From Brevibacillus laterosporus DSM 25 (GTDB lineage Bacteria > Bacillota > Bacilli > Brevibacillales > Brevibacillaceae): DNA of 64,000 bases. The stretch lies in NCBI RefSeq assembly GCF_002706795.1, contig NZ_CP017705.1:496001-560000 (forward strand), in the 5' to 3' direction. Of the stretch, positions 1 to 64,000 are shown piece by piece (position 1 is the stretch's first letter; every line of letters starts with the position of its first letter). The notes under the pieces are model-generated. The model ran no database searches. It worked only from the letters and a program-made list of their open reading frames with translations, and was not told where the DNA came from. Made by a program: the position numbers and the translations under genes.

Positions 1-7
1 GGCTGAC

Positions 8-1243
8 TCATTTATAGTGCCCCCCAATCTTGTGTGCCCTCTCCTTCACTTGACCAGCCGAGAGTATCGATACTGCGCGTATAATCGCATCATTGCCAAA
101 GCGAGATCGAATGCCATCCATGGTGTAGGCAAGAGATCGCTTTTTCATTTTGTCTTCAAATAAACTAAGCTGGCAAACATCATCTGGTGTCAATTGTCCA
201 ATGTGAACGCCCACGCTACGTACCGGGGAATGCTCCCAATGACGCTCAAACAATTCTAAGACAACTGCATAAATCGTCATCACATCGTTGGTTGGCTCTG
301 GCATTTTCATCTGTCGAAAAAAACCTGTCGGCACGTCAAAATCCGCTCCTCGGCATCCTACAGCTACGACCCCGCCCATTAGTTGCTTGCTTCTAGCTCT
401 TCTACACACTTCTTCACATAACTCCAACAAAACCACCTTAATCTCTTCTGCTGTATGATAGTCACGTGGTAATGTCATATGATGACCAACCCCCTTCTGA
501 ACATCATGCGCCTTAACCGATACAGGTGACTCATCAATGCCATGTGCAGTCCGCCAGAGCACTTCTCCATTTACTCCAAAACGTTTAATCATGACATCAA
601 GCGATGTTTCTGCTAACTGGCCAATCTTGTACATACCCATCCGATGAAGATGACGTTTCATCCGTGAACCTACGCCAAACAGCTTTTCGATGGGTAACTG
701 CCACAGCGTATCAGATAGCCTCTCTTTTTTGAGCCAAAAAATCCCATCCCCTTGCTTTTTAGCCATATCGCAAGCCATTTTAGCCAAAACCTTATTTTCG
801 CCAATTCCTACTCGGCAGACTACTCCTGTCTCCATGAGAACACGCTGTCTAATCTTAGTCGCAATCGCCTCTGGATCATTCCCAAATAATCGCAAGCTAC
901 CCGTAATATCGAGAAACTGTTCGTCAATCGAGAAAGGCTCCACTAAGTCGGTAAAGGATTCAAAGATAGTCGTAATTTGCGCTGCTACCTCCAAATAACG
1001 TTGCATGCGGGGGCGTACTACCACAAGATGTCGGCATTTTTGTTCAGCTTTCCACAAGGGTTCTGCTGTGGTCACACCATATGCTTTCGCTAACGAACAA
1101 GCAGCTAGTACCACACCGCTCCGCCTCTTTGGATCACCAGCCACCACGACAGCTTGATCACGAAGTTCTGGATTAGCCGCTTTCTCAACGCTTGCGTAAA
1201 AGCTTTGCATATCAATTAGAAAAATCACCCGCTTCTTGTGCAC
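8..1243 (-). CDS. yqjW: Y-family DNA polymerase (YqjW/UvrX type)
   Basis: Translesion DNA polymerase of the DinB/UmuC superfamily, 411 aa with the chosen start. The N-terminal palm begins with FLIDMQSFYASVE, which carries the first metal-binding Asp. The catalytic SIDE motif lies near residues 105-108 (PFSIDEQFLDI). Helix-hairpin-helix and little-finger regions follow. A C-terminal QLSLF pentapeptide fits a beta-clamp binding motif. The GTG at 1241-1243 was chosen because GGAG sits 8 nt upstream and the length then equals B. subtilis YqjW. The frame stays open to an ATG at 1294, but those residues look non-coding and overlap the LexA-like box. The gene ends 8 bases from the window edge. Family is certain; DinB versus YqjW subgroup is by overall resemblance. 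Confidence 0.88.
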   Translation of the reverse strand: MHKKRVIFLIDMQSFYASVEKAANPELRDQAVVVAGDPKRRSGVVLAACSLAKAYGVTTAEPLWKAEQKCRHLVVVRPRMQRYLEVAAQITTIFESFTDLVEPFSIDEQFLDITGSLRLFGNDPEAIATKIRQRVLMETGVVCRVGIGENKVLAKMACDMAKKQGDGIFWLKKERLSDTLWQLPIEKLFGVGSRMKRHLHRMGMYKIGQLAETSLDVMIKRFGVNGEVLWRTAHGIDESPVSVKAHDVQKGVGHHMTLPRDYHTAEEIKVVLLELCEEVCRRARSKQLMGGVVAVGCRGADFDVPTGFFRQMKMPEPTNDVMTIYAVVLELFERHWEHSPVRSVGVHIGQLTPDDVCQLSLFEDKMKKRSLAYTMDGIRSRFGNDAIIRAVSILSAGQVKERAHKIGGHYK

Positions 1244-1287
1244 CTCAAACACTCCTATCGAACGTATATTCTCGTCGAATAGTATAC

Positions 1288-1301
1288 CAAACACTTGTTC
1301 T
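1288..1301 (-). promoter_or_regulatory. Candidate LexA (SOS) box
   Basis: The 14-mer CAAACACTTGTTCT has the CGAAC-N4-GTTCG architecture of the Bacillus LexA/DinR box, with one mismatch in each half. It lies about 45 bp upstream of the polymerase GTG start. YqjW-type polymerases are SOS-regulated in B. subtilis, which supports the reading. No second good box was found; a CGAAC at 1259-1263 has no matching partner half. Confidence 0.55.
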
Positions 1302-1379
1302 TATTTATACTATGAACCAGAAGGTAATTTTATACAGTGATCAAGTGCATCGGGATAAAAAATATCATTTACCATATAA

Positions 1380-1408
1380 TTGCATTTATTTGAAATTAAT
1401 GCTATGAT
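1380..1408 (+). promoter_or_regulatory. Promoter of the marR-type gene
   Basis: A TTGCAT -35 (1380-1385) is followed after 17 nt by TATGAT (1403-1408). A TG dinucleotide at 1400-1401 makes it an extended -10. Transcription would start around 1415, so the repeat motif at 1431-1445 lies at or just after the start site. Confidence 0.6.
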
Positions 1409-1430
1409 AGCAACATTCTAATTAGCCTAC

Positions 1431-1445
1431 CTAACTATATGGATA
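1431..1445. promoter_or_regulatory. Candidate MarR operator, first copy
   Basis: CTAACTATAT (1431-1440) overlaps TATATGGATA (1436-1445). Both elements recur in the gap after the marR gene: the first as its exact reverse complement at 2078-2087, the second directly at 2098-2107. The position just downstream of the promoter fits autorepression. The operator role is inferred from the repeat alone. Confidence 0.4.
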
Positions 1446-1469
1446 TGTAGTCTCAAAAGGAGCACGCTC

Positions 1470-2033
1470 ATGAAAAAAGACCACTCAGAAGCAATGATAT
1501 CGAATAATGAATCCCTGTCCATGCAAATAGGAGCATACGAAGAGCTAATAAAGCAGACGATATCGAAGGACACGGACCCTATGCTAGCTAAGCTTGGATT
1601 AATCACACTATGGGTATCCGATAATGTATTAGATGCCATAGATATAGACTTGGCCCCTCTGGGAATCTCGGAAAGTAAATTAGGCTTCTTGTTGTTATTT
1701 ATTTTAGATCAAAAAAACGAGAAAGAAGCTAGTATGAGTCCATCAGCTATAGCTGATCGGTTGGGGATCGAACGAGCTTCCGTCACAAGCATACTCGATT
1801 GGATGGAAAAACGAGGATTGATAATACGCGATCACCACCCACAAGATCGCAGACGATTAATCATTAAGATCACGGAAAAAGGAAGAGAGATTACGTTTCG
1901 CTCGTTACCGATTTTCTGGTCCTCTTGTGCCTCTTTAGTGGAGGAATTTACCAAAGAAGAATGTCGAGTTTTAGAGAAAGTCCTAACGAAAATGCATGAA
2001 AGTACAAGGGCAAAGCTAAAGAAAGATAGATAG
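1470..2033 (+). CDS. MarR-family transcriptional regulator
   Basis: Winged-helix regulator, 187 aa. The DNA-binding part is visible as SPSAIADRLGIERASVTS (helix-turn-helix, about residues 90-107), followed by ILDWMEKRGLIIR and the basic wing HHPQDRRRLIIKITEKG. These are typical MarR features. An N-terminal extension of about 40 residues precedes the dimerisation helices. The ATG has AAAGGAGC upstream. The downstream neighbour on the same strand is a YVTN beta-propeller gene. Motifs shared by both upstream regions suggest the regulator controls itself and that neighbour. The ligand cannot be predicted. Confidence 0.85.
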   Translation: MKKDHSEAMISNNESLSMQIGAYEELIKQTISKDTDPMLAKLGLITLWVSDNVLDAIDIDLAPLGISESKLGFLLLFILDQKNEKEASMSPSAIADRLGIERASVTSILDWMEKRGLIIRDHHPQDRRRLIIKITEKGREITFRSLPIFWSSCASLVEEFTKEECRVLEKVLTKMHESTRAKLKKDR

Positions 2034-2077
2034 AGAGATAAATAAATGAATCATACAGCTCCCTTATTTTTTTCTCT

Positions 2078-2107
2078 ATATAGTTAGATAACCTTATTAT
2101 ATGGATA
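2078..2107. promoter_or_regulatory. Candidate MarR operator, second copy
   Basis: ATATAGTTAG at 2078-2087 is the exact reverse complement of 1431-1440. TATATGGATA at 2098-2107 repeats 1436-1445. The site lies in the gap between the regulator and the beta-propeller gene. A leader of about 110 nt follows; it contains AAAGGAGGTGAT at 2120-2131, a full-length complement of the 16S 3' end. Confidence 0.4.
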
Positions 2108-2217
2108 GTTAATTATATGAAAGGAGGTGATGTCCTCTAGTAGATCTCTATTACACTGTTTTCCAAGCTGAACTTTTTAAAAACATGAACGTTACACAAA
2201 CAAGGAGGTCAATCGTA

Positions 2218-3267
2218 ATGAACGTTACTAAAAATCAGGCTATTTTATCAGTCGTTAGCTCAAACGGTCGCAATATTCATTTTTTTGATGCAAAAACATA
2301 CGAAAAGGTAGGGAAAGTAACATCTCCTATTCCTGAACCACATGAGGTGTGTATTGATTCTAGACGTCAACTGTTATATGTAAGCATTACCTACCGTTCT
2401 GGAATTTATGGTCATGCGAAAGAAAACGGTCATGAAATCCTGGTTATCGATATCCCTACTTTTACCTTACTGGATACAATTGATATATCACCCGAGTTTG
2501 CTCCTCATGGATTAGCTTTTGATGAGCGCAACGACTTATTGTATGCCAGTGTAGAATCAAATGGTGGGGGCGTTATCGTTATTCATCCTGATACGCGACA
2601 AGTCCTCAATCGGATATCTACTGGGGCAAAAGGCTCTCATTGGTTTGTGATTCATCCAGAAGGTACAAAAGGATATTCCGCTAATAAAGAAGCGCCATTT
2701 ATTTCTGTTTTAGACTTACGTAAAAAAGAGCTAATGAAGAAAATTTCTATTCCATTTGGTAGTGAAGAGCTGGCCATTTCGCCTAACGGTCACCGAGTTT
2801 ATGTCCCTTTCCCAAGTCTCTCAAGTGATCATAAAAACGAACAGCCTACCCTTAGTATGATTGATACAGAAACAGATGTCATTATCAAAACGATAGCCTT
2901 TTCCGATATCATTCATCCTGTTCATGTGACAATTGACGGGAAGGTTTTACTCGGCCATCTACGCTATCAAGAAAAACCTTCAGCTATTACGAAGGACATC
3001 GTTGATTCAGTACCAGGATATGTATCGATTCTCGACGGGGAAACATTACAAGTCTTAGGCACGGTCGAAATAGATTTATTTCCTCTCAACATTCGCTCCT
3101 CCTCTGACGGAACCATTGGATATGTTTCCAATTTTAAATCAGGCACAGTAAGTGTATTAGATTTGATTCATTACAAGAAAATTCATACGCTTAAACTAGA
3201 TCAGCAAGATCAGTCTGTTCCTTCTATACATCCAAATGCTCATGGTATCGCCTATATAGAAATATAG
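2218..3267 (+). CDS. YVTN/YncE-like beta-propeller protein
   Basis: A 349-aa all-beta protein made of repeated blades of about 40-50 residues. Recurrent signatures such as HGLAFDERNDLLYASV, ISVLDLRKKELMKKI and GTVSVLDLIHYKKIHT are typical of YVTN/lactonase-type seven-bladed propellers. There is no signal peptide or membrane segment, so it is probably cytosolic. The ATG at 2218 was chosen over one at 2185 because AAGGAGG lies 9 nt upstream of it. Both ATGs start an ATGAACGTTAC repeat. The role is unknown. Proximity to the MarR gene and the shared operator-like motifs suggest regulation by that protein. Confidence 0.75.
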   Translation: MNVTKNQAILSVVSSNGRNIHFFDAKTYEKVGKVTSPIPEPHEVCIDSRRQLLYVSITYRSGIYGHAKENGHEILVIDIPTFTLLDTIDISPEFAPHGLAFDERNDLLYASVESNGGGVIVIHPDTRQVLNRISTGAKGSHWFVIHPEGTKGYSANKEAPFISVLDLRKKELMKKISIPFGSEELAISPNGHRVYVPFPSLSSDHKNEQPTLSMIDTETDVIIKTIAFSDIIHPVHVTIDGKVLLGHLRYQEKPSAITKDIVDSVPGYVSILDGETLQVLGTVEIDLFPLNIRSSSDGTIGYVSNFKSGTVSVLDLIHYKKIHTLKLDQQDQSVPSIHPNAHGIAYIEI

Positions 3268-3489
3268 AATGATGTAATAAAGGAAAGCTAACGATGTGTA
3301 TATGACACAGTTATCTTTCCTTTGCTACTTCCTGTATACCAATAAAAGAATTCATTTAGCTGTTATTTTTTCGTTACCTTTTTGTTACTTTTTTGAACAT
3401 TATGGAAACTATACGGAAATCTATATTTCACCAGATATTCAAGCAATGAGCACCCAAGAGGCAAAAGAGAGCGATTTATAGAGAAGATG

Positions 3490-3519
3490 TTGACAACAAC
3501 TAAACCTACAGAATAATAT
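3490..3519 (+). promoter_or_regulatory. Promoter of the MBL-fold gene
   Basis: A perfect TTGACA (3490-3495) and TAATAT (3514-3519) are separated by 18 nt. They lie about 40 bp upstream of the ATG at 3560. Confidence 0.6.
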
Positions 3520-3559
3520 TATTTTGCGTAAAAATTTTGTTTTACGGAGGCCCGATATT

Positions 3560-4225
3560 ATGGAAATTTCAAAGGGAGTAGAAATGCTTCATCTAGATTT
3601 TCATGGGAATATTATTCACCCAATTCTTTTGTGGGATCGAGAAATGGCTGTTTTAATAGACACAGGATTCCCAGGGCAAATTGAAGATTTACGCGTGGCC
3701 ATGGAAAAGGTAGAAGTGTCGTTCGACAAACTAAAAGTTGTGATTTTGACGCATCAGGATGTGGATCATATAGGCAGTCTTCCTGAGATTTTGCAGGAGT
3801 GTGGTAATAATGTTAAAGTTTATGCACACGAACTGGATAAGCCGTATATTCAGGGGGAGATACCGCTTTTAAAAGACGGGCACCTTGAGAATCCCCCGAA
3901 AGGCAAAGTGGACGATACCTTGATTGACGGTCAGGAACTGCCGTTTTGCGGCGGGATTCGCGTCATCCATACTCCTGGGCATACTCCCGGGCATATCAGC
4001 CTTTATTTAAGACAAAGTAAGACTCTCATTGCCGGGGATTCGATGTACAGTGTAAACGGGATTCTGGGGGGAATTCATGTCCCGACCACACCGGATATGA
4101 ATGCAGCTCGTCTCTCTTTAAAAAAGTATGTAGACCTCGACATTGCATCCGTGGTTTGTTATCACGGGGGATTAAGTAATGTAAATGGTAATGATCAAAT
4201 ATTAGGACTTAGCCAAGGATTATAA
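3560..4225 (+). CDS. Metallo-beta-lactamase-fold hydrolase
   Basis: A 221-aa protein of the MBL superfamily. The metal-binding loop is THQDVDHIG (about residues 64-72). Later metal-binding regions are HTPGHTPGH and AGDSM, followed by a C-terminal CYHGG. The first loop reads H-x-D-x-D-H instead of the canonical H-x-H-x-D-H, so one metal ligand is an Asp. This variant is common in a Bacillales subgroup of these proteins. The ATG at 3560 was chosen because ACGGAGG lies 9 nt upstream. The gene stands alone between its own promoter and terminator. The substrate cannot be predicted; lactonase, thioesterase or glyoxalase-like activities are all possible. Confidence 0.8.
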   Translation: MEISKGVEMLHLDFHGNIIHPILLWDREMAVLIDTGFPGQIEDLRVAMEKVEVSFDKLKVVILTHQDVDHIGSLPEILQECGNNVKVYAHELDKPYIQGEIPLLKDGHLENPPKGKVDDTLIDGQELPFCGGIRVIHTPGHTPGHISLYLRQSKTLIAGDSMYSVNGILGGIHVPTTPDMNAARLSLKKYVDLDIASVVCYHGGLSNVNGNDQILGLSQGL

Positions 4226-4301
4226 AGTTAAAGTTTCAGCGGATTATCTTTTGGTGAAACGATGTTGTTACGCTAACGGGGATCGATATTTCAAATAAAC
4301 C

Positions 4302-4345
4302 AAAGCCAGTCTATCACTTCATTTTCGTGTTACGACTGGCTTTTT
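4302..4345 (+). terminator. Terminator after the MBL-fold gene
   Basis: AAAGCCAGTC (4302-4311) pairs with GACTGGCTTT across a 22-nt loop and runs into a T tract. Confidence 0.75.
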
Positions 4346-4444
4346 CTGTAGGGAGATTGATTAGTCTAATACTTTATTTTCTCTGAACACTGGAGCTTTC
4401 TGACTGCCATTGTTGTATACACAAAAATACCCTAGCCTATCAAG

Positions 4445-4483
4445 TAAAAACCAGTCTACCCCTCTTTTAGGTTTAGACTGGTT
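4445..4483 (-). terminator. Terminator of the DUF1499-like gene
   Basis: On the minus strand, AACCAGTCTA pairs with TAGACTGGTT and is followed by TTTTAC. It begins immediately after the stop codon at 4484. Confidence 0.75.
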
Positions 4484-4915
4484 CTATGTTTGAAGTAATC
4501 TTTTTTGTAAAAGCTCATGAGCTTCATACTCTTCCTCTCGTGAGGATAGCGCTGCCTGCAAAGCACCAAAGAAGTGGGAAACGTGCCGATAACAGGCACC
4601 AAGATCACCCATACAGGAGCGTTTAGCTGATACTATATCCACTGTGCTCTTGCCTGTAAACAACGGGTAAACGGAGATAACCACATCATATTGATGAAAC
4701 CACTCTATGGTCTCTACCATGATTTCACCTCGTTCCAGATCTAAATGAATGATCTTCCACTTGGGTAAATAGTGTTCTAAAGTCCAAAGCACAATCGGTA
4801 CTAACTCAGACTGATCCATCTCAAAATAACGCGTGGCTAGCATGGGGTCCCAAGCCTGTTCATATGTTTCTTCCTGGTTTTCCCACAAGCCAGTGATGAT
4901 GCGCAAAAAAGACAT
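4484..4915 (-). CDS. DUF1499-like small protein
   Basis: A 143-aa soluble protein. The C-terminal half resembles DUF1499 proteins: a hydrophobic strand VVISVYPLFTGKSTVDI, then SAKRSCMGDLG and an amphipathic helix, equivalent to the VDVRSxSRxGxxDLG signature of that family. The start at 4915 was chosen because AGGAG lies 10 nt upstream. An in-frame ATG at 4987 would add 24 residues that do not look like protein. It is a monocistronic gene with its own terminator. The function is unknown, and the family assignment rests on the C-terminal motif only. Confidence 0.6.
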   Translation of the reverse strand: MSFLRIITGLWENQEETYEQAWDPMLATRYFEMDQSELVPIVLWTLEHYLPKWKIIHLDLERGEIMVETIEWFHQYDVVISVYPLFTGKSTVDIVSAKRSCMGDLGACYRHVSHFFGALQAALSSREEEYEAHELLQKRLLQT

Positions 4916-5188
4916 GCTGCCCTGCTCCTCTTTCCTCGTGCTGTAGATACTAAGAATCATCATAGTGAAAAAAGAATCTTTCGCCAACTCTTTCCTTGAA
5001 ATGACGAAACTTTGCCATAATTAAAAACGCTTTCATCCTATAATGGTAACGAACAACTATTCATTTTTCATTTTATCCTTTACTATAAGCATTTGCCTTA
5101 GAAAATTCCCCCACCATTTGACTCTATGTACGTTTCCCGTGAAACCATCCCGACCAAATTACGTAACTTACTATAGAGGTGATCAAAA

Positions 5189-6475
5189 GTGGATAAACGA
5201 GTGCAAGAGATTATTACTGCTACAAATGAAAAATTTGGTCTGCATACGTATCACTTACATACGAGCCGTTTATATGCAACGGCGGATACTATTCGTGGTA
5301 CAACCTATCAATTAAGCATGGAATGGTTTGTAAACGGGGTGACAGAACGTACTGAGGATGATTTGAATCCACCCGGTACAGCCGTAATCGAATATGATAT
5401 TAGCTCTAAGCGCTTTACCAGTGTCATTTTTGTCGGAGGAGAAAATTTTTCCACAAGCTCCACACGCTTCTCAACGTATTCAGAAATAATAGAGTGGGTA
5501 GAAACAGAAACAGGACTTCGTCATGAAGAGCAGTTCATTCTAAATGATCGGACACAGCCCTCAACCACCTACAATTTTACAGCCTGCCATAATGGAGTTC
5601 CTTTCTCCCCAGGTGGAATGATTACGGTAGAACATAATGATAAAGGACAGCTTATTTCTTTTTCAGTAAGTGGATCGTTTCCTACAAAAGAAATGATAAA
5701 AGAAGAGCCCTATACAATTGTCCTAGATGAAGATGTAATACAAATCGCAAACGAACAGGTTAGCTTACTCGATTTCCCTTCAACAGAGCAAAACAAATGG
5801 ATACCGGCTTATGCGCTCGAAGAAATTTATATAACCAATGATTTATCAACAACCTATCCTTTTGAAGTTATAGTAGATAATCGGTTTCGATTGAATATCG
5901 ACCATGTTTTTCAATGGGACACACCATTAACGCTTACGTATGAGGGACAAGAACTTACCCTGTTTCAGAACCAAGCGGAAGTGTCAGCCGAGCAAGCATT
6001 TGCTAACGAACCACATCCAGATATGTTACCAATTACACAGGCTGAGCAGCAGCGAGCCATTCAGGCAATCTCCGACTTTTTACGTTCTATGTATCCAACA
6101 GAGTCAGGACGCTGGAAACTAACCTATCTGTACCGGCAAAATAGCTATATCCAGGCAATACTCCGACCTGTTTCTAGCACCAAAGTGATATCAGCTAAAA
6201 TCACCTTATTCTTAGACCCGAAACAACTGCATATCGTCTCCTATTTTGATAATCAGTTCTTTTGGAAAGACGTATATGGAAATCTAGCGCAAGCTGAACC
6301 TATAGCAATTGACAAAGAGCTTGCCTTCGAACGGCTTAAACAGCACCTCACTTTAACGCCCATATATGTATTGCATCCAGAGAAAACCCATTATGTATTG
6401 TGTGGGAAACTAGATTGTCATTATGGAGTACTGGCAACGAATGGTGAAGTAATTTTGTTAGATTCCATCGACTAG
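5189..6475 (+). CDS. Uncharacterised protein, possibly YcdB/YcdC-like
   Basis: A 428-aa protein starting with GTG; GAGGTGATC lies shortly upstream. There is no signal peptide or membrane segment. The sequence is rich in beta-strands and Tyr/Thr and appears to hold two related halves. The final segment, HYVLCGKLDCHYGVLATNGEVI, resembles the closing strand of YcdB/YcdC repeat (PepSY-like) domains, where a Y-V-DA-TGE-I pattern is usual. Flanking terminators make it monocistronic. The function is unknown and the family assignment is tentative. Confidence 0.55.
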   Translation: MDKRVQEIITATNEKFGLHTYHLHTSRLYATADTIRGTTYQLSMEWFVNGVTERTEDDLNPPGTAVIEYDISSKRFTSVIFVGGENFSTSSTRFSTYSEIIEWVETETGLRHEEQFILNDRTQPSTTYNFTACHNGVPFSPGGMITVEHNDKGQLISFSVSGSFPTKEMIKEEPYTIVLDEDVIQIANEQVSLLDFPSTEQNKWIPAYALEEIYITNDLSTTYPFEVIVDNRFRLNIDHVFQWDTPLTLTYEGQELTLFQNQAEVSAEQAFANEPHPDMLPITQAEQQRAIQAISDFLRSMYPTESGRWKLTYLYRQNSYIQAILRPVSSTKVISAKITLFLDPKQLHIVSYFDNQFFWKDVYGNLAQAEPIAIDKELAFERLKQHLTLTPIYVLHPEKTHYVLCGKLDCHYGVLATNGEVILLDSID

Positions 6476-6550
6476 TCAAGGGACCTTGATTTCCTCTACA
6501 TCGATTGGTTTCTAAACAAAAGATTTTTGTAAATGAACACAAGTACGATC

Positions 6551-6628
6551 AAAACGACTCATATTTCGTCGTTTTCCACACGAAAACCCCCTCACCCTTC
6601 TAAAATCTAGAAGCGGGAGGGGGTTTCT
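6551..6628. terminator. Tandem hairpins, bidirectional terminator
   Basis: The first hairpin is AAAACGAC (6551-6558) with GTCGTTTT (6568-6575). The second, stronger one pairs AAACCCCCTC (6584-6593) with GAGGGGGTTT (6617-6626), with an inner CTTCT/AGAAG stem. It lies between the convergent plus-strand gene ending at 6475 and recG ending at 6747, so it probably serves both. Confidence 0.8.
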
Positions 6629-6746
6629 TACATCACAAATCATTGTTCTTATTTATAATCTTTTTCGTCCTATAAGTATAAGACAATACTCAAAATCATC
6701 TACATTCGTTATCCCCAAAAAAGAACAAAGAACGCCTTTTGCTTGT

Positions 6747-8801
6747 CTAATCTAAAACGGTACCATCTAAAATTCCTTGCTCTCGCAAATAGGAGCGCAA
6801 ATATTCATAAGCAGGCTCTGTCCAAAACTCATCCTTATTGACCATAACCGCTGCTTCCTGGCGAGCTACCTCCAACGCCTTATAGTCGCTGAGTAAATCT
6901 GCTACCTTAAAGTCAGGAACCCCGCTCTGCTTGGTTCCAAAGAAATCACCTGGACCACGAAGCTCCAAATCGCGTTGAGATAGTTCAAAACCGTCATTCG
7001 TTTCGCACATGACACGCATCCGTTCTTTTCCAACTTCTGATTTAGGATCGGCAATGAGTACACAATATGACTGATCAGCACCACGACCAACACGTCCACG
7101 TAACTGATGCAATTGGGCAAGACCAAACCGCTCAGCATCATAGATTACCATAAAGGTTGCATTCGGCACGTTTACCCCAACCTCTACTACGGTCGTCGAA
7201 ACAAGAATCTGAGTGTTTGCACTAGCAAATGATTGCATGACTTCATCCTTCTCTTTGGACGGCAAACGACCATGCATCAAGCCTACCTGGTACTCCTGAA
7301 AATACATACTTAATTGCGCATGCACATCAATCGCATTTTGTACATCTAGCTTGTCGGATTCTTCAATCAAAGGACAGATTACATAGGCTTGGCGACCTTG
7401 TGATAGTTCTGCTCGCATCCGTTCTAGCACTTGATGAAACTGCTCATGCTTAGCCCATGAAGTCTCTACTGGTTTACGTCCAGCTGGCATCTCATCGATT
7501 ACAGAGACATCCATATCGCCAAAAGCCGTGATTGCCAACGTACGTGGGATAGGTGTAGCTGTCATGAATAAGACATCTGGACAAAGTCCCTTGTTACGTA
7601 ACACACGCCGTTGTTCGACCCCAAAGCGATGCTGCTCGTCTGTTATCACTAGCCCCAGTTTGGAGAAAAATACATCGTCCTGAATGAGTGCATGCGTACC
7701 AACTACTACATCCAAGCTTCCTGATTGCAGAGCTTCAAGCAACTCCCGACGTTTTTTCCCTGAAACAGAACCTGATAATAGTGCGATCTGTAGCCCCAAT
7801 GGCTCTAATAAACTTGTTAATGAATGCAAATGCTGCTCAGCCAAAATTTCTGTGGGCACCATTAAAGCCCCTTGATAACCAGCTTTCACTGTAGCATACA
7901 GGGCAATAGCTGCTACCACTGTTTTACCGGAGCCTACATCCCCTTGCAATAAACGATTCATCGCATAGGGGGCCTGCATATCATCTAGCACCTCTTTTAC
8001 CACACGTTTCTGAGCTCCTGTTAACGGAAACGGTAGGGAACGCACGAATTCTCGCACCAGCTCCAGCGGAATGGCTTGTGCAACCCCCTCTGTCTGTTGA
8101 CGTGTTATCCGACGAAACGCCTGCATTTTTACTTGAAATAAAAAGAGTTCTTCAAACATAATGCGGCGGCGAGCTTGATGACCTTCTTGTGCATCCCCCG
8201 GAAAATGGATCAACTCAATTGCTTCATGACGTGGCAATAAACGATAGCGTTCTACTAGTTCCTGAGGTAAAATTTCCGGAATTAACTTACCGTATTTTTC
8301 AAGAGCACGCTGAATGATTTTGCGTAAAAATAAAAGATTAATTCCTGCACTTAGAGGATAAACCGGAACTAGATCATTGCGTTTTTGGGCCCGTGGTGAA
8401 TCTTTTTGTGTCATTTCACTCACGGTAATTTGTAATTTATGCTTGTCCCACTTTCCTGTAACTACGATCTCTTTACCTGGAGATAACTGCGTTTTAACGT
8501 ACATTTGGTTAAACCAAACAGCTGTAACCACTACGCGATCCATGACGAGTTTGACACTGATCCGTGATTTCTTTTTGCCAAAAAAGCGAACAGAGGGCTC
8601 GCCGTAGACTGTGCCTACAAGAGTAACCCTCTCCTCATGCTTCACTTCAGTTAAATCGCGGATGCGATAATCCTCATAACGCGATGGAAAATACTCTACT
8701 AAATCCTTGATGCTGTAGATGCCAAGCGCCTCTAAATCTTTGGCCCGCTCTTCCCCAATTCCATACAGGTTGCTAACAGGCCCGGCTAACAAATCAATCA
8801 T
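6747..8801 (-). CDS. recG: ATP-dependent DNA helicase RecG
   Basis: Branch-migration helicase that remodels stalled forks and recombination intermediates. At 684 aa it has the family's usual length. It has an N-terminal wedge/OB domain (about 1-240), Walker A GDVGSGKT at residues 287-294, and a DEQH box at 388-391 (ITDEQHRFGVEQR). The helicase C domain includes QLRGRVGRG, and a TRG-type C-terminal region follows. The start overlaps the sdaAA stop by 8 bp, so it is translationally coupled. In B. subtilis recG also follows sdaAA but is followed by fapR. Here a terminator and convergent accessory genes come next. Confidence 0.97.
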   Translation of the reverse strand: MIDLLAGPVSNLYGIGEERAKDLEALGIYSIKDLVEYFPSRYEDYRIRDLTEVKHEERVTLVGTVYGEPSVRFFGKKKSRISVKLVMDRVVVTAVWFNQMYVKTQLSPGKEIVVTGKWDKHKLQITVSEMTQKDSPRAQKRNDLVPVYPLSAGINLLFLRKIIQRALEKYGKLIPEILPQELVERYRLLPRHEAIELIHFPGDAQEGHQARRRIMFEELFLFQVKMQAFRRITRQQTEGVAQAIPLELVREFVRSLPFPLTGAQKRVVKEVLDDMQAPYAMNRLLQGDVGSGKTVVAAIALYATVKAGYQGALMVPTEILAEQHLHSLTSLLEPLGLQIALLSGSVSGKKRRELLEALQSGSLDVVVGTHALIQDDVFFSKLGLVITDEQHRFGVEQRRVLRNKGLCPDVLFMTATPIPRTLAITAFGDMDVSVIDEMPAGRKPVETSWAKHEQFHQVLERMRAELSQGRQAYVICPLIEESDKLDVQNAIDVHAQLSMYFQEYQVGLMHGRLPSKEKDEVMQSFASANTQILVSTTVVEVGVNVPNATFMVIYDAERFGLAQLHQLRGRVGRGADQSYCVLIADPKSEVGKERMRVMCETNDGFELSQRDLELRGPGDFFGTKQSGVPDFKVADLLSDYKALEVARQEAAVMVNKDEFWTEPAYEYLRSYLREQGILDGTVLD

Positions 8802-9705
8802 GCTGATTCACCGGCACACCAAAGATTTTTGCTTCAATTGCACGACCTGTCTTCGTATCAGCCAACCCGCCTTGTGCCGTTTCCTTCAGGGTATTAGGCA
8901 TACTACATCCGATACGATACATCGCTAAAATTACTTCATCAGTAGGGATCACACTCTTGATGCCCGCCATTGCCATATCAGCAGCTACTGTTGCGATGGC
9001 GGCCCCCATTGCATTGCGCTTCACACAAGGAACCTCAACCAAACCAGCCACTGGATCGCAGACCAAACCAAGCATATTCTTCAAAGCGATTGCTACCGCT
9101 TGTGCTGATTCCTCTGGTGTACCTCCAGCCATTTCAACGATCGCTGCTGCTGCCATCGCTGTAGCAGATCCTACTTCCGCTTGACAACCACCAGCTGCTC
9201 CTGAGATAAAGGCATTGTTAGCAATGCAATATCCAATCGCTCCCGCCGCAAAAAGATAATTCACCATTTGCTCGCGTGTTGGATTTAGCTTTCCAGATAC
9301 AGCAAACAACGTTCCAGGTACAATTCCACAAGCACCTGCTGTTGGCGTGGCAACAATCGTACCCATCGCTGCGTTCACTTCATTAACAGCTACTGACATA
9401 CTTACAGCATTGAGTAACGTCTTACCAGATAAAAACGGTTTTTCATTGATATATTGTTGTAGCCTTTTAGCGTCTCCACCAGTCAGACCGCTATGTGAAC
9501 GAATATCCTCGGTCAATCCCCGTTGCACCGCTTTTTCCATCACATCCAGATTGCGATACATTTCTTCCATAATAGACTCACGAGATCGCTCAGAAAAGTT
9601 CATTTCTGCCTCAATCATGATTTGAGAAATGGGTTTCCCTTGTGATTCTGCTAGTTCCACTAGCTCTGCTACATTGCGAAACATAGACCTCAACTCCTTT
9701 AGCAC
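8794..9705 (-). CDS. sdaAA: L-serine dehydratase, alpha subunit
   Basis: Catalytic subunit of the iron-sulfur L-serine dehydratase, which deaminates L-serine to pyruvate and ammonia. At 303 aa it is normal length. Cysteines suited to [4Fe-4S] binding are visible in TAGACGIVPG, SGAAGGCQAEVG and VCDPVAGLVEVPC. The gene follows sdaAB with a 77-bp gap and overlaps recG by 8 bp. The order sdaAB-sdaAA-recG matches B. subtilis. Confidence 0.96.
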   Translation of the reverse strand: MLKELRSMFRNVAELVELAESQGKPISQIMIEAEMNFSERSRESIMEEMYRNLDVMEKAVQRGLTEDIRSHSGLTGGDAKRLQQYINEKPFLSGKTLLNAVSMSVAVNEVNAAMGTIVATPTAGACGIVPGTLFAVSGKLNPTREQMVNYLFAAGAIGYCIANNAFISGAAGGCQAEVGSATAMAAAAIVEMAGGTPEESAQAVAIALKNMLGLVCDPVAGLVEVPCVKRNAMGAAIATVAADMAMAGIKSVIPTDEVILAMYRIGCSMPNTLKETAQGGLADTKTGRAIEAKIFGVPVNQHD

Positions 9706-9782
9706 TTACCTTCCAGTTCTATCTCCATTCCCATAATGGGTCTTATTTTTCACAAAAATAATCCATCACAAGTAGCTCTAAA

Positions 9783-10448
9783 CTACACCGTTGGCAACAA
9801 TAATACTCGCTCGATGGACGACAAGTTCTCCATCTCCTGTATCGTCGCCTGATCAACAAGCGTATCTAGCTCAATAATCATAAGAGCTAAACTGCCACGC
9901 TCCCGTCGTGATACTTCCATAAAACCAATATTGACACGATGCTCAGCCAAAATCTCTGACACCTTAGCAATCATGCCGAAACGATCCTCATGGAATACCA
10001 ATAATGTAGGGGCACTAGCTGACAATGTTAATTGGAATCCGTTAATTTCTGTAATTAGCATTTTGCCCCCGCCAATAGAAATTCCAACAATCTCCACATT
10101 ATCATGCTCATCTGAGAGCTTAATTCGAGACGTATTAGGATGCTCCGTCTGTAGCTCTGAGGTGGTGAGGATAACTTCAATTCCAAAGTCTTTTGCTATT
10201 TGGATAGAATCTTTCAATCGTAAATCACTTGTATCAAAATCAAGGATTCCTGCCACAGTCGCTACATCAGAACCATGACCTTGATAGGTTTTTGCAAAAG
10301 AACCATAGAACGTGATTTCTGCCTTTTTTGGTTGCTTCCCGAATAAAGTGCGAGCAACACGTCCAATTCGAGCCGCTCCGGCTGTATGTGAACTGGATGG
10401 ACCAACCATTACGGGTCCAATGATATCGAAAACGCTTTTAAATTTCAT
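9783..10448 (-). CDS. sdaAB: L-serine dehydratase, beta subunit
   Basis: Second subunit of the iron-sulfur L-serine dehydratase, 221 aa. The N-terminal domain starts MKFKSVFDIIGPVMVGPSSS with the HTAGAARIG signature. The C-terminal ACT domain (about 148-221, LLVFHEDRFGMIAKVSEIL) is a likely serine-sensing or dimerisation module. The ATG at 10448 gives the family's usual length; an upstream in-frame ATG at 10529 adds unrelated residues. The adjacent upstream operon (gerABC) ends 90 bp before it on the same strand with no obvious terminator, so readthrough is possible. Confidence 0.95.
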   Translation of the reverse strand: MKFKSVFDIIGPVMVGPSSSHTAGAARIGRVARTLFGKQPKKAEITFYGSFAKTYQGHGSDVATVAGILDFDTSDLRLKDSIQIAKDFGIEVILTTSELQTEHPNTSRIKLSDEHDNVEIVGISIGGGKMLITEINGFQLTLSASAPTLLVFHEDRFGMIAKVSEILAEHRVNIGFMEVSRRERGSLALMIIELDTLVDQATIQEMENLSSIERVLLLPTV

Positions 10449-10540
10449 TTGAGCAGCCCTCGCTCTCCCAAAAATCTCGTACATCTTATTGTATCGTAGG
10501 TTAGGGAAATCGGCTACTTCTAAAAGCACACGTTACTCAT

Positions 10541-11698
10541 CTATTGGATTACTCCTCGGCTTTCTATATTAATAGTTGGCAGGATATTCACCCGTGCTTT
10601 TGAAAATTCAGCAGGCCACTGATCTTGAATTTTCTTCCAATGGGGATACTGATACGCTCTTGCATGCCACCCAAACCCAAATGGGTCCAATTTTTTCTGT
10701 TGTACCTTTGTTATGAGTGTCTCTATTTCACCTTTCATTTTGTTGCGAATGATATGTGCCAGTTTGTCCTTTTCTTTCTCTAAATCAATCAGGATCGTTC
10801 GTTCAATGACACGTACCTTCATTTCTAGATGAACCGTAAAAACAAATTGATTATCTTGGTAGGAGGTTTCTATCTTTGGCCGTATCTGTTGAATGTTAAT
10901 CGTAACAAAGCCTTCTTTTTTTTCTTTACCTGAAGACTGTTCTTGTGAAAACGAAGCTGTAGGAACTGATACTGTATAAGAGATCGGAGCATTAGCCTTT
11001 CGTTGCAACATTAATAGGTACAGATTCTCTCGACGGTTTAAAGATAATTGCTGTTTGCCTGCTTTGTCCAAGAGAGCCGTTCCCAATACCACAATCCCAT
11101 TCTTATCTTTTTTCACCTCCATGATCGCTGGCGTGATTCCCTTGTCATACAGTAAAGTATGAAATTCTTGGAGGGTGGTTTCTATTCCTTGATTAAGCTT
11201 GGCGCTATTTTGAAGAGATTCCGTAATATAGCGAGGCAGGATAGATTTATCCTCAAAATTACTATTCACAAGATCAGACATGGACCCTTTTACCGCCGCC
11301 ATCACCATATTCGCTACATTTTTAGAATCACGAAAGGACACGTCCAAAGAGGGAGCAATTCCCTCATGTAAAAGTGCTTCACCGAACAGCAAGACTTGTA
11401 TTTTGCCGACAACTACCTGACCCTCTGCTACACTGTTGAACACGTCCTTCGCTTGTCGAATAGTATGTGCTTTTGCTCCATAGACAGCGTATTTTTTTTT
11501 AGCATCTTTATTAAAGACAGGACTCATTTCATAGACTAGCATTTGCTTGTCAGGGGCCCTATCCATTGCATAAATCAGCGCTAAATTAATATCCTCCACC
11601 AGGAGCTGATCCCCACAGCCACTTAAGCCTAATAAACAGGCACATGCACCGAAGAAGCCCAGAAGCTGAGATACTTTACTTTTACCCTGTTTTTTCAT
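10541..11698 (-). CDS. GerC-type germinant receptor lipoprotein
   Basis: C subunit of a GerA-family nutrient germinant receptor (Ger(x)C family), 385 aa. It has a lipoprotein signal peptide with lipobox LSGC at about residues 25-28 (LLGLSGCGDQ). The extracytoplasmic domain begins VEDINLALIYAMD and ends in the alpha/beta region with DPFGFGWHARAYQYPHW, typical of this family. It would be anchored on the outer face of the spore inner membrane. Its start overlaps the end of gerB by 17 bp. It is the last gene of a gerA-gerB-gerC operon. The germinant cannot be predicted. Confidence 0.93.
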   Translation of the reverse strand: MKKQGKSKVSQLLGFFGACACLLGLSGCGDQLLVEDINLALIYAMDRAPDKQMLVYEMSPVFNKDAKKKYAVYGAKAHTIRQAKDVFNSVAEGQVVVGKIQVLLFGEALLHEGIAPSLDVSFRDSKNVANMVMAAVKGSMSDLVNSNFEDKSILPRYITESLQNSAKLNQGIETTLQEFHTLLYDKGITPAIMEVKKDKNGIVVLGTALLDKAGKQQLSLNRRENLYLLMLQRKANAPISYTVSVPTASFSQEQSSGKEKKEGFVTINIQQIRPKIETSYQDNQFVFTVHLEMKVRVIERTILIDLEKEKDKLAHIIRNKMKGEIETLITKVQQKKLDPFGFGWHARAYQYPHWKKIQDQWPAEFSKARVNILPTINIESRGVIQ

Positions 11699-12791
11699 TC
11701 AATTGTCGCCCCCTCCATCGGCCAACCAGCATGGTATACAATAAAAAGAGTACTGGAAACAAATATACTAGGAAGTAACCCATCCATTGCCATGAATCCT
11801 TCCAAAACGTAATATCTGTATACGACGGTTGATAAAAGAGATAACTGAGCGCATATGCCAGCAGGAGAACGTATGGTACATGCCAATCTGGTTTATGAAA
11901 CAAATGCGCAATATTCTCCATCGCAAAGAAAAAGTATGGAATTACAGACGTAGAAAATATAAAGATATAGAAGGAAAGATAGATGATCTCAAAACGTTCA
12001 AGAAAAGAAAATCTGACCGGCTTGACCAAAGTAAGTGTAGGCCAAATAAATGTTGAGATTTCATCAGGACTAAAAAAGGTAAAACAACTAAACGTAATTT
12101 GCAAGTAAACCAGTAGCGTGATTGTATTTGCAATAATTATTCCTTTGACCGCATGCTTTTTATTCTCCAAATAAGGATAGAACAAAAATACCCATTCAAA
12201 ACCGAGGAACGCTAATACCGTTACTTTCACCCCATGTAGAATGGGTAGCCATCCCTCCTTCAATACTGGTAGCAAGAACGTAAGATGACCATGCTTCAGC
12301 GAAAACAGTAAAATTAGGGGCATCCACAACGTAAAGAAAAATACGAACACCTGATATCGGCAAATCAGTCTGACTCCTCCCCGTAGGGCTATGTATGTGC
12401 AAAGGAGGAAGAGAGCCACAATCAGAAATGTCATCGTATTAGGTAATACCCATTCTTTTATAATGTAGATGCTGGTATAAAAGATCGTGACAGCCCCAAG
12501 CAAGGAATATAGAATCCAGACCACCATGATTGATTTACCAAAAAAAGAACCTAAATAGTAAATCAACACATCAAGCATCGTTTTATTTGGGTGTTTAGAC
12601 ATAATCCCGATAATGCAAAGACTAATTAGAATCGTAAACAGATATCCGATAATAATAGAAATCCAGCCATCTGTACCGGTTACACGAGCCAAATCTGCCG
12701 GGAGACTTAGGATACTACTACCTACCTCAATCCCACTGATCGTAAAAATAAATTGCAGGAGAGAAATTTTTCGATCAGTCAGTTTTTTCAT
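11682..12791 (-). CDS. GerB-type germinant receptor permease
   Basis: B subunit of the germinant receptor, a 10-TM APC-superfamily protein that forms the germinant-binding site. At 369 aa it is normal size and opens KISLLQFIFTISGIEVGSSI, a typical spore germination permease N-terminus. The hydrophobic segments are evenly spread to residue 365. The ATG at 12791 was chosen because a run of GGAGGGGAGGGAGGG lies just upstream. A longer start at 12833 would lie inside gerA. It overlaps gerA by 17 bp and gerC by 17 bp. Confidence 0.93.
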   Translation of the reverse strand: MKKLTDRKISLLQFIFTISGIEVGSSILSLPADLARVTGTDGWISIIIGYLFTILISLCIIGIMSKHPNKTMLDVLIYYLGSFFGKSIMVVWILYSLLGAVTIFYTSIYIIKEWVLPNTMTFLIVALFLLCTYIALRGGVRLICRYQVFVFFFTLWMPLILLFSLKHGHLTFLLPVLKEGWLPILHGVKVTVLAFLGFEWVFLFYPYLENKKHAVKGIIIANTITLLVYLQITFSCFTFFSPDEISTFIWPTLTLVKPVRFSFLERFEIIYLSFYIFIFSTSVIPYFFFAMENIAHLFHKPDWHVPYVLLLAYALSYLFYQPSYTDITFWKDSWQWMGYFLVYLFPVLFLLYTMLVGRWRGRQLNEKTG

Positions 12792-14325
12792 GATGCCCTC
12801 CCTCCCCTCCGTCATTCTCTCCATGCCGATCAACTTGCTTGGGTTTGAGCTCTATTGGCCGTTTCTTCATCATCCACATCGGTAAACGAAGGAAGGTATC
12901 CTTTAGCTCTGAGAAATGCATTGGTGAAAAGGAGGATCCATATGGTATACCCAATGATTCTAGTGAGAGAAGATGCAAAATTAGCAGGATAAGTCCCCAA
13001 ATGATACCCACCATGCCAAATAAAGAAGCAACCACCATCATAGGAAAACGAATCATACGAACTCCAGCCGACATTTCTAAATTCGGAATGATAAATGAAG
13101 CAATCGCTGTCAGGGCAACTACAATCACCATGATATTACTAACCAGCCCAGCCGATACAGCAGCTTGACCAATAACGATACCGCCTACGATACCAATGGT
13201 TTGCCCAATGGGAGCTGGTAAGCGTAATCCGGCTTCGCGTAGCATTTCCAGTACCAACTCCATAATAAATGCCTCAAGGATTGGCGGGAGTGGCACTCTT
13301 TCACGCGATTCTCCAATCGTTAACAACAAGGAGAGCGGTATTAATTCGTAATGAAACGATACGGTAGCAATATAGATCGCAGGAGCCAAAATCGCGATAA
13401 AAAAAGCAAGAAAACGCAATAAGCGAATAAAAGAAGCAACGATCCATCGAACGCTATAATCGTCTACGGTTTGAAAATAGGAAAAAAAGGTCATTGGAGC
13501 CACTAACACACCTGGTGAGCGATCCATGACTATGACGACTCTACCTTGTAAAATATGAGAAGAAGCCGTATCCGGACGTTCCGTCATAGAGAATTGAGGA
13601 AAAGGGGTAAATGCCTGATCCTCCAGATATCCTTCTAGTTCCCCAGTATTTAAAACAATATCAACTTTAATCGATTTTAATCTTGTTTCAAGCTCTTCTA
13701 AAATACGTGGATTTGTCACATCTTCCAGATACAAGAGTGATACTTTTACTCCGCCGCGTTCCCCAATAGTATGTTCCTTCACCTTCAACTCACTGCTAGG
13801 AATGTAGCGTCGAATCATAGCAATATTGGCATTTGCTGTCTCAATAAATCCCTGGTGAGCACTTTTAATAGCTGATTCAATCTGCGGTTCCTGTATAGCA
13901 CGTTGTGGCCACCCTTGTGCTTCAATAAGAAAAGCATGTGAAAACCCATCCATAAATATAATGCAGCAACCATGAAACAAGGATTCCTCAATCTCAGCCC
14001 ATAAATTAATTTGTTTGATTTTGCCTACAGATAATACGGATTCCATTTGTTCGGGATATACGGATTCTGTAACCAATAAGGGATGAACAATATCTCGATT
14101 CAAAATGGTTTTATCTATCAAACCATCTAAATAAACCAAAAGCGCCTTCTCTCCTGTTTTTAAAGGGATCTCGCGCATGGTCAAATCCGGAATTCCAGAG
14201 AATATCGTCTCTAATTTAGTCAGATTGGTATACATAGAAGCGTCGATACAGGTAGAATCTGAAGTCCCGCTTCCTCCTGTTTTCCGTCCCTCTCTGGTTG
14301 TCCAATATCGTTGGAAGAATGACAT
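12775..14325 (-). CDS. GerA-type germinant receptor A subunit
   Basis: A subunit of a GerA-family germinant receptor, 516 aa. The soluble N-terminal domain (about 1-240) contains the family strand MDRSPGVLVAPMTFFSYFQ near its end. Membrane segments follow from about residue 285, with ERVPLPPILEAFIMELVLEM, a highly conserved GerA motif. A short hydrophilic, His/Glu-rich C-terminus closes the protein. GGTGAGGTC precedes the ATG. It is the first gene of the operon. Such receptors are normally expressed in the forespore under sigma-G. A CATACATA about 60 bp upstream could be a -10, but no convincing -35 accompanies it. Confidence 0.94.
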   Translation of the reverse strand: MSFFQRYWTTREGRKTGGSGTSDSTCIDASMYTNLTKLETIFSGIPDLTMREIPLKTGEKALLVYLDGLIDKTILNRDIVHPLLVTESVYPEQMESVLSVGKIKQINLWAEIEESLFHGCCIIFMDGFSHAFLIEAQGWPQRAIQEPQIESAIKSAHQGFIETANANIAMIRRYIPSSELKVKEHTIGERGGVKVSLLYLEDVTNPRILEELETRLKSIKVDIVLNTGELEGYLEDQAFTPFPQFSMTERPDTASSHILQGRVVIVMDRSPGVLVAPMTFFSYFQTVDDYSVRWIVASFIRLLRFLAFFIAILAPAIYIATVSFHYELIPLSLLLTIGESRERVPLPPILEAFIMELVLEMLREAGLRLPAPIGQTIGIVGGIVIGQAAVSAGLVSNIMVIVVALTAIASFIIPNLEMSAGVRMIRFPMMVVASLFGMVGIIWGLILLILHLLSLESLGIPYGSSFSPMHFSELKDTFLRLPMWMMKKRPIELKPKQVDRHGENDGGEGGHHEKTD

Positions 14326-14468
14326 GACCTCACCTTTTTATTCAATGTGAACCTCTACGTTCCAGCTTATTATTGCAATCTGTATATGTATGGTTTGCCA
14401 AAAAGGGAGTAGAGATTCTCTTATGAAAGGAAAAAAGAATGTTGGACTATTCTGTCACTTAGGTAAGC

Positions 14469-14506
14469 AACGTGACAACCATTGATTGATAAAAGATTGT
14501 CACGTT
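14469..14506 (-). terminator. Inverted repeat, probable end of the phosphonate operon
   Basis: Perfect 10-bp arms, AACGTGACAA and TTGTCACGTT, enclose an 18-nt loop 75 bp after the ATP-grasp stop codon. No T tract follows on either strand, so termination is weaker than usual or the site has another role. An AACGTT palindrome follows at 14505-14510. Confidence 0.45.
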
Positions 14507-14580
14507 AACGTTACATGAACCTTACTATTCTAATCTGATCCATTGAAAGACCAACCCTTTACTTCCAAAATCCCTACTTA

Positions 14581-15315
14581 TCAACCCTTTTGATATGACC
14601 TAATTCGATAAACCATAGCTTTATCACCCAGCTTGCGGAAGTGAGAAATAGCCGGGTAATGATTTGTTTCAATAATCCAAACTCGACCATTCTTATCCAA
14701 TCCCATATCCATTCCATACGTACGATGCGATGGGAATGCTATTCTCAACCTTTTTGCGGACAATAAAGCCACCTTATTAACATTGGACAGGAGATGTCGT
14801 CGCGAATGATCTTTAAGAGAAGATTTTTGAAGCGCAGTCTCAACGTGCATCATCTTTCCTTTACTCCTTGTATTATTGGTGACGATGTAACCTTTACCAG
14901 CTACTTTCGCTGCTTTAGCAGTAATGTTCCACGAGTTAGAATATTTTCTGCGTTGCACAATGATCCTCATATCAAATGGACGTTTGCGGACTGTAGCAAG
15001 AGAAATTCGACGTTGAATCATATAAGCAGACGATCTGATTTTGTTTTTTAGATAATGATAAGTCCGTCTTTTCCCTTTTATTGTCTTCTTTTTATTCTCA
15101 CTGTGTATTTTATATTTACGATTCCCTAACGAAGATACTTGAATTACGCCAGCCCCTCCCTTTCCCAAGACAGGCTTTAGAATCACTTTGCCATATTGGT
15201 TGATAAAATCCCAAAAAGCACTTTTTGTCATCCGTTGCGTTTCCGGCAAGTACGGTGCTACTTCTCGAAACTGTTTTAAAAATAAATATTTTGACCATTT
15301 ATTTCTTGCTCTCAT
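14581..15315 (-). CDS. YheC/YheD-type ATP-grasp enzyme
   Basis: A 244-aa ATP-grasp protein of the YheC/YheD family. Nucleotide-binding motifs are intact: VILKP at 44-48, the glycine loop GKGGAGV at 51-57, FDMR at 114-117, then GMDMGLD (201-207) and IETN (215-218) with the Mg-binding acidic residues. It is strongly basic. Its start overlaps the aminotransferase stop by one base, so it is coupled to phosphonate synthesis. ATP-grasp enzymes usually form an amide bond from a carboxylate and an amine; aminoethylphosphonate would supply an amine. That link is inference. YheC/YheD proteins of Bacillus are otherwise spore-coat associated and of unknown function. Confidence 0.8.
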   Translation of the reverse strand: MRARNKWSKYLFLKQFREVAPYLPETQRMTKSAFWDFINQYGKVILKPVLGKGGAGVIQVSSLGNRKYKIHSENKKKTIKGKRRTYHYLKNKIRSSAYMIQRRISLATVRKRPFDMRIIVQRRKYSNSWNITAKAAKVAGKGYIVTNNTRSKGKMMHVETALQKSSLKDHSRRHLLSNVNKVALLSAKRLRIAFPSHRTYGMDMGLDKNGRVWIIETNHYPAISHFRKLGDKAMVYRIRSYQKG

Positions 15316-16442
15316 TAGGCATCTTCCTTTTCAAAAGGATAACGAATGGCTTTTAAGTAACTTTCTAATATACTCAAAAAATCTTCCATATCCTTATAGG
15401 TAATATCCCCAATATTTGCTATCCTGAATGTTTTTAACTCTGCAGATTTACCTGGATATATTGTAAATCCTTGTTTGTACAAATAGTCATGCATTTCATT
15501 GAAATCGTATCCATTACAATCAGGTTCAACAATAGAAGTAATGATTTTGGAATGATGTTTCCTTGGAACAATATACTTCAGGTTAAGTCTGGCAATCCCT
15601 TTTATTAACGTTTCCCATGATTCGGCATATCTTTTGTATCTTCCCTCTACTCCCTCCTCTTTCAATTCGTCGATCGCTTGCTTTAGTGCATAGAGGGTCT
15701 GTACAGGAGGTGTAAAACGCATTTGGTGGGACTCACAAAAAAACTGATATTGTTGATAGAGATTTAAATAATAATTTTTTGTTTTATAGTGCCGGATACA
15801 TTCCAATTTGTTTCGATTTGCAATGACAAATGCGACACCTGCAACACTCTGAAGATTTTTATTAGAGCTTGCAGCCAAAAAACTAATATTCATTTTGTCC
15901 ATATGAATCGGAATGGCCGCATATGAGCTCATCGCATCTACGATCATATCAATGCGATGTTTTTGGCAAATGGCCCCAATAGCCTCAATATCGTTTAAGA
16001 GACCAGTAGACGTTTCATTGTGAACTACGGCTAGATGGGAGATTTTTTTAGAGGAGTTTTGAATCAGCTTTTCTAATGAAATTAAATCGATTCCAGCATC
16101 ATGAGGGCTAGTGAATTCCAAGAGGTGCAAATCGTAGGCTTTAGTAATTTCACACATTCGCTTTCCGTACGCACCATTGTTAATGACGAGCACAACATCA
16201 TCACTCACCACAGAGCTAATAATAGCTTCAACAGCTGCCGTTCCTGAACCGCCAAACAATACAGTAGTGTAATCCTTGGTATCAGCAACCAATTGGGTAA
16301 GCTCTGTAGATACGTATTCCATCAGATCACCAAACTCTGTTTCACGGGGGCAAATATCAGGAACAACTTGGGCGAATTTCACACGATCTGTTGTTGTGGC
16401 GGGACCAGGATTCAATAAGATATTTCTCTTCACGATCTGCAT
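15315..16442 (-). CDS. 2-aminoethylphosphonate aminotransferase (PhnW-like)
   Basis: PLP-dependent class V aminotransferase, 375 aa. In this operon it would convert phosphonoacetaldehyde to 2-aminoethylphosphonate. It opens ILLNPGPATTTDRVK, typical of AEP transaminases. GGSGTAAVEA (64-73) fits the cofactor phosphate region, VDAMSS holds Asp169, and the Schiff-base lysine is K195 in ASSNKNLQSVAG. GGAGGGGG lies 7 nt before the ATG. It overlaps the decarboxylase by 13 bp and the ATP-grasp gene by 1 bp. PhnW can also work in AEP breakdown, but no phosphonatase (PhnX) is present and a mutase is, so synthesis is the better reading. Confidence 0.9.
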   Translation of the reverse strand: MQIVKRNILLNPGPATTTDRVKFAQVVPDICPRETEFGDLMEYVSTELTQLVADTKDYTTVLFGGSGTAAVEAIISSVVSDDVVLVINNGAYGKRMCEITKAYDLHLLEFTSPHDAGIDLISLEKLIQNSSKKISHLAVVHNETSTGLLNDIEAIGAICQKHRIDMIVDAMSSYAAIPIHMDKMNISFLAASSNKNLQSVAGVAFVIANRNKLECIRHYKTKNYYLNLYQQYQFFCESHQMRFTPPVQTLYALKQAIDELKEEGVEGRYKRYAESWETLIKGIARLNLKYIVPRKHHSKIITSIVEPDCNGYDFNEMHDYLYKQGFTIYPGKSAELKTFRIANIGDITYKDMEDFLSILESYLKAIRYPFEKEDA

Positions 16443-17608
16443 ATGATATCCCCCTCCACAAAATGGGATACCTTGCTGCAGCGTACAAACGCCTGCAACC
16501 GTTCCTTTACTTCATAAGGCTTTATGCTTGGGCGACCAAGTTGCTCTAAGGAACCTTTTGAAATTCTCATATAGAGAAAAGTCAGGCCTCGCGTTTGTTT
16601 CCATTCTCTGATGGCGCCTTCTAATTCTTCCAAGCTATGAATATAAATGGATTTCATATACCCACAAGCAGAAGCAATTTCCACGAAATCAATCGTATTC
16701 GATACCGTGCTTTGTCCACCCGTAGAATCATGGACATTGTTATCAAGCAGAATATGAAGCATATTGATTGGAGCATAGAACCCGTTTGTAGCCAAACTCC
16801 CCATACGCATAAGCAAGGAGCCATCCCCATCAATGACGACAACCTCTTTATCCTTTTTGGTTAGCGCCAAACCGAGTCCCAGAGAACTAACGCATCCCAT
16901 AGAACCTACCATGTATAGATTATTGTTAGCATCCTCAATCTCATATAGTTCCCGTCCCGTTTTTCCAGTTGTAGCAAGCTGGATCGTTTGACTGTCTTTT
17001 AAGGAATTAATAACGGCCAACGCTTCATAGCGCTTCGGAACATCCTCTTGTTTATTTTTTGTGATTTTATGAAAATGGTGCTTTACAAAGGATTCTTGTT
17101 TGAGCAGGTCAACTTTTTCGAATGTCTTCTGTTTTACAACAAAGAAAAAAGAATGATTATCTTCCACATATTCATTAGCTCGATCGATCTGCCGCTTTGC
17201 TTCCTCTACATCAATCGATAAAAATTCCCATTTTATCTGCATTAAATCCAATAGCTGTGTCGTTATTTTTCCCATTAATTCATGCTGCGGCTCATCTTGA
17301 ATTCCCTCTTCTCCTCTCAAACTGACAAAACCAAGAACAGGAAGACGAAAAGGATGGTTGAGTGATACTAAAGGGGAAACAGCATTGGTCAGACCGGAAT
17401 TTTGCATGAAAACAACTGCTTTTTTTCCTCCTAACGCTACTCCAGATGAAATAGCTATAGCTTCGCCTTCATTGGTAGCTCCCACATAATTGCATTCATT
17501 TTTGACATAGTTAATAAAATCCTTTAAAAATGAACAAGGAACCCCACAATAAAATTGGAATCCCCGCTTTCTCAATTCATTCACAAACCAGTTCGTGTTT
17601 AGCACCAT
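16430..17608 (-). CDS. ppd: Phosphonopyruvate decarboxylase
   Basis: Thiamine-diphosphate enzyme, 392 aa, that decarboxylates phosphonopyruvate to phosphonoacetaldehyde. This irreversible step pulls the unfavourable mutase reaction. The N-terminal domain has YCGVPCSFLKDF and the conserved Glu in ATNEGEA (E47). The C-terminal ThDP-binding domain shows VVVIDGDGSLLMRMG followed by LDNN. It starts directly after the PEP mutase stop codon (TGA-ATG) and overlaps the aminotransferase gene, so all are coupled. The symbol refers to the well-known enzyme; sulfopyruvate decarboxylase is the closest alternative and is disfavoured by the neighbours. Confidence 0.92.
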   Translation of the reverse strand: MVLNTNWFVNELRKRGFQFYCGVPCSFLKDFINYVKNECNYVGATNEGEAIAISSGVALGGKKAVVFMQNSGLTNAVSPLVSLNHPFRLPVLGFVSLRGEEGIQDEPQHELMGKITTQLLDLMQIKWEFLSIDVEEAKRQIDRANEYVEDNHSFFFVVKQKTFEKVDLLKQESFVKHHFHKITKNKQEDVPKRYEALAVINSLKDSQTIQLATTGKTGRELYEIEDANNNLYMVGSMGCVSSLGLGLALTKKDKEVVVIDGDGSLLMRMGSLATNGFYAPINMLHILLDNNVHDSTGGQSTVSNTIDFVEIASACGYMKSIYIHSLEELEGAIREWKQTRGLTFLYMRISKGSLEQLGRPSIKPYEVKERLQAFVRCSKVSHFVEGDIICRS

Positions 17609-18517
17609 TCAATCATCCTTTTTACATACAGGATTTGTAAAGTCATTTGTGGGTAGATATTTCTTTTCCGCTTCCTTCAGTTCATCCGCATGTTGCAGTC
17701 GGAATACATCGTCTAGCGTTGCCAAATTTTCTTCCACATGGATGAGGCTTTTCTCTTCAAAGATTTGTTTCGATGTTTGCTGCATGGCAACAATCGAAGA
17801 TCTTAAATTGTGGTTCGCCCATATGACCATACTCACACCCAGTTCTTCAAATTTGTCTACCGGTGTCGTGTAATATTTAGTCGGTACGATCACAACAGGA
17901 TGTCTGAACTCCCATTCTTTCATGAAGGCCTCAATTTCGGTAATATCTGCTCTTTTACTGTGAATCAGAATAGCGTCAGCTCCTGCTTGTCGATAAGCTT
18001 CTGCCCTTCGTAATGATTCTTCCAATCCCCATCCTGCAATGAAAGCCTCCACTCTTGCAACAACGACAAAATCCTCATCTGTTTGACTATCCTTCATCGC
18101 TTTAATCTTTCCGCAAAACTCGTCAATATTGGCAAGCGGCTGCATTTCACTTTTTATAAACGAATTGGTTTTCGGAAAAAGCTTATCTTCAATGCATACG
18201 CCCGCTACGCCCCTTTGCTCTAATTTTTTTACCAATCTTCTTGCATTATTGAAGTTCCCATAACCTGTATCGCCATCTAGCAAAATTGGTACAGAAGTTG
18301 CGTCACTCATAAACTCTAATACATCTAGCACTTGGGTCCAAGAGGCCTCATTGTTGTCCCTCACTCCCAAGGAAGCCGAAATGGTTAAGCCACTTGCCCA
18401 AATTCCTTTAAAGCCGCAATTCTCTGCAATTTTTCCTGATATTCCGTTATGTGCCTCCATTAAAAATTCAATTTCTGAGGAATGAATAAGATGCTTTAAT
18501 CGTGTTGTTTTTTTCAT
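17609..18517 (-). CDS. pepM: Phosphoenolpyruvate mutase
   Basis: Forms the C-P bond by rearranging phosphoenolpyruvate to phosphonopyruvate, the entry step to nearly all natural phosphonates. It is 302 aa in the isocitrate lyase/PEP mutase fold. The diagnostic motif [10 protein letters not shown] (110-119) matches the EDKxxxxxNS signature that separates PEP mutases from lyases. DGDTGYG at 81-87 binds Mg. The ATG at 18517 was chosen because GGAGG lies 5 nt upstream; an ATG four codons earlier overlaps that ribosome-binding site. It is the first gene of the four-gene operon. Confidence 0.95.
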
Positions 18518-18574
18518 ACGAACCTCCATCCCATTTGGAGTATCTTATTATTTTTTATCTTTATCTTATGAGTA

Positions 18575-18595
18575 ATTATAATCTGTGTGCGCACA
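18575..18595 (-). promoter_or_regulatory. Promoter and palindrome of the phosphonate operon
   Basis: On the minus strand a perfect TATAAT (plus coordinates 18575-18580) lies about 60 bp before the pepM start. Five bases upstream is the 10-bp palindrome TGTGCGCACA (18586-18595), in the spacer between -10 and -35. No good -35 hexamer is seen. A palindrome at this place could be an operator for a repressor, or an activator site that compensates for the weak -35. Confidence 0.45.
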
Positions 18596-18670
18596 TGTTT
18601 AGCTCAGAATTCATTCACGGTATTTTATTATGCTAGATAACCCCCCTTAAACTTATTGTATGATTACACA

Positions 18671-18720
18671 ACAAAAAACACCTTACCTAATCGCTATCTA
18701 CACGATTCAAGCAAGGTGCT
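18671..18720 (-). terminator. Terminator of the fakA-degV operon
   Basis: On the minus strand CACCTTGC pairs with GTAAGGTG, with an inner AATCG/CGATT stem, and runs into TTTTTTG. It lies about 50 bp after the degV stop. It separates that operon from the phosphonate promoter. Confidence 0.85.
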
Positions 18721-18771
18721 CCCTTATTCTTCTGGTTTGTTGTCCGTGAACGTTTGCTAAATGTTTTATCT

Positions 18772-19629
18772 CTACTCTTTTACCATAGCGCAGGCAATTC
18801 CACCTGGTCCAATGTGTGCTCCGATTACAGGACCAATTTCGGATATATAGGTTTCAATTACCTGAAATTCCTGGGTGACTCGCTCTTTTAATGCCTTCGC
18901 TTCTTCTAACGCATTTGCATGCATGATTGCTACCTTTACCCTCGCATCTGCAGCATAGGATTTTAGTTCGTCCATCATCCTAGCCACTGCTTTTTTATTG
19001 CCACGCACCTTGTCAAAAGCATACACAGCACCGTTTGCATCTAACGACAGGATAGGCTTAATGTTTAAAAGCGAACCAATAAATGCGGAAGCACGACCAA
19101 TTCGACCGCCTTTTTGCAGAAACTCCAGAGTGTCGATAATAAAGAAATTTTGCATTTGCCCAATCATCCGGTCCACTTCATCAAGAATTTGTTGTTTAGA
19201 GCGTCCTGCACGAGCCATTTTGGCAGCTTCAACAACAAGGAGTCCCTCAAACATAGCGCCCTTCTTAGAATCAATAATCGTCAAGTCCAATTCTTGTTCA
19301 AGCATACCCTTTCCAATAACAGCAGATTGGTACGTGCCCGATAACTGACTGGACAACAAAATAGCAATGATACACACATCCGCACCATGCTTATCACTAA
19401 TGTCCTGGAATTTTTGAGAGAACTCTACTGGTGATGGCTGAGATGTTCTTGGAAACACATCGGATGAGCGCAAGCGCTCAAAAAACTCGGTAGAACGCAT
19501 AGTGATCCCATCCAAAAAAGTTTCAGCACCAAAGCTCACCTTCAAAGGAACGATCTCAATACCTAACTCTGTAACCAGAGCCGGGTCAATATCTGACGCA
19601 CTATCCGTAACAATTACAATAGGTGACAA
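18772..19629 (-). CDS. DegV-family fatty-acid-binding protein (FakB-like)
   Basis: A 285-aa DegV protein. It opens PIVIVTDSASDIDPAL and contains FPRTSQPSPVEF, the usual DegV signatures around the bound fatty-acid carboxylate. Such proteins present a fatty acid to the kinase FakA to make acyl-phosphate for phospholipid synthesis. The gene lies 18 bp after fakA in the same operon, which supports the FakB role. The start is a TTG at 19627-19629 with GGAG 10 nt upstream. No ATG is available in this frame near the family's usual N-terminus. Its partner fakA is frameshifted in this sequence. Confidence 0.9.
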   Translation of the reverse strand: MSPIVIVTDSASDIDPALVTELGIEIVPLKVSFGAETFLDGITMRSTEFFERLRSSDVFPRTSQPSPVEFSQKFQDISDKHGADVCIIAILLSSQLSGTYQSAVIGKGMLEQELDLTIIDSKKGAMFEGLLVVEAAKMARAGRSKQQILDEVDRMIGQMQNFFIIDTLEFLQKGGRIGRASAFIGSLLNIKPILSLDANGAVYAFDKVRGNKKAVARMMDELKSYAADARVKVAIMHANALEEAKALKERVTQEFQVIETYISEIGPVIGAHIGPGGIACAMVKE

Positions 19630-19647
19630 CGTAACATTACTCCTCTC

Positions 19648-21380
19648 TTACTCAACAGCAAAAATGAAAGGATAAAGTGGTTGTCTACCAGAAAGGATCT
19701 CAACTTCCACATCCTCGAATGAATCCGCTAGCATTTCTTCTAGCAGGGCTCCCTGTTCTTCGGAAGCACCTTCACCATAGATAATTGTGACTAGCCCAGT
19801 CTCTTCATCTACCATTTCGTTCAAAAGCTCCTGAGCACTGGCCATCATGTCTGATTTTGCTGTAATGATGGTTCCCTCGTTAATTCCAATAAAGTCACCT
19901 TCTGCAATCTCGACATCCCCCATTTTGGTATCTCGAACCGCATGAGTAACCAGCCCTGTTTTTACTTGCTCCAGCGCTTTTGTCATCATTTCTTTATTGT
20001 TCTCTAAATCTTCTCCGCCATTAAATGCTACCAACGCTGCCATCCCTTGTGGCACACTCTTCGTCGGGATAACTGCCACAGGTACACTTGCCAGAACAGC
20101 CGCCTGTTGTGCAGCCATGATGATGTTTTTGTTGTTTGGTAAGATAATTATTTTTTCGGCGTGAAGTTCTTCAATAGCTTTGATGAAGTCTTCCGTACTT
20201 GGATTCATGGTTTGTCCACCTTGTACCACTACTTGAACTCCTAAGCTTTGGAAAATCTCCACGATTCCGTCCCCTGCCGCTACCGCAATAATACCATAAG
20301 GTACTGGGGCCGCTTTCTCTTCTATAGCTGCCACAGGTGTTCGTGCAACATGTGCTTCCTCAGGAGTGGCGTCAGCTATTTCTTCACGCAAGATATTAGA
20401 ATGCTGTTCACGCATGTTATCAATTTTAATTCGATGTAGGGAACCGAATTGCTGTGCATAATTAAGCACATTTCCTGGGTGTTCAGCGTGGATATGTACT
20501 TTCACAACATCCTCATCAGATACAACTAGCAATGAATCTCCCATTGTATCTAATTGGGTACGGAATGTTGTTTCAACAAAAGGCTTTTTATTCGCTTCTG
20601 TGCTTCCAGTCAGATACACCATGAACTCGGTGCAATATCCATACAGAATGTCTTCTGTTTTTAATTGAGATTGAGCGCTATGCTTCTCTTCTACAAGATC
20701 ATTCATATTCTGTATCGTAGTAGTTTCACCAGGCATCTGTTTTTGCTCAACAGCCTTTTCGCCATGTAGAGAACGAACAAAGCCCTCATAGATGTAAACT
20801 AATCCTTGTCCACCGGAATCAACAACGCCTACCTCTTTTAATACAGGCAGATATTCAGGGGTTTGACTTAATGTAAGCTTTGCCTGTTCAAAGGTTTTGT
20901 CCATCACAGTGAGGATGTCATCTGTCGTGCGAGAGATTTTAACAGCCATTTCAGCAGCTTCACGTGCTACGCTACGGTAAGAACAGTACCCTCAACCGGT
21001 TTCATTACCGCTTGATATGCTGTATCCACACCCATTTTTAATGCATCTGCAAACGTGCGAGCATCGATGGATTCCTTACCTGCTACCACCTTGCTAAATC
21101 CACGGAATAATTGAGACAAAATAACGCCTGAATTTCCGCGGGCTCCCATTAAAAGTCCTTTTGCCAACGCCTGAGCTGAATTACCGATGTGTGCAGACTC
21201 TTTACGGGAAAGCTCTTCTACACCAGCTGTAAACGTAAGATTCATATTTGTACCTGTATCGCCATCTGGAACAGGGAACACGTTTAAAGCATCTACTATT
21301 TTGTAGTTCGTATGCAGGTTATTGGCGCCTAGATAAACCATCTGACTAAATTGCACGCCATCAAGACGCTTTTGTACCAC
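19648..21380 (-). pseudogene. fakA: Fatty-acid kinase FakA (YloV), frameshifted
   Basis: FakA has an N-terminal DhaL-type kinase domain and a C-terminal DegV-like part, about 550 aa in all. Here the gene is in two frames. The 5' part (20967-21380) has the ATP/Mg motif NVFPVPDGDTGTNM and GLLMGARGNSGV, then stops after GTVLTVA. The 3' part (to 19648) resumes with REAAEMAVKISRTTDD, fitting the family exactly. The break is a tandem GTAGC duplication at 20966-20975. Removing one copy restores the reading Thr-Val-Ala-Arg-Glu-Ala-Ala. No ribosome-binding site precedes the internal ATG at 20949. The DhaL domain is therefore cut. Either a real mutation or an assembly error is possible. Confidence 0.85.
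20966..20975. repeat. 5-bp tandem duplication inside fakA
   Basis: The plus strand reads GCTACGCTAC, two copies of GCTAC (GTAGC on the coding strand). One copy is superfluous for the fakA frame. Confidence 0.85.
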
Positions 21381-21392
21381 TACATTTCCTCC

Positions 21393-21758
21393 TTACAGTT
21401 CACGGTCTGTTCTGACCCCTTGGACATATATATTAATCGCCGATACCTCGACTCCTAGCGTTTGCTCGAGTGTATATCGCACACGGCTCTGCACATTGCC
21501 AGCCACTTCAGAAATCTTTGTACCATAGCTTACAATAATATGCAAATCTAAGCTAACCTCGTTATTCTCATTGCGAACAACGACGCCTTTACTCAAATTA
21601 TCCTTTTTTAGAAGTTCAGCAATACCGTCCTTTAACGCTTTACGGGAAGCCATGCCCACTAGACCAAATACTTCCATGGCAGCTCCACCAGCAATGCGAG
21701 CAATTACTTCCTCGCTAACGTCAATTTTTCCAAGAGATGTATTCATTTCAACTGGCAT
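21393..21758 (-). CDS. yloU: Asp23/YloU-family protein
   Basis: A 121-aa Asp23-family protein. The pattern GKIDVSEEVIARIAGGAAMEVFGLVGM followed by a central domain and YTLEQTLGVEVSAINIYVQGV is typical of YloU. These proteins are linked to cell-envelope stress and often sit upstream of fakA, as here (13 bp before fakA). It is divergent from rpmB, as in B. subtilis. AAGGAGG lies just before the ATG. The biochemical role is unknown. Confidence 0.92.
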   Translation of the reverse strand: MPVEMNTSLGKIDVSEEVIARIAGGAAMEVFGLVGMASRKALKDGIAELLKKDNLSKGVVVRNENNEVSLDLHIIVSYGTKISEVAGNVQSRVRYTLEQTLGVEVSAINIYVQGVRTDREL

Positions 21759-21901
21759 TCAAGGTTCCTCCTTTTACAAAAGACCAATCCGTATAATGGT
21801 ATATCTTGTACTTCACCCCATTCTACTATAAGTAAAGTGTGATTTGAAGGTTTTTTCATTTGTCGAAATAGCCACAGGGAATTTCCTGTCAAGTATTGCA
21901 A

Positions 21902-21927
21902 TTGACAGCTTGCTATGATACTATGAT
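21902..21927 (+). promoter_or_regulatory. Possible rpmB promoter
   Basis: A perfect TTGACA (21902-21907) precedes TATGAT at 21922-21927. The 14-nt spacing is shorter than optimal, and a second TATGAT at 21914 is closer still. A promoter is expected in this divergent gap, but the exact -10 is uncertain. Confidence 0.4.
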
Positions 21928-21987
21928 TCAAGCTGTTCTTATGCCCGTATTGGGCTTGTTTAATAGCTTCAAGGGAGGTGGATGTAA

Positions 21988-22176
21988 ATGTCACGTAAAT
22001 GTTTTGTTACTGGAAAAACAGCGAAAGCTGGTAATGCGCGTTCTCACTCTATGCGTGCTAGCCGCCGTACTTGGGGTGTTAACGTTCAAAAAGTGCGCAT
22101 CCTTGTTAACGGGAAACCAAAACGCGTTTATGTAAGCACTAGAGCTTTGAAATCTGGTCTTGTAACTCGCGTATAA
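21988..22176 (+). CDS. rpmB: 50S ribosomal protein L28
   Basis: A 62-aa basic ribosomal protein, opening [20 protein letters not shown] and ending [11 protein letters not shown], the normal L28 length and pattern. GGGAGGTGGATG precedes the ATG. It is transcribed alone, divergent from yloU, and followed by a strong terminator. It has one Cys (C5) and no CxxC zinc ribbon, so it is of the zinc-free type. Confidence 0.97.
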
Positions 22177-22285
22177 CTCAGCATAAGCTGAGCTAGAAGC
22201 GAATCAGTTCTTTGGTTCGTCATAGAAATGGGTCTGTCTAGTCTTTGACTGGATAGGACAACGTTGCACTTACATGGAACATGTA

Positions 22286-22318
22286 AAAAAAGCACCTTTC
22301 TTGGGTGCTTTTTTTATT
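22286..22318 (+). terminator. rpmB terminator
   Basis: AAAAGCACC pairs with GGGTGCTTTT across a six-base loop and is followed by TTTTTTT. Confidence 0.9.
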
Positions 22319-22361
22319 TACTATTATTATCCCCTAATATGGGACTCATCATAAATACCAA

Positions 22362-22395
22362 GGCATTCACCTTCCATAACTACAGGGTGAATGCC
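22362..22395 (-). terminator. Hairpin after spoVM
   Basis: GGCATTCACC (22362-22371) pairs with GGTGAATGCC (22386-22395) across a loop of about 14 nt. It lies 60 bp after the spoVM stop on that strand. The following tract is only moderately T-rich, so terminator strength is uncertain. Confidence 0.5.
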
Positions 22396-22455
22396 GGTTT
22401 AAAATGCTGATGGGCAATCGAATGTCGCCTCTCATCTGAGCCACATCCTCAGCGT

Positions 22456-22542
22456 TTACTTGGCTTTCTTATTGAAAGCTTCAATCATGGCGCGAACCAT
22501 ACCACCTAGAATTTTCGGCAACTTGATCGTATAGAAACGCAT
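22456..22542 (-). CDS. spoVM: Stage V sporulation protein M
   Basis: A 28-codon gene encoding the amphipathic helix that marks the convex forespore membrane and anchors the coat basement protein SpoIVA. The product MRFYTIKLPKILGGMVRAMI plus eight more residues lines up with B. subtilis SpoVM (26 aa) and keeps the helix-shaping proline at position 9. AAGGAGGGGTC lies directly upstream. Its place between thiN and rpmB matches B. subtilis. It is normally expressed in the mother cell. Confidence 0.95.
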   Translation of the reverse strand: MRFYTIKLPKILGGMVRAMIEAFNKKAK

Positions 22543-22565
22543 TTTGACCCCTCCTTACTCCGGAA

Positions 22566-22742
22566 TTACTTGTGATGAAATAAAAACCAGCCTGCTGCTA
22601 TGAGTGCTGTTCCCAAAATGGCATACCACACCCAGAGGGGCATCGTATTCAAAATGAGGATAAGTCCACCCACTCCAAAAATGACTCCGAGAACGCGCTT
22701 GATTGCCATCCCCTGCTTCACGTGAAACGAGCGAAAACTCAT
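22566..22742 (-). CDS. Small two-helix membrane protein
   Basis: About 58 aa. Two hydrophobic stretches, VLGVIFGVGGLILILNTM and WVWYAILGTALIAAGWFLF, form a likely helical hairpin, ending in FHHK. The ATG at 22742 was chosen because a GGGGGG run lies about 10 nt upstream; a shorter form from an internal ATG (MAIKR) is possible. It sits 24 bp before spoVM on the same strand and may be co-transcribed with it. No function is recognised. Confidence 0.65.
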   Translation of the reverse strand: MSFRSFHVKQGMAIKRVLGVIFGVGGLILILNTMPLWVWYAILGTALIAAGWFLFHHK

Positions 22743-22966
22743 ACCAGGTCGCACCCCCCTTAGGCTTAATCCGTAACAAAGCTATTACATACATATTCCG
22801 AAGAGGGTCAAACATATGTCCAGTATGCCGGGGAAAAATAGAAAAACTTCATCACGTAAGAATAATACCTACCTACCTGATATTTATATGCGCCCATATT
22901 TCATTTGTTGCTAGTTTTTCTAGAAAAATCGTAGCAGTATGTAGAAACAGGACTTGTGCAAAGCGC

Positions 22967-23683
22967 TTACCGATCTCTAGCCGCAATTACAAATAAATCC
23001 CCTGATGCACGTTCTATTTTGCCATATTCATTTGCCCATTCATTACTAACGCCAATAGAGGAACCAAATGGAATAGTTGCATCCGTCAATGGATAGGCAA
23101 AGCCTGTTAGATTGATGCCGGTCACCTCAAGGGAAGCTGGCACTAAAGACAGAAACTCACCGGAGTGTCCGCGAAGATTTACGCTTGGAAAATGATCCGA
23201 TAACAGCATGACACGATTGTGCCGATTTACAATCTCCATCCAGACACCTTCGAGATGAGCCTTTTTTAACAGGGACAAATTTGCGAGCGAATGATCTAAT
23301 CTACTACCTACCGCCCCGTACATTACGATTTTGAAGCGATGAGCTGGATATAAATGCACAACACCGTCTTCGCTATCTAGTGTAGAACCTAGATCACGTA
23401 AATGTTCTCGTGCAGCCTCCACAGCGATCTCTACGGCAATTTCTGTGTCAGTGGCATTCTTCATGGCTGAGAACTTTTTAATAGCAATACCCGCTTCCTG
23501 AAGCAGTCTAAGCCCCTCTTCCTGAATGGTATCGAAATCCCCCACGGCAATATGTGGAATCATCCCTCCTTCTAGTAAAGCAATCGCTCCCCCATCCACT
23601 CCAATTAATAAGTCCTCTCTCTCCATCTGCGGAAGCATATCAAGATCTCCGCCTGTGCAAATATGTATAGTAAAATCAATCAT
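22967..23683 (-). CDS. thiN: Thiamine pyrophosphokinase
   Basis: Transfers pyrophosphate from ATP to thiamine to give thiamine diphosphate. At 238 aa it is slightly longer than most. The catalytic domain shows LLIGVDGGAIALLEGG, HIAVGDFDTI (Asp cluster), NATDTEIAVEIAV and GAVGSRLDHSLANL, the standard thiamine pyrophosphokinase motifs. The thiamine-binding C-terminal domain ends GDLFVIAARDR. It is in the same place as B. subtilis thiN (yloS). In this genome the ABC transporter island separates it from rpe. Confidence 0.95.
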   Translation of the reverse strand: MIDFTIHICTGGDLDMLPQMEREDLLIGVDGGAIALLEGGMIPHIAVGDFDTIQEEGLRLLQEAGIAIKKFSAMKNATDTEIAVEIAVEAAREHLRDLGSTLDSEDGVVHLYPAHRFKIVMYGAVGSRLDHSLANLSLLKKAHLEGVWMEIVNRHNRVMLLSDHFPSVNLRGHSGEFLSLVPASLEVTGINLTGFAYPLTDATIPFGSSIGVSNEWANEYGKIERASGDLFVIAARDR

Positions 23684-23833
23684 TATTTTTACATCCCTTT
23701 CTCTAGTAGGTGCCTCTTAGTCGTTTTTTCATATCAAACTTGTTTTTAGCTATTTTAGTAAGCTACTCTATATTGTACGGTCGCTACTAGGGGAAGTAAA
23801 CGCAAGTCTGGTATAAAACAATCGAAAAAAACA

Positions 23834-23882
23834 AAAAAACCTCTTGCCTATTCTTTTAAGAAGAAATAGACAGAGGTTTATT
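23834..23882. terminator. Terminator of the amino-acid ABC operon
   Basis: AAACCTCT pairs with AGAGGTTT, with an inner CCTATT/AATAGA stem. T tracts lie on both strands, the longer being on the minus strand after the ABC operon. Confidence 0.75.
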
Positions 23883-23946
23883 TTACTTTCTTTTTAAACG
23901 TAAAGTACGAATAGAATATTGAGTAGATTGCTCTTATCTTGCCCCA

Positions 23947-24669
23947 CTATAATACTTTTTCCAAAAACTGACGGGCACGTTCACTTGTGGGGTGCGTAAA
24001 AAACTCCTGTGGGGGAGCATCCTCTACCAGCAGGCCGCCATCCAAAAACAGTACGCGATCTGCCACTTCCCGAGCAAAGCCCATCTCATGTGTAACAATC
24101 GCCATTGTCATACCAGAATGCGCTAAGCTTTTCATAACCTCCAAGACTTCTTTTACCATCTCTGGATCAAGGGCAGATGTAGGTTCATCAAATAGCATAA
24201 TCTCTGGTTCCATCGCTAAGGCCCGTGCAATCGCTACACGTTGCTTTTGCCCACCAGATAAGCTACTTGGATAGACACCTGCCTTATCGGATAGTCCAAC
24301 GCGCTCCAAAAGCTCCATTCCCTTTTTCTCCGCAACCGCCTTGGTCATTCGTTTTACCTTGATTGGTGCATACGTCAGGTTTTGTAATACAGTCATATGA
24401 GGAAATAAATGAAAATGCTGGAATACCATTCCCACTTTCTGCCGAATGACATTAATGTTCCCCTTAGAATTGGTAATATCTACCCCGTTGATCATTACTT
24501 GTCCCTTTGTCGGCTCTTCTAGCATATTCATGCAACGTAAGAACGTAGATTTTCCCGAACCCGATGGCCCAATAATAGCCACTACGTCTCCTTTTTTAAT
24601 AGTGGTACTGATTCCTTTCAGAACCTCCAATTTGCCGTACGCTTTATGCAAATTCTCAATTTTAACCAT
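23947..24669 (-). CDS. Polar amino-acid ABC transporter, ATP-binding protein
   Basis: A 240-aa ATPase of the polar amino-acid uptake family. Walker A is GPSGSGKST, the Q-loop is [10 protein letters not shown], the signature is [15 protein letters not shown] and Walker B is [12 protein letters not shown], followed by VTHEM. It would energise uptake through the permease encoded just upstream, whose stop it overlaps by 8 bp. It is the third gene of a binding protein-permease-ATPase operon. The best resemblance is to the arginine (ArtPQR) or glutamine systems of Bacillus; the substrate is not certain. Confidence 0.93.
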
Positions 24670-25333
24670 TACGACGCAGCCTCCGTTCCAGCCATGTAGA
24701 CAGTAGCGTTAAAATCATGACCAAAATATAATACTGTAAGCCTGCAAACACCAAAGGCTCAAAGTAAATATACAATTGCCCCTTAACCACATCAGCACGG
24801 CGCAAAATCTCTGCCACTCCAATAACTGATACTAATGAAGAATCCTTTAGTAAGGTAATAAATTCATTCATGATGGCAGGTAAAATATTACGAATCGCCT
24901 GAGGGAAAATAATATCCTTCATCATGCGAGAGTATGGAACCCCCAATGCTTTGGCCGCTTCCCACTGCCCCTTGTCTACAGCCAAAATTCCAGCACGCAT
25001 GGTCTCTGACAAATAGGCTGCAGAGTTCAAGCTAAAAGCGAGAACGCCAGCAAATAAGGCTGGGATTTGATAATCCGTTAATTGCGGAATTGCATAATAA
25101 ATTAATAAAAGCTGTACTAGTAAAGGTGTACCGCGAAAAATGCTTGTATAAAAAGCAGCAAATACCTGTAAAAATTTGCTATTAGATATTTTACATAAGG
25201 TTAAGATTGTTCCTAGAATAAATCCGAAAAAAACGGATAATACCGTAAACTGTAAGGTAATCCCCATACCCTCCAGCATGTAGGGAATATGTGGTGTAAG
25301 CAATGAAAAATCTATTGGTACGGTAGTATTCAT
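24662..25333 (-). CDS. Polar amino-acid ABC transporter, permease
   Basis: A 223-aa membrane subunit with about five helices. The HisM/ArtQ-type motif [20 protein letters not shown] precedes AKALG, and the coupling helix ends [27 protein letters not shown] near residues 89-103 is also characteristic. The gene is 56 bp downstream of the binding-protein gene and overlaps the ATPase gene. A single permease gene implies a homodimeric pore. Confidence 0.92.
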
Positions 25334-25389
25334 GTCTTGTGTTCACCTCTGCTTCATCATCTTTGCCCTGTAAAAAAAGCAGACTGGGA

Positions 25390-26202
25390 TTATTGTCCCA
25401 GCCATTTTTTAATCAGTTTGTCCATTTCACCGTTTTCTTCCATTTTTTTCAAGATTTCATTAAACTTTTCCACATGTTCTGATCCTTTTGGGAAAGCAAT
25501 CGCATAACCTTCTGTATTATTAGTTGTCATAACTGTTGATTGTAAAGTGGGGTTTTTTTCCAGGAATCCTTGTGCGATGGTATTTTCCACAACAGCTGCC
25601 GCAGATCGTCCCGTAATAACCTCTTGAATGATTTCCCCCATTTTATTTAAGGAAACCACCTCAACACCACTAACCTCTTTAGCAATCACTTGAGCAGCCT
25701 TTTCTTGCATGGACCCAATTTGAGCGGCTACCCGTTTGCCTGCTAATTGTTCTGGCTTGGTAATTGGCGAGTCTTTTTTACTCACTAATGTATTTTTTGC
25801 TTCATAATAATTAGTAGAGAAATCTACATTCTTCTTACGTTCAGGGGAAGTGGACATACCCGCCATTACGAAGTCTGCTCGTTTTGATTGAAGAGCAGGA
25901 ACCAAGCCATTAAAATCTGTATCCACTACTTTTAATTCATATCCAAGTTCCTTTGCAATGTAGGTAGCAATATCGATGTCCATTCCCACAATCTGATCAT
26001 TACCATCCTTTGTTTCATGGAATTCATAAGGATAGTAATCAGCTGACGTGAACATCGTTAAGGTTTTAGCTGCTGTTTTATCTGTGTTTCCAGCAGTTGT
26101 ATTTCCATTGTCCTGACTAGCAGAACCACAACCTGTTAATAAGGAAACAGATAATAAAGTTGATAAAGCAAGTGCTGCAAATGTTTTTATAGGTTTTCTC
26201 AT
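25390..26202 (-). CDS. Polar amino-acid ABC transporter, substrate-binding lipoprotein
   Basis: A 270-aa family-3 solute-binding lipoprotein. The signal peptide ends with lipobox LLTGC at about residues 21-25. The mature part shows FTSADYYPYEF, VGMDIDIATYIAKELGYEL, DFNGLVPALQSKRADFVMAGM and the ending KLIKKWLGQ. The pattern is close to B. subtilis ArtP, which binds arginine, but this is not proof of substrate. It is the first gene of the operon. No T-box or known amino-acid riboswitch was recognised upstream. Confidence 0.92.
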   Translation of the reverse strand: MRKPIKTFAALALSTLLSVSLLTGCGSASQDNGNTTAGNTDKTAAKTLTMFTSADYYPYEFHETKDGNDQIVGMDIDIATYIAKELGYELKVVDTDFNGLVPALQSKRADFVMAGMSTSPERKKNVDFSTNYYEAKNTLVSKKDSPITKPEQLAGKRVAAQIGSMQEKAAQVIAKEVSGVEVVSLNKMGEIIQEVITGRSAAAVVENTIAQGFLEKNPTLQSTVMTTNNTEGYAIAFPKGSEHVEKFNEILKKMEENGEMDKLIKKWLGQ

Positions 26203-26481
26203 GATAATACCCTCCAGTATGAAACACCGATGATCTACGATGTATATAATCCAAATTATTTACGAAACACTGAAAACTTATATTTATAATACCACATGTA
26301 TAAAAATAAGAAAGTAAAATTTAATAATATTTTTTTGTATTTTATAAAGTAAAGTATTTATCTGATCATGATTCTTCTATGTACTAGCTTCATTTCTAAC
26401 AAAATCTTTGTATAGTGTGCGATCAAAACTGATCATCTATTCACATATACTCGCCTTTATAACCTCGTGAGTAGCACCTTT

Positions 26482-26580
26482 TATGCATTTTTTTGTTTTT
26501 TATGCATTATTTATGCATAAATAACTGTTCTTTATAAAATTGCTACATAAAAATAGTAGCTATTATGCATGTAAAAATAA
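26482..26580. repeat. Four dispersed TATGCAT copies
   Basis: TATGCAT occurs at 26482-26488, 26501-26507, 26512-26518 and 26574-26580. Each contains the palindrome ATGCAT. The region is very AT-rich, so chance contributes, but four copies in 100 bp is notable. They may be regulator sites for the ABC operon. Confidence 0.35.
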
Positions 26581-26613
26581 AAATGCGCACCTTTTAGCTT
26601 CAAAGTGCGCATT
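26573..26613 (-). terminator. Probable yjdF terminator
   Basis: On the minus strand AATGCGCAC pairs with GTGCGCATT across a 14-nt loop and runs into TTTTATTTTT. It is the first strong hairpin after the yjdF stop codon at 26791, though 180 bp away. Confidence 0.6.
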
Positions 26614-26790
26614 ACTATTATTCACACTGTCCAAAAGCTGTAACTATGATTGCATTCCGTTGAAATGTCATTTAGCCTGATCCTTGATAAGGAAAAAAGA
26701 CCCGGTACAAAAATGACCAATTTTGTTACCTTCAATCCATGCTTTTTTCAACTCATTGCTCATTAAAGTTGCATATACAACCTTAGATTC

Positions 26791-27204
26791 TTAGTGTCCA
26801 CGATGCTTCTCTTTTGCTTTCCTTCTTGCTACCTCTCTCTTGTATGTAGCTATTTCCTCTTTTCGTTCCTTGGAGAGAACCTTTCTTTCTTTTTTCCGTT
26901 TTTCTAAATCTTGCTGAATGGCTTGTTCGGCTTTTGTTGAGACTCCTCGATTATTTATTTCTTTTCTTGCTTCTCGAATCATTCGTTTTGGATTTATCCT
27001 TCGTTCTTTCTTATCAAGTGCTAAAACGGCGGAAATTGTCGCCCTATCCAATAAGTCCCGTAAATCCTTTTGTACAAATTCCAGTATTTCTGCATCCTTG
27101 GGTTCTGCACCAAACAAATTTCTAGCTGCTTTCAACTTGTTTTTCTCTTCGTACTCAATGACACCTACCCAAAATTGTCCGTCATACAGGACCGTAAGCT
27201 TCAT
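26791..27204 (-). CDS. yjdF: YjdF-family protein
   Basis: A 137-aa protein of the YjdF (DUF2992) family. It opens MKLTVLYDGQFWVGVIEYEE and contains AARNLFGAEPKDAEILEF, both diagnostic. The C-terminal half is a highly charged Lys/Arg/Glu helix ending AKEKHRGH. The ATG at 27204 has GGGGAGG upstream. In other Firmicutes the gene is often controlled by a yjdF riboswitch that senses azaaromatic compounds. The leader here, about 95 nt, shows no clear match to that aptamer. The biochemical function is unknown. Confidence 0.85.
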   Translation of the reverse strand: MKLTVLYDGQFWVGVIEYEEKNKLKAARNLFGAEPKDAEILEFVQKDLRDLLDRATISAVLALDKKERRINPKRMIREARKEINNRGVSTKAEQAIQQDLEKRKKERKVLSKERKEEIATYKREVARRKAKEKHRGH

Positions 27205-27306
27205 AAGCAATCCTCCCCAAAATATATTGCTGGTCATCATCGTTTGTTTATTTTGATCTCATTCATCTCGCTTTCCTATCGCCATAATATGGTAATAATT
27301 TATTAT

Positions 27307-27334
27307 AATATATTTTACTCTCAAACGATGTCAA
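27307..27334 (-). promoter_or_regulatory. yjdF promoter
   Basis: On the minus strand a perfect TTGACA (27329-27334) is followed after 16 nt by TATATT (27307-27312). A TATAAT lies a few bases further on at a less favourable distance. Confidence 0.65.
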
Positions 27335-27353
27335 AAGTGCGTGAAACAGTAAC

Positions 27354-27401
27354 AAAAAAAGGATGCTCTCTTTTGTAAAACAAGAGAATCATCCTTTTTT
27401 T
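27354..27401. terminator. rpe operon terminator
   Basis: GGATGCTCTCTTTTG pairs with CAAGAGAATCATCC around a TAAAA loop, with T runs of seven on both strands. It begins 2 bp after the rpe stop codon. It also shields the yjdF promoter from readthrough. Confidence 0.9.
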
Positions 27402-27402
27402 G

Positions 27403-28050
27403 TTACCCGCGAATCTCAGCAATCGCCTTCGCTCGATCTGTTTGATTATAAACAGCAGAACCTGCAACAAGTACAGTCGCACCAGCATCTTCACACAAGC
27501 GGGCTGTTTGGGCATTTACCCCACCATCAATTTCAATGTCAACATGGGAGAGACCACGTTCATTTAATAAATAGCGTAAATCACGTACTTTTGGTAATAC
27601 GCTATGTATAAATTTCTGGCCACCAAAGCCTGGGTTGACAGTCATCAATAAAACCAAATCCAAATCTTCTAGCACATGTTCGATCGTATGAATTGGAGTT
27701 GCTGGGTTTAGAACAACCCCTGCTTTTACATCTTGTTCTTTAATGTGATGAATGGTCCGATGTAGATGTCGACAAGCTTCCTGATGAACCGTGATGTAAT
27801 CTGCTCCACTTTTGGCAAATTGAGCGATATAACGATCTGGTTCTTCAATCATCAGATGTACGTCCAGTGGGAGTTGTGTGATTGGACGGATCGCATCCAC
27901 GATCAAGGGACCTATCGTAATATTAGGGACAAAATGACCATCCATTACGTCTACGTGAATCCAGTCAGCCCCTCCACGTTCAACGTCTTTAATTTCGTCT
28001 CCCAAGCGAGCAAAATCAGCTGATAGAATAGATGGTGCGATTTTTACCAT
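27403..28050 (-). CDS. rpe: Ribulose-phosphate 3-epimerase
   Basis: Interconverts ribulose 5-phosphate and xylulose 5-phosphate in the pentose phosphate pathway. It is 215 aa in a TIM barrel. It shows [33 protein letters not shown] (metal His and catalytic Asp), [13 protein letters not shown] and IEIDGGVN with the second catalytic Asp. GAGGAGG lies before the ATG. It overlaps rsgA by 7 bp, as in B. subtilis. Confidence 0.97.
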
Positions 28051-28943
28051 TGTTTGTTCCTCCTCAGGTATTCTCTCAACTCTTCCATGAACTGTAGATA
28101 ATGTTTATAACGATGTTCAACGATTTCACCAGCTTGCAAAGCCGCCTGAACAGCACAGTTTGGTTCCGTTATATGCAAACATCCTCGGAACTTACATTCA
28201 TCGCTTCGTTGCTCAAAATCACGGAATGCTTGCGCCAAATCTAGCTCGGTCATATTGATAAAATCTAATGAACTGAATCCAGGTGTATCAGCGACGTAGC
28301 CACCTTCCTTTAGTGGTAGTAGCTCTACGTGGCGAGTAGTGTGTCGACCACGTCCTAGCTTTTGGCTGACTTCTCCTGTTTGTAGGCTTATTCCTGGAAA
28401 AATAGCATTTAGCAAAGACGATTTACCTACTCCTGATTGTCCAGCAAATACCGCTAGCTTTCCGATCAACTCTTCACGTACTTGTTCTACACCACGCTTG
28501 TCAAGAATGGAGGTGGGAATCACTCGATATCCCACCTTTTCATAATCCGCTACAAGCCTTTTGCATTCTCCCTCTTCCAACAAATCTGCCTTCGTAATAA
28601 CGATAATTGCCTCAATGCCAGCATGCTCTGTATGCACAAGGAATTTATCCAATAGCAACGGACTCATGTCAGGCTCTTTAGCAGAGAACACCAAGACAGC
28701 TAAATCAACATTGGCAATAGAAGGGCGAATCAGCTCACTTGTTCGCTCTCCTATCCCCATCACATACCCATCTCGATCATTTGGTGCCTCAAATACGACC
28801 CAATCGCCAACTAAAGGGGTAATCTTTGCCCCTTTCTTTTTAAACAAGCCACGCGCACGGCATTGGACGATCCGCTCTGGATTCGCTTGATCGGCCACGT
28901 AATAAAATCCACTTAATGCTTTTACAATTCGCCCTTCTGGCAT
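28044..28943 (-). CDS. rsgA: Ribosome small subunit-dependent GTPase RsgA
   Basis: Circularly permuted GTPase that checks late 30S maturation, 299 aa. An N-terminal OB fold comes first. The G-motifs run in permuted order: ITKAD (116-120), then the P-loop GQSGVGKSS (168-176), then DTPGFSS. The C-terminal zinc-binding region has CKFRGC, HITEPNC and a final conserved His. It is cotranscribed with prkC and prpC upstream and rpe downstream. Confidence 0.96.
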
Positions 28944-28961
28944 GCAGGTACCTCCAGCGTT

Positions 28962-30968
28962 TTACGGATACGATTGATAATCAACATCCACGGTATTGAT
29001 TGTCTCACCATTCTTTTTGACTTCAATCTTTGCGTTCGTTTCTGGTGATAAGACTACTTCAACGTTAAAGTCAGTGCTTTCTGATATAGTTTGATGAATG
29101 GGTTTCTGTTCTTTTTTCCGAGCATCGTTCACAACAATTTCAATTGTTGCAGAAGGTACATCGACAGGATCATGCTCGACATGAACAGGAACACTTACAA
29201 TCTTAGCATCAGAAGGCCATTGTCCACTACTTACGACAAAGTTAACCTGCGTTCCTTCTTCAACTACAGAACCAGCAGGTGGATCTGTTGAGAGGATAAC
29301 ACCCATTTCCCGGACCTCATAAGAACCTTGATCCTTGATATCTCCTATTTTTAGTGATTTGTCAAGCGTCAATTTAACTAACTCAAAAGACTTACCCACG
29401 AAATTAGGTACCTTTGTTCGTTTTTTCCCTACACTAACTGTTAAAGTCAAAATTTTATCCACAGGAGCAATTTTAAGATCTGCAACCGGATCCTGATTTA
29501 TTACCTGACCAGCTGGCACATCACTACTTTCTTCTGTAACAATTTTTACTTCCTTAAAGTTATCTAAATGCGCCTTTTGTTCCGCTTCTCGTTGAGACAT
29601 ACCCACGTAGTTCGGAGTCGGAATTTGTTGTTTCCCTTTACTAATCATTACATTTACCGTGCTATTTTCTTTGACACGCCTTGTTGCCGCTGGGTCTTGT
29701 TCAAAAACCTTACCCTTCTCTTCAGCATTAAAGGCCTCAGTAAACGCAGCACTTAATCCAGCATTTTTTAAAGTAGTCTCGGCTTGCTCCATCGTCATTC
29801 CTATCACATTAGGTACATCTGTTTCTGGAACAGTGAGTAGCTTCATTGCAAGATTAAAACCAAAAATGGCCAAAACAACGAATAGAACAGCGATACCAGA
29901 CCAAAGAAGGCTTCGTTTCCACCAGATGCCCTTTTTCTTGTTAGCCACGTTCTCCTCCTCCTCTTCCTCCTCGTCTCTATATCGCTCCTCCGGGATTCCT
30001 ACCTTTTGAGGAGTACGGGTAGGATAGGTTCTCGGTTGATAGCTATCTTGTTTATTCTTCACCAGCATATCTGGCGTGATTGCTGAAATGACCCGTGTTT
30101 CTTCATCATCTATATCACTTGCAAACGTAAGTTTTGATTCATGGCGTCTCTCTGTTGACAAGCACGTTTCCAAGTCTTCATACATTTCCCGTGCAGATTT
30201 GTAGCGTTGGAATGGGTCCTTAGCCAAAGCACGAATAATAACATTCTCCAAGCTTTGTGGGATAGCTGGATTTAATTTACGTGGCTCTGGTAATGGATCT
30301 TGTAAATGCTTGAGCGCTACGGTAATTGGAGAATCTCCTGAGAATGGCAACGTGCCCGTAACCATTTCATACAGCACAATTCCGAGGGAATAGATGTCTG
30401 ATTTCTCCGCGGTAATTCCTCCACGGGCTTGTTCTGGTGAAAAATAATGGACTGAGCCAAGTACAGAACCCGTCTGTGTAATCGTCTGTGAGGTAACCGC
30501 ACGGGCAATCCCAAAATCGGTTACTTTCACACGACCATTCGTTCCAATCATGATATTATGCGGCTTAATATCTCGATGAATGATCTGGTTTTGATGGGCG
30601 TGATCTAATGCGTCACACACCTGCATCGCAATTCGAACTGCCTCACTCATCATCATGCCGCCTTGAGCTGTAATAATCTCCTTTAATGTTGAGCCTTCGA
30701 TATATTCCATCACCATGTAATGAATATCATCATCTTGCCCAACATCATAAACATTAACGATATTATGATGCGAAAGACTTGCTACCGCTTGCGCTTCTCT
30801 GCGAAATCTCTCTACAAAGTCTTCGTCCGTGCCAAATTGGGGTCTTAGCAATTTGACGGCAACGATTCGATTTAACACAAGATCTCTGGCTTTGTAAACA
30901 ATAGCCATTCCGCCGCCACCAATTACTTCCTCAAGTTGATAGCGCCCACCTAGTCGCTGACCTTGCAT
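28962..30968 (-). CDS. prkC: PASTA-domain Ser/Thr protein kinase PrkC
   Basis: Membrane kinase that senses muropeptides or lipid II and controls wall metabolism and spore exit from dormancy, 668 aa. The Hanks-type kinase domain (about 10-270) has GGGGMAIVYKA, VAVKLL, HRDIKPHNIM and DFGIAR. A linker with an acidic run (DEEEEEEEN) leads to one transmembrane helix near residues 350-372. Three PASTA repeats follow, each with a VPNxxG- or P-N-x-G-type start, and a beta-rich C-terminal tail ends the protein. It overlaps prpC by 19 bp. The kinase-phosphatase pair is standard. Confidence 0.96.
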   Translation of the reverse strand: MQGQRLGGRYQLEEVIGGGGMAIVYKARDLVLNRIVAVKLLRPQFGTDEDFVERFRREAQAVASLSHHNIVNVYDVGQDDDIHYMVMEYIEGSTLKEIITAQGGMMMSEAVRIAMQVCDALDHAHQNQIIHRDIKPHNIMIGTNGRVKVTDFGIARAVTSQTITQTGSVLGSVHYFSPEQARGGITAEKSDIYSLGIVLYEMVTGTLPFSGDSPITVALKHLQDPLPEPRKLNPAIPQSLENVIIRALAKDPFQRYKSAREMYEDLETCLSTERRHESKLTFASDIDDEETRVISAITPDMLVKNKQDSYQPRTYPTRTPQKVGIPEERYRDEEEEEEENVANKKKGIWWKRSLLWSGIAVLFVVLAIFGFNLAMKLLTVPETDVPNVIGMTMEQAETTLKNAGLSAAFTEAFNAEEKGKVFEQDPAATRRVKENSTVNVMISKGKQQIPTPNYVGMSQREAEQKAHLDNFKEVKIVTEESSDVPAGQVINQDPVADLKIAPVDKILTLTVSVGKKRTKVPNFVGKSFELVKLTLDKSLKIGDIKDQGSYEVREMGVILSTDPPAGSVVEEGTQVNFVVSSGQWPSDAKIVSVPVHVEHDPVDVPSATIEIVVNDARKKEQKPIHQTISESTDFNVEVVLSPETNAKIEVKKNGETINTVDVDYQSYP

Positions 30969-31738
30969 TCTCCTCCCCCCTCTTTCTCACAGACTTGCGA
31001 AGGCTTCTTTCTATTACGTATGGCCACACAAGTAATATTATCTTCTCCCCCTGCGTCCAGAGCATATTGAACGAGTGCGTCCACGCTTTGTTGCAGAGGT
31101 ACCGGTTTAGCTAACCATTCCTCCATGATATCTTCTGGTACTTTATTGGATAATCCATCTGAGCAAAGCAGCACAACCTCTCCATCTGACCACTCAAACT
31201 GTCCGAGATCAATTCGAACATGATCCTCCGTACCAAGAGCTCTCATCAGGACGTTGCGCTGAGGATGTAGGGACGCCTCCATTTGATTAATTTGCCCACT
31301 TTTTAACAATTCCTGTACAAGGGAATGGTCCTCTGTATGCTGAATCAGCTCATTTTCCTTATAAAGATACAACCGACTATCACCAATGTGTGCTGTGACC
31401 CCGGCATCATTTCCTACTAGAGTAGCAACGACCGTGGTTCCCATCCCGTTACACTCAGGATGAGCCTCAGCATACTCGTACACCTCTTGATTAGCAAGAA
31501 GTAAAGCATCCATCAATAATTCTCGCTCTTCTAGTGGAGCCATGTTGTGCTCAACTTTTTTCATTTCTTTTAAAATGCGTTCAACCGCCATTTTGCTCGC
31601 AACATCGCCAGCTTGATGACCTCCCATGCCATCTGCGACAACTGCAAGTACACGTCCAGCCAGGTCAACTGCGCAGGCATAAAAATCTTCATTTACTTGT
31701 CGGACGCATCCTACATGCGATTTCATCGCTATTTCCAT
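30950..31738 (-). CDS. prpC: PP2C-type protein phosphatase PrpC
   Basis: Mn/Mg-dependent phosphatase that reverses PrkC phosphorylation, 262 aa. The PPM metal motifs are intact: VRQVNEDF, VADGMGGH, GTTVVATL, HIGDSRLYL, LLCSDGLSN and GGEDNITC. The N-terminus could also begin at the second Met (MKSHVG), four codons in. A GGGTGAT lies upstream of the first. It overlaps prkC and follows rlmN by 6 bp. Confidence 0.95.
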   Translation of the reverse strand: MEIAMKSHVGCVRQVNEDFYACAVDLAGRVLAVVADGMGGHQAGDVASKMAVERILKEMKKVEHNMAPLEERELLMDALLLANQEVYEYAEAHPECNGMGTTVVATLVGNDAGVTAHIGDSRLYLYKENELIQHTEDHSLVQELLKSGQINQMEASLHPQRNVLMRALGTEDHVRIDLGQFEWSDGEVVLLCSDGLSNKVPEDIMEEWLAKPVPLQQSVDALVQYALDAGGEDNITCVAIRNRKKPSQVCEKEGGGECKVSD

Positions 31739-31744
31739 ACTTTA

Positions 31745-32815
31745 TCACCCTGCCGTTTCTTTCGCGTGTTGCGCACGCAATTGACCGCAAGCAGCCGCAA
31801 TATCACTGCCATGCTCTCGTCTAATTGTAACGTTTATACCGCGATCGTCTAAAATGCGTTTAAAGGTGAAAATATCATTCTTAGCCGTTCGAACATAATC
31901 ACGTTCAGGAACGTAATTAACAGGTATTAAGTTAACATGGCAAAGCATATCACCAATTAACTCAGCCAATTCTTCCGCATGGTGCGGCTGATCATTCTGT
32001 CCACCAAACAGTCCGTACTCAAAAGAGATACGACGCCCTGTTTGAGCTACATAATGACGACAAGCTTCCATTAATTTTTCCAATGGGAATCCACGGTTGA
32101 TCGGCATTAGCTTACTTCTTAGCTCCGTGTTAGGAGCGTGAAGAGAAATAGCCAGATTCACCTGACCTCCACGTTCGGCAAATTCATAAATCTTTGGCAC
32201 AATTCCACTGGTGGAAACCGTAATATGACGTTGACCTATATTTAATCCACGGTTGTCATTAATGATGTTCAAGAAGGATAACAGTGGTTCAAAATTCTCA
32301 AATGGTTCGCCAATTCCCATTACAACTACATGACTTACACGTCCTTCATCTGCATCTAGGGCGCGTTGGGCTTGCAATACCTGAGCCACAATCTCTCCAG
32401 CATCCAGGTTTCGCTTTAAGCCACCCAATGTTGATGCACAGAACGTACAGCCAATGCGACAGCCTACCTGTGTTGTTACACATACGCTATTTCCGTAATT
32501 GTGACGCATGATTACTGTTTCAATGGCATGACCATCTATCAGTTGGAATAAGAACTTGATTGTTCCATCCGCTGATTCCTGACGTGTGATTTCGGTTAAC
32601 GCTTTGATACGGAACTGCTCATTTAATTTATCGCGCAAGGCTTTCGACAGGTTACTCATCTCTTCAAATTCTGTTACTCGTTTTACATATAACCAGTCAA
32701 AAATTTGTGCAGCACGAAATGCTTTTTCCCCGTTCTCTTCTAGCCATTGTTTCATTTCTTCAAGATGCAAGCTATAGATCAAGGGTTTATTGTCTGTAAA
32801 TGACGTAATGTTCAT
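31745..32815 (-). CDS. rlmN: 23S rRNA/tRNA adenine-C2 methyltransferase RlmN
   Basis: Radical-SAM enzyme that methylates C2 of A2503 in 23S rRNA and A37 in some tRNAs, 356 aa. The iron-sulfur motif is CRIGCTFC (C-x3-C-x2-C). [13 protein letters not shown] and [19 protein letters not shown] are further family signatures. A conserved Cys near the C-terminus (DIAAACGQL) fits the catalytic methyl-carrier. The ATG at 32815 was chosen for AAGGTGA 9 nt upstream; an upstream in-frame ATG adds unrelated residues. Confidence 0.96.
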
Positions 32816-32909
32816 TGTAAGATTCACCTTTTTACTAGTCGTAACTACATGTATTTGGGAGTCAGAAACAAACCCCATTCACTCATTGTACCCTTTGTGA
32901 CGGAAAAGG

Positions 32910-32957
32910 AAAAGTGGAAAGCCGCAATTGCAGATTTCCACTTGACTTTTTTTTTCA
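32910..32957. terminator. Hairpin between rsmB and rlmN
   Basis: AAGTGGAAA pairs with TTTCCACTT, with an inner GCAATTGC. A nine-T run follows on the plus strand and a TTTTCCTTTT tract on the minus strand. On the minus strand it could reduce readthrough from the priA-fmt-rsmB operon into rlmN. Confidence 0.6.
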
Positions 32958-33015
32958 CAAAGAGACCTGATTCCTGCCACCTGATATAGCCTGTTAAACC
33001 AGTTCAGTATTTAAT

Positions 33016-34377
33016 TTAAGTACGAACACGTTTTAATCTGGCAATAAAGAATCCATCGCTATTAAAGTGGTGTGGCAAAATCTGTACATACCCCTTCGTT
33101 GCATCCACTTTTTCGGTTATGCCTGTAGGTAGGTCTTCTGTCAATGTTTTGTCCAGCTCAAACTCTGGATATTGAGCGATAAAACGATCCACCACATCTT
33201 GATTTTCCTGAGAATCGATCGTGCATGTACTATAAACGAGATAACCATCTGGTTTAAGTAAAGGAGCAACGCGCTCCAGTAAATCATACTGAATCTCAGA
33301 GATCGCTCGTATATCCTCTGTTGTCTTATTCCATTTCAGGTCAGGCTTGCGACGAATGACACCAAATCCGCTACACGGAGCATCTAGTAAAATCCGATCA
33401 AATTGACCTACGTTACGATCTGGCAAATCGGCCGCATCCGCTACCATTGTTGTAATAATATTAATTCCTAGGCGTTTAGCATTTTGCTCAATTAGCTCGC
33501 GTTTATGAGGATGTACATCGCAAGCTAGAATCTCTCCTTGATTACTCATCAGCTCTGCAATATGAGTCGTTTTCCCCCCTGGAGCCGCACAAGCATCCAG
33601 AACTCGCAGGTTTGGAGTAAGGTGCAAAGCAGGAGCTACTAGCATAGAACTTTCGTCCTGAATGGTACAAAATCCTTCTCGAAACCAAGAAGAGCCTGCT
33701 GCATGCCCACTGTGTAACAACAGGGCATCTGGCGTTAGCTCAGATTTTGTAGCCTCCGGGAATGCTTCTTTCATTTCTTGTAACAACGCATCGGCTGATG
33801 TTTGCAAACGATTCACTCGAATGGTTGGCATAGGCGCTTGGTTATTACTGTTACAAATTGCTTTGGTGGTTTCTTCACCATATTGTTTAATCCAACGCTT
33901 TACCAGCCACTCTGGATGTGACTCAGTTACCGCAATTTGTTTTGTTACACCTTTAGGTAGCTTCTCCCATGCCTCTGGTTGGCGAAGGATATTGCGCAAA
34001 ACCCCATTTACCAATGAGGAAATGCCTTTGTGTCCGCGCTTTTTAGCAATTTCAACTGCTTCATGTACAGCTGCTCGATCTGGAACACGATCCAAAAAAC
34101 GAACCTGATACAAGCTCATCCGTAATAATTGTAGAACCCAGCCCTGGAGTTTTTTTGTGCCACCCTTTACAAATTGACCAATCACTTCATCTAACGTCAT
34201 TCGGCGTTGAATTGTTCCATAAACAAGTTCGGTTACCAAACCTATATCTGCTTTGGAAAGACCTGCTTCACTTAAAGCATATTTTAATTCTAGGTTACTA
34301 TAGGATTGGTTCTCTTCTACTCGGACCAGAACATCTAGAGCAACTTCACGCGCTGTTGTACTTCTCGTTTTTGACAC
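33016..34377 (-). CDS. rsmB: 16S rRNA cytosine-C5 methyltransferase RsmB
   Basis: SAM-dependent enzyme that methylates C967 of 16S rRNA, 453 aa. The N-terminal NusB-like RNA-binding domain (about 1-140) opens ARE-VALDVLVRVEEN. The catalytic domain has VLDACAAPGGKTTHIAE (SAM motif I), LLDAPCSGFGVIRRKPD and LVYSTCTID, which supply the two catalytic cysteines. It starts 4 bp after fmt, as usual. Confidence 0.96.
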   Translation of the reverse strand: MSKTRSTTAREVALDVLVRVEENQSYSNLELKYALSEAGLSKADIGLVTELVYGTIQRRMTLDEVIGQFVKGGTKKLQGWVLQLLRMSLYQVRFLDRVPDRAAVHEAVEIAKKRGHKGISSLVNGVLRNILRQPEAWEKLPKGVTKQIAVTESHPEWLVKRWIKQYGEETTKAICNSNNQAPMPTIRVNRLQTSADALLQEMKEAFPEATKSELTPDALLLHSGHAAGSSWFREGFCTIQDESSMLVAPALHLTPNLRVLDACAAPGGKTTHIAELMSNQGEILACDVHPHKRELIEQNAKRLGINIITTMVADAADLPDRNVGQFDRILLDAPCSGFGVIRRKPDLKWNKTTEDIRAISEIQYDLLERVAPLLKPDGYLVYSTCTIDSQENQDVVDRFIAQYPEFELDKTLTEDLPTGITEKVDATKGYVQILPHHFNSDGFFIARLKRVRT

Positions 34378-34381
34378 GAAT

Positions 34382-35335
34382 CTATTCTCCTACTTTCGAA
34401 CCTAAAGCAATGGAAGCGCCTGCACCGCGTAAGAAATCATACACGCTCATTCGCTTTTTGCCTTCTGGTTGGATTTCTTTCAAGATAATACTTCCTGCTC
34501 CACAAGCAATGATTAGGCCATCTTCTGTTCGGTCAATGATGGTTCCAGGGGTAGCTAATTGGCCAGCTAGCTCCACCACTTCTGCCCACCAAATTTTCCA
34601 CACTTTTTCTTCAAACGTAGTAAAGGCAACAGGCCATGAGTTCATACCACGCACCTGATTATAAATTTCCTGAGCCGATTTATTCCAATCTAGTCGCTCG
34701 TTCTCACGCTTAATGTTAGGCGCAAAGGTAGCCTCCTCATGGTTTTGTGGCTCTGGTGTGATCTCACCATTCAATAGCTTTGGCAACGTATCGATCAATA
34801 AATCTGCGCCGGCTGTTGCTAGCTTTTCAAACATGCTAGCTGCTGTATCGCGCTCTTCAATCGGCACAATCACTTTCGAGATCATGTCACCTGCATCCAG
34901 AGCTTGTACCATATACATAATGGTAACCCCTGTCTCTTTCTCGCCATTGATAATGCTGGCATGAATTGGCGCACCGCCACGATATTTTGGTAGCAAGGAG
35001 GCATGTATATTAATGCATCCATGTTTAGGAGCTTCCAATAATGAGGTAGGTAAAATTTGACCATAGGCAGCTGTTACAATCAAATCGGGACGAGTGGCAT
35101 CCAACACGCTTTGAACGGCTTCGCTCTCCCTAATTTTTTCCGGCTGATAAACAGGTAACCCATAACGAAGTGCTAGCTCCTTTACCGGAGGAGGGGTCAG
35201 CACGCGTTTTCGGCCGACCGGACGATCCGGTTGTGTGACAACACCTACAACCTGATAGCCATTCGTGATTAAGGCTTGCAAGCTTTGTGTAGAAAAATCA
35301 GGGGTTCCCATAAAAAGAATTCGAGTATCTTTCAA
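34382..35335 (-). CDS. fmt: Methionyl-tRNA formyltransferase
   Basis: Formylates initiator Met-tRNA using 10-formyl-tetrahydrofolate, 317 aa. Catalytic signatures are HASLLPKYRGGAPI and a DAGDMI motif, with the C-terminal tRNA-binding OB domain after it. The start is taken as a TTG at 35333-35335, 5 bp after the def stop. This places the conserved ILFMGTPDFS at residues 6-15, the usual distance. An upstream ATG at 35404 would add 23 residues inside def. Confidence 0.94.
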   Translation of the reverse strand: MKDTRILFMGTPDFSTQSLQALITNGYQVVGVVTQPDRPVGRKRVLTPPPVKELALRYGLPVYQPEKIRESEAVQSVLDATRPDLIVTAAYGQILPTSLLEAPKHGCINIHASLLPKYRGGAPIHASIINGEKETGVTIMYMVQALDAGDMISKVIVPIEERDTAASMFEKLATAGADLLIDTLPKLLNGEITPEPQNHEEATFAPNIKRENERLDWNKSAQEIYNQVRGMNSWPVAFTTFEEKVWKIWWAEVVELAGQLATPGTIIDRTEDGLIIACGAGSIILKEIQPEGKKRMSVYDFLRGAGASIALGSKVGE

Positions 35336-35339
35336 GACC

Positions 35340-35819
35340 CTAAACCCCTTCCTTGCCCTCTGTTGCAGGATATACTTTTTCGGCAATGTCAATGAATAAA
35401 ACACCGTTCAAGTGATCCAGTTCATGTTGAATACAACGAGCTTCTAGATCGTCTACCTCTAGTTCATAGAAGTTACCGTCACGGTCTTGTGCACGCATTT
35501 TCACCAGCATATGGCGACGAACATCACCATGTAGGCCTGGGATGCTTAGACACCCCTCCGGATAATTCTCAAATTGCTCACCGCTAAACTCAATGATTTC
35601 AGGGTTGATCGCTTCTACATAGAAATCGCCGCAATCCATCACGAATACTCTTTTAGAAATACCTACCTGTGGGGCCGCAATCCCTACTCCGTTTGCTTCG
35701 TACATTGTATCTTTCATATCATCAAGCAATTTGTGCAGGTTACTGTTAAATTTCGTTACCTGTATTGCTTTTTCTCTTAAAATAGGATCAGGATGGTTTA
35801 CGATGTTGCGAATTGCCAT
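35340..35819 (-). CDS. def: Peptide deformylase
   Basis: Metal hydrolase that removes the N-formyl group from new proteins, 159 aa. All three motifs are present: GIAAPQVGIS, EGCLSIPG (metal Cys) and QHELDHLNG (two metal His plus the catalytic Glu). GGAGG precedes the ATG at 35819. The longer frame upstream (to 35858) is unlikely to be used. It is paired with fmt downstream. Confidence 0.96.
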   Translation of the reverse strand: MAIRNIVNHPDPILREKAIQVTKFNSNLHKLLDDMKDTMYEANGVGIAAPQVGISKRVFVMDCGDFYVEAINPEIIEFSGEQFENYPEGCLSIPGLHGDVRRHMLVKMRAQDRDGNFYELEVDDLEARCIQHELDHLNGVLFIDIAEKVYPATEGKEGV

Positions 35820-35867
35820 AAAAAGGCCTCCTTTATCTATATCCAACATAAGTAGCATTTGATCTGA

Positions 35868-38348
35868 TTAGAGTAGCATCTGTGGGTCGACATCTATCGT
35901 GGACAACACTTTGTTTTGTTTCATCCAATCATCAAAATGTAGCGTAGTTTGCGCCAATAGATCAAATATTTTCGGTTCATCACGATATTTTAACATGATC
36001 TGAAACCTAAATCTATCTTTGATCCGGGCAATTGGCGAGGCCACAGGCCCCAATATAACGGTTGTCTGTGCCAGCCGCGGTCGTAGATAAGCAGCGTACT
36101 GTTCCGCAGCCCGAATCACCATAGGAACATCTTCATGCGAGAATGTAATCAAGACTAGACGATAGAATGGCGGGTAGCCCGTTTTCTTACGATGGATCAT
36201 CTCAGCTTGATAAAAGGATTCATAATCGTGCCGAGTTGCATGTTGGATGCTGTAATGTTCAGGTGTATATGTTTGCACAACTACATCCCCAGTAAGCTCA
36301 TGACGACCTGCTCGCCCCCCTACCTGGGTTAGAAGCTGAAACGTTTTTTCTGCCGCGCGAAAATCCGGCAGGTATAAGGAAGTATCAGCCGCTATTACTC
36401 CCACTAGCGTTACACGTGGAAAATCAAGACCCTTCGCAATCATTTGTGTACCTAATAAAATATCACCTTGACCAGTACGAAACTTGTTCAGTAATGCTTC
36501 GTGTGCTCCCTTCTTGGAAGTGGTATCCACATCCATCCGAATGACGCGAACACCGGGAAATAATTTAGCCAATTCTTCCTCGACCTTTTGTGTACCTGTA
36601 CCAAAAAAACGAATGTGATCGCTTTGGCATTCTGGACAATGCTTTGGCTGAGAAATGGTATACCCACAGTAATGACAGCGAGCTGTATGATTTGTTCGAT
36701 GATAAGTAAGTGAGATATCGCAATGTGGACAAGCCAATGTATATCCACAGGAACGGCACATGACAAAAGTAGAGAAGCCTCTACGATTCAAAAAAATAAC
36801 AATCTGTTGTTGCTTTTGAAGACGATCCTCAATCATTTGATGCAAGGTCCTGCTAAACATGGATCGATTCTGATCTCTCATCTCTTCCCGCATATCAACC
36901 ACATGTACTTTTGGAAGAGGTCTATTCCCTACCCGCGACTTCATGGATAACAAGTCATAGCGTCCTCGTGTTGCCAATGCATAGGTTTCCAAAGCGGGTG
37001 TAGCACTCCCCATAATAAGCACACCTTTATTGGTTTGTGCTCGCCACATGGCCACATCCCTAGCATGGTATCTTGGAGTCTCTTCCTGTTTATAGGAACC
37101 CTCATGCTCCTCATCCATGATGATCAGACCCAGATTACGAAAAGGAGCAAAGATGGCCGAACGAGCTCCGACTACAACCTGTACCTGCTGCCGCAAAATT
37201 TTGCGCCACTCATCATATCGCTCTCCTTGTGATAACGCACTGTGTAATACAGCTACATTATCACCAAAACGTCCCTTGATTCTCTCTACCATCTGAGGTG
37301 TCAACGAAATTTCAGGCACCAAAAAGATTGCTTCTCGACCTTTCGCTAACGTATGTTCAATTGCTTCCATATACACTTCTGTTTTACCGCTACCCGTTAC
37401 ACCATGTAGCAGGTAGGAATGATATTCTTCTTGCTCGATGGAACGCAAAATGGCCGCTAAATTATGTTCCTGTTCTTCCGTCAATATATGCTTTGGCGGT
37501 GGTGAAAAAGTACGATTGGCGTAAGGATCTCTGCCTACTTCTTTCTGCTCTATCGCTATCCAGCCTTTTTGTTGCATCGTTGTAAGCGTCGAACGTGTAA
37601 TAGATAGCTTCTCTATTACATCCTTGATTGGATATGACTCTCTTATTTCTTGTGCCTGTTGCTGATTCAACAGAAATTCAAGTACATTTCGCATCCGATA
37701 GGAACGCTTTGGTATGTTCTCCATGAGCTCCCATGCTCTTATCTCATCGATTGCTAGCTGTATATGCGCTACTTTTTTATGTGTCAGCCGATCTTTCACC
37801 TGATATTCACTAACGATTAATCCACTTTTAATCCATTTGGGAACTAGCTTGCTATCTACAGGGAATTGTTTCTCTGCTTCTGCTTGCAACAGGCTTCCTT
37901 GATGTACTAAATAGTGTAACAAAGGATGTTTTGCTACTAGTTCTTCATTCACTTCATCTGCGAGCATGTACCATTTTTCTGTTTTACCTTTTAAAACCGC
38001 CGGCAACATCGCAGCAATCGACATAGTAAGTGGGCATAAATAGCGATGGCTCATCCATTCTGCCAAATGAATTAATTCAAGGGAGAGTGGCGGAACATCG
38101 TCTAATACCTTTTCAACTTCTTTTATTTTTAACATGCCCGGACCATCGGGGTCATGATCTATCTCTTGCCCTTGTATCAATCCAATGACATACCCTTGAA
38201 CCTTACGAGGCCCAAATGGTACAACAACACGGCTTCCCACTGCAATCAACGGCTGTAGCCACAAGGGAACAGCATAGTCATACGGTCGATTGGTGCGAAT
38301 TGTTGGGACATCTACAATGACTTTTGCTCTCATTTGATGATTACTCAT
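35868..38348 (-). CDS. priA: Primosomal protein N' (replication restart helicase PriA)
   Basis: 3'-5' helicase that reloads the replisome at collapsed forks, 826 aa. The N-terminal 3'-end-binding domain begins VIVDVPTIRTNRPYDYAVP. The helicase core shows LLHGVTGSGKTEVY (Walker A), IIMDEEHEGSYKQ (DEEH) and GTQMIAKG-LDFPRVTLV. Between helicase lobes is the zinc-binding cluster with CRSCGYTLACPHCD and CHYCGY-x-CPEC. It lies between coaBC and def as in B. subtilis. Confidence 0.97.
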   Translation of the reverse strand: MSNHQMRAKVIVDVPTIRTNRPYDYAVPLWLQPLIAVGSRVVVPFGPRKVQGYVIGLIQGQEIDHDPDGPGMLKIKEVEKVLDDVPPLSLELIHLAEWMSHRYLCPLTMSIAAMLPAVLKGKTEKWYMLADEVNEELVAKHPLLHYLVHQGSLLQAEAEKQFPVDSKLVPKWIKSGLIVSEYQVKDRLTHKKVAHIQLAIDEIRAWELMENIPKRSYRMRNVLEFLLNQQQAQEIRESYPIKDVIEKLSITRSTLTTMQQKGWIAIEQKEVGRDPYANRTFSPPPKHILTEEQEHNLAAILRSIEQEEYHSYLLHGVTGSGKTEVYMEAIEHTLAKGREAIFLVPEISLTPQMVERIKGRFGDNVAVLHSALSQGERYDEWRKILRQQVQVVVGARSAIFAPFRNLGLIIMDEEHEGSYKQEETPRYHARDVAMWRAQTNKGVLIMGSATPALETYALATRGRYDLLSMKSRVGNRPLPKVHVVDMREEMRDQNRSMFSRTLHQMIEDRLQKQQQIVIFLNRRGFSTFVMCRSCGYTLACPHCDISLTYHRTNHTARCHYCGYTISQPKHCPECQSDHIRFFGTGTQKVEEELAKLFPGVRVIRMDVDTTSKKGAHEALLNKFRTGQGDILLGTQMIAKGLDFPRVTLVGVIAADTSLYLPDFRAAEKTFQLLTQVGGRAGRHELTGDVVVQTYTPEHYSIQHATRHDYESFYQAEMIHRKKTGYPPFYRLVLITFSHEDVPMVIRAAEQYAAYLRPRLAQTTVILGPVASPIARIKDRFRFQIMLKYRDEPKIFDLLAQTTLHFDDWMKQNKVLSTIDVDPQMLL

Positions 38349-38354
38349 GTGGCA

Positions 38355-39611
38355 TCACGACTCTTGAACTCCTGCTTGCAAATTCTGTTTCATTGCATCT
38401 AAAAGGCGTTCCGCTACGTCCCGCTTACTCATTTTATTGAGACGAATAGGTGCTTGATCTTGTTGATAGATCGTTACAATATTGGTATCAACACCCATAC
38501 CAGCACCTTCCTGTAACACATCATTTGCTACAATCATGTCCAAGTTTTTGCGACGCATTTTATCTAGCGCATGCTTCTCGACCTCCTGCGTTTCCGCTGC
38601 AAAGCCGACTAGCATTTGATGTGTTTTCTGTTCTCCTAACGTACGAAGAATATCTGGAGCTTTTACTAATGAAAGCGAAAAATCTTCGCTCTCCGTTTTC
38701 TTTACCTTATGCGTGTACACTTGTTCTGGACGATAATCAGATACAGCAGCTGACTTGATCACAACATCCGCCTGTGGATAAACCTGTAAGACTGCATCCA
38801 GCATTTCTTGCACCGACTCGACCGGGACAAAAGTAACTCCAGAAGGGATGGAAAGGGCTGTAGGCCCGCTAATTAACGTAACATCTGCACCACGATCACG
38901 AGCTGCTTCTGCAATCGCATAGCCCATCTTTCCGCTCGAGTAATTTGAAATATAACGTACTGGATCAATTTTTTCGCGGGTAGGTCCTGCTGTCACAACG
39001 ATTTTTTTCCCTTGTAGGTCCTGATGAGATGCTGCATGTACTGATTTCGTAGTTACTTCTTTCTGTTCAAAAAAACGAATAGCCGCTTCTACAATTTCTT
39101 CAGGTTCGGCCAAGCGCCCTCTGCCAACCCATCCACAAGCCAGCATTCCCTCATTAGGCTCTACCATCGTCACTCCATAGGAAAGCAAGCGTTGCATATT
39201 AGCTTGGACAGCAGGATGATTATACATATTTACATTCATAGCCGGTGCTACCATGACGGGAGCAGTCGTAGCTAATAACATGGTTGAGAGCATATCATCA
39301 GCAATTCCGTTTGCATATTTTCCGATAATGTTAGCTGTAGCAGGGGCGAGTATGACCAAGTCAGCTCGATCCGCTACATCTATATGAGAGATTACTCCTG
39401 GAACCGGTTCCGTAAACGTATCCGTATAAACAGGGCGATGCGATAATGCTTCAAATGTAATCGGTTGTACAAATCGGCAAGCATTAGCCGTCAACACGAC
39501 GCTTACCTTGGCTCCTGCCTGTGTCAATTTACTTGTTAAGGCCGCCGCTTTATAGGCGGCAATTCCACCGGACACACCCAGAACAATCTCTTTATGTTGT
39601 AAGATACTCAT
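38355..39611 (-). CDS. coaBC: Bifunctional phosphopantothenoylcysteine decarboxylase/synthetase
   Basis: Two steps of coenzyme A synthesis in one protein, 418 aa. The N-terminal flavoprotein CoaC half (about 1-190) has GVSGGIAAYKA, the active-site His in SHIDVADRADL, LAPATANIIGK, PAMNVNMY and the catalytic Cys in ACGWVGRGRLAEP. The C-terminal CoaB half has VTAGPTREKIDPVRYISN-YSSGKMG and a KVKK-like loop. The ATG at 39611 has AGGAG 7 nt upstream. It is the first gene of the run coaBC-priA-def-fmt-rsmB. Confidence 0.96.
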   Translation of the reverse strand: MSILQHKEIVLGVSGGIAAYKAAALTSKLTQAGAKVSVVLTANACRFVQPITFEALSHRPVYTDTFTEPVPGVISHIDVADRADLVILAPATANIIGKYANGIADDMLSTMLLATTAPVMVAPAMNVNMYNHPAVQANMQRLLSYGVTMVEPNEGMLACGWVGRGRLAEPEEIVEAAIRFFEQKEVTTKSVHAASHQDLQGKKIVVTAGPTREKIDPVRYISNYSSGKMGYAIAEAARDRGADVTLISGPTALSIPSGVTFVPVESVQEMLDAVLQVYPQADVVIKSAAVSDYRPEQVYTHKVKKTESEDFSLSLVKAPDILRTLGEQKTHQMLVGFAAETQEVEKHALDKMRRKNLDMIVANDVLQEGAGMGVDTNIVTIYQQDQAPIRLNKMSKRDVAERLLDAMKQNLQAGVQES

Positions 39612-39870
39612 GGTACAGCTCCTTTCACGCCATCCTACGCAAAAAAACAACCTTCAAAAAGTGGTTGAGTGTTTTGCATGCATTACAGTTATCGTATAAA
39701 TTTTATTGTTATATTGGCTTTCTCTGCTTTCGAGTATATATTTTTTATAACCTTTTGTAACCTCTTTTACCTATTTTGGTCTCAATTTTGCCCCAATTGT
39801 ACATTCCCCTCTCCACCATCATGAAGCAATTTCCTCACATATCATTAACTTGCACAGCTGAGATTAATCA
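39612..39870. other. Gene-free gap before the lectin island
   Basis: AT-rich sequence with no convincing open frame. It should hold the coaBC promoter on the minus strand, but no clear -35/-10 pair was picked out. It marks the left edge of an insertion relative to the B. subtilis order, where coaBC directly follows rpoZ. Confidence 0.4.
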
Positions 39871-39896
39871 CAAAAACCCCTGCGTAATAGCAAGGA
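39871..39896 (-). terminator. Terminator of the decayed gene
   Basis: On the minus strand CCTTGC pairs with GCAGGG (one G-T pair) and is followed by GTTTTTG, 19 bp after the end of the decayed frame. Confidence 0.5.
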
Positions 39897-39914
39897 CTTT
39901 GTTTGGTTGTCCAT

Positions 39915-40228
39915 TTATTTATTATGAAGGTCTACAAAAATTGTAAAAATCTCACCATTACCATTAACCCCTATACGTATAGCATCTTGCTTATCTTGAA
40001 GAGAAAATTGAACCATACTCCCCTTTTGTATTTCGTAATTCATTCCACTATATGACCAGTCCATAACCTCTTGAAATTTATATGCTCTCGCCTTCTCTTT
40101 GTAAAAACTTTGGAGAAATAGAGTCGCTTTAGGGTCACATTAAAAGTTTGTTCATAATATTCATACTTAACGTATTCATTGGTACCTCCTGATTTCTGTT
40201 GCGAATTTTTGTATCTGACATTAGTCAC
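39915..40228 (-). pseudogene. Frameshifted small gene, unknown family
   Basis: The last part is open in one frame. It reads CDPKATLFLQSFYKEKARAY and continues to a Tyr/Ile-rich C-terminus ending FTIFVDLHNK with a TAA at 39915. The upstream residues NEYVKYEYYEQTFNV lie in a second frame that runs from 40228, joining at about 40140. A third frame carries the ATG (MNTLSMNIM) best placed after an AGGAGG at 40184-40189. At least one, probably two, frameshifts separate ribosome-binding site, start and body. Read through, the product would be about 90 aa with no signal peptide. I recognise no family. It directly precedes and diverges from the lectin gene. Confidence 0.45.
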
Positions 40229-40377
40229 AGAAAAAGCAAAAAAGTTACAGTTTATTTGTAAAAATGACAGTAAAAAATTACTCCTAATTTATAAAATTGA
40301 AAATATATGTATAAATTACATTTATTGGATTATATTTAAATTGATTCAAAGTTCACTTTCAAAAGGAGCGATCAGGT

Positions 40378-40794
40378 ATGTCTTGGAGAAAATCTACACT
40401 ATTTGGTGGCAGTGGCGGTAGCCCCTTCAATGATGATCATACTGATGTGAAAAGATTAGCAGGCTTCTACATTCGTCATGGCAGTAGAATTGATGCTATT
40501 CAGGGTATTTACGATTATTTAGATGGAAGAAGAGCCCCACAAGAATTCCATGGAGGAAATGGAGGCACTCAAGCCATTGTTTTCTTTGAAGATGATGAGT
40601 ATATCATCCGGATTACTGGTCGCACTGGTAGCCGTGTAGATCAACTTACCATTACGACAAATAAGCGTACGTATGGTTCTTACGGTGGAAACGGGGGAAG
40701 TCCCTTTGAGATTGACGCTGCAAATATTGGTGGTTTCTTTGGAAGATCGGGAAGTGAAATTGATGCCATAGGATTTTTTATACCTACATCCTAA
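40378..40794 (+). CDS. Jacalin-type lectin
   Basis: A 138-aa single-domain beta-prism I lectin. Glycine-rich loops GGSGGSPF (10-17), GGNGG (59-63) and GGNGGSPF (103-110) mark the start of three Greek keys. Each key ends in a GxxxD loop: GSRID (35-39), GSRVD (84-88) and GSEID (125-129). In plant jacalins the last is the sugar-binding loop, so up to three sites may exist. There is no signal peptide. AAAGGAGCG precedes the ATG, and a strong terminator follows. Bacterial members occur as isolated lectins and in toxins. The ligand and role are unknown; adhesion or host interaction are possibilities only. Confidence 0.88.
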   Translation: MSWRKSTLFGGSGGSPFNDDHTDVKRLAGFYIRHGSRIDAIQGIYDYLDGRRAPQEFHGGNGGTQAIVFFEDDEYIIRITGRTGSRVDQLTITTNKRTYGSYGGNGGSPFEIDAANIGGFFGRSGSEIDAIGFFIPTS

Positions 40795-40807
40795 AATAAG
40801 CCTTTTT

Positions 40808-40837
40808 AACGTTATCATTTTTTTGATAACGTTTTTT
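40808..40837 (+). terminator. Lectin gene terminator
   Basis: Perfect 10-bp stem AACGTTATCA/TGATAACGTT with a short T loop, followed by TTTT; 13 bp after the stop codon. Confidence 0.92.
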
Positions 40838-40880
40838 CATACTCACTTTCATACTCATAGTAATTAACGCTAAAAAGTAC

Positions 40881-40929
40881 TACAAAAACAACAAGCTCCC
40901 TTTATGTATTGAACATAAAGAGAGCTTGT
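40881..40929 (-). terminator. Terminator after rpoZ
   Basis: On the minus strand ACAAGCTC pairs with GAGCTTGT, with a further CTTTATGT/ACATAAAG stem inside, followed by TTGTTTTTG. It lies about 40 bp after the rpoZ stop and separates it from the lectin island. Confidence 0.8.
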
Positions 40930-40968
40930 CGACCTATAACAAACCTTTGTCTAGAGACTTTTCTAGTA

Positions 40969-41172
40969 TTATTTTACAGCTGGAGTCTCGTACGGTAATT
41001 TGTCAGAAATGATCTCTTCTAACGATTGCCCAACAAATTTTTTCGAGAAAGGTTTTTCAACCTGCATATCATTTTCTTCACGAAGCTGACGTGCTCGCTT
41101 GGAAGCCAGTGTCACCAATGTGTATTTGCTACCTACTTTGTCTACAAGTTTATCAATCGATGGATATAACAT
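40969..41172 (-). CDS. rpoZ: RNA polymerase omega subunit
   Basis: A 67-aa subunit that helps fold beta-prime. It opens [20 protein letters not shown] and contains ASKRARQL, the conserved omega signature. GGAGG lies before the ATG. It follows gmk by 3 bp in the yicC-remA-gmk-rpoZ operon. Confidence 0.96.
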
Positions 41173-41175
41173 GTA

Positions 41176-41790
41176 TTATACCTCCTTAAGCCATTTCAAA
41201 AATTTATGAACCTGACGATCTTTTTTCAAATGCTCGGCAGTTACAATGGATTTGATCTTTTCACATGCATGTGAGATCTCATCATTAACGACAACATAAT
41301 CATAATGATTCATCATCTCAATCTCAGTACGCGCCATCGCCATCCGATTCTTAATGGATTCTTCCGTTTCCGTACCACGTCCAACAATGCGGTTTTGTAA
41401 CTCTTCCAGATCAGGAGGTGCTAAGAATAAGAAAATGCCTTGCGGGAATTTTTCTTTTACCTGCATGGCTCCTTGCACTTCAATTTCTAGGATGACATCT
41501 CGTCCAGTAGCGAGCGTATCTTCTACAAAACGTCTAGGTGTTCCATAGTAGTTACCAACATACTCTGCCCATTCAAGAAGCTCATCTTCTTTCATCATAC
41601 GCTTAAACTCTTCTTTTTCTTTAAAGAAATAGTTTACCCCATCCACTTCGTTCACACGTGGTTGTCTGGTTGTCGCAGATACAGAGTAGATAAGTTGCGG
41701 CATATATTCACGAAGTGCTTTACAAACCGTTCCTTTACCCACTCCAGATGGCCCCGACAAAACTAACAGAAGGCCGTGGTCCTTATCCAT
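41176..41790 (-). CDS. gmk: Guanylate kinase
   Basis: Phosphorylates GMP to GDP, 204 aa. The P-loop is [11 protein letters not shown] near residues 11-21; the GMP-binding region includes SATTRQPR and VNYFF. A lid and a C-terminal helix follow. The ATG at 41790 gives the usual family length and N-terminus, though the nearest AGGAG is 14 nt away. An ATG at 41820, overlapping remA, would add ten residues. Both are possible. Confidence 0.94.
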
Positions 41791-41812
41791 AATCTTTGTT
41801 TCAACTCCTACC

Positions 41813-42073
41813 TTATTCATCAGACTCGTCATCTTTATTGGTTAGACGTTGGGCAACCGTCTCCGGTTGTACCGCTGATAAAATGACATGATCACTATCT
41901 GTGATAATCACAGCACGCGTTCTGCGTCCGTACGTAGCATCAACAAGCATATTGCGATCCCTTGCTTCTTGTATAATTCGTTTAATTGGTGCGGATTCAG
42001 GACTTACAATCGAAATGATGCGATTTGCATTCACGATATTTCCAAACCCGATATTTATCAACTTAATCCCCAT
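41813..42073 (-). CDS. remA: Extracellular matrix regulator RemA
   Basis: An 86-aa DNA-binding regulator (DUF370) that activates biofilm matrix and osmoprotection genes in B. subtilis. It is nearly identical in pattern to B. subtilis Rem[36 protein letters not shown] and [20 protein letters not shown]. The start at 42073 gives the family N-terminus. GGAAGGG lies upstream. It sits between yicC and gmk as in B. subtilis. Confidence 0.95.
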
Positions 42074-42091
42074 AGAGATTGGCACCCTTCC

Positions 42092-42970
42092 TCACTCAAC
42101 GTTCTGCACTTGTTCTCTCATTTTTTCCAGTTCGGTCTTCACTTCAACTGCCAAGCGCTGAATCTGTAAATGATTCGCTTTTGACGCGATTGTATTAGCC
42201 TCTCTGTTCATCTCTTGCAATAGAAAGTCCAATTTGCGTCCAATAATCTCCGAGCTATGTATTTGTTCCAAAAATTGCTCACAATGACTTAACAAACGCG
42301 TAATTTCTTCGGAGATATCGGCCTTTTCAGCAAATAATGCCACCTCTTGAAAGATTTTAGATTCATCTAGCATATGATCTTCCATGATTTCATCAAGGCG
42401 ATTTTTCAGGCGATTGCGATACTGCTCTCGTACTTCAGGAGCAATATCCTGCAAAGTGTGGGTCGTTGACTTAATGTATTCGAGGCGTCGTATCAGATCA
42501 AGCTGCAAGAGACTCCCTTCTGTACTCTTCATGACATAGAGCTCAGCTAAAGCAGCATCTGTTACCTCATCTAATAACTGTTCCACCTCTTCATCAGAAA
42601 GCTCAGGTACACTGGCTTCTATCAATACACCAGGCATACGCATCAGATCTTTCACGTGAAGAGTCTCAGGCAAACCAAAACGTTCCACTAGCTGATTGGC
42701 TGCCGTAACATAAAATTGCGCTGTGCTCCAATCAATCTGAACCTCGGAAGACTCGTCCCGAACGGCTTCTAGCGAGACGGTAACATCCACTCGCCCACGG
42801 CGCACTTTCGTTGCAATCCGCTTTTTCACTCGTTCTTCATGCATGGTCCAAATTTTGGGCAAACGAACAATAATCTCACAAAAACGATGATTGACCGCGC
42901 GCATTTCCACCGTTAAACGCATAGATCCACGTTCTATTTCTTTTCGGCCGTAGCCTGTCATAGAAATCAT
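42092..42970 (-). CDS. yicC: YicC-family endoribonuclease
   Basis: A 292-aa YicC/YloC protein, a family shown in other bacteria to cleave RNA. It opens MISMTGYGRKEIERGS and has MRAVNHRFCEI near residue 27. The C-terminal DUF1732 part holds GRKLDFLLQEMNREANTIASK, with the acidic residues expected in the active site. It is the first gene of its operon, directly after a strong promoter. Confidence 0.93.
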   Translation of the reverse strand: MISMTGYGRKEIERGSMRLTVEMRAVNHRFCEIIVRLPKIWTMHEERVKKRIATKVRRGRVDVTVSLEAVRDESSEVQIDWSTAQFYVTAANQLVERFGLPETLHVKDLMRMPGVLIEASVPELSDEEVEQLLDEVTDAALAELYVMKSTEGSLLQLDLIRRLEYIKSTTHTLQDIAPEVREQYRNRLKNRLDEIMEDHMLDESKIFQEVALFAEKADISEEITRLLSHCEQFLEQIHSSEIIGRKLDFLLQEMNREANTIASKANHLQIQRLAVEVKTELEKMREQVQNVE

Positions 42971-43004
42971 CTGGTTCCACCCACAGACATAAAATCGTTA
43001 ATTT

Positions 43005-43034
43005 ATTATAGGAGAGAATACAGCCTAGTGTCAA
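43005..43034 (-). promoter_or_regulatory. yicC operon promoter
   Basis: On the minus strand TTGACA (43029-43034) and TATAAT (43005-43010) are both perfect consensus hexamers, 18 nt apart, about 35 bp upstream of the yicC start. This is the best sigma-A promoter in the window. Confidence 0.85.
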
Positions 43035-43067
43035 CTTGACTTCCCGTTACAAAATTGCTGTTCCTAC

Positions 43068-43096
43068 TTGGGTTGATCTTCCCTGTATGCTACACT
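43068..43096 (+). promoter_or_regulatory. rqcH promoter
   Basis: TTGGGT (43068-43073), 17-nt spacer, then TACACT (43091-43096) preceded by TGC as an extended -10. It lies about 37 bp before the rqcH start and is divergent from the yicC promoter. Confidence 0.55.
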
Positions 43097-43132
43097 GAGG
43101 AAATAGCTACTGCTAGGTAGAGGAAGCAAGAG

Positions 43133-44872
43133 GTGAAGAATGTGGCTTTTGACGGATTAGTAACTAGAGCGGTCGTCCATGAGCTATCCATGCTCGTAGG
43201 GGCCCGTATTACGCGAATACATCAACCGCATCCAAGCGATATCGTTATGCAGGTACGTTCAACCCAAGGTACCTTAAAATTGTTAATTTCAGCAAATCCA
43301 ACTTATCCACGCATTCATTTGACATCAGAGGAATTTATTAATCCAAAGGAAGCTCCGATGTTTTGTATGTTATTGCGCAAGCATTGCGAAAATGGCGTAA
43401 TTGAAGCCATCACACAAGATAGAATGGAACGTGTAATCTATATTGATCTAAAATCCCGCGATGAACTGGGAGATACCACCAGAAAACGAATTGTGGTTGA
43501 GATCATGGGTCGACATAGTAATATCATTCTGCTAGATGTGAAAACAAACATGATTCTGGATGGAATTCACCATGTTTCTCATGGAGTTAGCCAGTATCGA
43601 CAAGTATTACCAGGTCGAGCCTATGTAGCTCCTCCTGCCCAAAATAAGCTGAACCCACTTACCGCAAGTGAGCAAGATTTTGTGATGTCTCTTCAATGGA
43701 ACGAAGGAAAATTGGACAAACAGCTGGTCGAGCGTTTTAGCGGGCTTAGCCCCTTGATAGCCAGAGAGCTTGTTTCTCGTGCAGCACTACCTACACGTGA
43801 TGCAATTTGGCATGAATTCTCCAGCTTTATGCAACAAATGACTCTCCACCGTTATGAACCTGTGATTGAGACGACCAGTGATAAAGCTGCCTTCTCTATC
43901 ACTTCCCTCACACATTTGGGAGTCAGAGAAACTGAAACATTCCCATCGATCAGCGAATGCTTACAACGATTTTATGAGCATAAGGCAATGCGAGACGTGG
44001 TTAAGCAAAAGGTACAGGATCTATTACGATTGGTAACAAATGAAAAGAACAAGAACGAGAAGAAAATTGAAAAGCTACGTCATTCTATCGAGGATGCGCA
44101 CGAGGCCGAACGTTTTCGGCTTTATGGTGAACTGATTCTATCTCATATGCATCAAGCAAAAAAAGGAGATACTGAGCTTATTGCAACCAACTGGTACAGT
44201 GAAAATGCTGAGACAATTGTCATTCCGCTGGACGCCTTAAAAACACCGTCGGAAAACATGCAAGCTTACTATAAAAAATATAACAAAGCGAAAGCAAGCC
44301 TAGCATTCATAGCAGAGCAGATTAGCTTGGCTGAACAAGAAGTCATCTATCTAGATGGCATTCTTGTACAATTGGCTCACGCTAGCTTAGTCGAAGCAGA
44401 AGAAATTCGGGAAGAATTGGTGGAGCAAGGTTATCTGCGCAATCGAAACAGACGCGGTTCCAAGAAGAAAAAAGAGACGGCCCCAGCACTCGATACCTAC
44501 TATTCTTCAGATGGTACCACGCTGTTAGTCGGTAAAAATAATAAGCAAAATGAATATCTGACCAATAAATTGGCGACTAGCTTTGAGACATGGTTGCACA
44601 CCAAAGATATCCCTGGTTCCCATGTGGTAATCAGATCGCGCACGGTAAGTGATCAAACCTTATATGAAGCAGCCATACTTGCGGCCTATTTCAGCAAAGC
44701 TCAGCAAGGCAGTAAAGTGCCAGTCGATTATACCCTGATCCGACATGTAAAAAAACCAAGTGGTGCTAAACCTGGCTATGTAACCTATGAGCAACAAAAG
44801 ACGTTATTTGTTACTCCAGATGCTACCTTAGTTGCTGAGCTAAAAAATAATTCAGCATACGAACAAAAGTAA
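43133..44872 (+). CDS. rqcH: Ribosome quality control protein RqcH (NFACT family)
   Basis: Binds stalled 50S-peptidyl-tRNA and adds C-terminal alanine tails, 579 aa. The NFACT-N domain has RITRIHQPHPSDIVMQVR and MFCMLLRKHCENG. A coiled-coil region rich in Lys/Glu (about 290-420) follows. The C-terminal NFACT-R domain has YYSSDGTTLLVGKNNKQNEYL and WLHTKDIPGSHVVIRS. It was formerly annotated as a fibronectin-binding protein. The start is a GTG with AGAGG 10 nt upstream; a second GTG three codons later is possible. Confidence 0.95.
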   Translation: MKNVAFDGLVTRAVVHELSMLVGARITRIHQPHPSDIVMQVRSTQGTLKLLISANPTYPRIHLTSEEFINPKEAPMFCMLLRKHCENGVIEAITQDRMERVIYIDLKSRDELGDTTRKRIVVEIMGRHSNIILLDVKTNMILDGIHHVSHGVSQYRQVLPGRAYVAPPAQNKLNPLTASEQDFVMSLQWNEGKLDKQLVERFSGLSPLIARELVSRAALPTRDAIWHEFSSFMQQMTLHRYEPVIETTSDKAAFSITSLTHLGVRETETFPSISECLQRFYEHKAMRDVVKQKVQDLLRLVTNEKNKNEKKIEKLRHSIEDAHEAERFRLYGELILSHMHQAKKGDTELIATNWYSENAETIVIPLDALKTPSENMQAYYKKYNKAKASLAFIAEQISLAEQEVIYLDGILVQLAHASLVEAEEIREELVEQGYLRNRNRRGSKKKKETAPALDTYYSSDGTTLLVGKNNKQNEYLTNKLATSFETWLHTKDIPGSHVVIRSRTVSDQTLYEAAILAAYFSKAQQGSKVPVDYTLIRHVKKPSGAKPGYVTYEQQKTLFVTPDATLVAELKNNSAYEQK

Positions 44873-44985
44873 ATGCTAGATCCACGACTCTTTGTTCATC
44901 CATGAACTGTATATCTACACCGCTTCCGTTTCATACTACATATATGACATAAGCGTAGATTAACGTAGTGAACGAGGGTGAAAAC

Positions 44986-45474
44986 GTGGAAGTAATCGGG
45001 ATCGTGCAAACAGATATGAATGAGTTCAGTATTCTATTTGAGCCGGATAAAAAACAGCAGCAAGACCAGCAAGGAAATCAAAATGGAGCCGGACAGAATT
45101 ATCAGGATCATAGCCACGATGATGACGACAACGATTTTCTCAATTTTCTTGGTGGGGATGTTTTGCAGGAAACCGGTAATTCAAGAGATAATAAATCTCA
45201 GCAGCAAAATGAGCCACAAGAAATGGTTGTCCGAATCAAGGGAATACCTGAGGGGCAAAAGGCTACATTTTTGCAAATGTACCAAATCGTAACAGATGCT
45301 AAACAACAAACCGATTTGGAACAACAGCTTACAATCGTAAGTATCGAAAATACGAACGATCAGCAAAACCAGCAAGGAAATCAAAATCAGCAACAACAGG
45401 ATAAATCCCCAAAAAAATCATCCAAAGATCAAAATAGTAACCAAAAGGCCAAAAACAAACAGCAATATCAATGA
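44986..45474 (+). CDS. Gln/Asn-rich low-complexity protein
   Basis: About 162 aa, with 35 glutamines. Two ordered blocks, VEVIGIVQTDMNEFSILFEP at the start and a central MVVRIKGIPEGQKATFLQMY, are joined by low-complexity linkers. The linkers share a QQGNQN repeat, and one has a DHSHDDDDND acidic run. The C-terminus is Lys/Gln/Asn-rich. There is no signal peptide or membrane helix. GTG at 44986 was chosen for GAGGGTG just upstream; another GTG six codons earlier is in frame. It is monocistronic. The family is not recognised. Confidence 0.7.
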   Translation: MEVIGIVQTDMNEFSILFEPDKKQQQDQQGNQNGAGQNYQDHSHDDDDNDFLNFLGGDVLQETGNSRDNKSQQQNEPQEMVVRIKGIPEGQKATFLQMYQIVTDAKQQTDLEQQLTIVSIENTNDQQNQQGNQNQQQQDKSPKKSSKDQNSNQKAKNKQQYQ

Positions 45475-45494
45475 GAGTAACACTTTGTTACACA

Positions 45495-45530
45495 ACAAAA
45501 AACCTGAAGCAATTGCTTCAGGTTTTTTGT
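45495..45530 (+). terminator. Terminator of the Gln/Asn-rich gene
   Basis: Perfect palindrome AACCTGAAGCAATTGCTTCAGGTT (given here only to mark 45501-45524) with A/T tracts on both sides; 21 bp after the stop codon. It could work in both directions. Confidence 0.9.
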
Positions 45531-45570
45531 TTCGTATGTATAACGCCCCGCTCTGCCGTCTTGCTATACA

Positions 45571-45703
45571 TGTTTCTTTTAACCTGAAAGACCAGGTGGG
45601 TGACTCAGCCGCCCTTCTGCCTTCCCAGCGTCCCATACAGGAGGTGGGCCTGACATTAGGTAACAGCGTTCTGTCTCCCTAGAAACACTTAAGGTTAAAA
45701 ACA
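45571..45703 (+). ncRNA. Candidate structured RNA, unknown class
   Basis: A GC-richer block of about 130 nt in a gene-free gap. Its ends pair over a long distance: TTTAACCT (45578-45585) with AGGTTAAA (45692-45699), extended by TGTT/AACA outside a small bulge. Inside are GGTGG/CCGCC, CCCA/TGGG and CAGG/CCTG stems. ACCTG-N6-CAGGT offers a hairpin that competes with the closing stem. No open frame fits. The closed shape recalls 6S-like RNAs, but it is shorter and I cannot assign a family. The strand is uncertain. Confidence 0.4.
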
Positions 45704-45935
45704 TATTAGCTCAACGCACATCGCAGGAATATGCTACACATCATATGTATTTGAAATCCTATCACAAATGCTGATCGGAATCAACTTATTATAGAAATGT
45801 TACCTAAGGATTTATGTATATCATATCACTTCTGCTTTTGCTGGACAAGGCTTCTGTTACGGATATTTCAGATGCATAGTAGATGATGGACAGGGATTCT
45901 ATATCATGAGGGGATCTCTGTCATCAATAACATCG
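45704..45935. other. Gene-free gap with a second hairpin
   Basis: No supported gene. TGATGGACAGGGAT (45884-45897) can pair with ATCTCTGTCATCA (45914-45926), with one bulge and a G-T pair. No T tract follows, so it does not look like a terminator. Confidence 0.35.
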
Positions 45936-45970
45936 AAAAAAGCAAGAGAAGCGCCTAAAAAGCGCCTCTC
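45936..45970 (-). terminator. Terminator of the Cys/His-rich gene
   Basis: On the minus strand GAGAGGCGC pairs with GCGCTTCTC (one G-T pair), followed by TTGCTTTTTT; 15 bp after the stop codon. Confidence 0.85.
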
Positions 45971-45984
45971 TCCCCCAAAATTAA

Positions 45985-46215
45985 CTAGTATTTTTTATGA
46001 CAGTGGTGGTGTCGGTGGCGATGTCCGTGGCAGTCCCCATCTCCATCTCCATCAAAAGCTGGTGCTTCACAAACTGTTCTGTGGAAAGGTACACATTTGC
46101 AAACTTTTCTCCAATGTTTCGTAGTAAAGCAATTTTCGAAGCCACCATCGAAATCGCGGAACCCTCCACAATGACCACAACCATGTCTTCTTCTTCTTCT
46201 GCATCCACAACCCAT
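45985..46215 (-). CDS. Cys/His-rich small protein, spore-coat-like
   Basis: A 76-aa protein with 10 cysteines and 11 histidines. It opens MGCGCRRRRRHGCGHCGGFR, has a central KVCKC, and ends in DGDGDGDC followed by a His-rich tail HGHRHRHHHCHKKY. AGGATGATGAG just before the ATG supports this frame over an overlapping acidic one of similar length. It has its own terminator. The composition suggests metal binding or disulfide cross-linking, as in small spore-coat or exosporium proteins. A CATAATTT about 55 bp upstream weakly resembles a sigma-K -10. The function is inferred from composition only. Confidence 0.65.
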   Translation of the reverse strand: MGCGCRRRRRHGCGHCGGFRDFDGGFENCFTTKHWRKVCKCVPFHRTVCEAPAFDGDGDGDCHGHRHRHHHCHKKY

Positions 46216-46417
46216 AAACTCATCATCCTTTCTTTGTCTGATACGTTAACAAATTATGTACAGATTGATGTTTGTGATTGGTACAGCTGTCTAGTTCAGT
46301 GAAAATCAGCTAATATACCGGTGACAATCGTCTATTTTTTGGGGTCTTTTTTTATACATGGGTCTATTTGTTCTAGGAGATACTATAGATAACATATGGA
46401 AAAGGGGTGATGGAGGC

Positions 46418-46588
46418 ATGGGCGAACATAGCCGGTTTCATGAGGGAGAGAAATCACCGAAAAATCAGGTCTATATTGAAATTGGAGAAACAGGCTCTGG
46501 GGTAGAGGACCCAATGATTATTACCTTAAAAAAAGGGGAGAAATTCCCTGCTACACGAAATAAAAATCGAGTGTGGACACAAAAATAA
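46418..46588 (+). CDS. yjzC: YjzC-family small protein
   Basis: A 56-aa protein matching the B. subtilis YjzC pattern: RFHEGEKSPKNQVYIEIGET near the start, then a region with LKKGEKFPAT and a final NRVWTQK. The ATG at 46418 lies after AAGGGGTGATGGAGGC. An in-frame ATG at 46358 adds 20 unrelated residues. It is monocistronic with its own terminator. The function is unknown. Confidence 0.85.
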   Translation: MGEHSRFHEGEKSPKNQVYIEIGETGSGVEDPMIITLKKGEKFPATRNKNRVWTQK

Positions 46589-46610
46589 GCTTTATCTATT
46601 GTATAAAAAT

Positions 46611-46650
46611 GAAAAAGACACAGCCAGTATTTGGCATGTGCCTTTTTCAT
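46611..46650. terminator. Bidirectional terminator between convergent genes
   Basis: GAAAAAG pairs with CTTTTTC, with inner CACA/TGTG and CCA/TGG pairs. It lies between yjzC (plus) and the acidic protein gene (minus). Confidence 0.65.
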
Positions 46651-46666
46651 TCTCCTCACACTATGC

Positions 46667-46694
46667 ACTTAAACTTAAACTTAAACTTAAACTT
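46667..46694. repeat. Hexanucleotide tandem repeat at a stop codon
   Basis: Four exact copies of ACTTAA (46667-46690) followed by ACTT. The stop codon of the acidic protein gene (46687-46689) falls inside the array, so copy number changes would not alter the product. Confidence 0.8.
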
Positions 46695-46935
46695 CTTCTT
46701 CGTCCTCGTCCTCCTCTTCCTCGTCTTCTTCATCACCGCTCAAATAGATGATGTTCACTCCAAGCTCCTCTAACAAACGAATTACTTCTTTATTTAATGT
46801 TTCATCTGCCAATAGTCCAAGACTCTCCACTAGTTCTAATTCCTCTAGCTCACCTGATTTTGCATCACCAATAAGCTCAAGGATTTCCGTCATCCGTCTC
46901 TCTTTTAGTGTATCTACTATTTCTTGTTGAGTCAT
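46687..46935 (-). CDS. Small acidic protein, sigma-70 region 1.1-like
   Basis: An 82-aa protein. The helical body has LKERRMTEILELIGDAKSGE and NKEVIRLLEELGVNIIYLSG. A tail of almost pure Asp/Glu (GDEEDEEEEDEDEEEV) follows. The order of short helices ending in LLxxLGVxII and then an acidic run recalls region 1.1 of the primary sigma factor (EFLGEQGVELISE in B. subtilis SigA) and the acidic tail of RNA polymerase delta. This is a pattern resemblance, not a firm match. It is monocistronic and convergent with yjzC. Confidence 0.6.
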   Translation of the reverse strand: MTQQEIVDTLKERRMTEILELIGDAKSGELEELELVESLGLLADETLNKEVIRLLEELGVNIIYLSGDEEDEEEEDEDEEEV

Positions 46936-47036
46936 TTTTTATCCACCTTTATCTAAACGAATTGTATTCCCGCTCTACACCGGGGTAGTCCATCTATTAT
47001 AATAGAGAAAAACAAGGATTAACAGGAGCGAATCAA

Positions 47037-47561
47037 ATGTATCCTTCTGCATATGTAGAATTTCTACTTCACTTTCATACTGATCGAGATTATTTTGAAT
47101 GTCATGAGATTTTAGAGGAATACTGGAAATCACTCTCTCCAGAAAAACGTACGTCTACTTGGGTATGTCTGATTCAAGTTGCTGTGGCCCTCTATCACCA
47201 TCGTCGTGGTAACTTTAACGGGGCAACAAAATTACTGCAAAATGCATCCTCCTTAGCAATTTTGAATAAAGCTGAGCTACATCACTTAGGCATAAACGTA
47301 GATTCGTTTACGCAGCTGCTTCAGGAACGGATACAGGCTGTTTTGGAGAAAAAAACGTATCACAGCATGAATCTTCCCTTAACCGACAAAAGTCTTCTGA
47401 AGCAGTGTCAGGAACTCGCTAGTCGTCGTGGTTTGATTTTTGGTAGTATCGGTACCCCTGCTGATGATTATCTCGTACACAAGCATACCCTACGTGACCG
47501 CAATGAGGTTATTATGGAACGCAATCTCAGCCTCATACAAAAGAGGAGACAAAACGATTAA
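47037..47561 (+). CDS. DUF309 family protein
   Basis: A 174-aa protein. The DUF309 signature HTDRDYFECHEILEEYWK lies near residues 14-31, followed by WVCLIQVAVALYHHRRGNFNGA with the family's conserved helix. A variable C-terminal region follows. CAGGAGCG precedes the ATG. Members such as B. subtilis YpuF are cytosolic and helical with unknown function. It is monocistronic with a strong terminator. Confidence 0.85.
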   Translation: MYPSAYVEFLLHFHTDRDYFECHEILEEYWKSLSPEKRTSTWVCLIQVAVALYHHRRGNFNGATKLLQNASSLAILNKAELHHLGINVDSFTQLLQERIQAVLEKKTYHSMNLPLTDKSLLKQCQELASRRGLIFGSIGTPADDYLVHKHTLRDRNEVIMERNLSLIQKRRQND

Positions 47562-47594
47562 ACTCGTGAAAACTGTGTCTATCGAAAAATAGTT

Positions 47595-47640
47595 CCCCTG
47601 GCCAGAGAGTTTTCCTCACACCTGGCCAGGGGACTTCTTT
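47595..47640. terminator. Terminator after the DUF309 gene
   Basis: CCCCTGGCCAG pairs with CTGGCCAGGGG across a 16-nt loop, followed by a CTTCTTTTT tract. It abuts the stop codon of the convergent CPBP gene and may serve both. Confidence 0.85.
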
Positions 47641-48360
47641 TTATAGTACATTGCGTAACATTGTATACATTAAAGCCCAGTCTGCAAATAAATGACTGAT
47701 CCACGTCGGATAGATACTTTGATACCTTCTCCTTAACCATGCCCAAAACATTCCGGTCAAAAAAACCAGGAAAGTAGCAACCAAACCAGCCTTTATACCA
47801 AATAACGTAACTCCAATGATAAAATGATACAAAGAATAAAAAAAACTGCTAAGTAAAATGGCTTTATATAGCTGCATATTATAAAGTAAACGTTCGAGCA
47901 GAAAGCCTCTCCACAACATTTCTTCAAACAGCGAGTTGCCAATTGTCATGTATAGGGCAAACCACCACTTTGTTTCTTCAGTCAATCCCCAAGAAAATAG
48001 CTTGTTTTGCATCCACTCTGTAGATGCACCTGTCCATAGCAATACATAAAAACCAAGGCAAATCAGTATAAACAATAAAACTCCCGAGATGATGCCCCAC
48101 CAAATGCCTTTTAGCTTTCTTTCCTGATGCCTGTGCAAGCCCCATGCTTCTCTCCATTTTATCGCAAGGTTCCCCTCCCAATAGGCATGAAAAATAGGGA
48201 TGATTAGACAGGTTACAAGATGAAACCCAACAAAGGTAATGAATAAGCTATGCTTTTCAACCAATCCATAAAATATAGTGAGGGTGGCAAAGCAACTATA
48301 GCATATAAGTACTAATAAGGGCTGTCTTCTTCGTTTGTCAGTTTTGCTTGTAAAATCCAA
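47641..48360 (-). CDS. CPBP-family intramembrane metalloprotease
   Basis: A 239-aa membrane protein with about seven helices. CPBP (CAAX protease and bacteriocin-processing) motifs are visible: FEEMLWRGFLLERLL (EExxxR) in the first, SLYHF in the second, and SHLFADW in the third, providing the glutamate and histidines of the active site. It stands alone between convergent and divergent accessory genes. The substrate is unknown; bacteriocin immunity or membrane-protein processing are usual suggestions. Confidence 0.85.
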   Translation of the reverse strand: MDFTSKTDKRRRQPLLVLICYSCFATLTIFYGLVEKHSLFITFVGFHLVTCLIIPIFHAYWEGNLAIKWREAWGLHRHQERKLKGIWWGIISGVLLFILICLGFYVLLWTGASTEWMQNKLFSWGLTEETKWWFALYMTIGNSLFEEMLWRGFLLERLLYNMQLYKAILLSSFFYSLYHFIIGVTLFGIKAGLVATFLVFLTGMFWAWLRRRYQSIYPTWISHLFADWALMYTMLRNVL

Positions 48361-48543
48361 AACACTCCCTCCCCCCAGATTTCTACTCTAGTGTGTGATG
48401 TTTATTCTCTTTCTATTTGTGATGAATGAAAAATAACTAATTCGCATAGATAAGAAAAAAGCCATAAATAAGATATGCCTATTTATGTAAATATTGGTAT
48501 AATAATAACATTGAATATTTTACCTACACATTCAAGTTAAGGG

Positions 48544-49773
48544 GTGGTCATTATTTTATCACGGAATAAATCTTACTTATGCTTGGTTATAGGTGAGGTT
48601 ATAGCTGGTACAGGAATGTGGATTGGAATTATCGGAAACCTTAAATTTTTGCAACATTTATTCGATTCCGATTTTTTGAAGGGTTTATTATTAATGGTGG
48701 GGCTCTTTGTCAGTCTGTTCTTTTCTCCGAAAGCAGGAGAATGGATCGATCGTTTTTCGAAAAAAAACGTGTTGTTTTATGCGACTTTGATTCGATGTTT
48801 AGCTCCCATTTGTATGCTATTTGCGATTCATTACGATTCCGTAGGCTGGATGATAGCTTCATCAATCTTTATCCAATTGGCCGCCACCTTCTATCAACCA
48901 GCCGCTCAAGCATCTATACCTTTAATTGTGCCAAACGAAGAATTACTTCGCGCCAACGGATTTTATGTAAATGCTTCCACACTCGCAAGAATTGGTGGAA
49001 CGGCGATTGGAGGAATCCTAATTGGTTTTATGCAACTGTGGACGCTTTATAGCATCACACTAGCTTGCTATTTTGTCCTTATTCTATTTATTCTTCCTGT
49101 TCATATTCCTGTAATCAACTCATTAAAATCAGCTGGTAAGGTAATCAAAATGCCTTTTCGAGAGGTTTTCTCCCTGCTTAAATCAGATCGGACGTTAAGT
49201 CTTGGTCTTACGAATGCCTTGGTTGTCTCATATTTCGTTGGTGGTTCTAATTTATTGGTTATCAATTTCAGTGAAATGCTTGCAGTACCAGGTTTGATGG
49301 GCTGGATTTATACGACAGAAGGACTCACAGCGCTCATTGCCGGTATTCTGGTCAAGCGCTTTTTCGGAAAAACAAACCTAGTCATGTCGTCGACTCTTTT
49401 CCTATTTTTGCTCGCTTTATCCCAAATCGGAATGGCTCTGTCGTATGGCTTGGTACCATTGCTTTTATCTTATACGCTATTTGGGTTCTGCTTTGGGACC
49501 GTTGTTCCGCTTACTGCCACCCTGTTTCAAAAACAATTGCCTGCTGAATCACGTGGCCGATTCTTCTCCTTTAAAACCATGCTAGATCGAGCCTGGTTTT
49601 TACTAGCATTAGCTGGAACTGGTCTGTGTCTTGATCTAGTGGGCATTCACGCTTACTTGTTCATAATGGGCTTCGCTTCCCTTGTTGTCGGTGGACTTTC
49701 CTATTACTACGGCAAGCGACATGCCCTGGATGTCAGACAGGTTTCAGAGGCACCCCCTGTTAAAATGGCGTAA
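48544..49773 (+). CDS. MFS transporter
   Basis: A 409-aa major-facilitator protein with about 12 helices. The cytoplasmic loop SPKAGEWIDRFSKKN (after helix 2) corresponds to the MFS A-motif, and YQPAAQASIPLIVPNEELLRAN resembles the MFS_3 (drug or siderophore exporter) subgroup. The start is uncertain: the frame's first usable codon is a GTG at 48544 that overlaps a GGGGTGG. It is followed by its own terminator. The substrate is not predictable. Confidence 0.85.
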   Translation: MVIILSRNKSYLCLVIGEVIAGTGMWIGIIGNLKFLQHLFDSDFLKGLLLMVGLFVSLFFSPKAGEWIDRFSKKNVLFYATLIRCLAPICMLFAIHYDSVGWMIASSIFIQLAATFYQPAAQASIPLIVPNEELLRANGFYVNASTLARIGGTAIGGILIGFMQLWTLYSITLACYFVLILFILPVHIPVINSLKSAGKVIKMPFREVFSLLKSDRTLSLGLTNALVVSYFVGGSNLLVINFSEMLAVPGLMGWIYTTEGLTALIAGILVKRFFGKTNLVMSSTLFLFLLALSQIGMALSYGLVPLLLSYTLFGFCFGTVVPLTATLFQKQLPAESRGRFFSFKTMLDRAWFLLALAGTGLCLDLVGIHAYLFIMGFASLVVGGLSYYYGKRHALDVRQVSEAPPVKMA

Positions 49774-49810
49774 CTATTTTACCAATCAGGTGGAGATAAG
49801 AAAACTTAGG

Positions 49811-49846
49811 GAGGAGGGGTGTATTTACACCACCTCTTCTTTTTTT
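49811..49846 (+). terminator. Terminator of the MFS gene
   Basis: GAGGAGGGGTGT pairs with ACACCACCTC around an ATTT loop (one bulge), followed by a CTTTTTTT tract. Confidence 0.8.
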
Positions 49847-49911
49847 GTAGTATAGACGTAAGATAAAAGGTAAATATTTAGGGTGAATCGAGAAGGGAGC
49901 CGTACTAAACG

Positions 49912-50385
49912 ATGAATACATTTCTTGGCATCTCCCCTACTGTAGTTAGTATACTTATTGGTCTATTCATGGCAACCACAGTCATTATTGTTCGGTTGCG
50001 TTCAGCAAAAAAACCTGTATCTACACGTAAGATCATTATCCCACCCCTTGCTATGGCTACAGGCTTTGCAATGTTTCATTATCCGGGCGTGACCACACCT
50101 ATCAGCTATGATTTTATCGCTTTCTTTATTGGGTGTTTGTTCTCTATTCCACTTATTTTGTCTTCCCGCTTTGAACAAGTAGGAAATCATATCTTTTTGC
50201 GTCGGTCCAATGCGTTTATCGTTGTTTTGTTTGTTCTGCTGCTAATTCGACTCGTGATTAAACTCTGGGTTGGTGATACGTTTACTCCGATGCAAACAGC
50301 AGGTTTATTCTTTGTCCTTGCTTATGGGATGATTCTCCCGTGGCGAGTTGCTATGTTGTATATGTATAAAAGACTGGTTAAATAA
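49912..50385 (+). CDS. CcdC-like membrane protein
   Basis: A 157-aa protein with about four hydrophobic segments. It matches the CcdC (DUF1453) pattern: RLRSAKKPVSTRKIIIPPL near residues 28-46, FMFHYP-like TGFAMFHYP, and a C-terminal ILPWRVAMLYMYKRL. CcdC lies in the cytochrome c maturation cluster of B. subtilis but its role is unclear. Here it is isolated. GAAGGGAG precedes the ATG. Confidence 0.8.
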   Translation: MNTFLGISPTVVSILIGLFMATTVIIVRLRSAKKPVSTRKIIIPPLAMATGFAMFHYPGVTTPISYDFIAFFIGCLFSIPLILSSRFEQVGNHIFLRRSNAFIVVLFVLLLIRLVIKLWVGDTFTPMQTAGLFFVLAYGMILPWRVAMLYMYKRLVK

Positions 50386-50411
50386 GATAGTCCTTATCAA
50401 TCTTAGATACA

Positions 50412-50468
50412 CAAAAGCGAGCTATCCAAAGCAGGTTTATCCTGTATGGTAGCCCGCTTTTTTTATTT
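50412..50468 (+). terminator. Terminator of the CcdC-like gene
   Basis: AAAGCGAGCTA pairs with TAGCCCGCTTT (one mismatch), with an inner CAGG/CCTG stem, followed by a long T tract. Confidence 0.8.
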
Positions 50469-50633
50469 ATCTTCAGCTGTGAAGATTGCTTTTGTTATTT
50501 CAGAAAATACTCCATTTTTTTTTTATATTGTGTAGATTTTGATGTGCAATGTGGTTTAATAAAGAGATGTATGGAATTTTTTTCATTTGAACCGTAGCTG
50601 TAGTAGTGTGCTTACAAATAGCGATCAAAGATT

Positions 50634-50834
50634 GGCAAGTAGGGTTCTGCCACACCTACATGGAATATAGCTAGCTAAGGGTAACGACTCCTCCCCAACG
50701 ATCAACCGTATTATCGTTCCTATCTCATATCATGACGACATAATGAAGATCGACCTGTACTAGTCCTTGCGTATGTCGTATAGTAAAATCTTACTCTTCT
50801 AGGACATGTGTAGGCTAGGGCTACAAAACCTAGA
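50634..50834 (+). ncRNA. Candidate multi-hairpin leader RNA
   Basis: Four successive stems in 200 nt of gene-free DNA ahead of the polyprenol-pentose operon. GTAGG/CCTAC is at 50639-50659. AACGAT/ATCGTT is at 50697-50718. ACGACATA/TATGTCGT is at 50735-50779. TCTAGG/CCTAGA with an inner TGTAG/CTACA is at 50798-50834. The first region can instead fold as GGCA/TGCC (50634-50652), which excludes GTAGG/CCTAC. No reading frame fits. Only direct stems are seen; family, strand and function are unknown. It could be an independent RNA or a regulatory leader. Confidence 0.45.
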
Positions 50835-51029
50835 GAAATAGTAAAGCAAGCTTTTGCAAAAATCTACACAAACAGAAAATATATACAACAAAGACTATAA
50901 AAAACTTTCAACATTCATTCTTACTCTGGCGATTTTTTTGAATCAACAAAATCCAATTTATGTAACGGTTTTTTGACAAATTTCGTCAATTATAAGAGGT
51001 ACATTAACAAGTAGACAGGGGATTTATAC
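50835..51029. other. AT-rich spacer before the polyprenol operon
   Basis: No gene is seen. TTGACAAATTTCGTCAA at 50972-50988 is an inverted repeat (TTGAC/GTCAA) followed by TTATAAG. Its TTGACA also looks like a -35, but no -10 sits at a normal distance. It could be an operator or a promoter for the operon starting at 51030. Confidence 0.35.
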
Positions 51030-51941
51030 GTGTTATCAAATTCAATTAAATTAAAAGAAAGAGTTGCTTCAAAACAAAATATCTTATTTTTATTACTTCT
51101 CCAGTTACGTCCTCAGCAATGGACAAAAAATTTGCTCGTGTTTGCTGCCCTCTTATTTTCTCTACATAAAGTAAGTATCCATCTGCTTGGCAAGTCGCTC
51201 ATTGCCTTTTTTCTATTTTGCATGGTTTCAGGGTGTGTCTATATCCTAAACGATTTTGCTGATATCAAAAACGATCGCAATCATCCTGAGAAACGCTTTC
51301 GTCCTATGGCTTCAGGCGCACTAAACCCATTTTTGGGACTAGCATTTGGGTGTGGGCTACTGATAGCTTCTTTGTTTTCTGCTTTTCACTTCGATTTATG
51401 GTTTGGTAGTGTTTTATTATTCTATTTTTTGATAAATGTTGCCTATTCTTTTAAATTAAAACATGTGGTTATTCTGGATGTTATGATTATTTCTGCTGGT
51501 TTTGTGTTAAGAGCAATCGGTGGAAGCTTGATGATTGGCACTCCTTTTACTCCGTGGTTTTTGCTGTGCACAATGTTACTTTCCCTATTCTTGGCGATTA
51601 GTAAACGTCGACATGAACTCTATTTGCTACAGGAAGAAAAAGGAAGTCATCGTAAAGTATTAGACAACTATTCTATAGAACTATTAAATCAATTAAATAC
51701 GATTGTAACTTCAGCAACTATTATCAGTTACTCCCTATTCACCTTCACTTCTGGACGAACCATTCAGCTTATGTGGACAATTCCATTTGTGATCTTTGGT
51801 ATTTTTCGCTATCTCTACTTGATTATGATGGGCAACAAAGGAGGAAGCCCTGAAAAAGTATTGTTAGAGGACAAACCGATTCTTGTCACTGTCCTGCTAT
51901 ATGTGGTTGCAGTAGCTAGTATTATCCTTATTTTTGAATAA
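51030..51941 (+). CDS. UbiA-type polyprenyl-phosphate phosphoribosyltransferase-like enzyme
   Basis: A 303-aa membrane prenyltransferase with about eight helices. The motif at residues 74-96 (NDFADIKNDRNHP, then RPMASG) closely follows the pattern of mycobacterial Rv3806c, decaprenyl-phosphate phosphoribose synthase. LRPQQWTKN at 26-34 and the second aspartate region YSFKLKHVVILD (139-150) also fit. Such enzymes move phosphoribose from PRPP to polyprenyl phosphate, rather than prenylate quinones. The start is a GTG with AGGGGAT 8 nt upstream. It is first of four genes whose products together suggest a lipid-linked pentose pathway. Confidence 0.85.
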   Translation: MLSNSIKLKERVASKQNILFLLLLQLRPQQWTKNLLVFAALLFSLHKVSIHLLGKSLIAFFLFCMVSGCVYILNDFADIKNDRNHPEKRFRPMASGALNPFLGLAFGCGLLIASLFSAFHFDLWFGSVLLFYFLINVAYSFKLKHVVILDVMIISAGFVLRAIGGSLMIGTPFTPWFLLCTMLLSLFLAISKRRHELYLLQEEKGSHRKVLDNYSIELLNQLNTIVTSATIISYSLFTFTSGRTIQLMWTIPFVIFGIFRYLYLIMMGNKGGSPEKVLLEDKPILVTVLLYVVAVASIILIFE

Positions 51942-51969
51942 ACAATATAGATAGGTTGTGTAAACATTT

Positions 51970-52326
51970 ATGCCATCGCAAGTTCTTATATTCATTTCAG
52001 TCATTCTTAGTGCATGCGGGCAGGTCGCTATGAAGATGGGAGCTTCTGCTCTCTCTGGAAAAAGCGATGTGTTTTGGATGAAAATATTGCAATATCTAAC
52101 CAATATTCCAATTATGGTCGGGCTTGCCCTTTATGGAATATCAGCGTTTGTCTGGATTGCAGCAATTGAAAAAGTACAGCTCTCCTACGCCTATCCTATG
52201 GCTGCTTTGGGCTATGTTCTCGTAGCCCTGCTTTCTGTATGGATTTTTCAAGAGCCTGTCTCAGGCGTTCGCTTGATTGGTTTAGCTATTATTGTTATTG
52301 GCGTCATTGTAATTTCACGTTCTTAG
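51970..52326 (+). CDS. Four-helix EamA/SMR-like carrier
   Basis: A 118-aa protein with four hydrophobic helices of the drug/metabolite (EmrE/ArnE-like) type: LSACGQVAMKMGA in helix 1, YGISAFVWIAAIEKV, SYAYPMAALGYVLVALLSVWIF and a final IGLAIIVIGVIVIS. It lies 28 bp after the UbiA-type gene. Members of this fold flip lipid-linked sugars (ArnE/ArnF) or export cations. In this operon a flippase for a polyprenyl-phosphate sugar is the natural inference. The ribosome-binding site is weak. Confidence 0.8.
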   Translation: MPSQVLIFISVILSACGQVAMKMGASALSGKSDVFWMKILQYLTNIPIMVGLALYGISAFVWIAAIEKVQLSYAYPMAALGYVLVALLSVWIFQEPVSGVRLIGLAIIVIGVIVISRS

Positions 52327-52348
52327 TATCTATTCGGAGGAATTGTTT

Positions 52349-52801
52349 ATGCTATACGTTTTGGCACCGTTTATCGGCTGGTTAGTATCCGGTACGATTA
52401 AATTTATGATCAACTATGTACAATTTGGGAAAGAAGCAAGAAAGAAAATCGGAAATGGTGGCTTTCCTAGTACACATACAACAGTTATGGTAACCACCAT
52501 CAGCTTAATTGGGCTTAATGAAGGCTTTTCCAACCCCATTTTCGGTCTAGGTATCGCTGTTACCTTTATCATTATTATTGATGCGACCGGACTGCGGAGA
52601 GCTGTCGGCAAGCATGCTACCGCTATTAATTTGTTGGTAAAAGACCATGCAACTGCTGAGGAAAAAGAAACCTTACGTGAAAGTATGGGACATACAAAAT
52701 GGGAAATCCTCGGAGGTATTGTTTTAGGAGTTTTAGTAGGACTGCTATTGCATCTTCTGTCACCAATAGTCTCAGGACTACTCAGCCTAGGAGGGAACTA
52801 G
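52349..52801 (+). CDS. Divergent PAP2 (DUF212, YuiD-like) membrane protein
   Basis: A 150-aa protein with about four helices. GNGGFPSTHTTVM (about 34-46) is the PSxH phosphatase motif of the divergent PAP2 family, and DATGLRRAVGKHA follows as the second conserved block. The ATG at 52349 was chosen because GGAGG lies 8 nt upstream. In mycobacteria a PAP2 protein (Rv3807c) lies beside the phosphoribose transferase and is assigned to removal of its 5-phosphate. This gene may play that part, which is inference. YuiD-type proteins alone are uncharacterised. Confidence 0.85.
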   Translation: MLYVLAPFIGWLVSGTIKFMINYVQFGKEARKKIGNGGFPSTHTTVMVTTISLIGLNEGFSNPIFGLGIAVTFIIIIDATGLRRAVGKHATAINLLVKDHATAEEKETLRESMGHTKWEILGGIVLGVLVGLLLHLLSPIVSGLLSLGGN

Positions 52802-52808
52802 AAAAGAT

Positions 52809-54491
52809 ATGAAGAGCCGAACACCTAACTTCTCTCTTGTAATAGGAATTGTCTTACTCCTGTTTTTATTAGGAATTGTACTTTCTACATCGATTTTATT
52901 TTTGCTTGGTGTATCCATCTCAACGACTAGCTTCTGGGTGGCTGTATGTGCAAGTATTGTCTGCCTCCTAGTTATGACACATACATTCTTTACATCTCGT
53001 AGGGCAACCATGTTTTTTTCTTTGCTAATGGGATTAGGACTGATTTTTGGAATAAGCTGGTATACTAGTACTGCTACATATGATCTATCTTGGGATGGTC
53101 AGACCTACCATCAAGAAGCGATTATTCTATTAAAAAATGGCTGGAATCCCGTTCATGACCAACCTTTACTAAACATAACCGATGCCCAAAAGCTTGATAA
53201 TTCAAGTGGAGAAGACATCCGTACTCCCTTTCATCTATGGATTAATCATTACACAAAAGGTCCATGGATGCTTGATACCGTCATGTACAAATTGACGGAT
53301 CAAATTGAAGGAAGTAAGATGTTTAACTTTATTCTTTTATTTGCTTCGTTTTTTCTTTGCTTGGCTGCAATTCTTGATACCTATCCTGAGAAAAAAAGGC
53401 GTGCGGTCTTCCTCTCACTACTTCTGGCCTGCAATCCAGTCGTGATAACACAGCTGGTCACCTTTTATATTGATGGACAATTAGCATCTCTTGTACTTAT
53501 CATCTGTTCCTTGGGGTATCTCTTATTTAAACGTTTTAATCCATGGATTTTAGTAGGGCTATGCTCGGCCATTATCCTGCTAACGGCTATTAAGTTCACC
53601 GCTCTTGTATACGCAGTTCTTTTATGTGGTGGATTGCTTGTTTTATTTTTCTTGTACGATAAACATAGACATTGGAAAAAGCTACTGCTTTCTCTTGTCG
53701 CAAGCGGCCTCGTAGCGGTAGCAATCGTTGGTTATAATCCCTACGTTACCAATTTCTTAGCAAAGGGACATCCATTTTATCCATTAGCCGGTGAACATGC
53801 TGTAGATATTATGACAGCTAATAGTCCAGCCGACTTTCAAGGGAAAAATCAGTTCGAAAAGTTCTTTGTATCTTTATTTGCCAAGTCAGAAAATATTATA
53901 AGACCTAATGAAAGCACAATGAAATGGCCGTTCACTGTAGCATTTGAGGAATTTCAAGCTTTTATTGGGGCTGATGCTCGTTTAGCGGGATTTGGTCCTC
54001 TGTTTGGAGGAGCTGTATTACTAGCCTGCCTTGTCTCATTTGCTCTCTTCCTTCGAAGTAGACAATTAGCAAAGCCTGTATTAATAGTAAGTGGAATCAT
54101 TCTTTTGACGGTATTTATAAATCCTGAATGTTGGTGGGCGCGATACGTTCCTCAATTGTGGTTCGTACCCATTCTCATTGCAATGGTAGGATTGGAAACT
54201 GATAAGCAATTTACGAAGTACGCAAGTTGGTTTTTGATTTGTACTCTTTCCATAAATCTGTTGCTAGTAGGGGCTACTCAAACGATTGCTCAAACATTCT
54301 TCAATGTCCAAGTAAATCTACAGCTTCACGAAATGAAGAAAAGTAAGCAGCCTGTATTAGTTGATTTCCAGCATTTTAATTCAAATCGAATCAGATTGGA
54401 AAAAGCGGGGATCGAATTTATTGAAACAAAGATTGATGATAAAAATGCTAAAAAGCTTGGTTCATCACAGGCAAAGTATTTAGTAAGATAA
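52809..54491 (+). CDS. GT-C-like multi-spanning membrane glycosyltransferase
   Basis: A 560-aa protein with about 11-13 hydrophobic helices and a short C-terminal soluble tail (about 510-560). The first large loop holds SWDGQTYHQEA (94-104), an acidic pattern like the catalytic loop of GT-C transferases that use polyprenyl-phosphate sugars. No closer family is recognised. It starts 7 bp after the DUF212 gene, with AGGAGGG somewhat further away than usual. It is the last gene of the operon before a strong terminator. A role in moving a pentose from its lipid carrier to a surface polymer is inferred from the neighbours. Confidence 0.65.
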   Translation: MKSRTPNFSLVIGIVLLLFLLGIVLSTSILFLLGVSISTTSFWVAVCASIVCLLVMTHTFFTSRRATMFFSLLMGLGLIFGISWYTSTATYDLSWDGQTYHQEAIILLKNGWNPVHDQPLLNITDAQKLDNSSGEDIRTPFHLWINHYTKGPWMLDTVMYKLTDQIEGSKMFNFILLFASFFLCLAAILDTYPEKKRRAVFLSLLLACNPVVITQLVTFYIDGQLASLVLIICSLGYLLFKRFNPWILVGLCSAIILLTAIKFTALVYAVLLCGGLLVLFFLYDKHRHWKKLLLSLVASGLVAVAIVGYNPYVTNFLAKGHPFYPLAGEHAVDIMTANSPADFQGKNQFEKFFVSLFAKSENIIRPNESTMKWPFTVAFEEFQAFIGADARLAGFGPLFGGAVLLACLVSFALFLRSRQLAKPVLIVSGIILLTVFINPECWWARYVPQLWFVPILIAMVGLETDKQFTKYASWFLICTLSINLLLVGATQTIAQTFFNVQVNLQLHEMKKSKQPVLVDFQHFNSNRIRLEKAGIEFIETKIDDKNAKKLGSSQAKYLVR

Positions 54492-54568
54492 GTACGCTTT
54501 CCATTACACCGATTGAGTTATAAGCGCAATTTTGTAGTCAACAAGAAAAGTCTGTTCGTTAGGACATT

Positions 54569-54605
54569 AGCTGACCCCAACCTTCATTGGGCGTCAGCTT
54601 TTTCC
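54569..54605 (+). terminator. Terminator of the polyprenol-pentose operon
   Basis: AGCTGACCCCAA pairs with TTGGGCGTCAGCT (one bulge) and is followed by TTTT. It lies between this operon and the convergent pyrE. Confidence 0.85.
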
Positions 54606-54635
54606 ATTTCGAAAACTGTCCTTTTGTATTAAAAC

Positions 54636-55292
54636 CTATTCTGTTTTTAAAACCTGCTCCTTATAAAACGTGTGCGGCTTTTCCTTCCACTGAGACAAAA
54701 CTTTTTCTTGTCCAGCACTGATTGTTCCATTATCTTTTGCTTGCTCTAATAGTGCTGTATAGTTGGATAACGTGTGTAATGGATAGTTCGCTTCTGTAAA
54801 AGCACGTTCTGCATCGGCAAATTGGTAGCTAAAAATAGCGACTACTCCCAATACCTCAGCTCCCTCCAATTCAACAGCCTTTGCTGCCTTGATGGAGCTT
54901 CCACCTGTAGAAATTAAATCTTCAATAACGACTACCTTTTGACCAGCAGCAATATGCCCTTCAATCTGATTTTGACGACCGTGACCCTTTGCCTTATCAC
55001 GGACATAAATCATTGGCAACCCCATACGATCAGCAATCCATGCTGCATGAGGAATTCCTGCTGTCGCTGTACCAGCAATAACTTCTACTTCAGGAAAACG
55101 CTCACGAATTACCTGAACAAAAGCATCTGCTAAATAGCTACGAACCTCTGGGTACGTCATTGTAATACGGTTATCGCAATAAATGGGAGATATAATCCCG
55201 GATGTCCAGGTAAACGGTTCTTCTGGACGAAGATGTACAGCTCCAATTCGTAAGAGATGCTGTGCTACTTGTTTTGCAATTGTTGTACTCAT
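54636..55292 (-). CDS. pyrE: Orotate phosphoribosyltransferase
   Basis: Makes orotidine 5'-phosphate from orotate and PRPP, 218 aa. FTWTSGIISPIYCDNR is the N-terminal orotate-site region. The catalytic loop is DKAKGHGRQNQIEG and the PRPP motif is VVVIEDLISTGGSS. It starts at the base after the pyrF stop and is the last gene of the pyr operon. Confidence 0.96.
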   Translation of the reverse strand: MSTTIAKQVAQHLLRIGAVHLRPEEPFTWTSGIISPIYCDNRITMTYPEVRSYLADAFVQVIRERFPEVEVIAGTATAGIPHAAWIADRMGLPMIYVRDKAKGHGRQNQIEGHIAAGQKVVVIEDLISTGGSSIKAAKAVELEGAEVLGVVAIFSYQFADAERAFTEANYPLHTLSNYTALLEQAKDNGTISAGQEKVLSQWKEKPHTFYKEQVLKTE

Positions 55293-56045
55293 CTATTTTC
55301 CCTCCCGTATACTTACCATCATGTCAGCCCATACTTTGGCTGGTTCTTCAGCCTGCGTAATGGATCTCCCGATAACGATATAGTCTGTACCCAGTTCAAA
55401 TGCTTTTGCTGGGGTAGTTACTCGTGTTTGATCGCCAAAAGCAGATCCAACGGTACGAATTCCTGGTGTTACGGTCAAAAAATCCGTTCTAGTAGCTTGT
55501 TTAATGATTGGTACTTCCAAGGGAGAAGCAACAACGCCATCCAGACCTGCTTGACATGCCAAGGATGCATAGTGAGAAACCGTCTCGTCCAATCTACCAG
55601 GAATGAGAATTTGTTCATTCATCATCTGCTGACTGCTGCTCGTCAGCATGGTTACACCGATCAGTAATGGGGATTTACTACCGGCAGAGACGCCTTGCTC
55701 CAATCCCTCTCGTGCCGCTTCCATCATAGCTAGGCCGCCTGCTACATGCAGATTCACCATATCAGCGCCATGCTTAGCTAAACTTTTCATCGAGCCTTTA
55801 GCAGTATTGGGAATATCATGGATTTTCAAATCAACAAACACTTTTAATCCCTGTTCCTTCAATAGTGATACAATTGCTGATCCTTCTGCATAAAAAAGCT
55901 CCAAGCCAACTTTCACGTAGCGTACCTGATTTTCTAAGCTAGCAAGGCAGTTCATTACCTCTGCTTTTGTTTGAAAATCCAGCGCTAGAATAATCCGTTC
56001 GTCCGCTTTACATAACAAATGATTTTGAGTTAAGGATGATTCCAT
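55293..56045 (-). CDS. pyrF: Orotidine 5'-phosphate decarboxylase
   Basis: Final step to UMP, 250 aa, TIM barrel. The catalytic motif VFVDLKIHDIPNTAKGS, with the Asp-Lys-Asp network, is intact. It opens IILALDFQTKAEVM and ends with a DYIVIGRSI phosphate-binding loop. The ATG at 56045 was chosen for AGGAG 8 nt upstream. It follows carB by 101 bp, where B. subtilis has pyrK and pyrD. Confidence 0.95.
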   Translation of the reverse strand: MESSLTQNHLLCKADERIILALDFQTKAEVMNCLASLENQVRYVKVGLELFYAEGSAIVSLLKEQGLKVFVDLKIHDIPNTAKGSMKSLAKHGADMVNLHVAGGLAMMEAAREGLEQGVSAGSKSPLLIGVTMLTSSSQQMMNEQILIPGRLDETVSHYASLACQAGLDGVVASPLEVPIIKQATRTDFLTVTPGIRTVGSAFGDQTRVTTPAKAFELGTDYIVIGRSITQAEEPAKVWADMMVSIREGK

Positions 56046-56146
56046 GTGTGAAACTCCTCTCCTTTGTTGTCCACTCATTGTCCACATACAGGAAGGGAGT
56101 GCTCTTGATAAGCACGTCCCCGTTCTAAGTCAACTCAATTTTTCTA

Positions 56147-59100
56147 TTACTGTGTTGCCAGTACCTTTCCCATCTGTTGTTTCGGCATTGCCTCTGTAGA
56201 GAATGTGATTGTTTCCAATACATGCAAGATAGCGCTTGCTGTATCCAGAGATGTCAGACATACTGCCCCGTTCTCCACGGCCTCACGACGAATGCGGAAC
56301 CCATCACGCTGTGGTGTTTTGCCTTTCGTTAAGGTGTTAAGCACAAGATTTACTTGACCTGTACGGATTTCATCTAGCAAGTTCGGAGTGCCTTCCGATA
56401 GCTTTTGTACACGACGGACCGATAAGCCTGCCTGCTCTAAGTAGTCAGCAGTTCCATCCGTCGCTAGTAGATTAAAACCAAGCTGTTGGAAACGCTTTGT
56501 GATCGACAACGCTTCCTCCTTATCCTTGTCAGCTACTGTTACCAAAAGAGTTCCTTTGGTTGGAATATTCATGCCAGCCGCTAGCAAACCTTTGTAAAGA
56601 GCTTTAGCTAGGGTAGTCTCACGTCCCATTACTTCCCCGGTGGATTTCATCTCTGGGCCTAAAGTGATGTCCACACGGCGTAGTTTTGTGAAGGAGAAGA
56701 CAGGAACTTTTACAGAAACCATCTTTTCTTCAGGATGATAGCCTGTAGTAAATCCTTGGTCGAGAATGCTGTAACCAAGAATGGCTTTCGTCGCAATGTT
56801 CGCCATTGGAATTCCTGTTACCTTAGACAAGAATGGAACTGTACGGGAGCTGCGTGGGTTGACCTCGATGACATAAGGCTTGCCTTTATAGATGACAAAC
56901 TGGATATTGAGTAAGCCCTTGATGCAGAGAGCACGCGCTAGCTTTGTAGTCATGTCGATGATCTCTGTCTTCACTGTCTCTGATAAGGATTGCGGCGGAT
57001 ATACTGCAATAGAGTCACCTGAGTGAACCCCTGCACGCTCGATGTGTTCCATGATACCTGGAATCAAAACGTTCTCTCCGTCGCAAATCCCATCTACTTC
57101 TGCCTCAATCCCTAGCATATAGCGATCAATTAGTACAGGATGCTCTGGATTCACTTTTACTGCTTTTTTCATATAAGAGATTAGCTCTTCTTCGTTATAA
57201 ACAATTTCCATCGCTCGTCCTCCCAATACATAGGAAGGGCGAACTAGCACAGGGAAGCCTAATGAGTCAGCAGCAACCACAGCTTCTTCTACAGAGGTCA
57301 CTGTTTTCCCAGGTGGTTGAGCTATATCAAGCTTTCGCAGCAGAGCTTCAAACTTCTCACGGTTCTCAGCTGCATCAATATTTTCTAGGCTTGTACCCAG
57401 GATTTTGACACCACGTTTAGCAAGCTTATCAGCAAGATTGATCGCTGTTTGTCCTCCAAACTGAACAATGACACCTTCTGGTTTCTCTTGGTCGATGATG
57501 TGCATGACATCCTCTATATACAAAGGTTCAAAGTAAAGCCGGTCAGAGGTATTAAAGTCTGTCGATACCGTCTCAGGGTTGTTATTGACAATAATGGCCT
57601 CGTATCCAGCCTCTTTCAAAGCCCAGACCGCATGGACTGTAGAGTAATCGAATTCAATTCCCTGCCCAATGCGGATTGGACCAGAGCCTAGCACGATTAC
57701 GCGTTTTTTACCTGTATCAACAAATTCATTTTCTTGCTCGTAGGTCGAGTAATAGTACGGTGTTTGCGCTTCGAATTCGGCAGCGCAAGTATCTACCATT
57801 TTATATACAGGCTTCATTCCCCATTGTGTACGTAGATTATAAATCTCCTCTTCTTTTTGTCCCGTACATTCTGCGATTTTCCGATCGGTAAAGCCAAGTC
57901 GCTTTGCTTCATACAGAGCTTCCTGAGTCAAGCCAGATTCGGCTAGTGTTGTTTCATAAGCAACAATATTCCAGAATTTGTGTAAGAAGAAAAGATCAAT
58001 CTTGGTTAACTGATGAATTCGTGAGATATGATAGCCACGGCGCATCGCTTCTGCTAGTAAGAAAAGGCGTTCATCATCTGCAATCACCAGACGTTGTTCT
58101 AATTCTTCATCAGTAAGCTCTTTTGCCTCTGGTATTTCCAAATGGTAGCTTCCGATCTCTAAGGAGCGGATCGCTTTCATCATAGATTCTTCAAAGCTAC
58201 GTCCAATCGCCATGACTTCGCCCGTTGCCTTCATCTGCGTACCAAGACGGCGATTGGCTGATTGAAATTTATCGAAAGGCCAGCGAGGAACTTTGCTAAC
58301 TACATAGTCTAGGGTTGGTTCAAAACAAGCGTAGGTTTGGCCAGTTACCGGATTCTTTAGCTCATCTAGGGTATAGCCAATAGCGATTTTTGCCGCCATT
58401 TTAGCAATCGGATATCCTGTGGCTTTGGACGCTAATGCCGAGGAACGGCTGACACGTGGATTTACCTCAATGACATAATATTGAAAGCTAACGGGATCGA
58501 GCGCATACTGAACATTGCATCCACCCTCAATTTGTAAGGCACGGATAATATTCAATGCAGAAGAGCGCAGCATCTGATATTCACGATCAGATAACGTTTG
58601 ACTTGGAGCGACAACAACAGAATCACCTGTGTGTACACCAACTGGGTCAATATTTTCCATGTTGCAGACTACGATACAGTTGTCGTTAGCATCACGCATC
58701 ACTTCATATTCTACTTCTTTCATTCCTGCAATACTTCTTTCAACCAAGCATTGAGTAATCGGGGAGTATTTTAAACCACTTGTGACGATTTCGATCAACG
58801 AAGCCTCATCTTCACAAATACCTCCGCCTGTTCCACCGAGCGTGTAGGCGGGACGAACAATGATTGGGTACCCAATTTCATTGGCAAAATCAAGCGCCTC
58901 TTCCACCGTACTAACAATCGCGGAATCAGGTACTGGTTCATTTAGCTCTTGCATAAGAGAGCGGAACAAGTCGCGATCTTCCGCTTGTTTAATTGAGGTC
59001 AGTTTTGTTCCCAATAGCCTTACATTCTCTTCTTCAAGTACACCCATGTCTGCTAGAGCTACTGCCATATTTAATCCTGTCTGTCCGCCCAATGTTGGTA

Positions 59101-59359
59101 ACAATCCATCTGGTTTTTCCTTACGAATGACCCGAGCTACGAACTCAGGTGTAATTGGCTCAATGTATACTTTGTCAGCCATATTGGTATCCGTCATAAT
59201 CGTAGCTGGGTTGGAGTTGATTAGAACCACCTCCATCCCCTCTTCTTTTAATGCTTCGCAGGCTTGCGTTCCTGCATAGTCAAACTCCGCCGCCTGTCCA
59301 ATTACGATAGGACCAGAGCCAATCACCAGAATTTTTTTCAGATTATCTATTTTTGGCAT
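56147..59359 (-). CDS. carB: Carbamoyl-phosphate synthase, large subunit
   Basis: A 1070-aa ammonia-using catalytic subunit. It consists of two homologous ATP-grasp halves (about 1-400 and 550-935), an oligomerisation domain between them and a C-terminal MGS-type allosteric domain. Signatures include [20 protein letters not shown] in the first half, the equivalent [18 protein letters not shown] in the second, and [17 protein letters not shown]-type loops in each. It overlaps carA by 17 bp. Its place in the pyr operon marks it as the pyrimidine-controlled copy (B. subtilis pyrAB). Confidence 0.97.
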
Positions 59360-60440
59360 ACCATTTCTCCCCCTTGGATTGTTTCATCATGTCTAAGAAT
59401 TGGTCGAATAAATAGCCTGAATCGTATGGACCAGGTGCTGCTTCTGGGTGGTATTGAACAGAGAAAGCTTGCTTTTCAGCATTACGCAATCCTTCAATGG
59501 TACCGTCATTAAGCGCGAGATGTGTTACTTCTAATTCTGTTCCGATAATAGAAGATTCGTTTACAGCATAGCCGTGGTTTTGGGACGTGATATATGTACG
59601 TCCGGTTAGCAATTCTTTTACAGGATGATTGCCTCCACGGTGACCAAATTTCAATTTTTCCGTGTCAGCTCCGCTTGCAAGAGCGAACAGCTGATGACCT
59701 AAACATATTCCAAATAATGGGTATTCACCAAGGATTTCTTTCACCATCTGAATAGCTTGCGGTACATCTTTAGGGTCACCTGGGCCGTTTGACAGCAATA
59801 TGCCATCTGGTTGCAGTCGGCGAATTTCATCTGCAGTGACGTTATGTGGAACCACTACCATGTCGCATCCTCGCTTGGATAATTCCCGCATAATGCCATG
59901 CTTGCAACCAAAATCTACTAAAACCACACGGTCACCACTACCTGGACTTGAGTAAATACTCTTTGTTGATACCTGGGCAACCTGATTGGTCATTACATCC
60001 GTACTTTTCAACTGAGCAATCAATTCCTCGGCTGGTCGCTCGCTGGTAGTGATTAATCCTCTCAAGGTTCCAAAATGACGGATTTTACGTGTTAACATTC
60101 GTGTATCTACACCTGAAATACCCGGAATTTCATAGGCCTGTAATAGTTCATCTAAGGTTTGTGTCGAGCGCCAATTGCTTGGCATATCGCAATGCTCTCG
60201 TACAACAAAGCCATGGATAAACGGACGAACCGCTTCTAAATCATCGCGGTTAATCCCATAGTTACCAATCAAGGGATACGTCATGACGACGATCTGTCCA
60301 CAATAAGAAGGATCGGATAATACCTCTTGGTAGCCTGTCAATCCAGTGTTAAATACCACCTCACCAATGCTTTCATTGGTGGCCCCCATCGCTTTCCCTA
60401 TACAAATCGTTCCGTCTTCTAATATCAAACGTGCTTTCAT
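59343..60440 (-). CDS. carA: Carbamoyl-phosphate synthase, small subunit
   Basis: Glutamine amidotransferase subunit that passes ammonia to CarB, 365 aa. The N-terminal CPSase domain opens [18 protein letters not shown]. The class I amidotransferase domain has the nucleophile in [13 protein letters not shown] and the His-Glu pair in [11 protein letters not shown]. The ATG at 60440 was chosen for the GGGGG upstream; an earlier in-frame start lies inside pyrC. Confidence 0.96.
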
Positions 60441-60459
60441 GCCGTTATCCCCCTTATCC

Positions 60460-61743
60460 CTACTTGTTGTTGTATACAATTTCTCCATCTACCATCGTGA
60501 GTACAGTCCATCCCCTACATACCCAACCAGCAAATGGTGTATTTTTGCCTTTACTTTTAAAATGATCGGGATTAATGCTTCTCTCAGTCGTAAGATCAAA
60601 TACTGCCAAGTCAGCAATTGCTCCTACTTCTAATTTTCCATAGGGTAGTCCAAACAGTTCGGCTGGTTTTGTAGCCATTTTGTCTACCAACTCAGCAAGA
60701 GTTAAAATTCCTTTTTCTACAAGATGCGTATAAAGGAGTGGAAATGCCGTTTCTAGTCCGACTATTCCGAATGGAGCACGCTCCAATCCTTTTGCTTTTT
60801 CTTCTGATGTATGTGGTGCATGATCGGTAGCAATGATGTCAATGCTTCCTTCTTTTAGTCCAGCGATCAAAGCTTCACGATCCTCACGGGAGCGAAGTGG
60901 TGGATTCATTTTCCAGTTAGAATCTAGACTGTCTGGAATATCCTCATCACATAACAACAGATGGTGTGGAGTTACTTCCGTTGAAACGTTGATGCCTGCA
61001 CGTTTACCATCGCGTACAAGGCGCACCGATTCTTTTGCGCTGATATGACATACATGATAGTGAACCCCCGTTGCTTCTGCTAGTAGAATATCTCGGCCGA
61101 CATGCACGGATTCTGATGCAGACGGGATACCTGGTAGCCCATACTTGGCTGCTGTCACCCCGTCATGTAAAGCCGCACCCGGAGGCAACAAATCGTTGTC
61201 TTCGCAGTGTGCAACGACGGACATTCCTAATGCTTTAGCCCGTTTCATTGCTTCTACCATCATTTTAGTAGATTGCACTCCTACCCCATCATCAGTCAGG
61301 GCAAAGGCTCCGGCTTGTTGTAAGGCCGCAAAGTCTGTGTGCTCTAAACCAAGTTGCCGTACTGTAATGGCAGCGTAAGGCAAAACACGTGCCATGTTCG
61401 CTTGCTTTGCTTTATTGAGGACGAATTCTACGGTTTCAACACTGTCGATCACTGGGCGTGTATTTGGCATGCAGGATACCGTGGTGTAGCCACCCGCCAC
61501 TGCTGCACGTGCTCCCGTTTCAATCGTTTCTTTAGCTTCAAATCCTGGCTCACGGAAATGCACATGTACATCCACTAGACCTGGGGCTACGAAGTGTCCA
61601 TTCAATTCCACCACTTCATGATCTGCTTCTACCTCGATGTTACTCTCGATTTTAACAATGCGATCTTCTACAATTAACAAATCCTTGATCGAAAGTTCAC
61701 CTTGTTCGTTTAGCAGTTTGCCATTTTTAAGGATGATTCCCAT
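60460..61743 (-). CDS. pyrC: Dihydroorotase
   Basis: Zinc amidohydrolase that cyclises carbamoyl-aspartate, 427 aa, class I. Metal and substrate motifs are VDVHVHFREPG, SCMPNTRPV, AHCEDNDL and IATDHAPHT. GGAGG lies before the ATG. The start overlaps the end of pyrB by 34 bp. Confidence 0.96.
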   Translation of the reverse strand: MGIILKNGKLLNEQGELSIKDLLIVEDRIVKIESNIEVEADHEVVELNGHFVAPGLVDVHVHFREPGFEAKETIETGARAAVAGGYTTVSCMPNTRPVIDSVETVEFVLNKAKQANMARVLPYAAITVRQLGLEHTDFAALQQAGAFALTDDGVGVQSTKMMVEAMKRAKALGMSVVAHCEDNDLLPPGAALHDGVTAAKYGLPGIPSASESVHVGRDILLAEATGVHYHVCHISAKESVRLVRDGKRAGINVSTEVTPHHLLLCDEDIPDSLDSNWKMNPPLRSREDREALIAGLKEGSIDIIATDHAPHTSEEKAKGLERAPFGIVGLETAFPLLYTHLVEKGILTLAELVDKMATKPAELFGLPYGKLEVGAIADLAVFDLTTERSINPDHFKSKGKNTPFAGWVCRGWTVLTMVDGEIVYNNK

Positions 61744-62654
61744 GTGCTCATTCCTCCTGTCATCATTTTAGCGATTACGGCCATGCGTACAGCCACCCCA
61801 TTTGTAACTTGGGGGAAAATAACCGACTTCTTACTTTCTACCAGTTGTCCATCAATCTCCACTCCTCGATTAAAAGGAGCCGGATGCATAATAATTGCAT
61901 TTGTCTTCATCATGGCAGCTCGTTCCAACGTAAGTCCATAAGCCTGATGATACGTTTCCTTGGATGAAAAGAGCTGACCAGTATGACGTTCTAGTTGTAC
62001 CCGTAGCATCATTACCACATCCGCTTTTGCTATGGCTTCCTCCATCCCCACCACTCTTACACCTTCTGGCAAGGCTGTCTGATCACGCAACAACTGATCT
62101 GGTCCTGAAATCATAAGTTTAGCGCCAAGCTTAGGTAGTGCATCCAAGTGCGAACCGAACACTCTGCTATGGCGCAAATCACCAATGATCGCTACCTGTA
62201 ACCCTTGAATGCCCCCGTGATGCTGCTTCATTGTCAGTAAATCCAGTAAGCATTGAGTTGGATGTTCCATCGTGCCTTCCCCTGCGTTTACAAGGTGCAT
62301 GTTCAAGTTTTGTTCGTTAGCAAGCTCAGTGAATAATCCATTTTGTCCTGTGCGAATAACAGCTGTCTCTACCCCCATCGATTCAAGTGTTCGCAAAGTA
62401 TCATAGATTGTCTCACCTTTGGTAGTGGAAGAGCTGCTATCACTAAAATTCAATACGTGAGCACCCAAACGTTTTTCCGCTACTTCAAAGGAAAAGCGGG
62501 TTCGCGTACTTGCTTCGAAAAATAGGTTAGCTATGAATCGTCCCTGCAATAGATTGATATTTTCGTTTGGCCTTGCTGCAAAGTATTCCGCTTCTCGCAA
62601 GATTGCTTCGATATCACCTTTACTAAGGTTTTTTATTCCCAGCAGATTCTTCAT
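61710..62654 (-). CDS. pyrB: Aspartate carbamoyltransferase, catalytic chain
   Basis: Joins carbamoyl phosphate and aspartate, 314 aa. The carbamoyl-phosphate motif is FFEASTRTRFSFE; HPTQCLLDLLT and MLRVQLERH are further conserved stretches. No regulatory pyrI is present, as in other Firmicutes. The gap to pyrP is 39 bp and shows no PyrR attenuator. Confidence 0.96.
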   Translation of the reverse strand: MKNLLGIKNLSKGDIEAILREAEYFAARPNENINLLQGRFIANLFFEASTRTRFSFEVAEKRLGAHVLNFSDSSSSTTKGETIYDTLRTLESMGVETAVIRTGQNGLFTELANEQNLNMHLVNAGEGTMEHPTQCLLDLLTMKQHHGGIQGLQVAIIGDLRHSRVFGSHLDALPKLGAKLMISGPDQLLRDQTALPEGVRVVGMEEAIAKADVVMMLRVQLERHTGQLFSSKETYHQAYGLTLERAAMMKTNAIIMHPAPFNRGVEIDGQLVESKKSVIFPQVTNGVAVRMAVIAKMMTGGMSTWESSLKMANC

Positions 62655-62693
62655 TATCCTCCACTCCTTCGCCTGTCTGGTCTGTCATAATGC

Positions 62694-64000
62694 TTATGCT
62701 GCCGACTCTACTTGATCCTTGTGCGCCTCACCCATCGCAGATTCTTTTCCAGGTAAGATCGCATGTAGGAAAATTCCTATGAAAGTAGCAAATGCTACAT
62801 TATCAATCGTTAAGTTCGTCAGGAAGCTTTGCCAGAAGGTAACTCCCTCAAAGCTAATTTTGTATCCACCGATTCCTGTTACTAGAATGGAGGCGGCAAT
62901 AATCATGTTACGTTTATTTGAAAAATCTACTTTATTTTCAACATACATCCGGAACCCTTGGGATGCGATAATCCCGAACAGTACGATCGAGACTCCACCA
63001 AGTACCGGCGTTGGAATGGTTAAGAGAAACGCGCTAATTTTTCCACAGAAGGAGAATAAGATCGCGAACACTGCCGCTAGGCCAATGACTGCTCGACTAT
63101 AGACTCGGGTGATTGCTAGAACACCCATGTTCTCGCCATAAGTCGTACTAGGTGGTCCACCGATAAAGGCGGCAACCGCGGTAGCTACACCATCACCTAG
63201 TAAGCTTCGGTGCAAGCCAGGTTCCTTCATTAAATCACGATTCATAATTTTACTTGTTACTAATAAATGACCCAGATGTTCTGTTAAGGAGACAAATGCA
63301 ATCGGTGCAATAATTAGGGCCGACAACCATGCTCCTTTATCCATCATGGCAGTTGTTAGCAAGCCTACATGCAAGTGTTGCGTAAACATTTCCGGTAAGC
63401 TGATGAAAAGTGGGGCATTTGTAATGGAAGCCCAGTCAATCAATTCAGCATGTCGTAGGGCTGTATAGCCGTATCCACCAATGATTCCAAGCAAGATGGG
63501 AATCAGTGATAAGAATCCACGTAGCATAACCGCAGCGATAATTGTTACCAGCAGTGAAACTAAAGAGATTTCAATAGAAGTGAGCGAGATTACTGACTTT
63601 CCCTCTACTGTTACTTTTGTAGCCATATCGACAGCTACTCCGGCCAAGCTCAAACCAATAACCACGATGATGGATGCAATCACAACTGGAGGGAGTAATC
63701 GATCTAGCCAGCCTACCCCAAATTTTCGTACCATTGCTGCTACTAGCATATATACCAGACCCGATAAAAAGCAGCCCAATAAGGCAACTCCTTGCCCGTA
63801 TGTTGCAGTCACCGTAATGATTGGTCCGATGAAAGCGAAGGAAGATCCAAGATAGTTAGGAATTTTTCCTTTTGTAATCATCATGAAAATTAGAGTACCT
63901 AAACCACTCGCGATCAATGCAGCTGATATATCTAAACCGGTTAAGATTGGGACTAGTACTGTGGAGCCAAACATTGCGAATAGGTGTTGAATACTAAGTG
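62694..64000 (-). CDS. pyrP: Uracil permease, 5' end beyond the window
   Basis: NCS2-family uracil:proton symporter. At least 435 aa are visible and the frame is still open at the right edge. Residues upstream of the first Met read LSIQHLFAMFGSTVLVPIL, the expected internal start of PyrP/UraA, so some 20-25 N-terminal residues are missing. Further signatures are GSSFAFIGPI, an EHLGH motif and a GGPPSTTYGENMGVLAITR loop with the NCS2 acidic residue. It is the first pyr gene seen; pyrR presumably lies further right. Confidence 0.95.
   Translation of the reverse strand, partial: LSIQHLFAMFGSTVLVPILTGLDISAALIASGLGTLIFMMITKGKIPNYLGSSFAFIGPIITVTATYGQGVALLGCFLSGLVYMLVAAMVRKFGVGWLDRLLPPVVIASIIVVIGLSLAGVAVDMATKVTVEGKSVISLTSIEISLVSLLVTIIAAVMLRGFLSLIPILLGIIGGYGYTALRHAELIDWASITNAPLFISLPEMFTQHLHVGLLTTAMMDKGAWLSALIIAPIAFVSLTEHLGHLLVTSKIMNRDLMKEPGLHRSLLGDGVATAVAAFIGGPPSTTYGENMGVLAITRVYSRAVIGLAAVFAILFSFCGKISAFLLTIPTPVLGGVSIVLFGIIASQGFRMYVENKVDFSNKRNMIIAASILVTGIGGYKISFEGVTFWQSFLTNLTIDNVAFATFIGIFLHAILPGKESAMGEAHKDQVESAA

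Follow-up and report, generated by a model that had tools for sequence, protein, structure and literature searches.

The window, that is, the whole 64,000-nucleotide stretch of DNA from Brevibacillus laterosporus DSM 25 that was analyzed, contains four open reading frames (ORFs) at 51030-54491, all on the plus strand and separated by intergenic gaps of 28, 16, and 7 bp in the ORF list. The features of the locus are as follows.

51030..51941, + strand: predicted polyprenyl-phosphate 5-phosphoribosyltransferase (PPPRS; UbiA superfamily), 303 aa, GTG start (NF008977, NF008978, PDB 8j8j)
51970..52326, + strand: SMR/EamA-type carrier, proposed lipid-linked pentose flippase, 118 aa (PF00893)
52349..52801, + strand: DUF212 "divergent PAP2" protein, proposed polyprenyl-phosphoribose 5-phosphatase, ~150 aa (PF02681)
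52809..54491, + strand: GT-C-like membrane glycosyltransferase, proposed extracytoplasmic pentofuranosyltransferase, 560 aa (AlphaFold2 and VIA-align)
54569..54599, + strand: rho-independent terminator hairpin, then a T run (-22.8 kcal/mol, z -6.28)

As the start of the DUF212 gene, ATG 52349, located 8 bases past GGAGG, was preferred to TTG 52343, where the ORF program places it. For the terminator, a 58-nt stretch folded at -22.8 kcal/mol, none of 200 shuffles was equally stable, and a U tail follows the hairpin, which was absent from the output of a simple terminator scanner. Because the hairpin precedes a convergent ORF whose end lies beyond it at 54636, it may serve as a terminator for the operon and the convergent ORF alike. 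Promoter-like sites were not enriched (11, versus a shuffle mean of 13.6). The ORFs, their tight spacing, and the hairpin confirmed the view, taken in an earlier sequence-only reading, of a four-gene operon with its own terminator.

The UbiA, DUF212, and window-type GT-C genes were found at one locus in 12 of 16 fetched relatives, and the flanking genes of the window at only 2 of the 16; in one relative (L047), the GT-C gene stands first. Four relatives without the operon possess the MFS-CcdC pair, and pyrE was not found in their fetched stretches, so that no clean empty site was obtained. We also inspected the best 80 PPPRS loci listed (L050-L129), a sample mostly from Paenibacillaceae. L103 was dropped because no UbiA ORF was found and the match is close to a contig end, leaving 79 loci. 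All four genes occur together at 14 of these 79, including loci of Pelosinus, Aneurinibacillus, and three Paenibacillus.

UbiA protein, carrier, and GT-C-like protein

The UbiA protein matched PF01040 with 74.4 bits (cut-off 34.2) and exceeded the cut-offs of two curated decaprenyl-phosphate phosphoribosyltransferase models, NF008977 (263.2 bits; cut-off 234) and NF008978 (224.5 bits; cut-off 207); a third model, NF008976, was not reached (184.3 of 474). The match to PDB 8j8j (Rv3806c) had an E value of 2.7e-44. The Asp motif reads N74-D75..D78..D82-R83..H85-P86..K88..R91-P92. When 12 substrate-contact residues of M. tuberculosis Rv3806c taken from PMC10994848 were mapped by hand via the 8j8j alignment, 10 were identical (R27, K33, Y71, N74, K88, R91, Y139, K144, K192, and K209) and two differed (N136 for Q135 and F158 for Y157). 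At each of R27, K33, Y71, N74, D75, D78, D82, K88, R91, Y139, K144, and K192, no more than one of the 96 aligned relatives among the matches listed differed, and position 209 was K in only 79 of these 96 rows, which include duplicates since some genomes are in both L033-L048 and L050-L129.

By family membership and residues, the product of 51030-51941 is a polyprenyl-phosphate phosphoribosyltransferase, the activity itself being predicted. The profile scores thus bear out the sequence-only reading, which had recognized a UbiA-type enzyme with the phosphoribose-synthase variant of the Asp motif, and clustering with quinone or heme enzymes, which would have spoken against it, was not seen. An ordinary quinone or heme prenyltransferase, with an incidental operon grouping, has the PF01040 superfamily in common with this protein but is wholly improbable and was dropped, given the score of 32 bits on the heme o synthase model versus 263 and 224 bits, the conserved PRPP-site residues, and the separate genes elsewhere in the genome that match heme and quinone models (five other UbiA-family matches: two heme o synthases, two quinone-type, and one distant prenyltransferase below cut-offs).

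The carrier matched PF00893 above the cut-off (24.4 bits; cut-off 23.7), which supports the four-helix carrier proposed earlier, and PF00892 slightly below it (27.7 of 28.2). Its nearest named relatives, ArnF and ArnE, both fell under their cut-offs (57.1 of 99 and 39.5 of 92, respectively), and a search of PDB sequences yielded nothing better than E 0.73.

For the large membrane protein at 52809-54491, no Pfam or NCBIfam family scored above its cut-off, and its sequence profile found no PDB chain at E 1. A structure was predicted by AlphaFold2 with a 16-sequence alignment (pLDDT 83.5, pTM 0.89), superseding a single-sequence model (pLDDT 45.7). Foldseek gave no PDB match under E 0.001, the best being AftA at 1.7e-3. 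VIA-align, which re-examines Foldseek candidates only, placed ArnT first (Z 14.3; 373 residues, rmsd 6.2, 13% identity), followed by AftD (12.7), AftA (11.8), and PglB (11.4). With this method, predominantly helical models that match nothing clearly typically reach a best Z of 14. The 50 VIA-align entries were GT-C enzymes, complexes containing one, or three GPI-transamidase chains. D92, D96, Y100, H101, H147, and R445 are invariant in the 16 sequences. In the predicted model, D92 and D96, candidates for the acidic residue that GT-C enzymes conserve in the first outer loop of their core, directly follow helix 65-89, where the ArnT match starts. The structural matches to ArnT, AftD, and AftA support a GT-C-like fold for the predicted model, as had been suggested from the sequence.

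The DUF212 protein and the phosphatase slot

The DUF212 protein matched PF02681, the "Divergent PAP2 family," with 98.9 bits (cut-off 26.5), its sole Pfam match at E 0.001; no match was found among PDB sequences at E 1. The PSTH motif noted in the sequence-only reading is present at residues 42-45, but the PAP2-type label given there is corrected to DUF212, as no classical PAP2 model matched.

The genome has two DUF212 copies, a diverged one in the operon and a housekeeping one. Of 59 genomes (own included), 23 carry UbiA, and 21 of these have a low-scoring second copy beside it. Such a copy was present in none of the 36 genomes without UbiA, three of which (G036, G040, and G053) have a second copy of a different, higher-scoring type (122-143 bits). 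The DUF212 genes at PPPRS loci yielded GNGGFPS[TN]H as the signature of their subfamily. We searched 299 genomes of the class for it; 54 of these have a PPPRS match (partial in G076, 95.9 bits), and all 25 signature sites lay within 3.5 kb of such a match and none elsewhere. Because of its derivation, this agreement is circular for the source genomes; 10 of the 25 signature genomes lie outside the window's family and L033-L048 (G067, G085, G097, G154, G167, G173, G183, G193, G203, and G213), and some of these may equal named L050-L129 genomes.

We then counted what occupies the phosphatase slot in the 79 loci. The count took in same-strand genes within 5 kb, each profile was made from one or two seeds, and several of the loci are short contigs. 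DUF212 was found at 29 loci, HAD at 27, both at none, and neither at 23. The DxDxT motif is present in all 27 HAD proteins. The distribution of DUF212 and of HAD follows the branching of the UbiA tree, with at least 7 and at least 4 changes, respectively; starred branches force 5 and 2 of these (bootstrap not settled). All 27 HAD rows belong to a single group of 35 rows, so that replacement seems to have taken place few times. The 23 loci with neither suggest either that no phosphatase gene is needed nearby or that the single-seed HAD profile missed some.

Among the matches listed, PS[TN]H was conserved in all 44 operon DUF212 rows (29 from L050-L129, 14 from L033-L048, and the window, duplicates such as L034/L050 and L044/L065 included; the 79-locus counts use L050-L129 only). 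At the position presumed to hold the motif-3 histidine of classical PAP2 enzymes, 37 of these 44 rows have H and the other 7 have Q or N; of the 31 housekeeping rows, 26 have Q. Three or four of the housekeeping rows contain gaps or alignment errors in the signature region. In addition, DUF212 occurs together with DprE1 and DprE2 in the sister loci L045, L095, L096, and L115 among the matches listed, so DUF212 in these loci likely belongs to a polyprenyl-P-pentose pathway.

The tight linkage and the HAD phosphatase in its place in sister operons point to DUF212 as the 5-phosphatase. Alternatively, DUF212 might recycle undecaprenyl (pyro)phosphate or help in transport, with a general phosphatase carrying out the dephosphorylation. 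The 23 loci with neither gene nearby and the variable motif-3 position would fit this, and our searches of the open-licence literature gave, among the matches listed, no function for DUF212 and no paper that deals with the operon or places DUF212 in such a pathway. However, all 25 signature sites adjoin PPPRS, DUF212 and HAD genes never occur together in the 79 loci, and DUF212 is the sole gene of the window operon left without another assigned step; we regard this alternative as unlikely. At slightly better than even odds, the GNGGFPS[TN]H proteins would be dedicated polyprenyl-phosphoribose 5-phosphatases that interchange with unrelated HAD enzymes in Gram-positive ribo-/arabinofuranosylation operons.

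Sugar identity and proposed pathway

Profile and sequence searches of the whole genome found no DprE1. The DprE1 homologue of L045 gave two weak matches (40.5 bits at 25% and 23.2 bits at 27% identity), and the matched stretch of the genome's single ALO protein scored 26.5 bits on the DprE1 model (whole-protein cut-off 500) versus 219 on bact_FAD_ox. Ribofuranose is favored on this ground, and the likeliest donor, as judged from a genome search that covered DprE1, would be und-P-ribofuranose. The sequence-only reading had preferred ribofuranose to arabinofuranose barring genes elsewhere, and the genome-wide search agrees with it.

The donor could instead be epimerized, to polyprenyl-P-arabinofuranose or -xylofuranose, by epimerases encoded elsewhere in the genome. 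The PPPRS module does diversify in this way, since DprE1 and DprE2 homologues are found in related loci (L045, L046, L095, L096, L105, and L115) and an extended SDR epimerase (PF01370) lies beside UbiA-DUF212 in L127; in PMC11127046, one epimerase (ORF13) decides between the ribose and xylose forms. Against this stand the weak matches to the L045 homologue, the preference of the ALO protein for bact_FAD_ox, and the listed four-gene operons, which are without DprE1 or DprE2. We therefore hold an epimerized donor to be rather improbable.

With ribofuranose as the most likely sugar, the operon is probably a self-contained extracytoplasmic pentofuranosylation cassette composed of PPPRS, DUF212, SMR carrier, and GT-C proteins. 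The UbiA protein would move 5-phosphoribose from PRPP onto polyprenyl phosphate, presumably undecaprenyl phosphate. The DUF212 protein would remove the 5-phosphate to give polyprenyl-P-ribofuranose, which the SMR carrier would flip. Finally, the GT-C-like protein, whose fold is predicted, would pass the pentofuranose on to a putative acceptor at the cell surface, either a glycan or a glycoprotein. The gene families and the predicted fold are in line with the sequence-only reading, which had outlined synthesis, dephosphorylation, flipping, and transfer.

With this operon, lipid-linked pentofuranose chemistry, best known as an antimycobacterial drug target, would reach Brevibacillus, Sporomusaceae, and some Paenibacillus in the form of a compact module of four genes. 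The operon also suggests, for part of DUF212, a function that can be tested, and the 5-phosphatase reading, if true, would give a functional handle on that part and imply that the Brevibacillus envelope bears a ribofuranose decoration made by the DUF212-containing pathway. Related loci mix phosphatases (DUF212 or HAD), carriers (SMR, SMR pair, GtrA, or LPG-synthase-like), and epimerases (none, DprE1/E2, or possibly extended SDR). This makes the modules useful as leads to surface glycans not yet known and as components for glycoengineering.

Comparison with known systems

The Arn pathway provides the top structural match of the GT-C model (ArnT, which transfers 4-amino-arabinose to lipid A; Z 14.3, 13% identity) and the nearest named relatives of the carrier (ArnE/ArnF, with both cut-offs failed). 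This pathway is not known to include a PPPRS.

The mycobacterial decaprenyl-P-arabinose pathway comprises Rv3806c, Rv3807c, DprE1/E2, Rv3789, and AftA/Emb. As in the window, PPPRS and phosphatase are separate genes and the carrier is of SMR type (Rv3789 is so described in PMC11127046); AftA and AftD are among the fold matches, and 10 of the 12 checked Rv3806c contact residues are kept. In contrast, DprE1 was not found in the window's genome, so arabinose would not be made by that route, and the window has DUF212 in the phosphatase slot and one GT-C gene.

Among Bacillota, the Paenibacillus UbiA-HAD-SMR-SMR-DUF6080 operons and the UbiA-HAD-GtrA locus of Lactococcus plasmid pF27D have the same synthase family and gene logic as the window, but with a HAD phosphatase, a paired SMR or GtrA carrier, and another candidate transferase gene.

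Pathways of this type are described in Kelly et al. 2024 (PMC11127046), where Gram-positive candidates, one of them in Bacillus, are reported and systems in which phosphatase and carrier come from other families are counted; "Brevibacillus," "Firmicutes," "Bacillota," and "PAP2" do not appear in the main text. The lipid-linked pentose operon of the sequence-only reading holds up as a probable member of a category already known. The Citrobacter youngae O1/O2 system in that paper consists of a PPPRS-PRP fusion (ORF15), a MATE carrier, and a GT-C protein (ORF12/GT136). A UbiA-superfamily PPPRS, a dedicated carrier, and a GT-C transferase are common to it and the window, where the three genes form one cluster whose grouping is kept in relatives, and in O1 ribofuranose needs no epimerase, as proposed here. 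However, in Citrobacter the PPPRS carries its phosphatase as a fused HAD domain, whereas the window has a separate DUF212 protein, and the carriers belong to the MATE and SMR/EamA families, respectively. The category is known and the parts list differs: an SMR carrier takes the place of MATE, and the phosphatase slot is filled by a DUF212 subfamily.

Operon and its phosphoribosyltransferase

All four ORFs of the proposed operon (+ strand, 51030-54491 of the window) were confirmed; the gaps between them measure 28, 16, and 7 bp, and a strong hairpin 3' of the set agreed with the terminator assigned to it. An MFS transporter and a CcdC protein are encoded upstream, and the downstream ORFs, which we take to be pyrE, pyrF, and carB/carA, are convergent. 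No recognisable glycan genes were found among the immediate neighbours by ORF and family scanning within the window.

The first product exceeded the cut-offs of two NCBIfam decaprenyl-phosphate phosphoribosyltransferase models, upholding the phosphoribose-synthase identity given by the sequence-only reading, and matched the solved chain of Mycobacterium tuberculosis Rv3806c (E 2.7e-44). In the 5.4-Mb genome, the top-scoring models for the five other PF01040 matches were those of heme, quinone-type, or distant prenyltransferases. Excerpts of PMC10994848 name 12 residues as contacts of PRPP or lipid phosphate; by hand mapping through a pairwise alignment, 10 were identical in the window protein. 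The differing contacts were Rv3806c Q135 (N136 here) and Y157 (F158), the latter position being Phe in some mycobacteria according to the same excerpts. Across 96 aligned UbiA relatives (duplicates included), Y71, N74, D75, D78, D82, R91, Y139, K144, and F158 were invariant, K209 was K in 79, and N136 was N in 86. The protein is 96% identical to its counterpart in a compared genome (G003), and Brevibacillus laterosporus MSSRFCCT15 (L050) has one at 94% identity.

Proposed carrier, donor, and membrane transferase

The carrier is of the SMR/EamA type; its closest named families were ArnF and ArnE, with both cut-offs missed. Carrier genes at sister loci are two SMR-like genes or one for an LPG_synthase_TM protein (PF03706), and GtrA at a Lactococcus plasmid locus. 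Some sister loci also encode DprE1 and DprE2 homologues. Because a whole-genome search did not find DprE1 in the window genome, polyprenyl-P-ribofuranose would most likely be the donor, as had been favoured from the window.

The fourth product matched no curated Pfam or NCBIfam family at its cut-off. Its AlphaFold2 model was good (pLDDT 83.5, pTM 0.89; 16-sequence alignment), and the top Foldseek rows were AftA, ALG12, OST, and Emb proteins with weak E values (best 1.7e-3). Re-examination of Foldseek's candidates with VIA-align gave Z scores of 14.3 for ArnT, 13.9 for ALG12, 13.2 for Pmt4, 12.7 for AftD, 11.8 for AftA, 11.4 for PglB, and 9.5 for AftB, a best Z of 14 being typical of models that consist mainly of helices and have no clear match. 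The GT-C-like fold noticed earlier was accepted not because of Z but because all 50 listed entries were GT-C enzymes, complexes containing one, or three GPI-transamidase chains (presumably PIG-U, GT-C-like). Two helices lie ahead of the core, as the ArnT match does not begin until model residue 65. An invariant stretch around D92 and D96 (16 sequences) follows the first core helix, the presumed site of the catalytic acid in GT-C enzymes.

DUF212 protein and the proposed phosphatase slot

The third product, earlier called PAP2-type, does belong to the divergent PAP2 family, but the matched model is DUF212, not classical PAP2. The window genome has two copies, scoring 99 bits in the operon and 169 bits elsewhere:

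G000:C1:1430918-1431352 (L030), housekeeping DUF212 of the window genome

In a set of 59 genomes that includes the window's own, the type with low scores (97-104 bits) was present in 21 of the 23 with a UbiA gene, always at the UbiA locus (exceptions G033 and G055), and in 0 of the 36 without; three UbiA-less genomes had a second copy of a different type. The signature GNGGFPS[TN]H occurred in all 44 DUF212 rows from phosphoribosyltransferase loci (operon rows, duplicates included), at the place where housekeeping rows read STGGMPSSH (each position in 27 or 28 of 31). A DNA search of 299 genomes of the class gave 25 sites in 25 genomes, all within 3.5 kb of a phosphoribosyltransferase match (distances from two result tables); such a match occurred in 54 genomes and the signature in none of the other 245, an agreement that is partly circular since the signature was derived from DUF212 genes at these loci. 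The reversed control pattern had no site in the table for the 299 genomes. Position 91 was Q in 26/31 housekeeping rows and H in 37/44 operon rows, which may reflect different chemistry in the two branches.

The 79 phosphoribosyltransferase loci among the matches listed carried DUF212 (29), a HAD-superfamily gene (27), or neither (23), and never both. DxDxT was present in all 27 HAD proteins, and the one scanned (L058) matched PF12710 at 137 bits. On the UbiA tree, DUF212 and HAD labels required at least seven and at least four changes, respectively; all HAD rows fell within one 35-row group, which also held one DUF212 row (L078), indicating few replacements rather than 27. Since excerpts of PMC11127046 attribute dephosphorylation in Citrobacter to a HAD domain, the HAD genes are, by analogy, plausible 5-phosphatases with DUF212 as their stand-in. 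The variable motif-3 histidine position among the DUF212 operon rows would argue against this role for DUF212.

Related loci and the known pathway type

At L059, L070, L101, and L106, six of nine hand-picked scanned neighbours were glycosyltransferases or sugar-nucleotide enzymes over cut-offs, which points to polysaccharide decoration there. On mobilizable dairy plasmid pF27D of Lactococcus cremoris (L171), genes for the phosphoribosyltransferase, a HAD-IB phosphatase, and GtrA lie beside capsular-polysaccharide genes. A 6646-base 'Bacteriophage sp.' fragment of human faecal origin (L172; MT837543.1), which is unannotated and unverified, encodes a phosphoribosyltransferase relative with 37% identity over 84% of the query.

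Four Bacillota loci, L045:4424-11032 (G045), L095, L096, and L115, combine UbiA and DUF212 with carrier genes and with homologues of DprE1 and DprE2. From this gene content they look like a polyprenyl-P-arabinofuranose pathway outside Actinobacteria; the L045 homologues scored below both cut-offs, with 464.7 bits for DprE1 (cut-off 500) and 190.8 for DprE2 (cut-off 250). In G033, from the window's own family, UbiA is followed by DprE1 and DprE2 homologues (L046:8155-11187), and neither DUF212 nor HAD was found at the locus; the aligned stretch begins with the TAA reported for this UbiA, and the 280-aa ORF behind that codon is therefore open.

A search of open-licence PMC papers found, among those listed, no assignment of DUF212 to such a pathway. 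At L127:7953-10241, UbiA and DUF212 genes precede an extended SDR (PF01370), an arrangement resembling the epimerase-bearing one in the excerpts of PMC11127046. There, Kelly et al. (2024) define the pathway type and report further Gram-positive candidates, and the operon is thus a variant within an already known pathway type.
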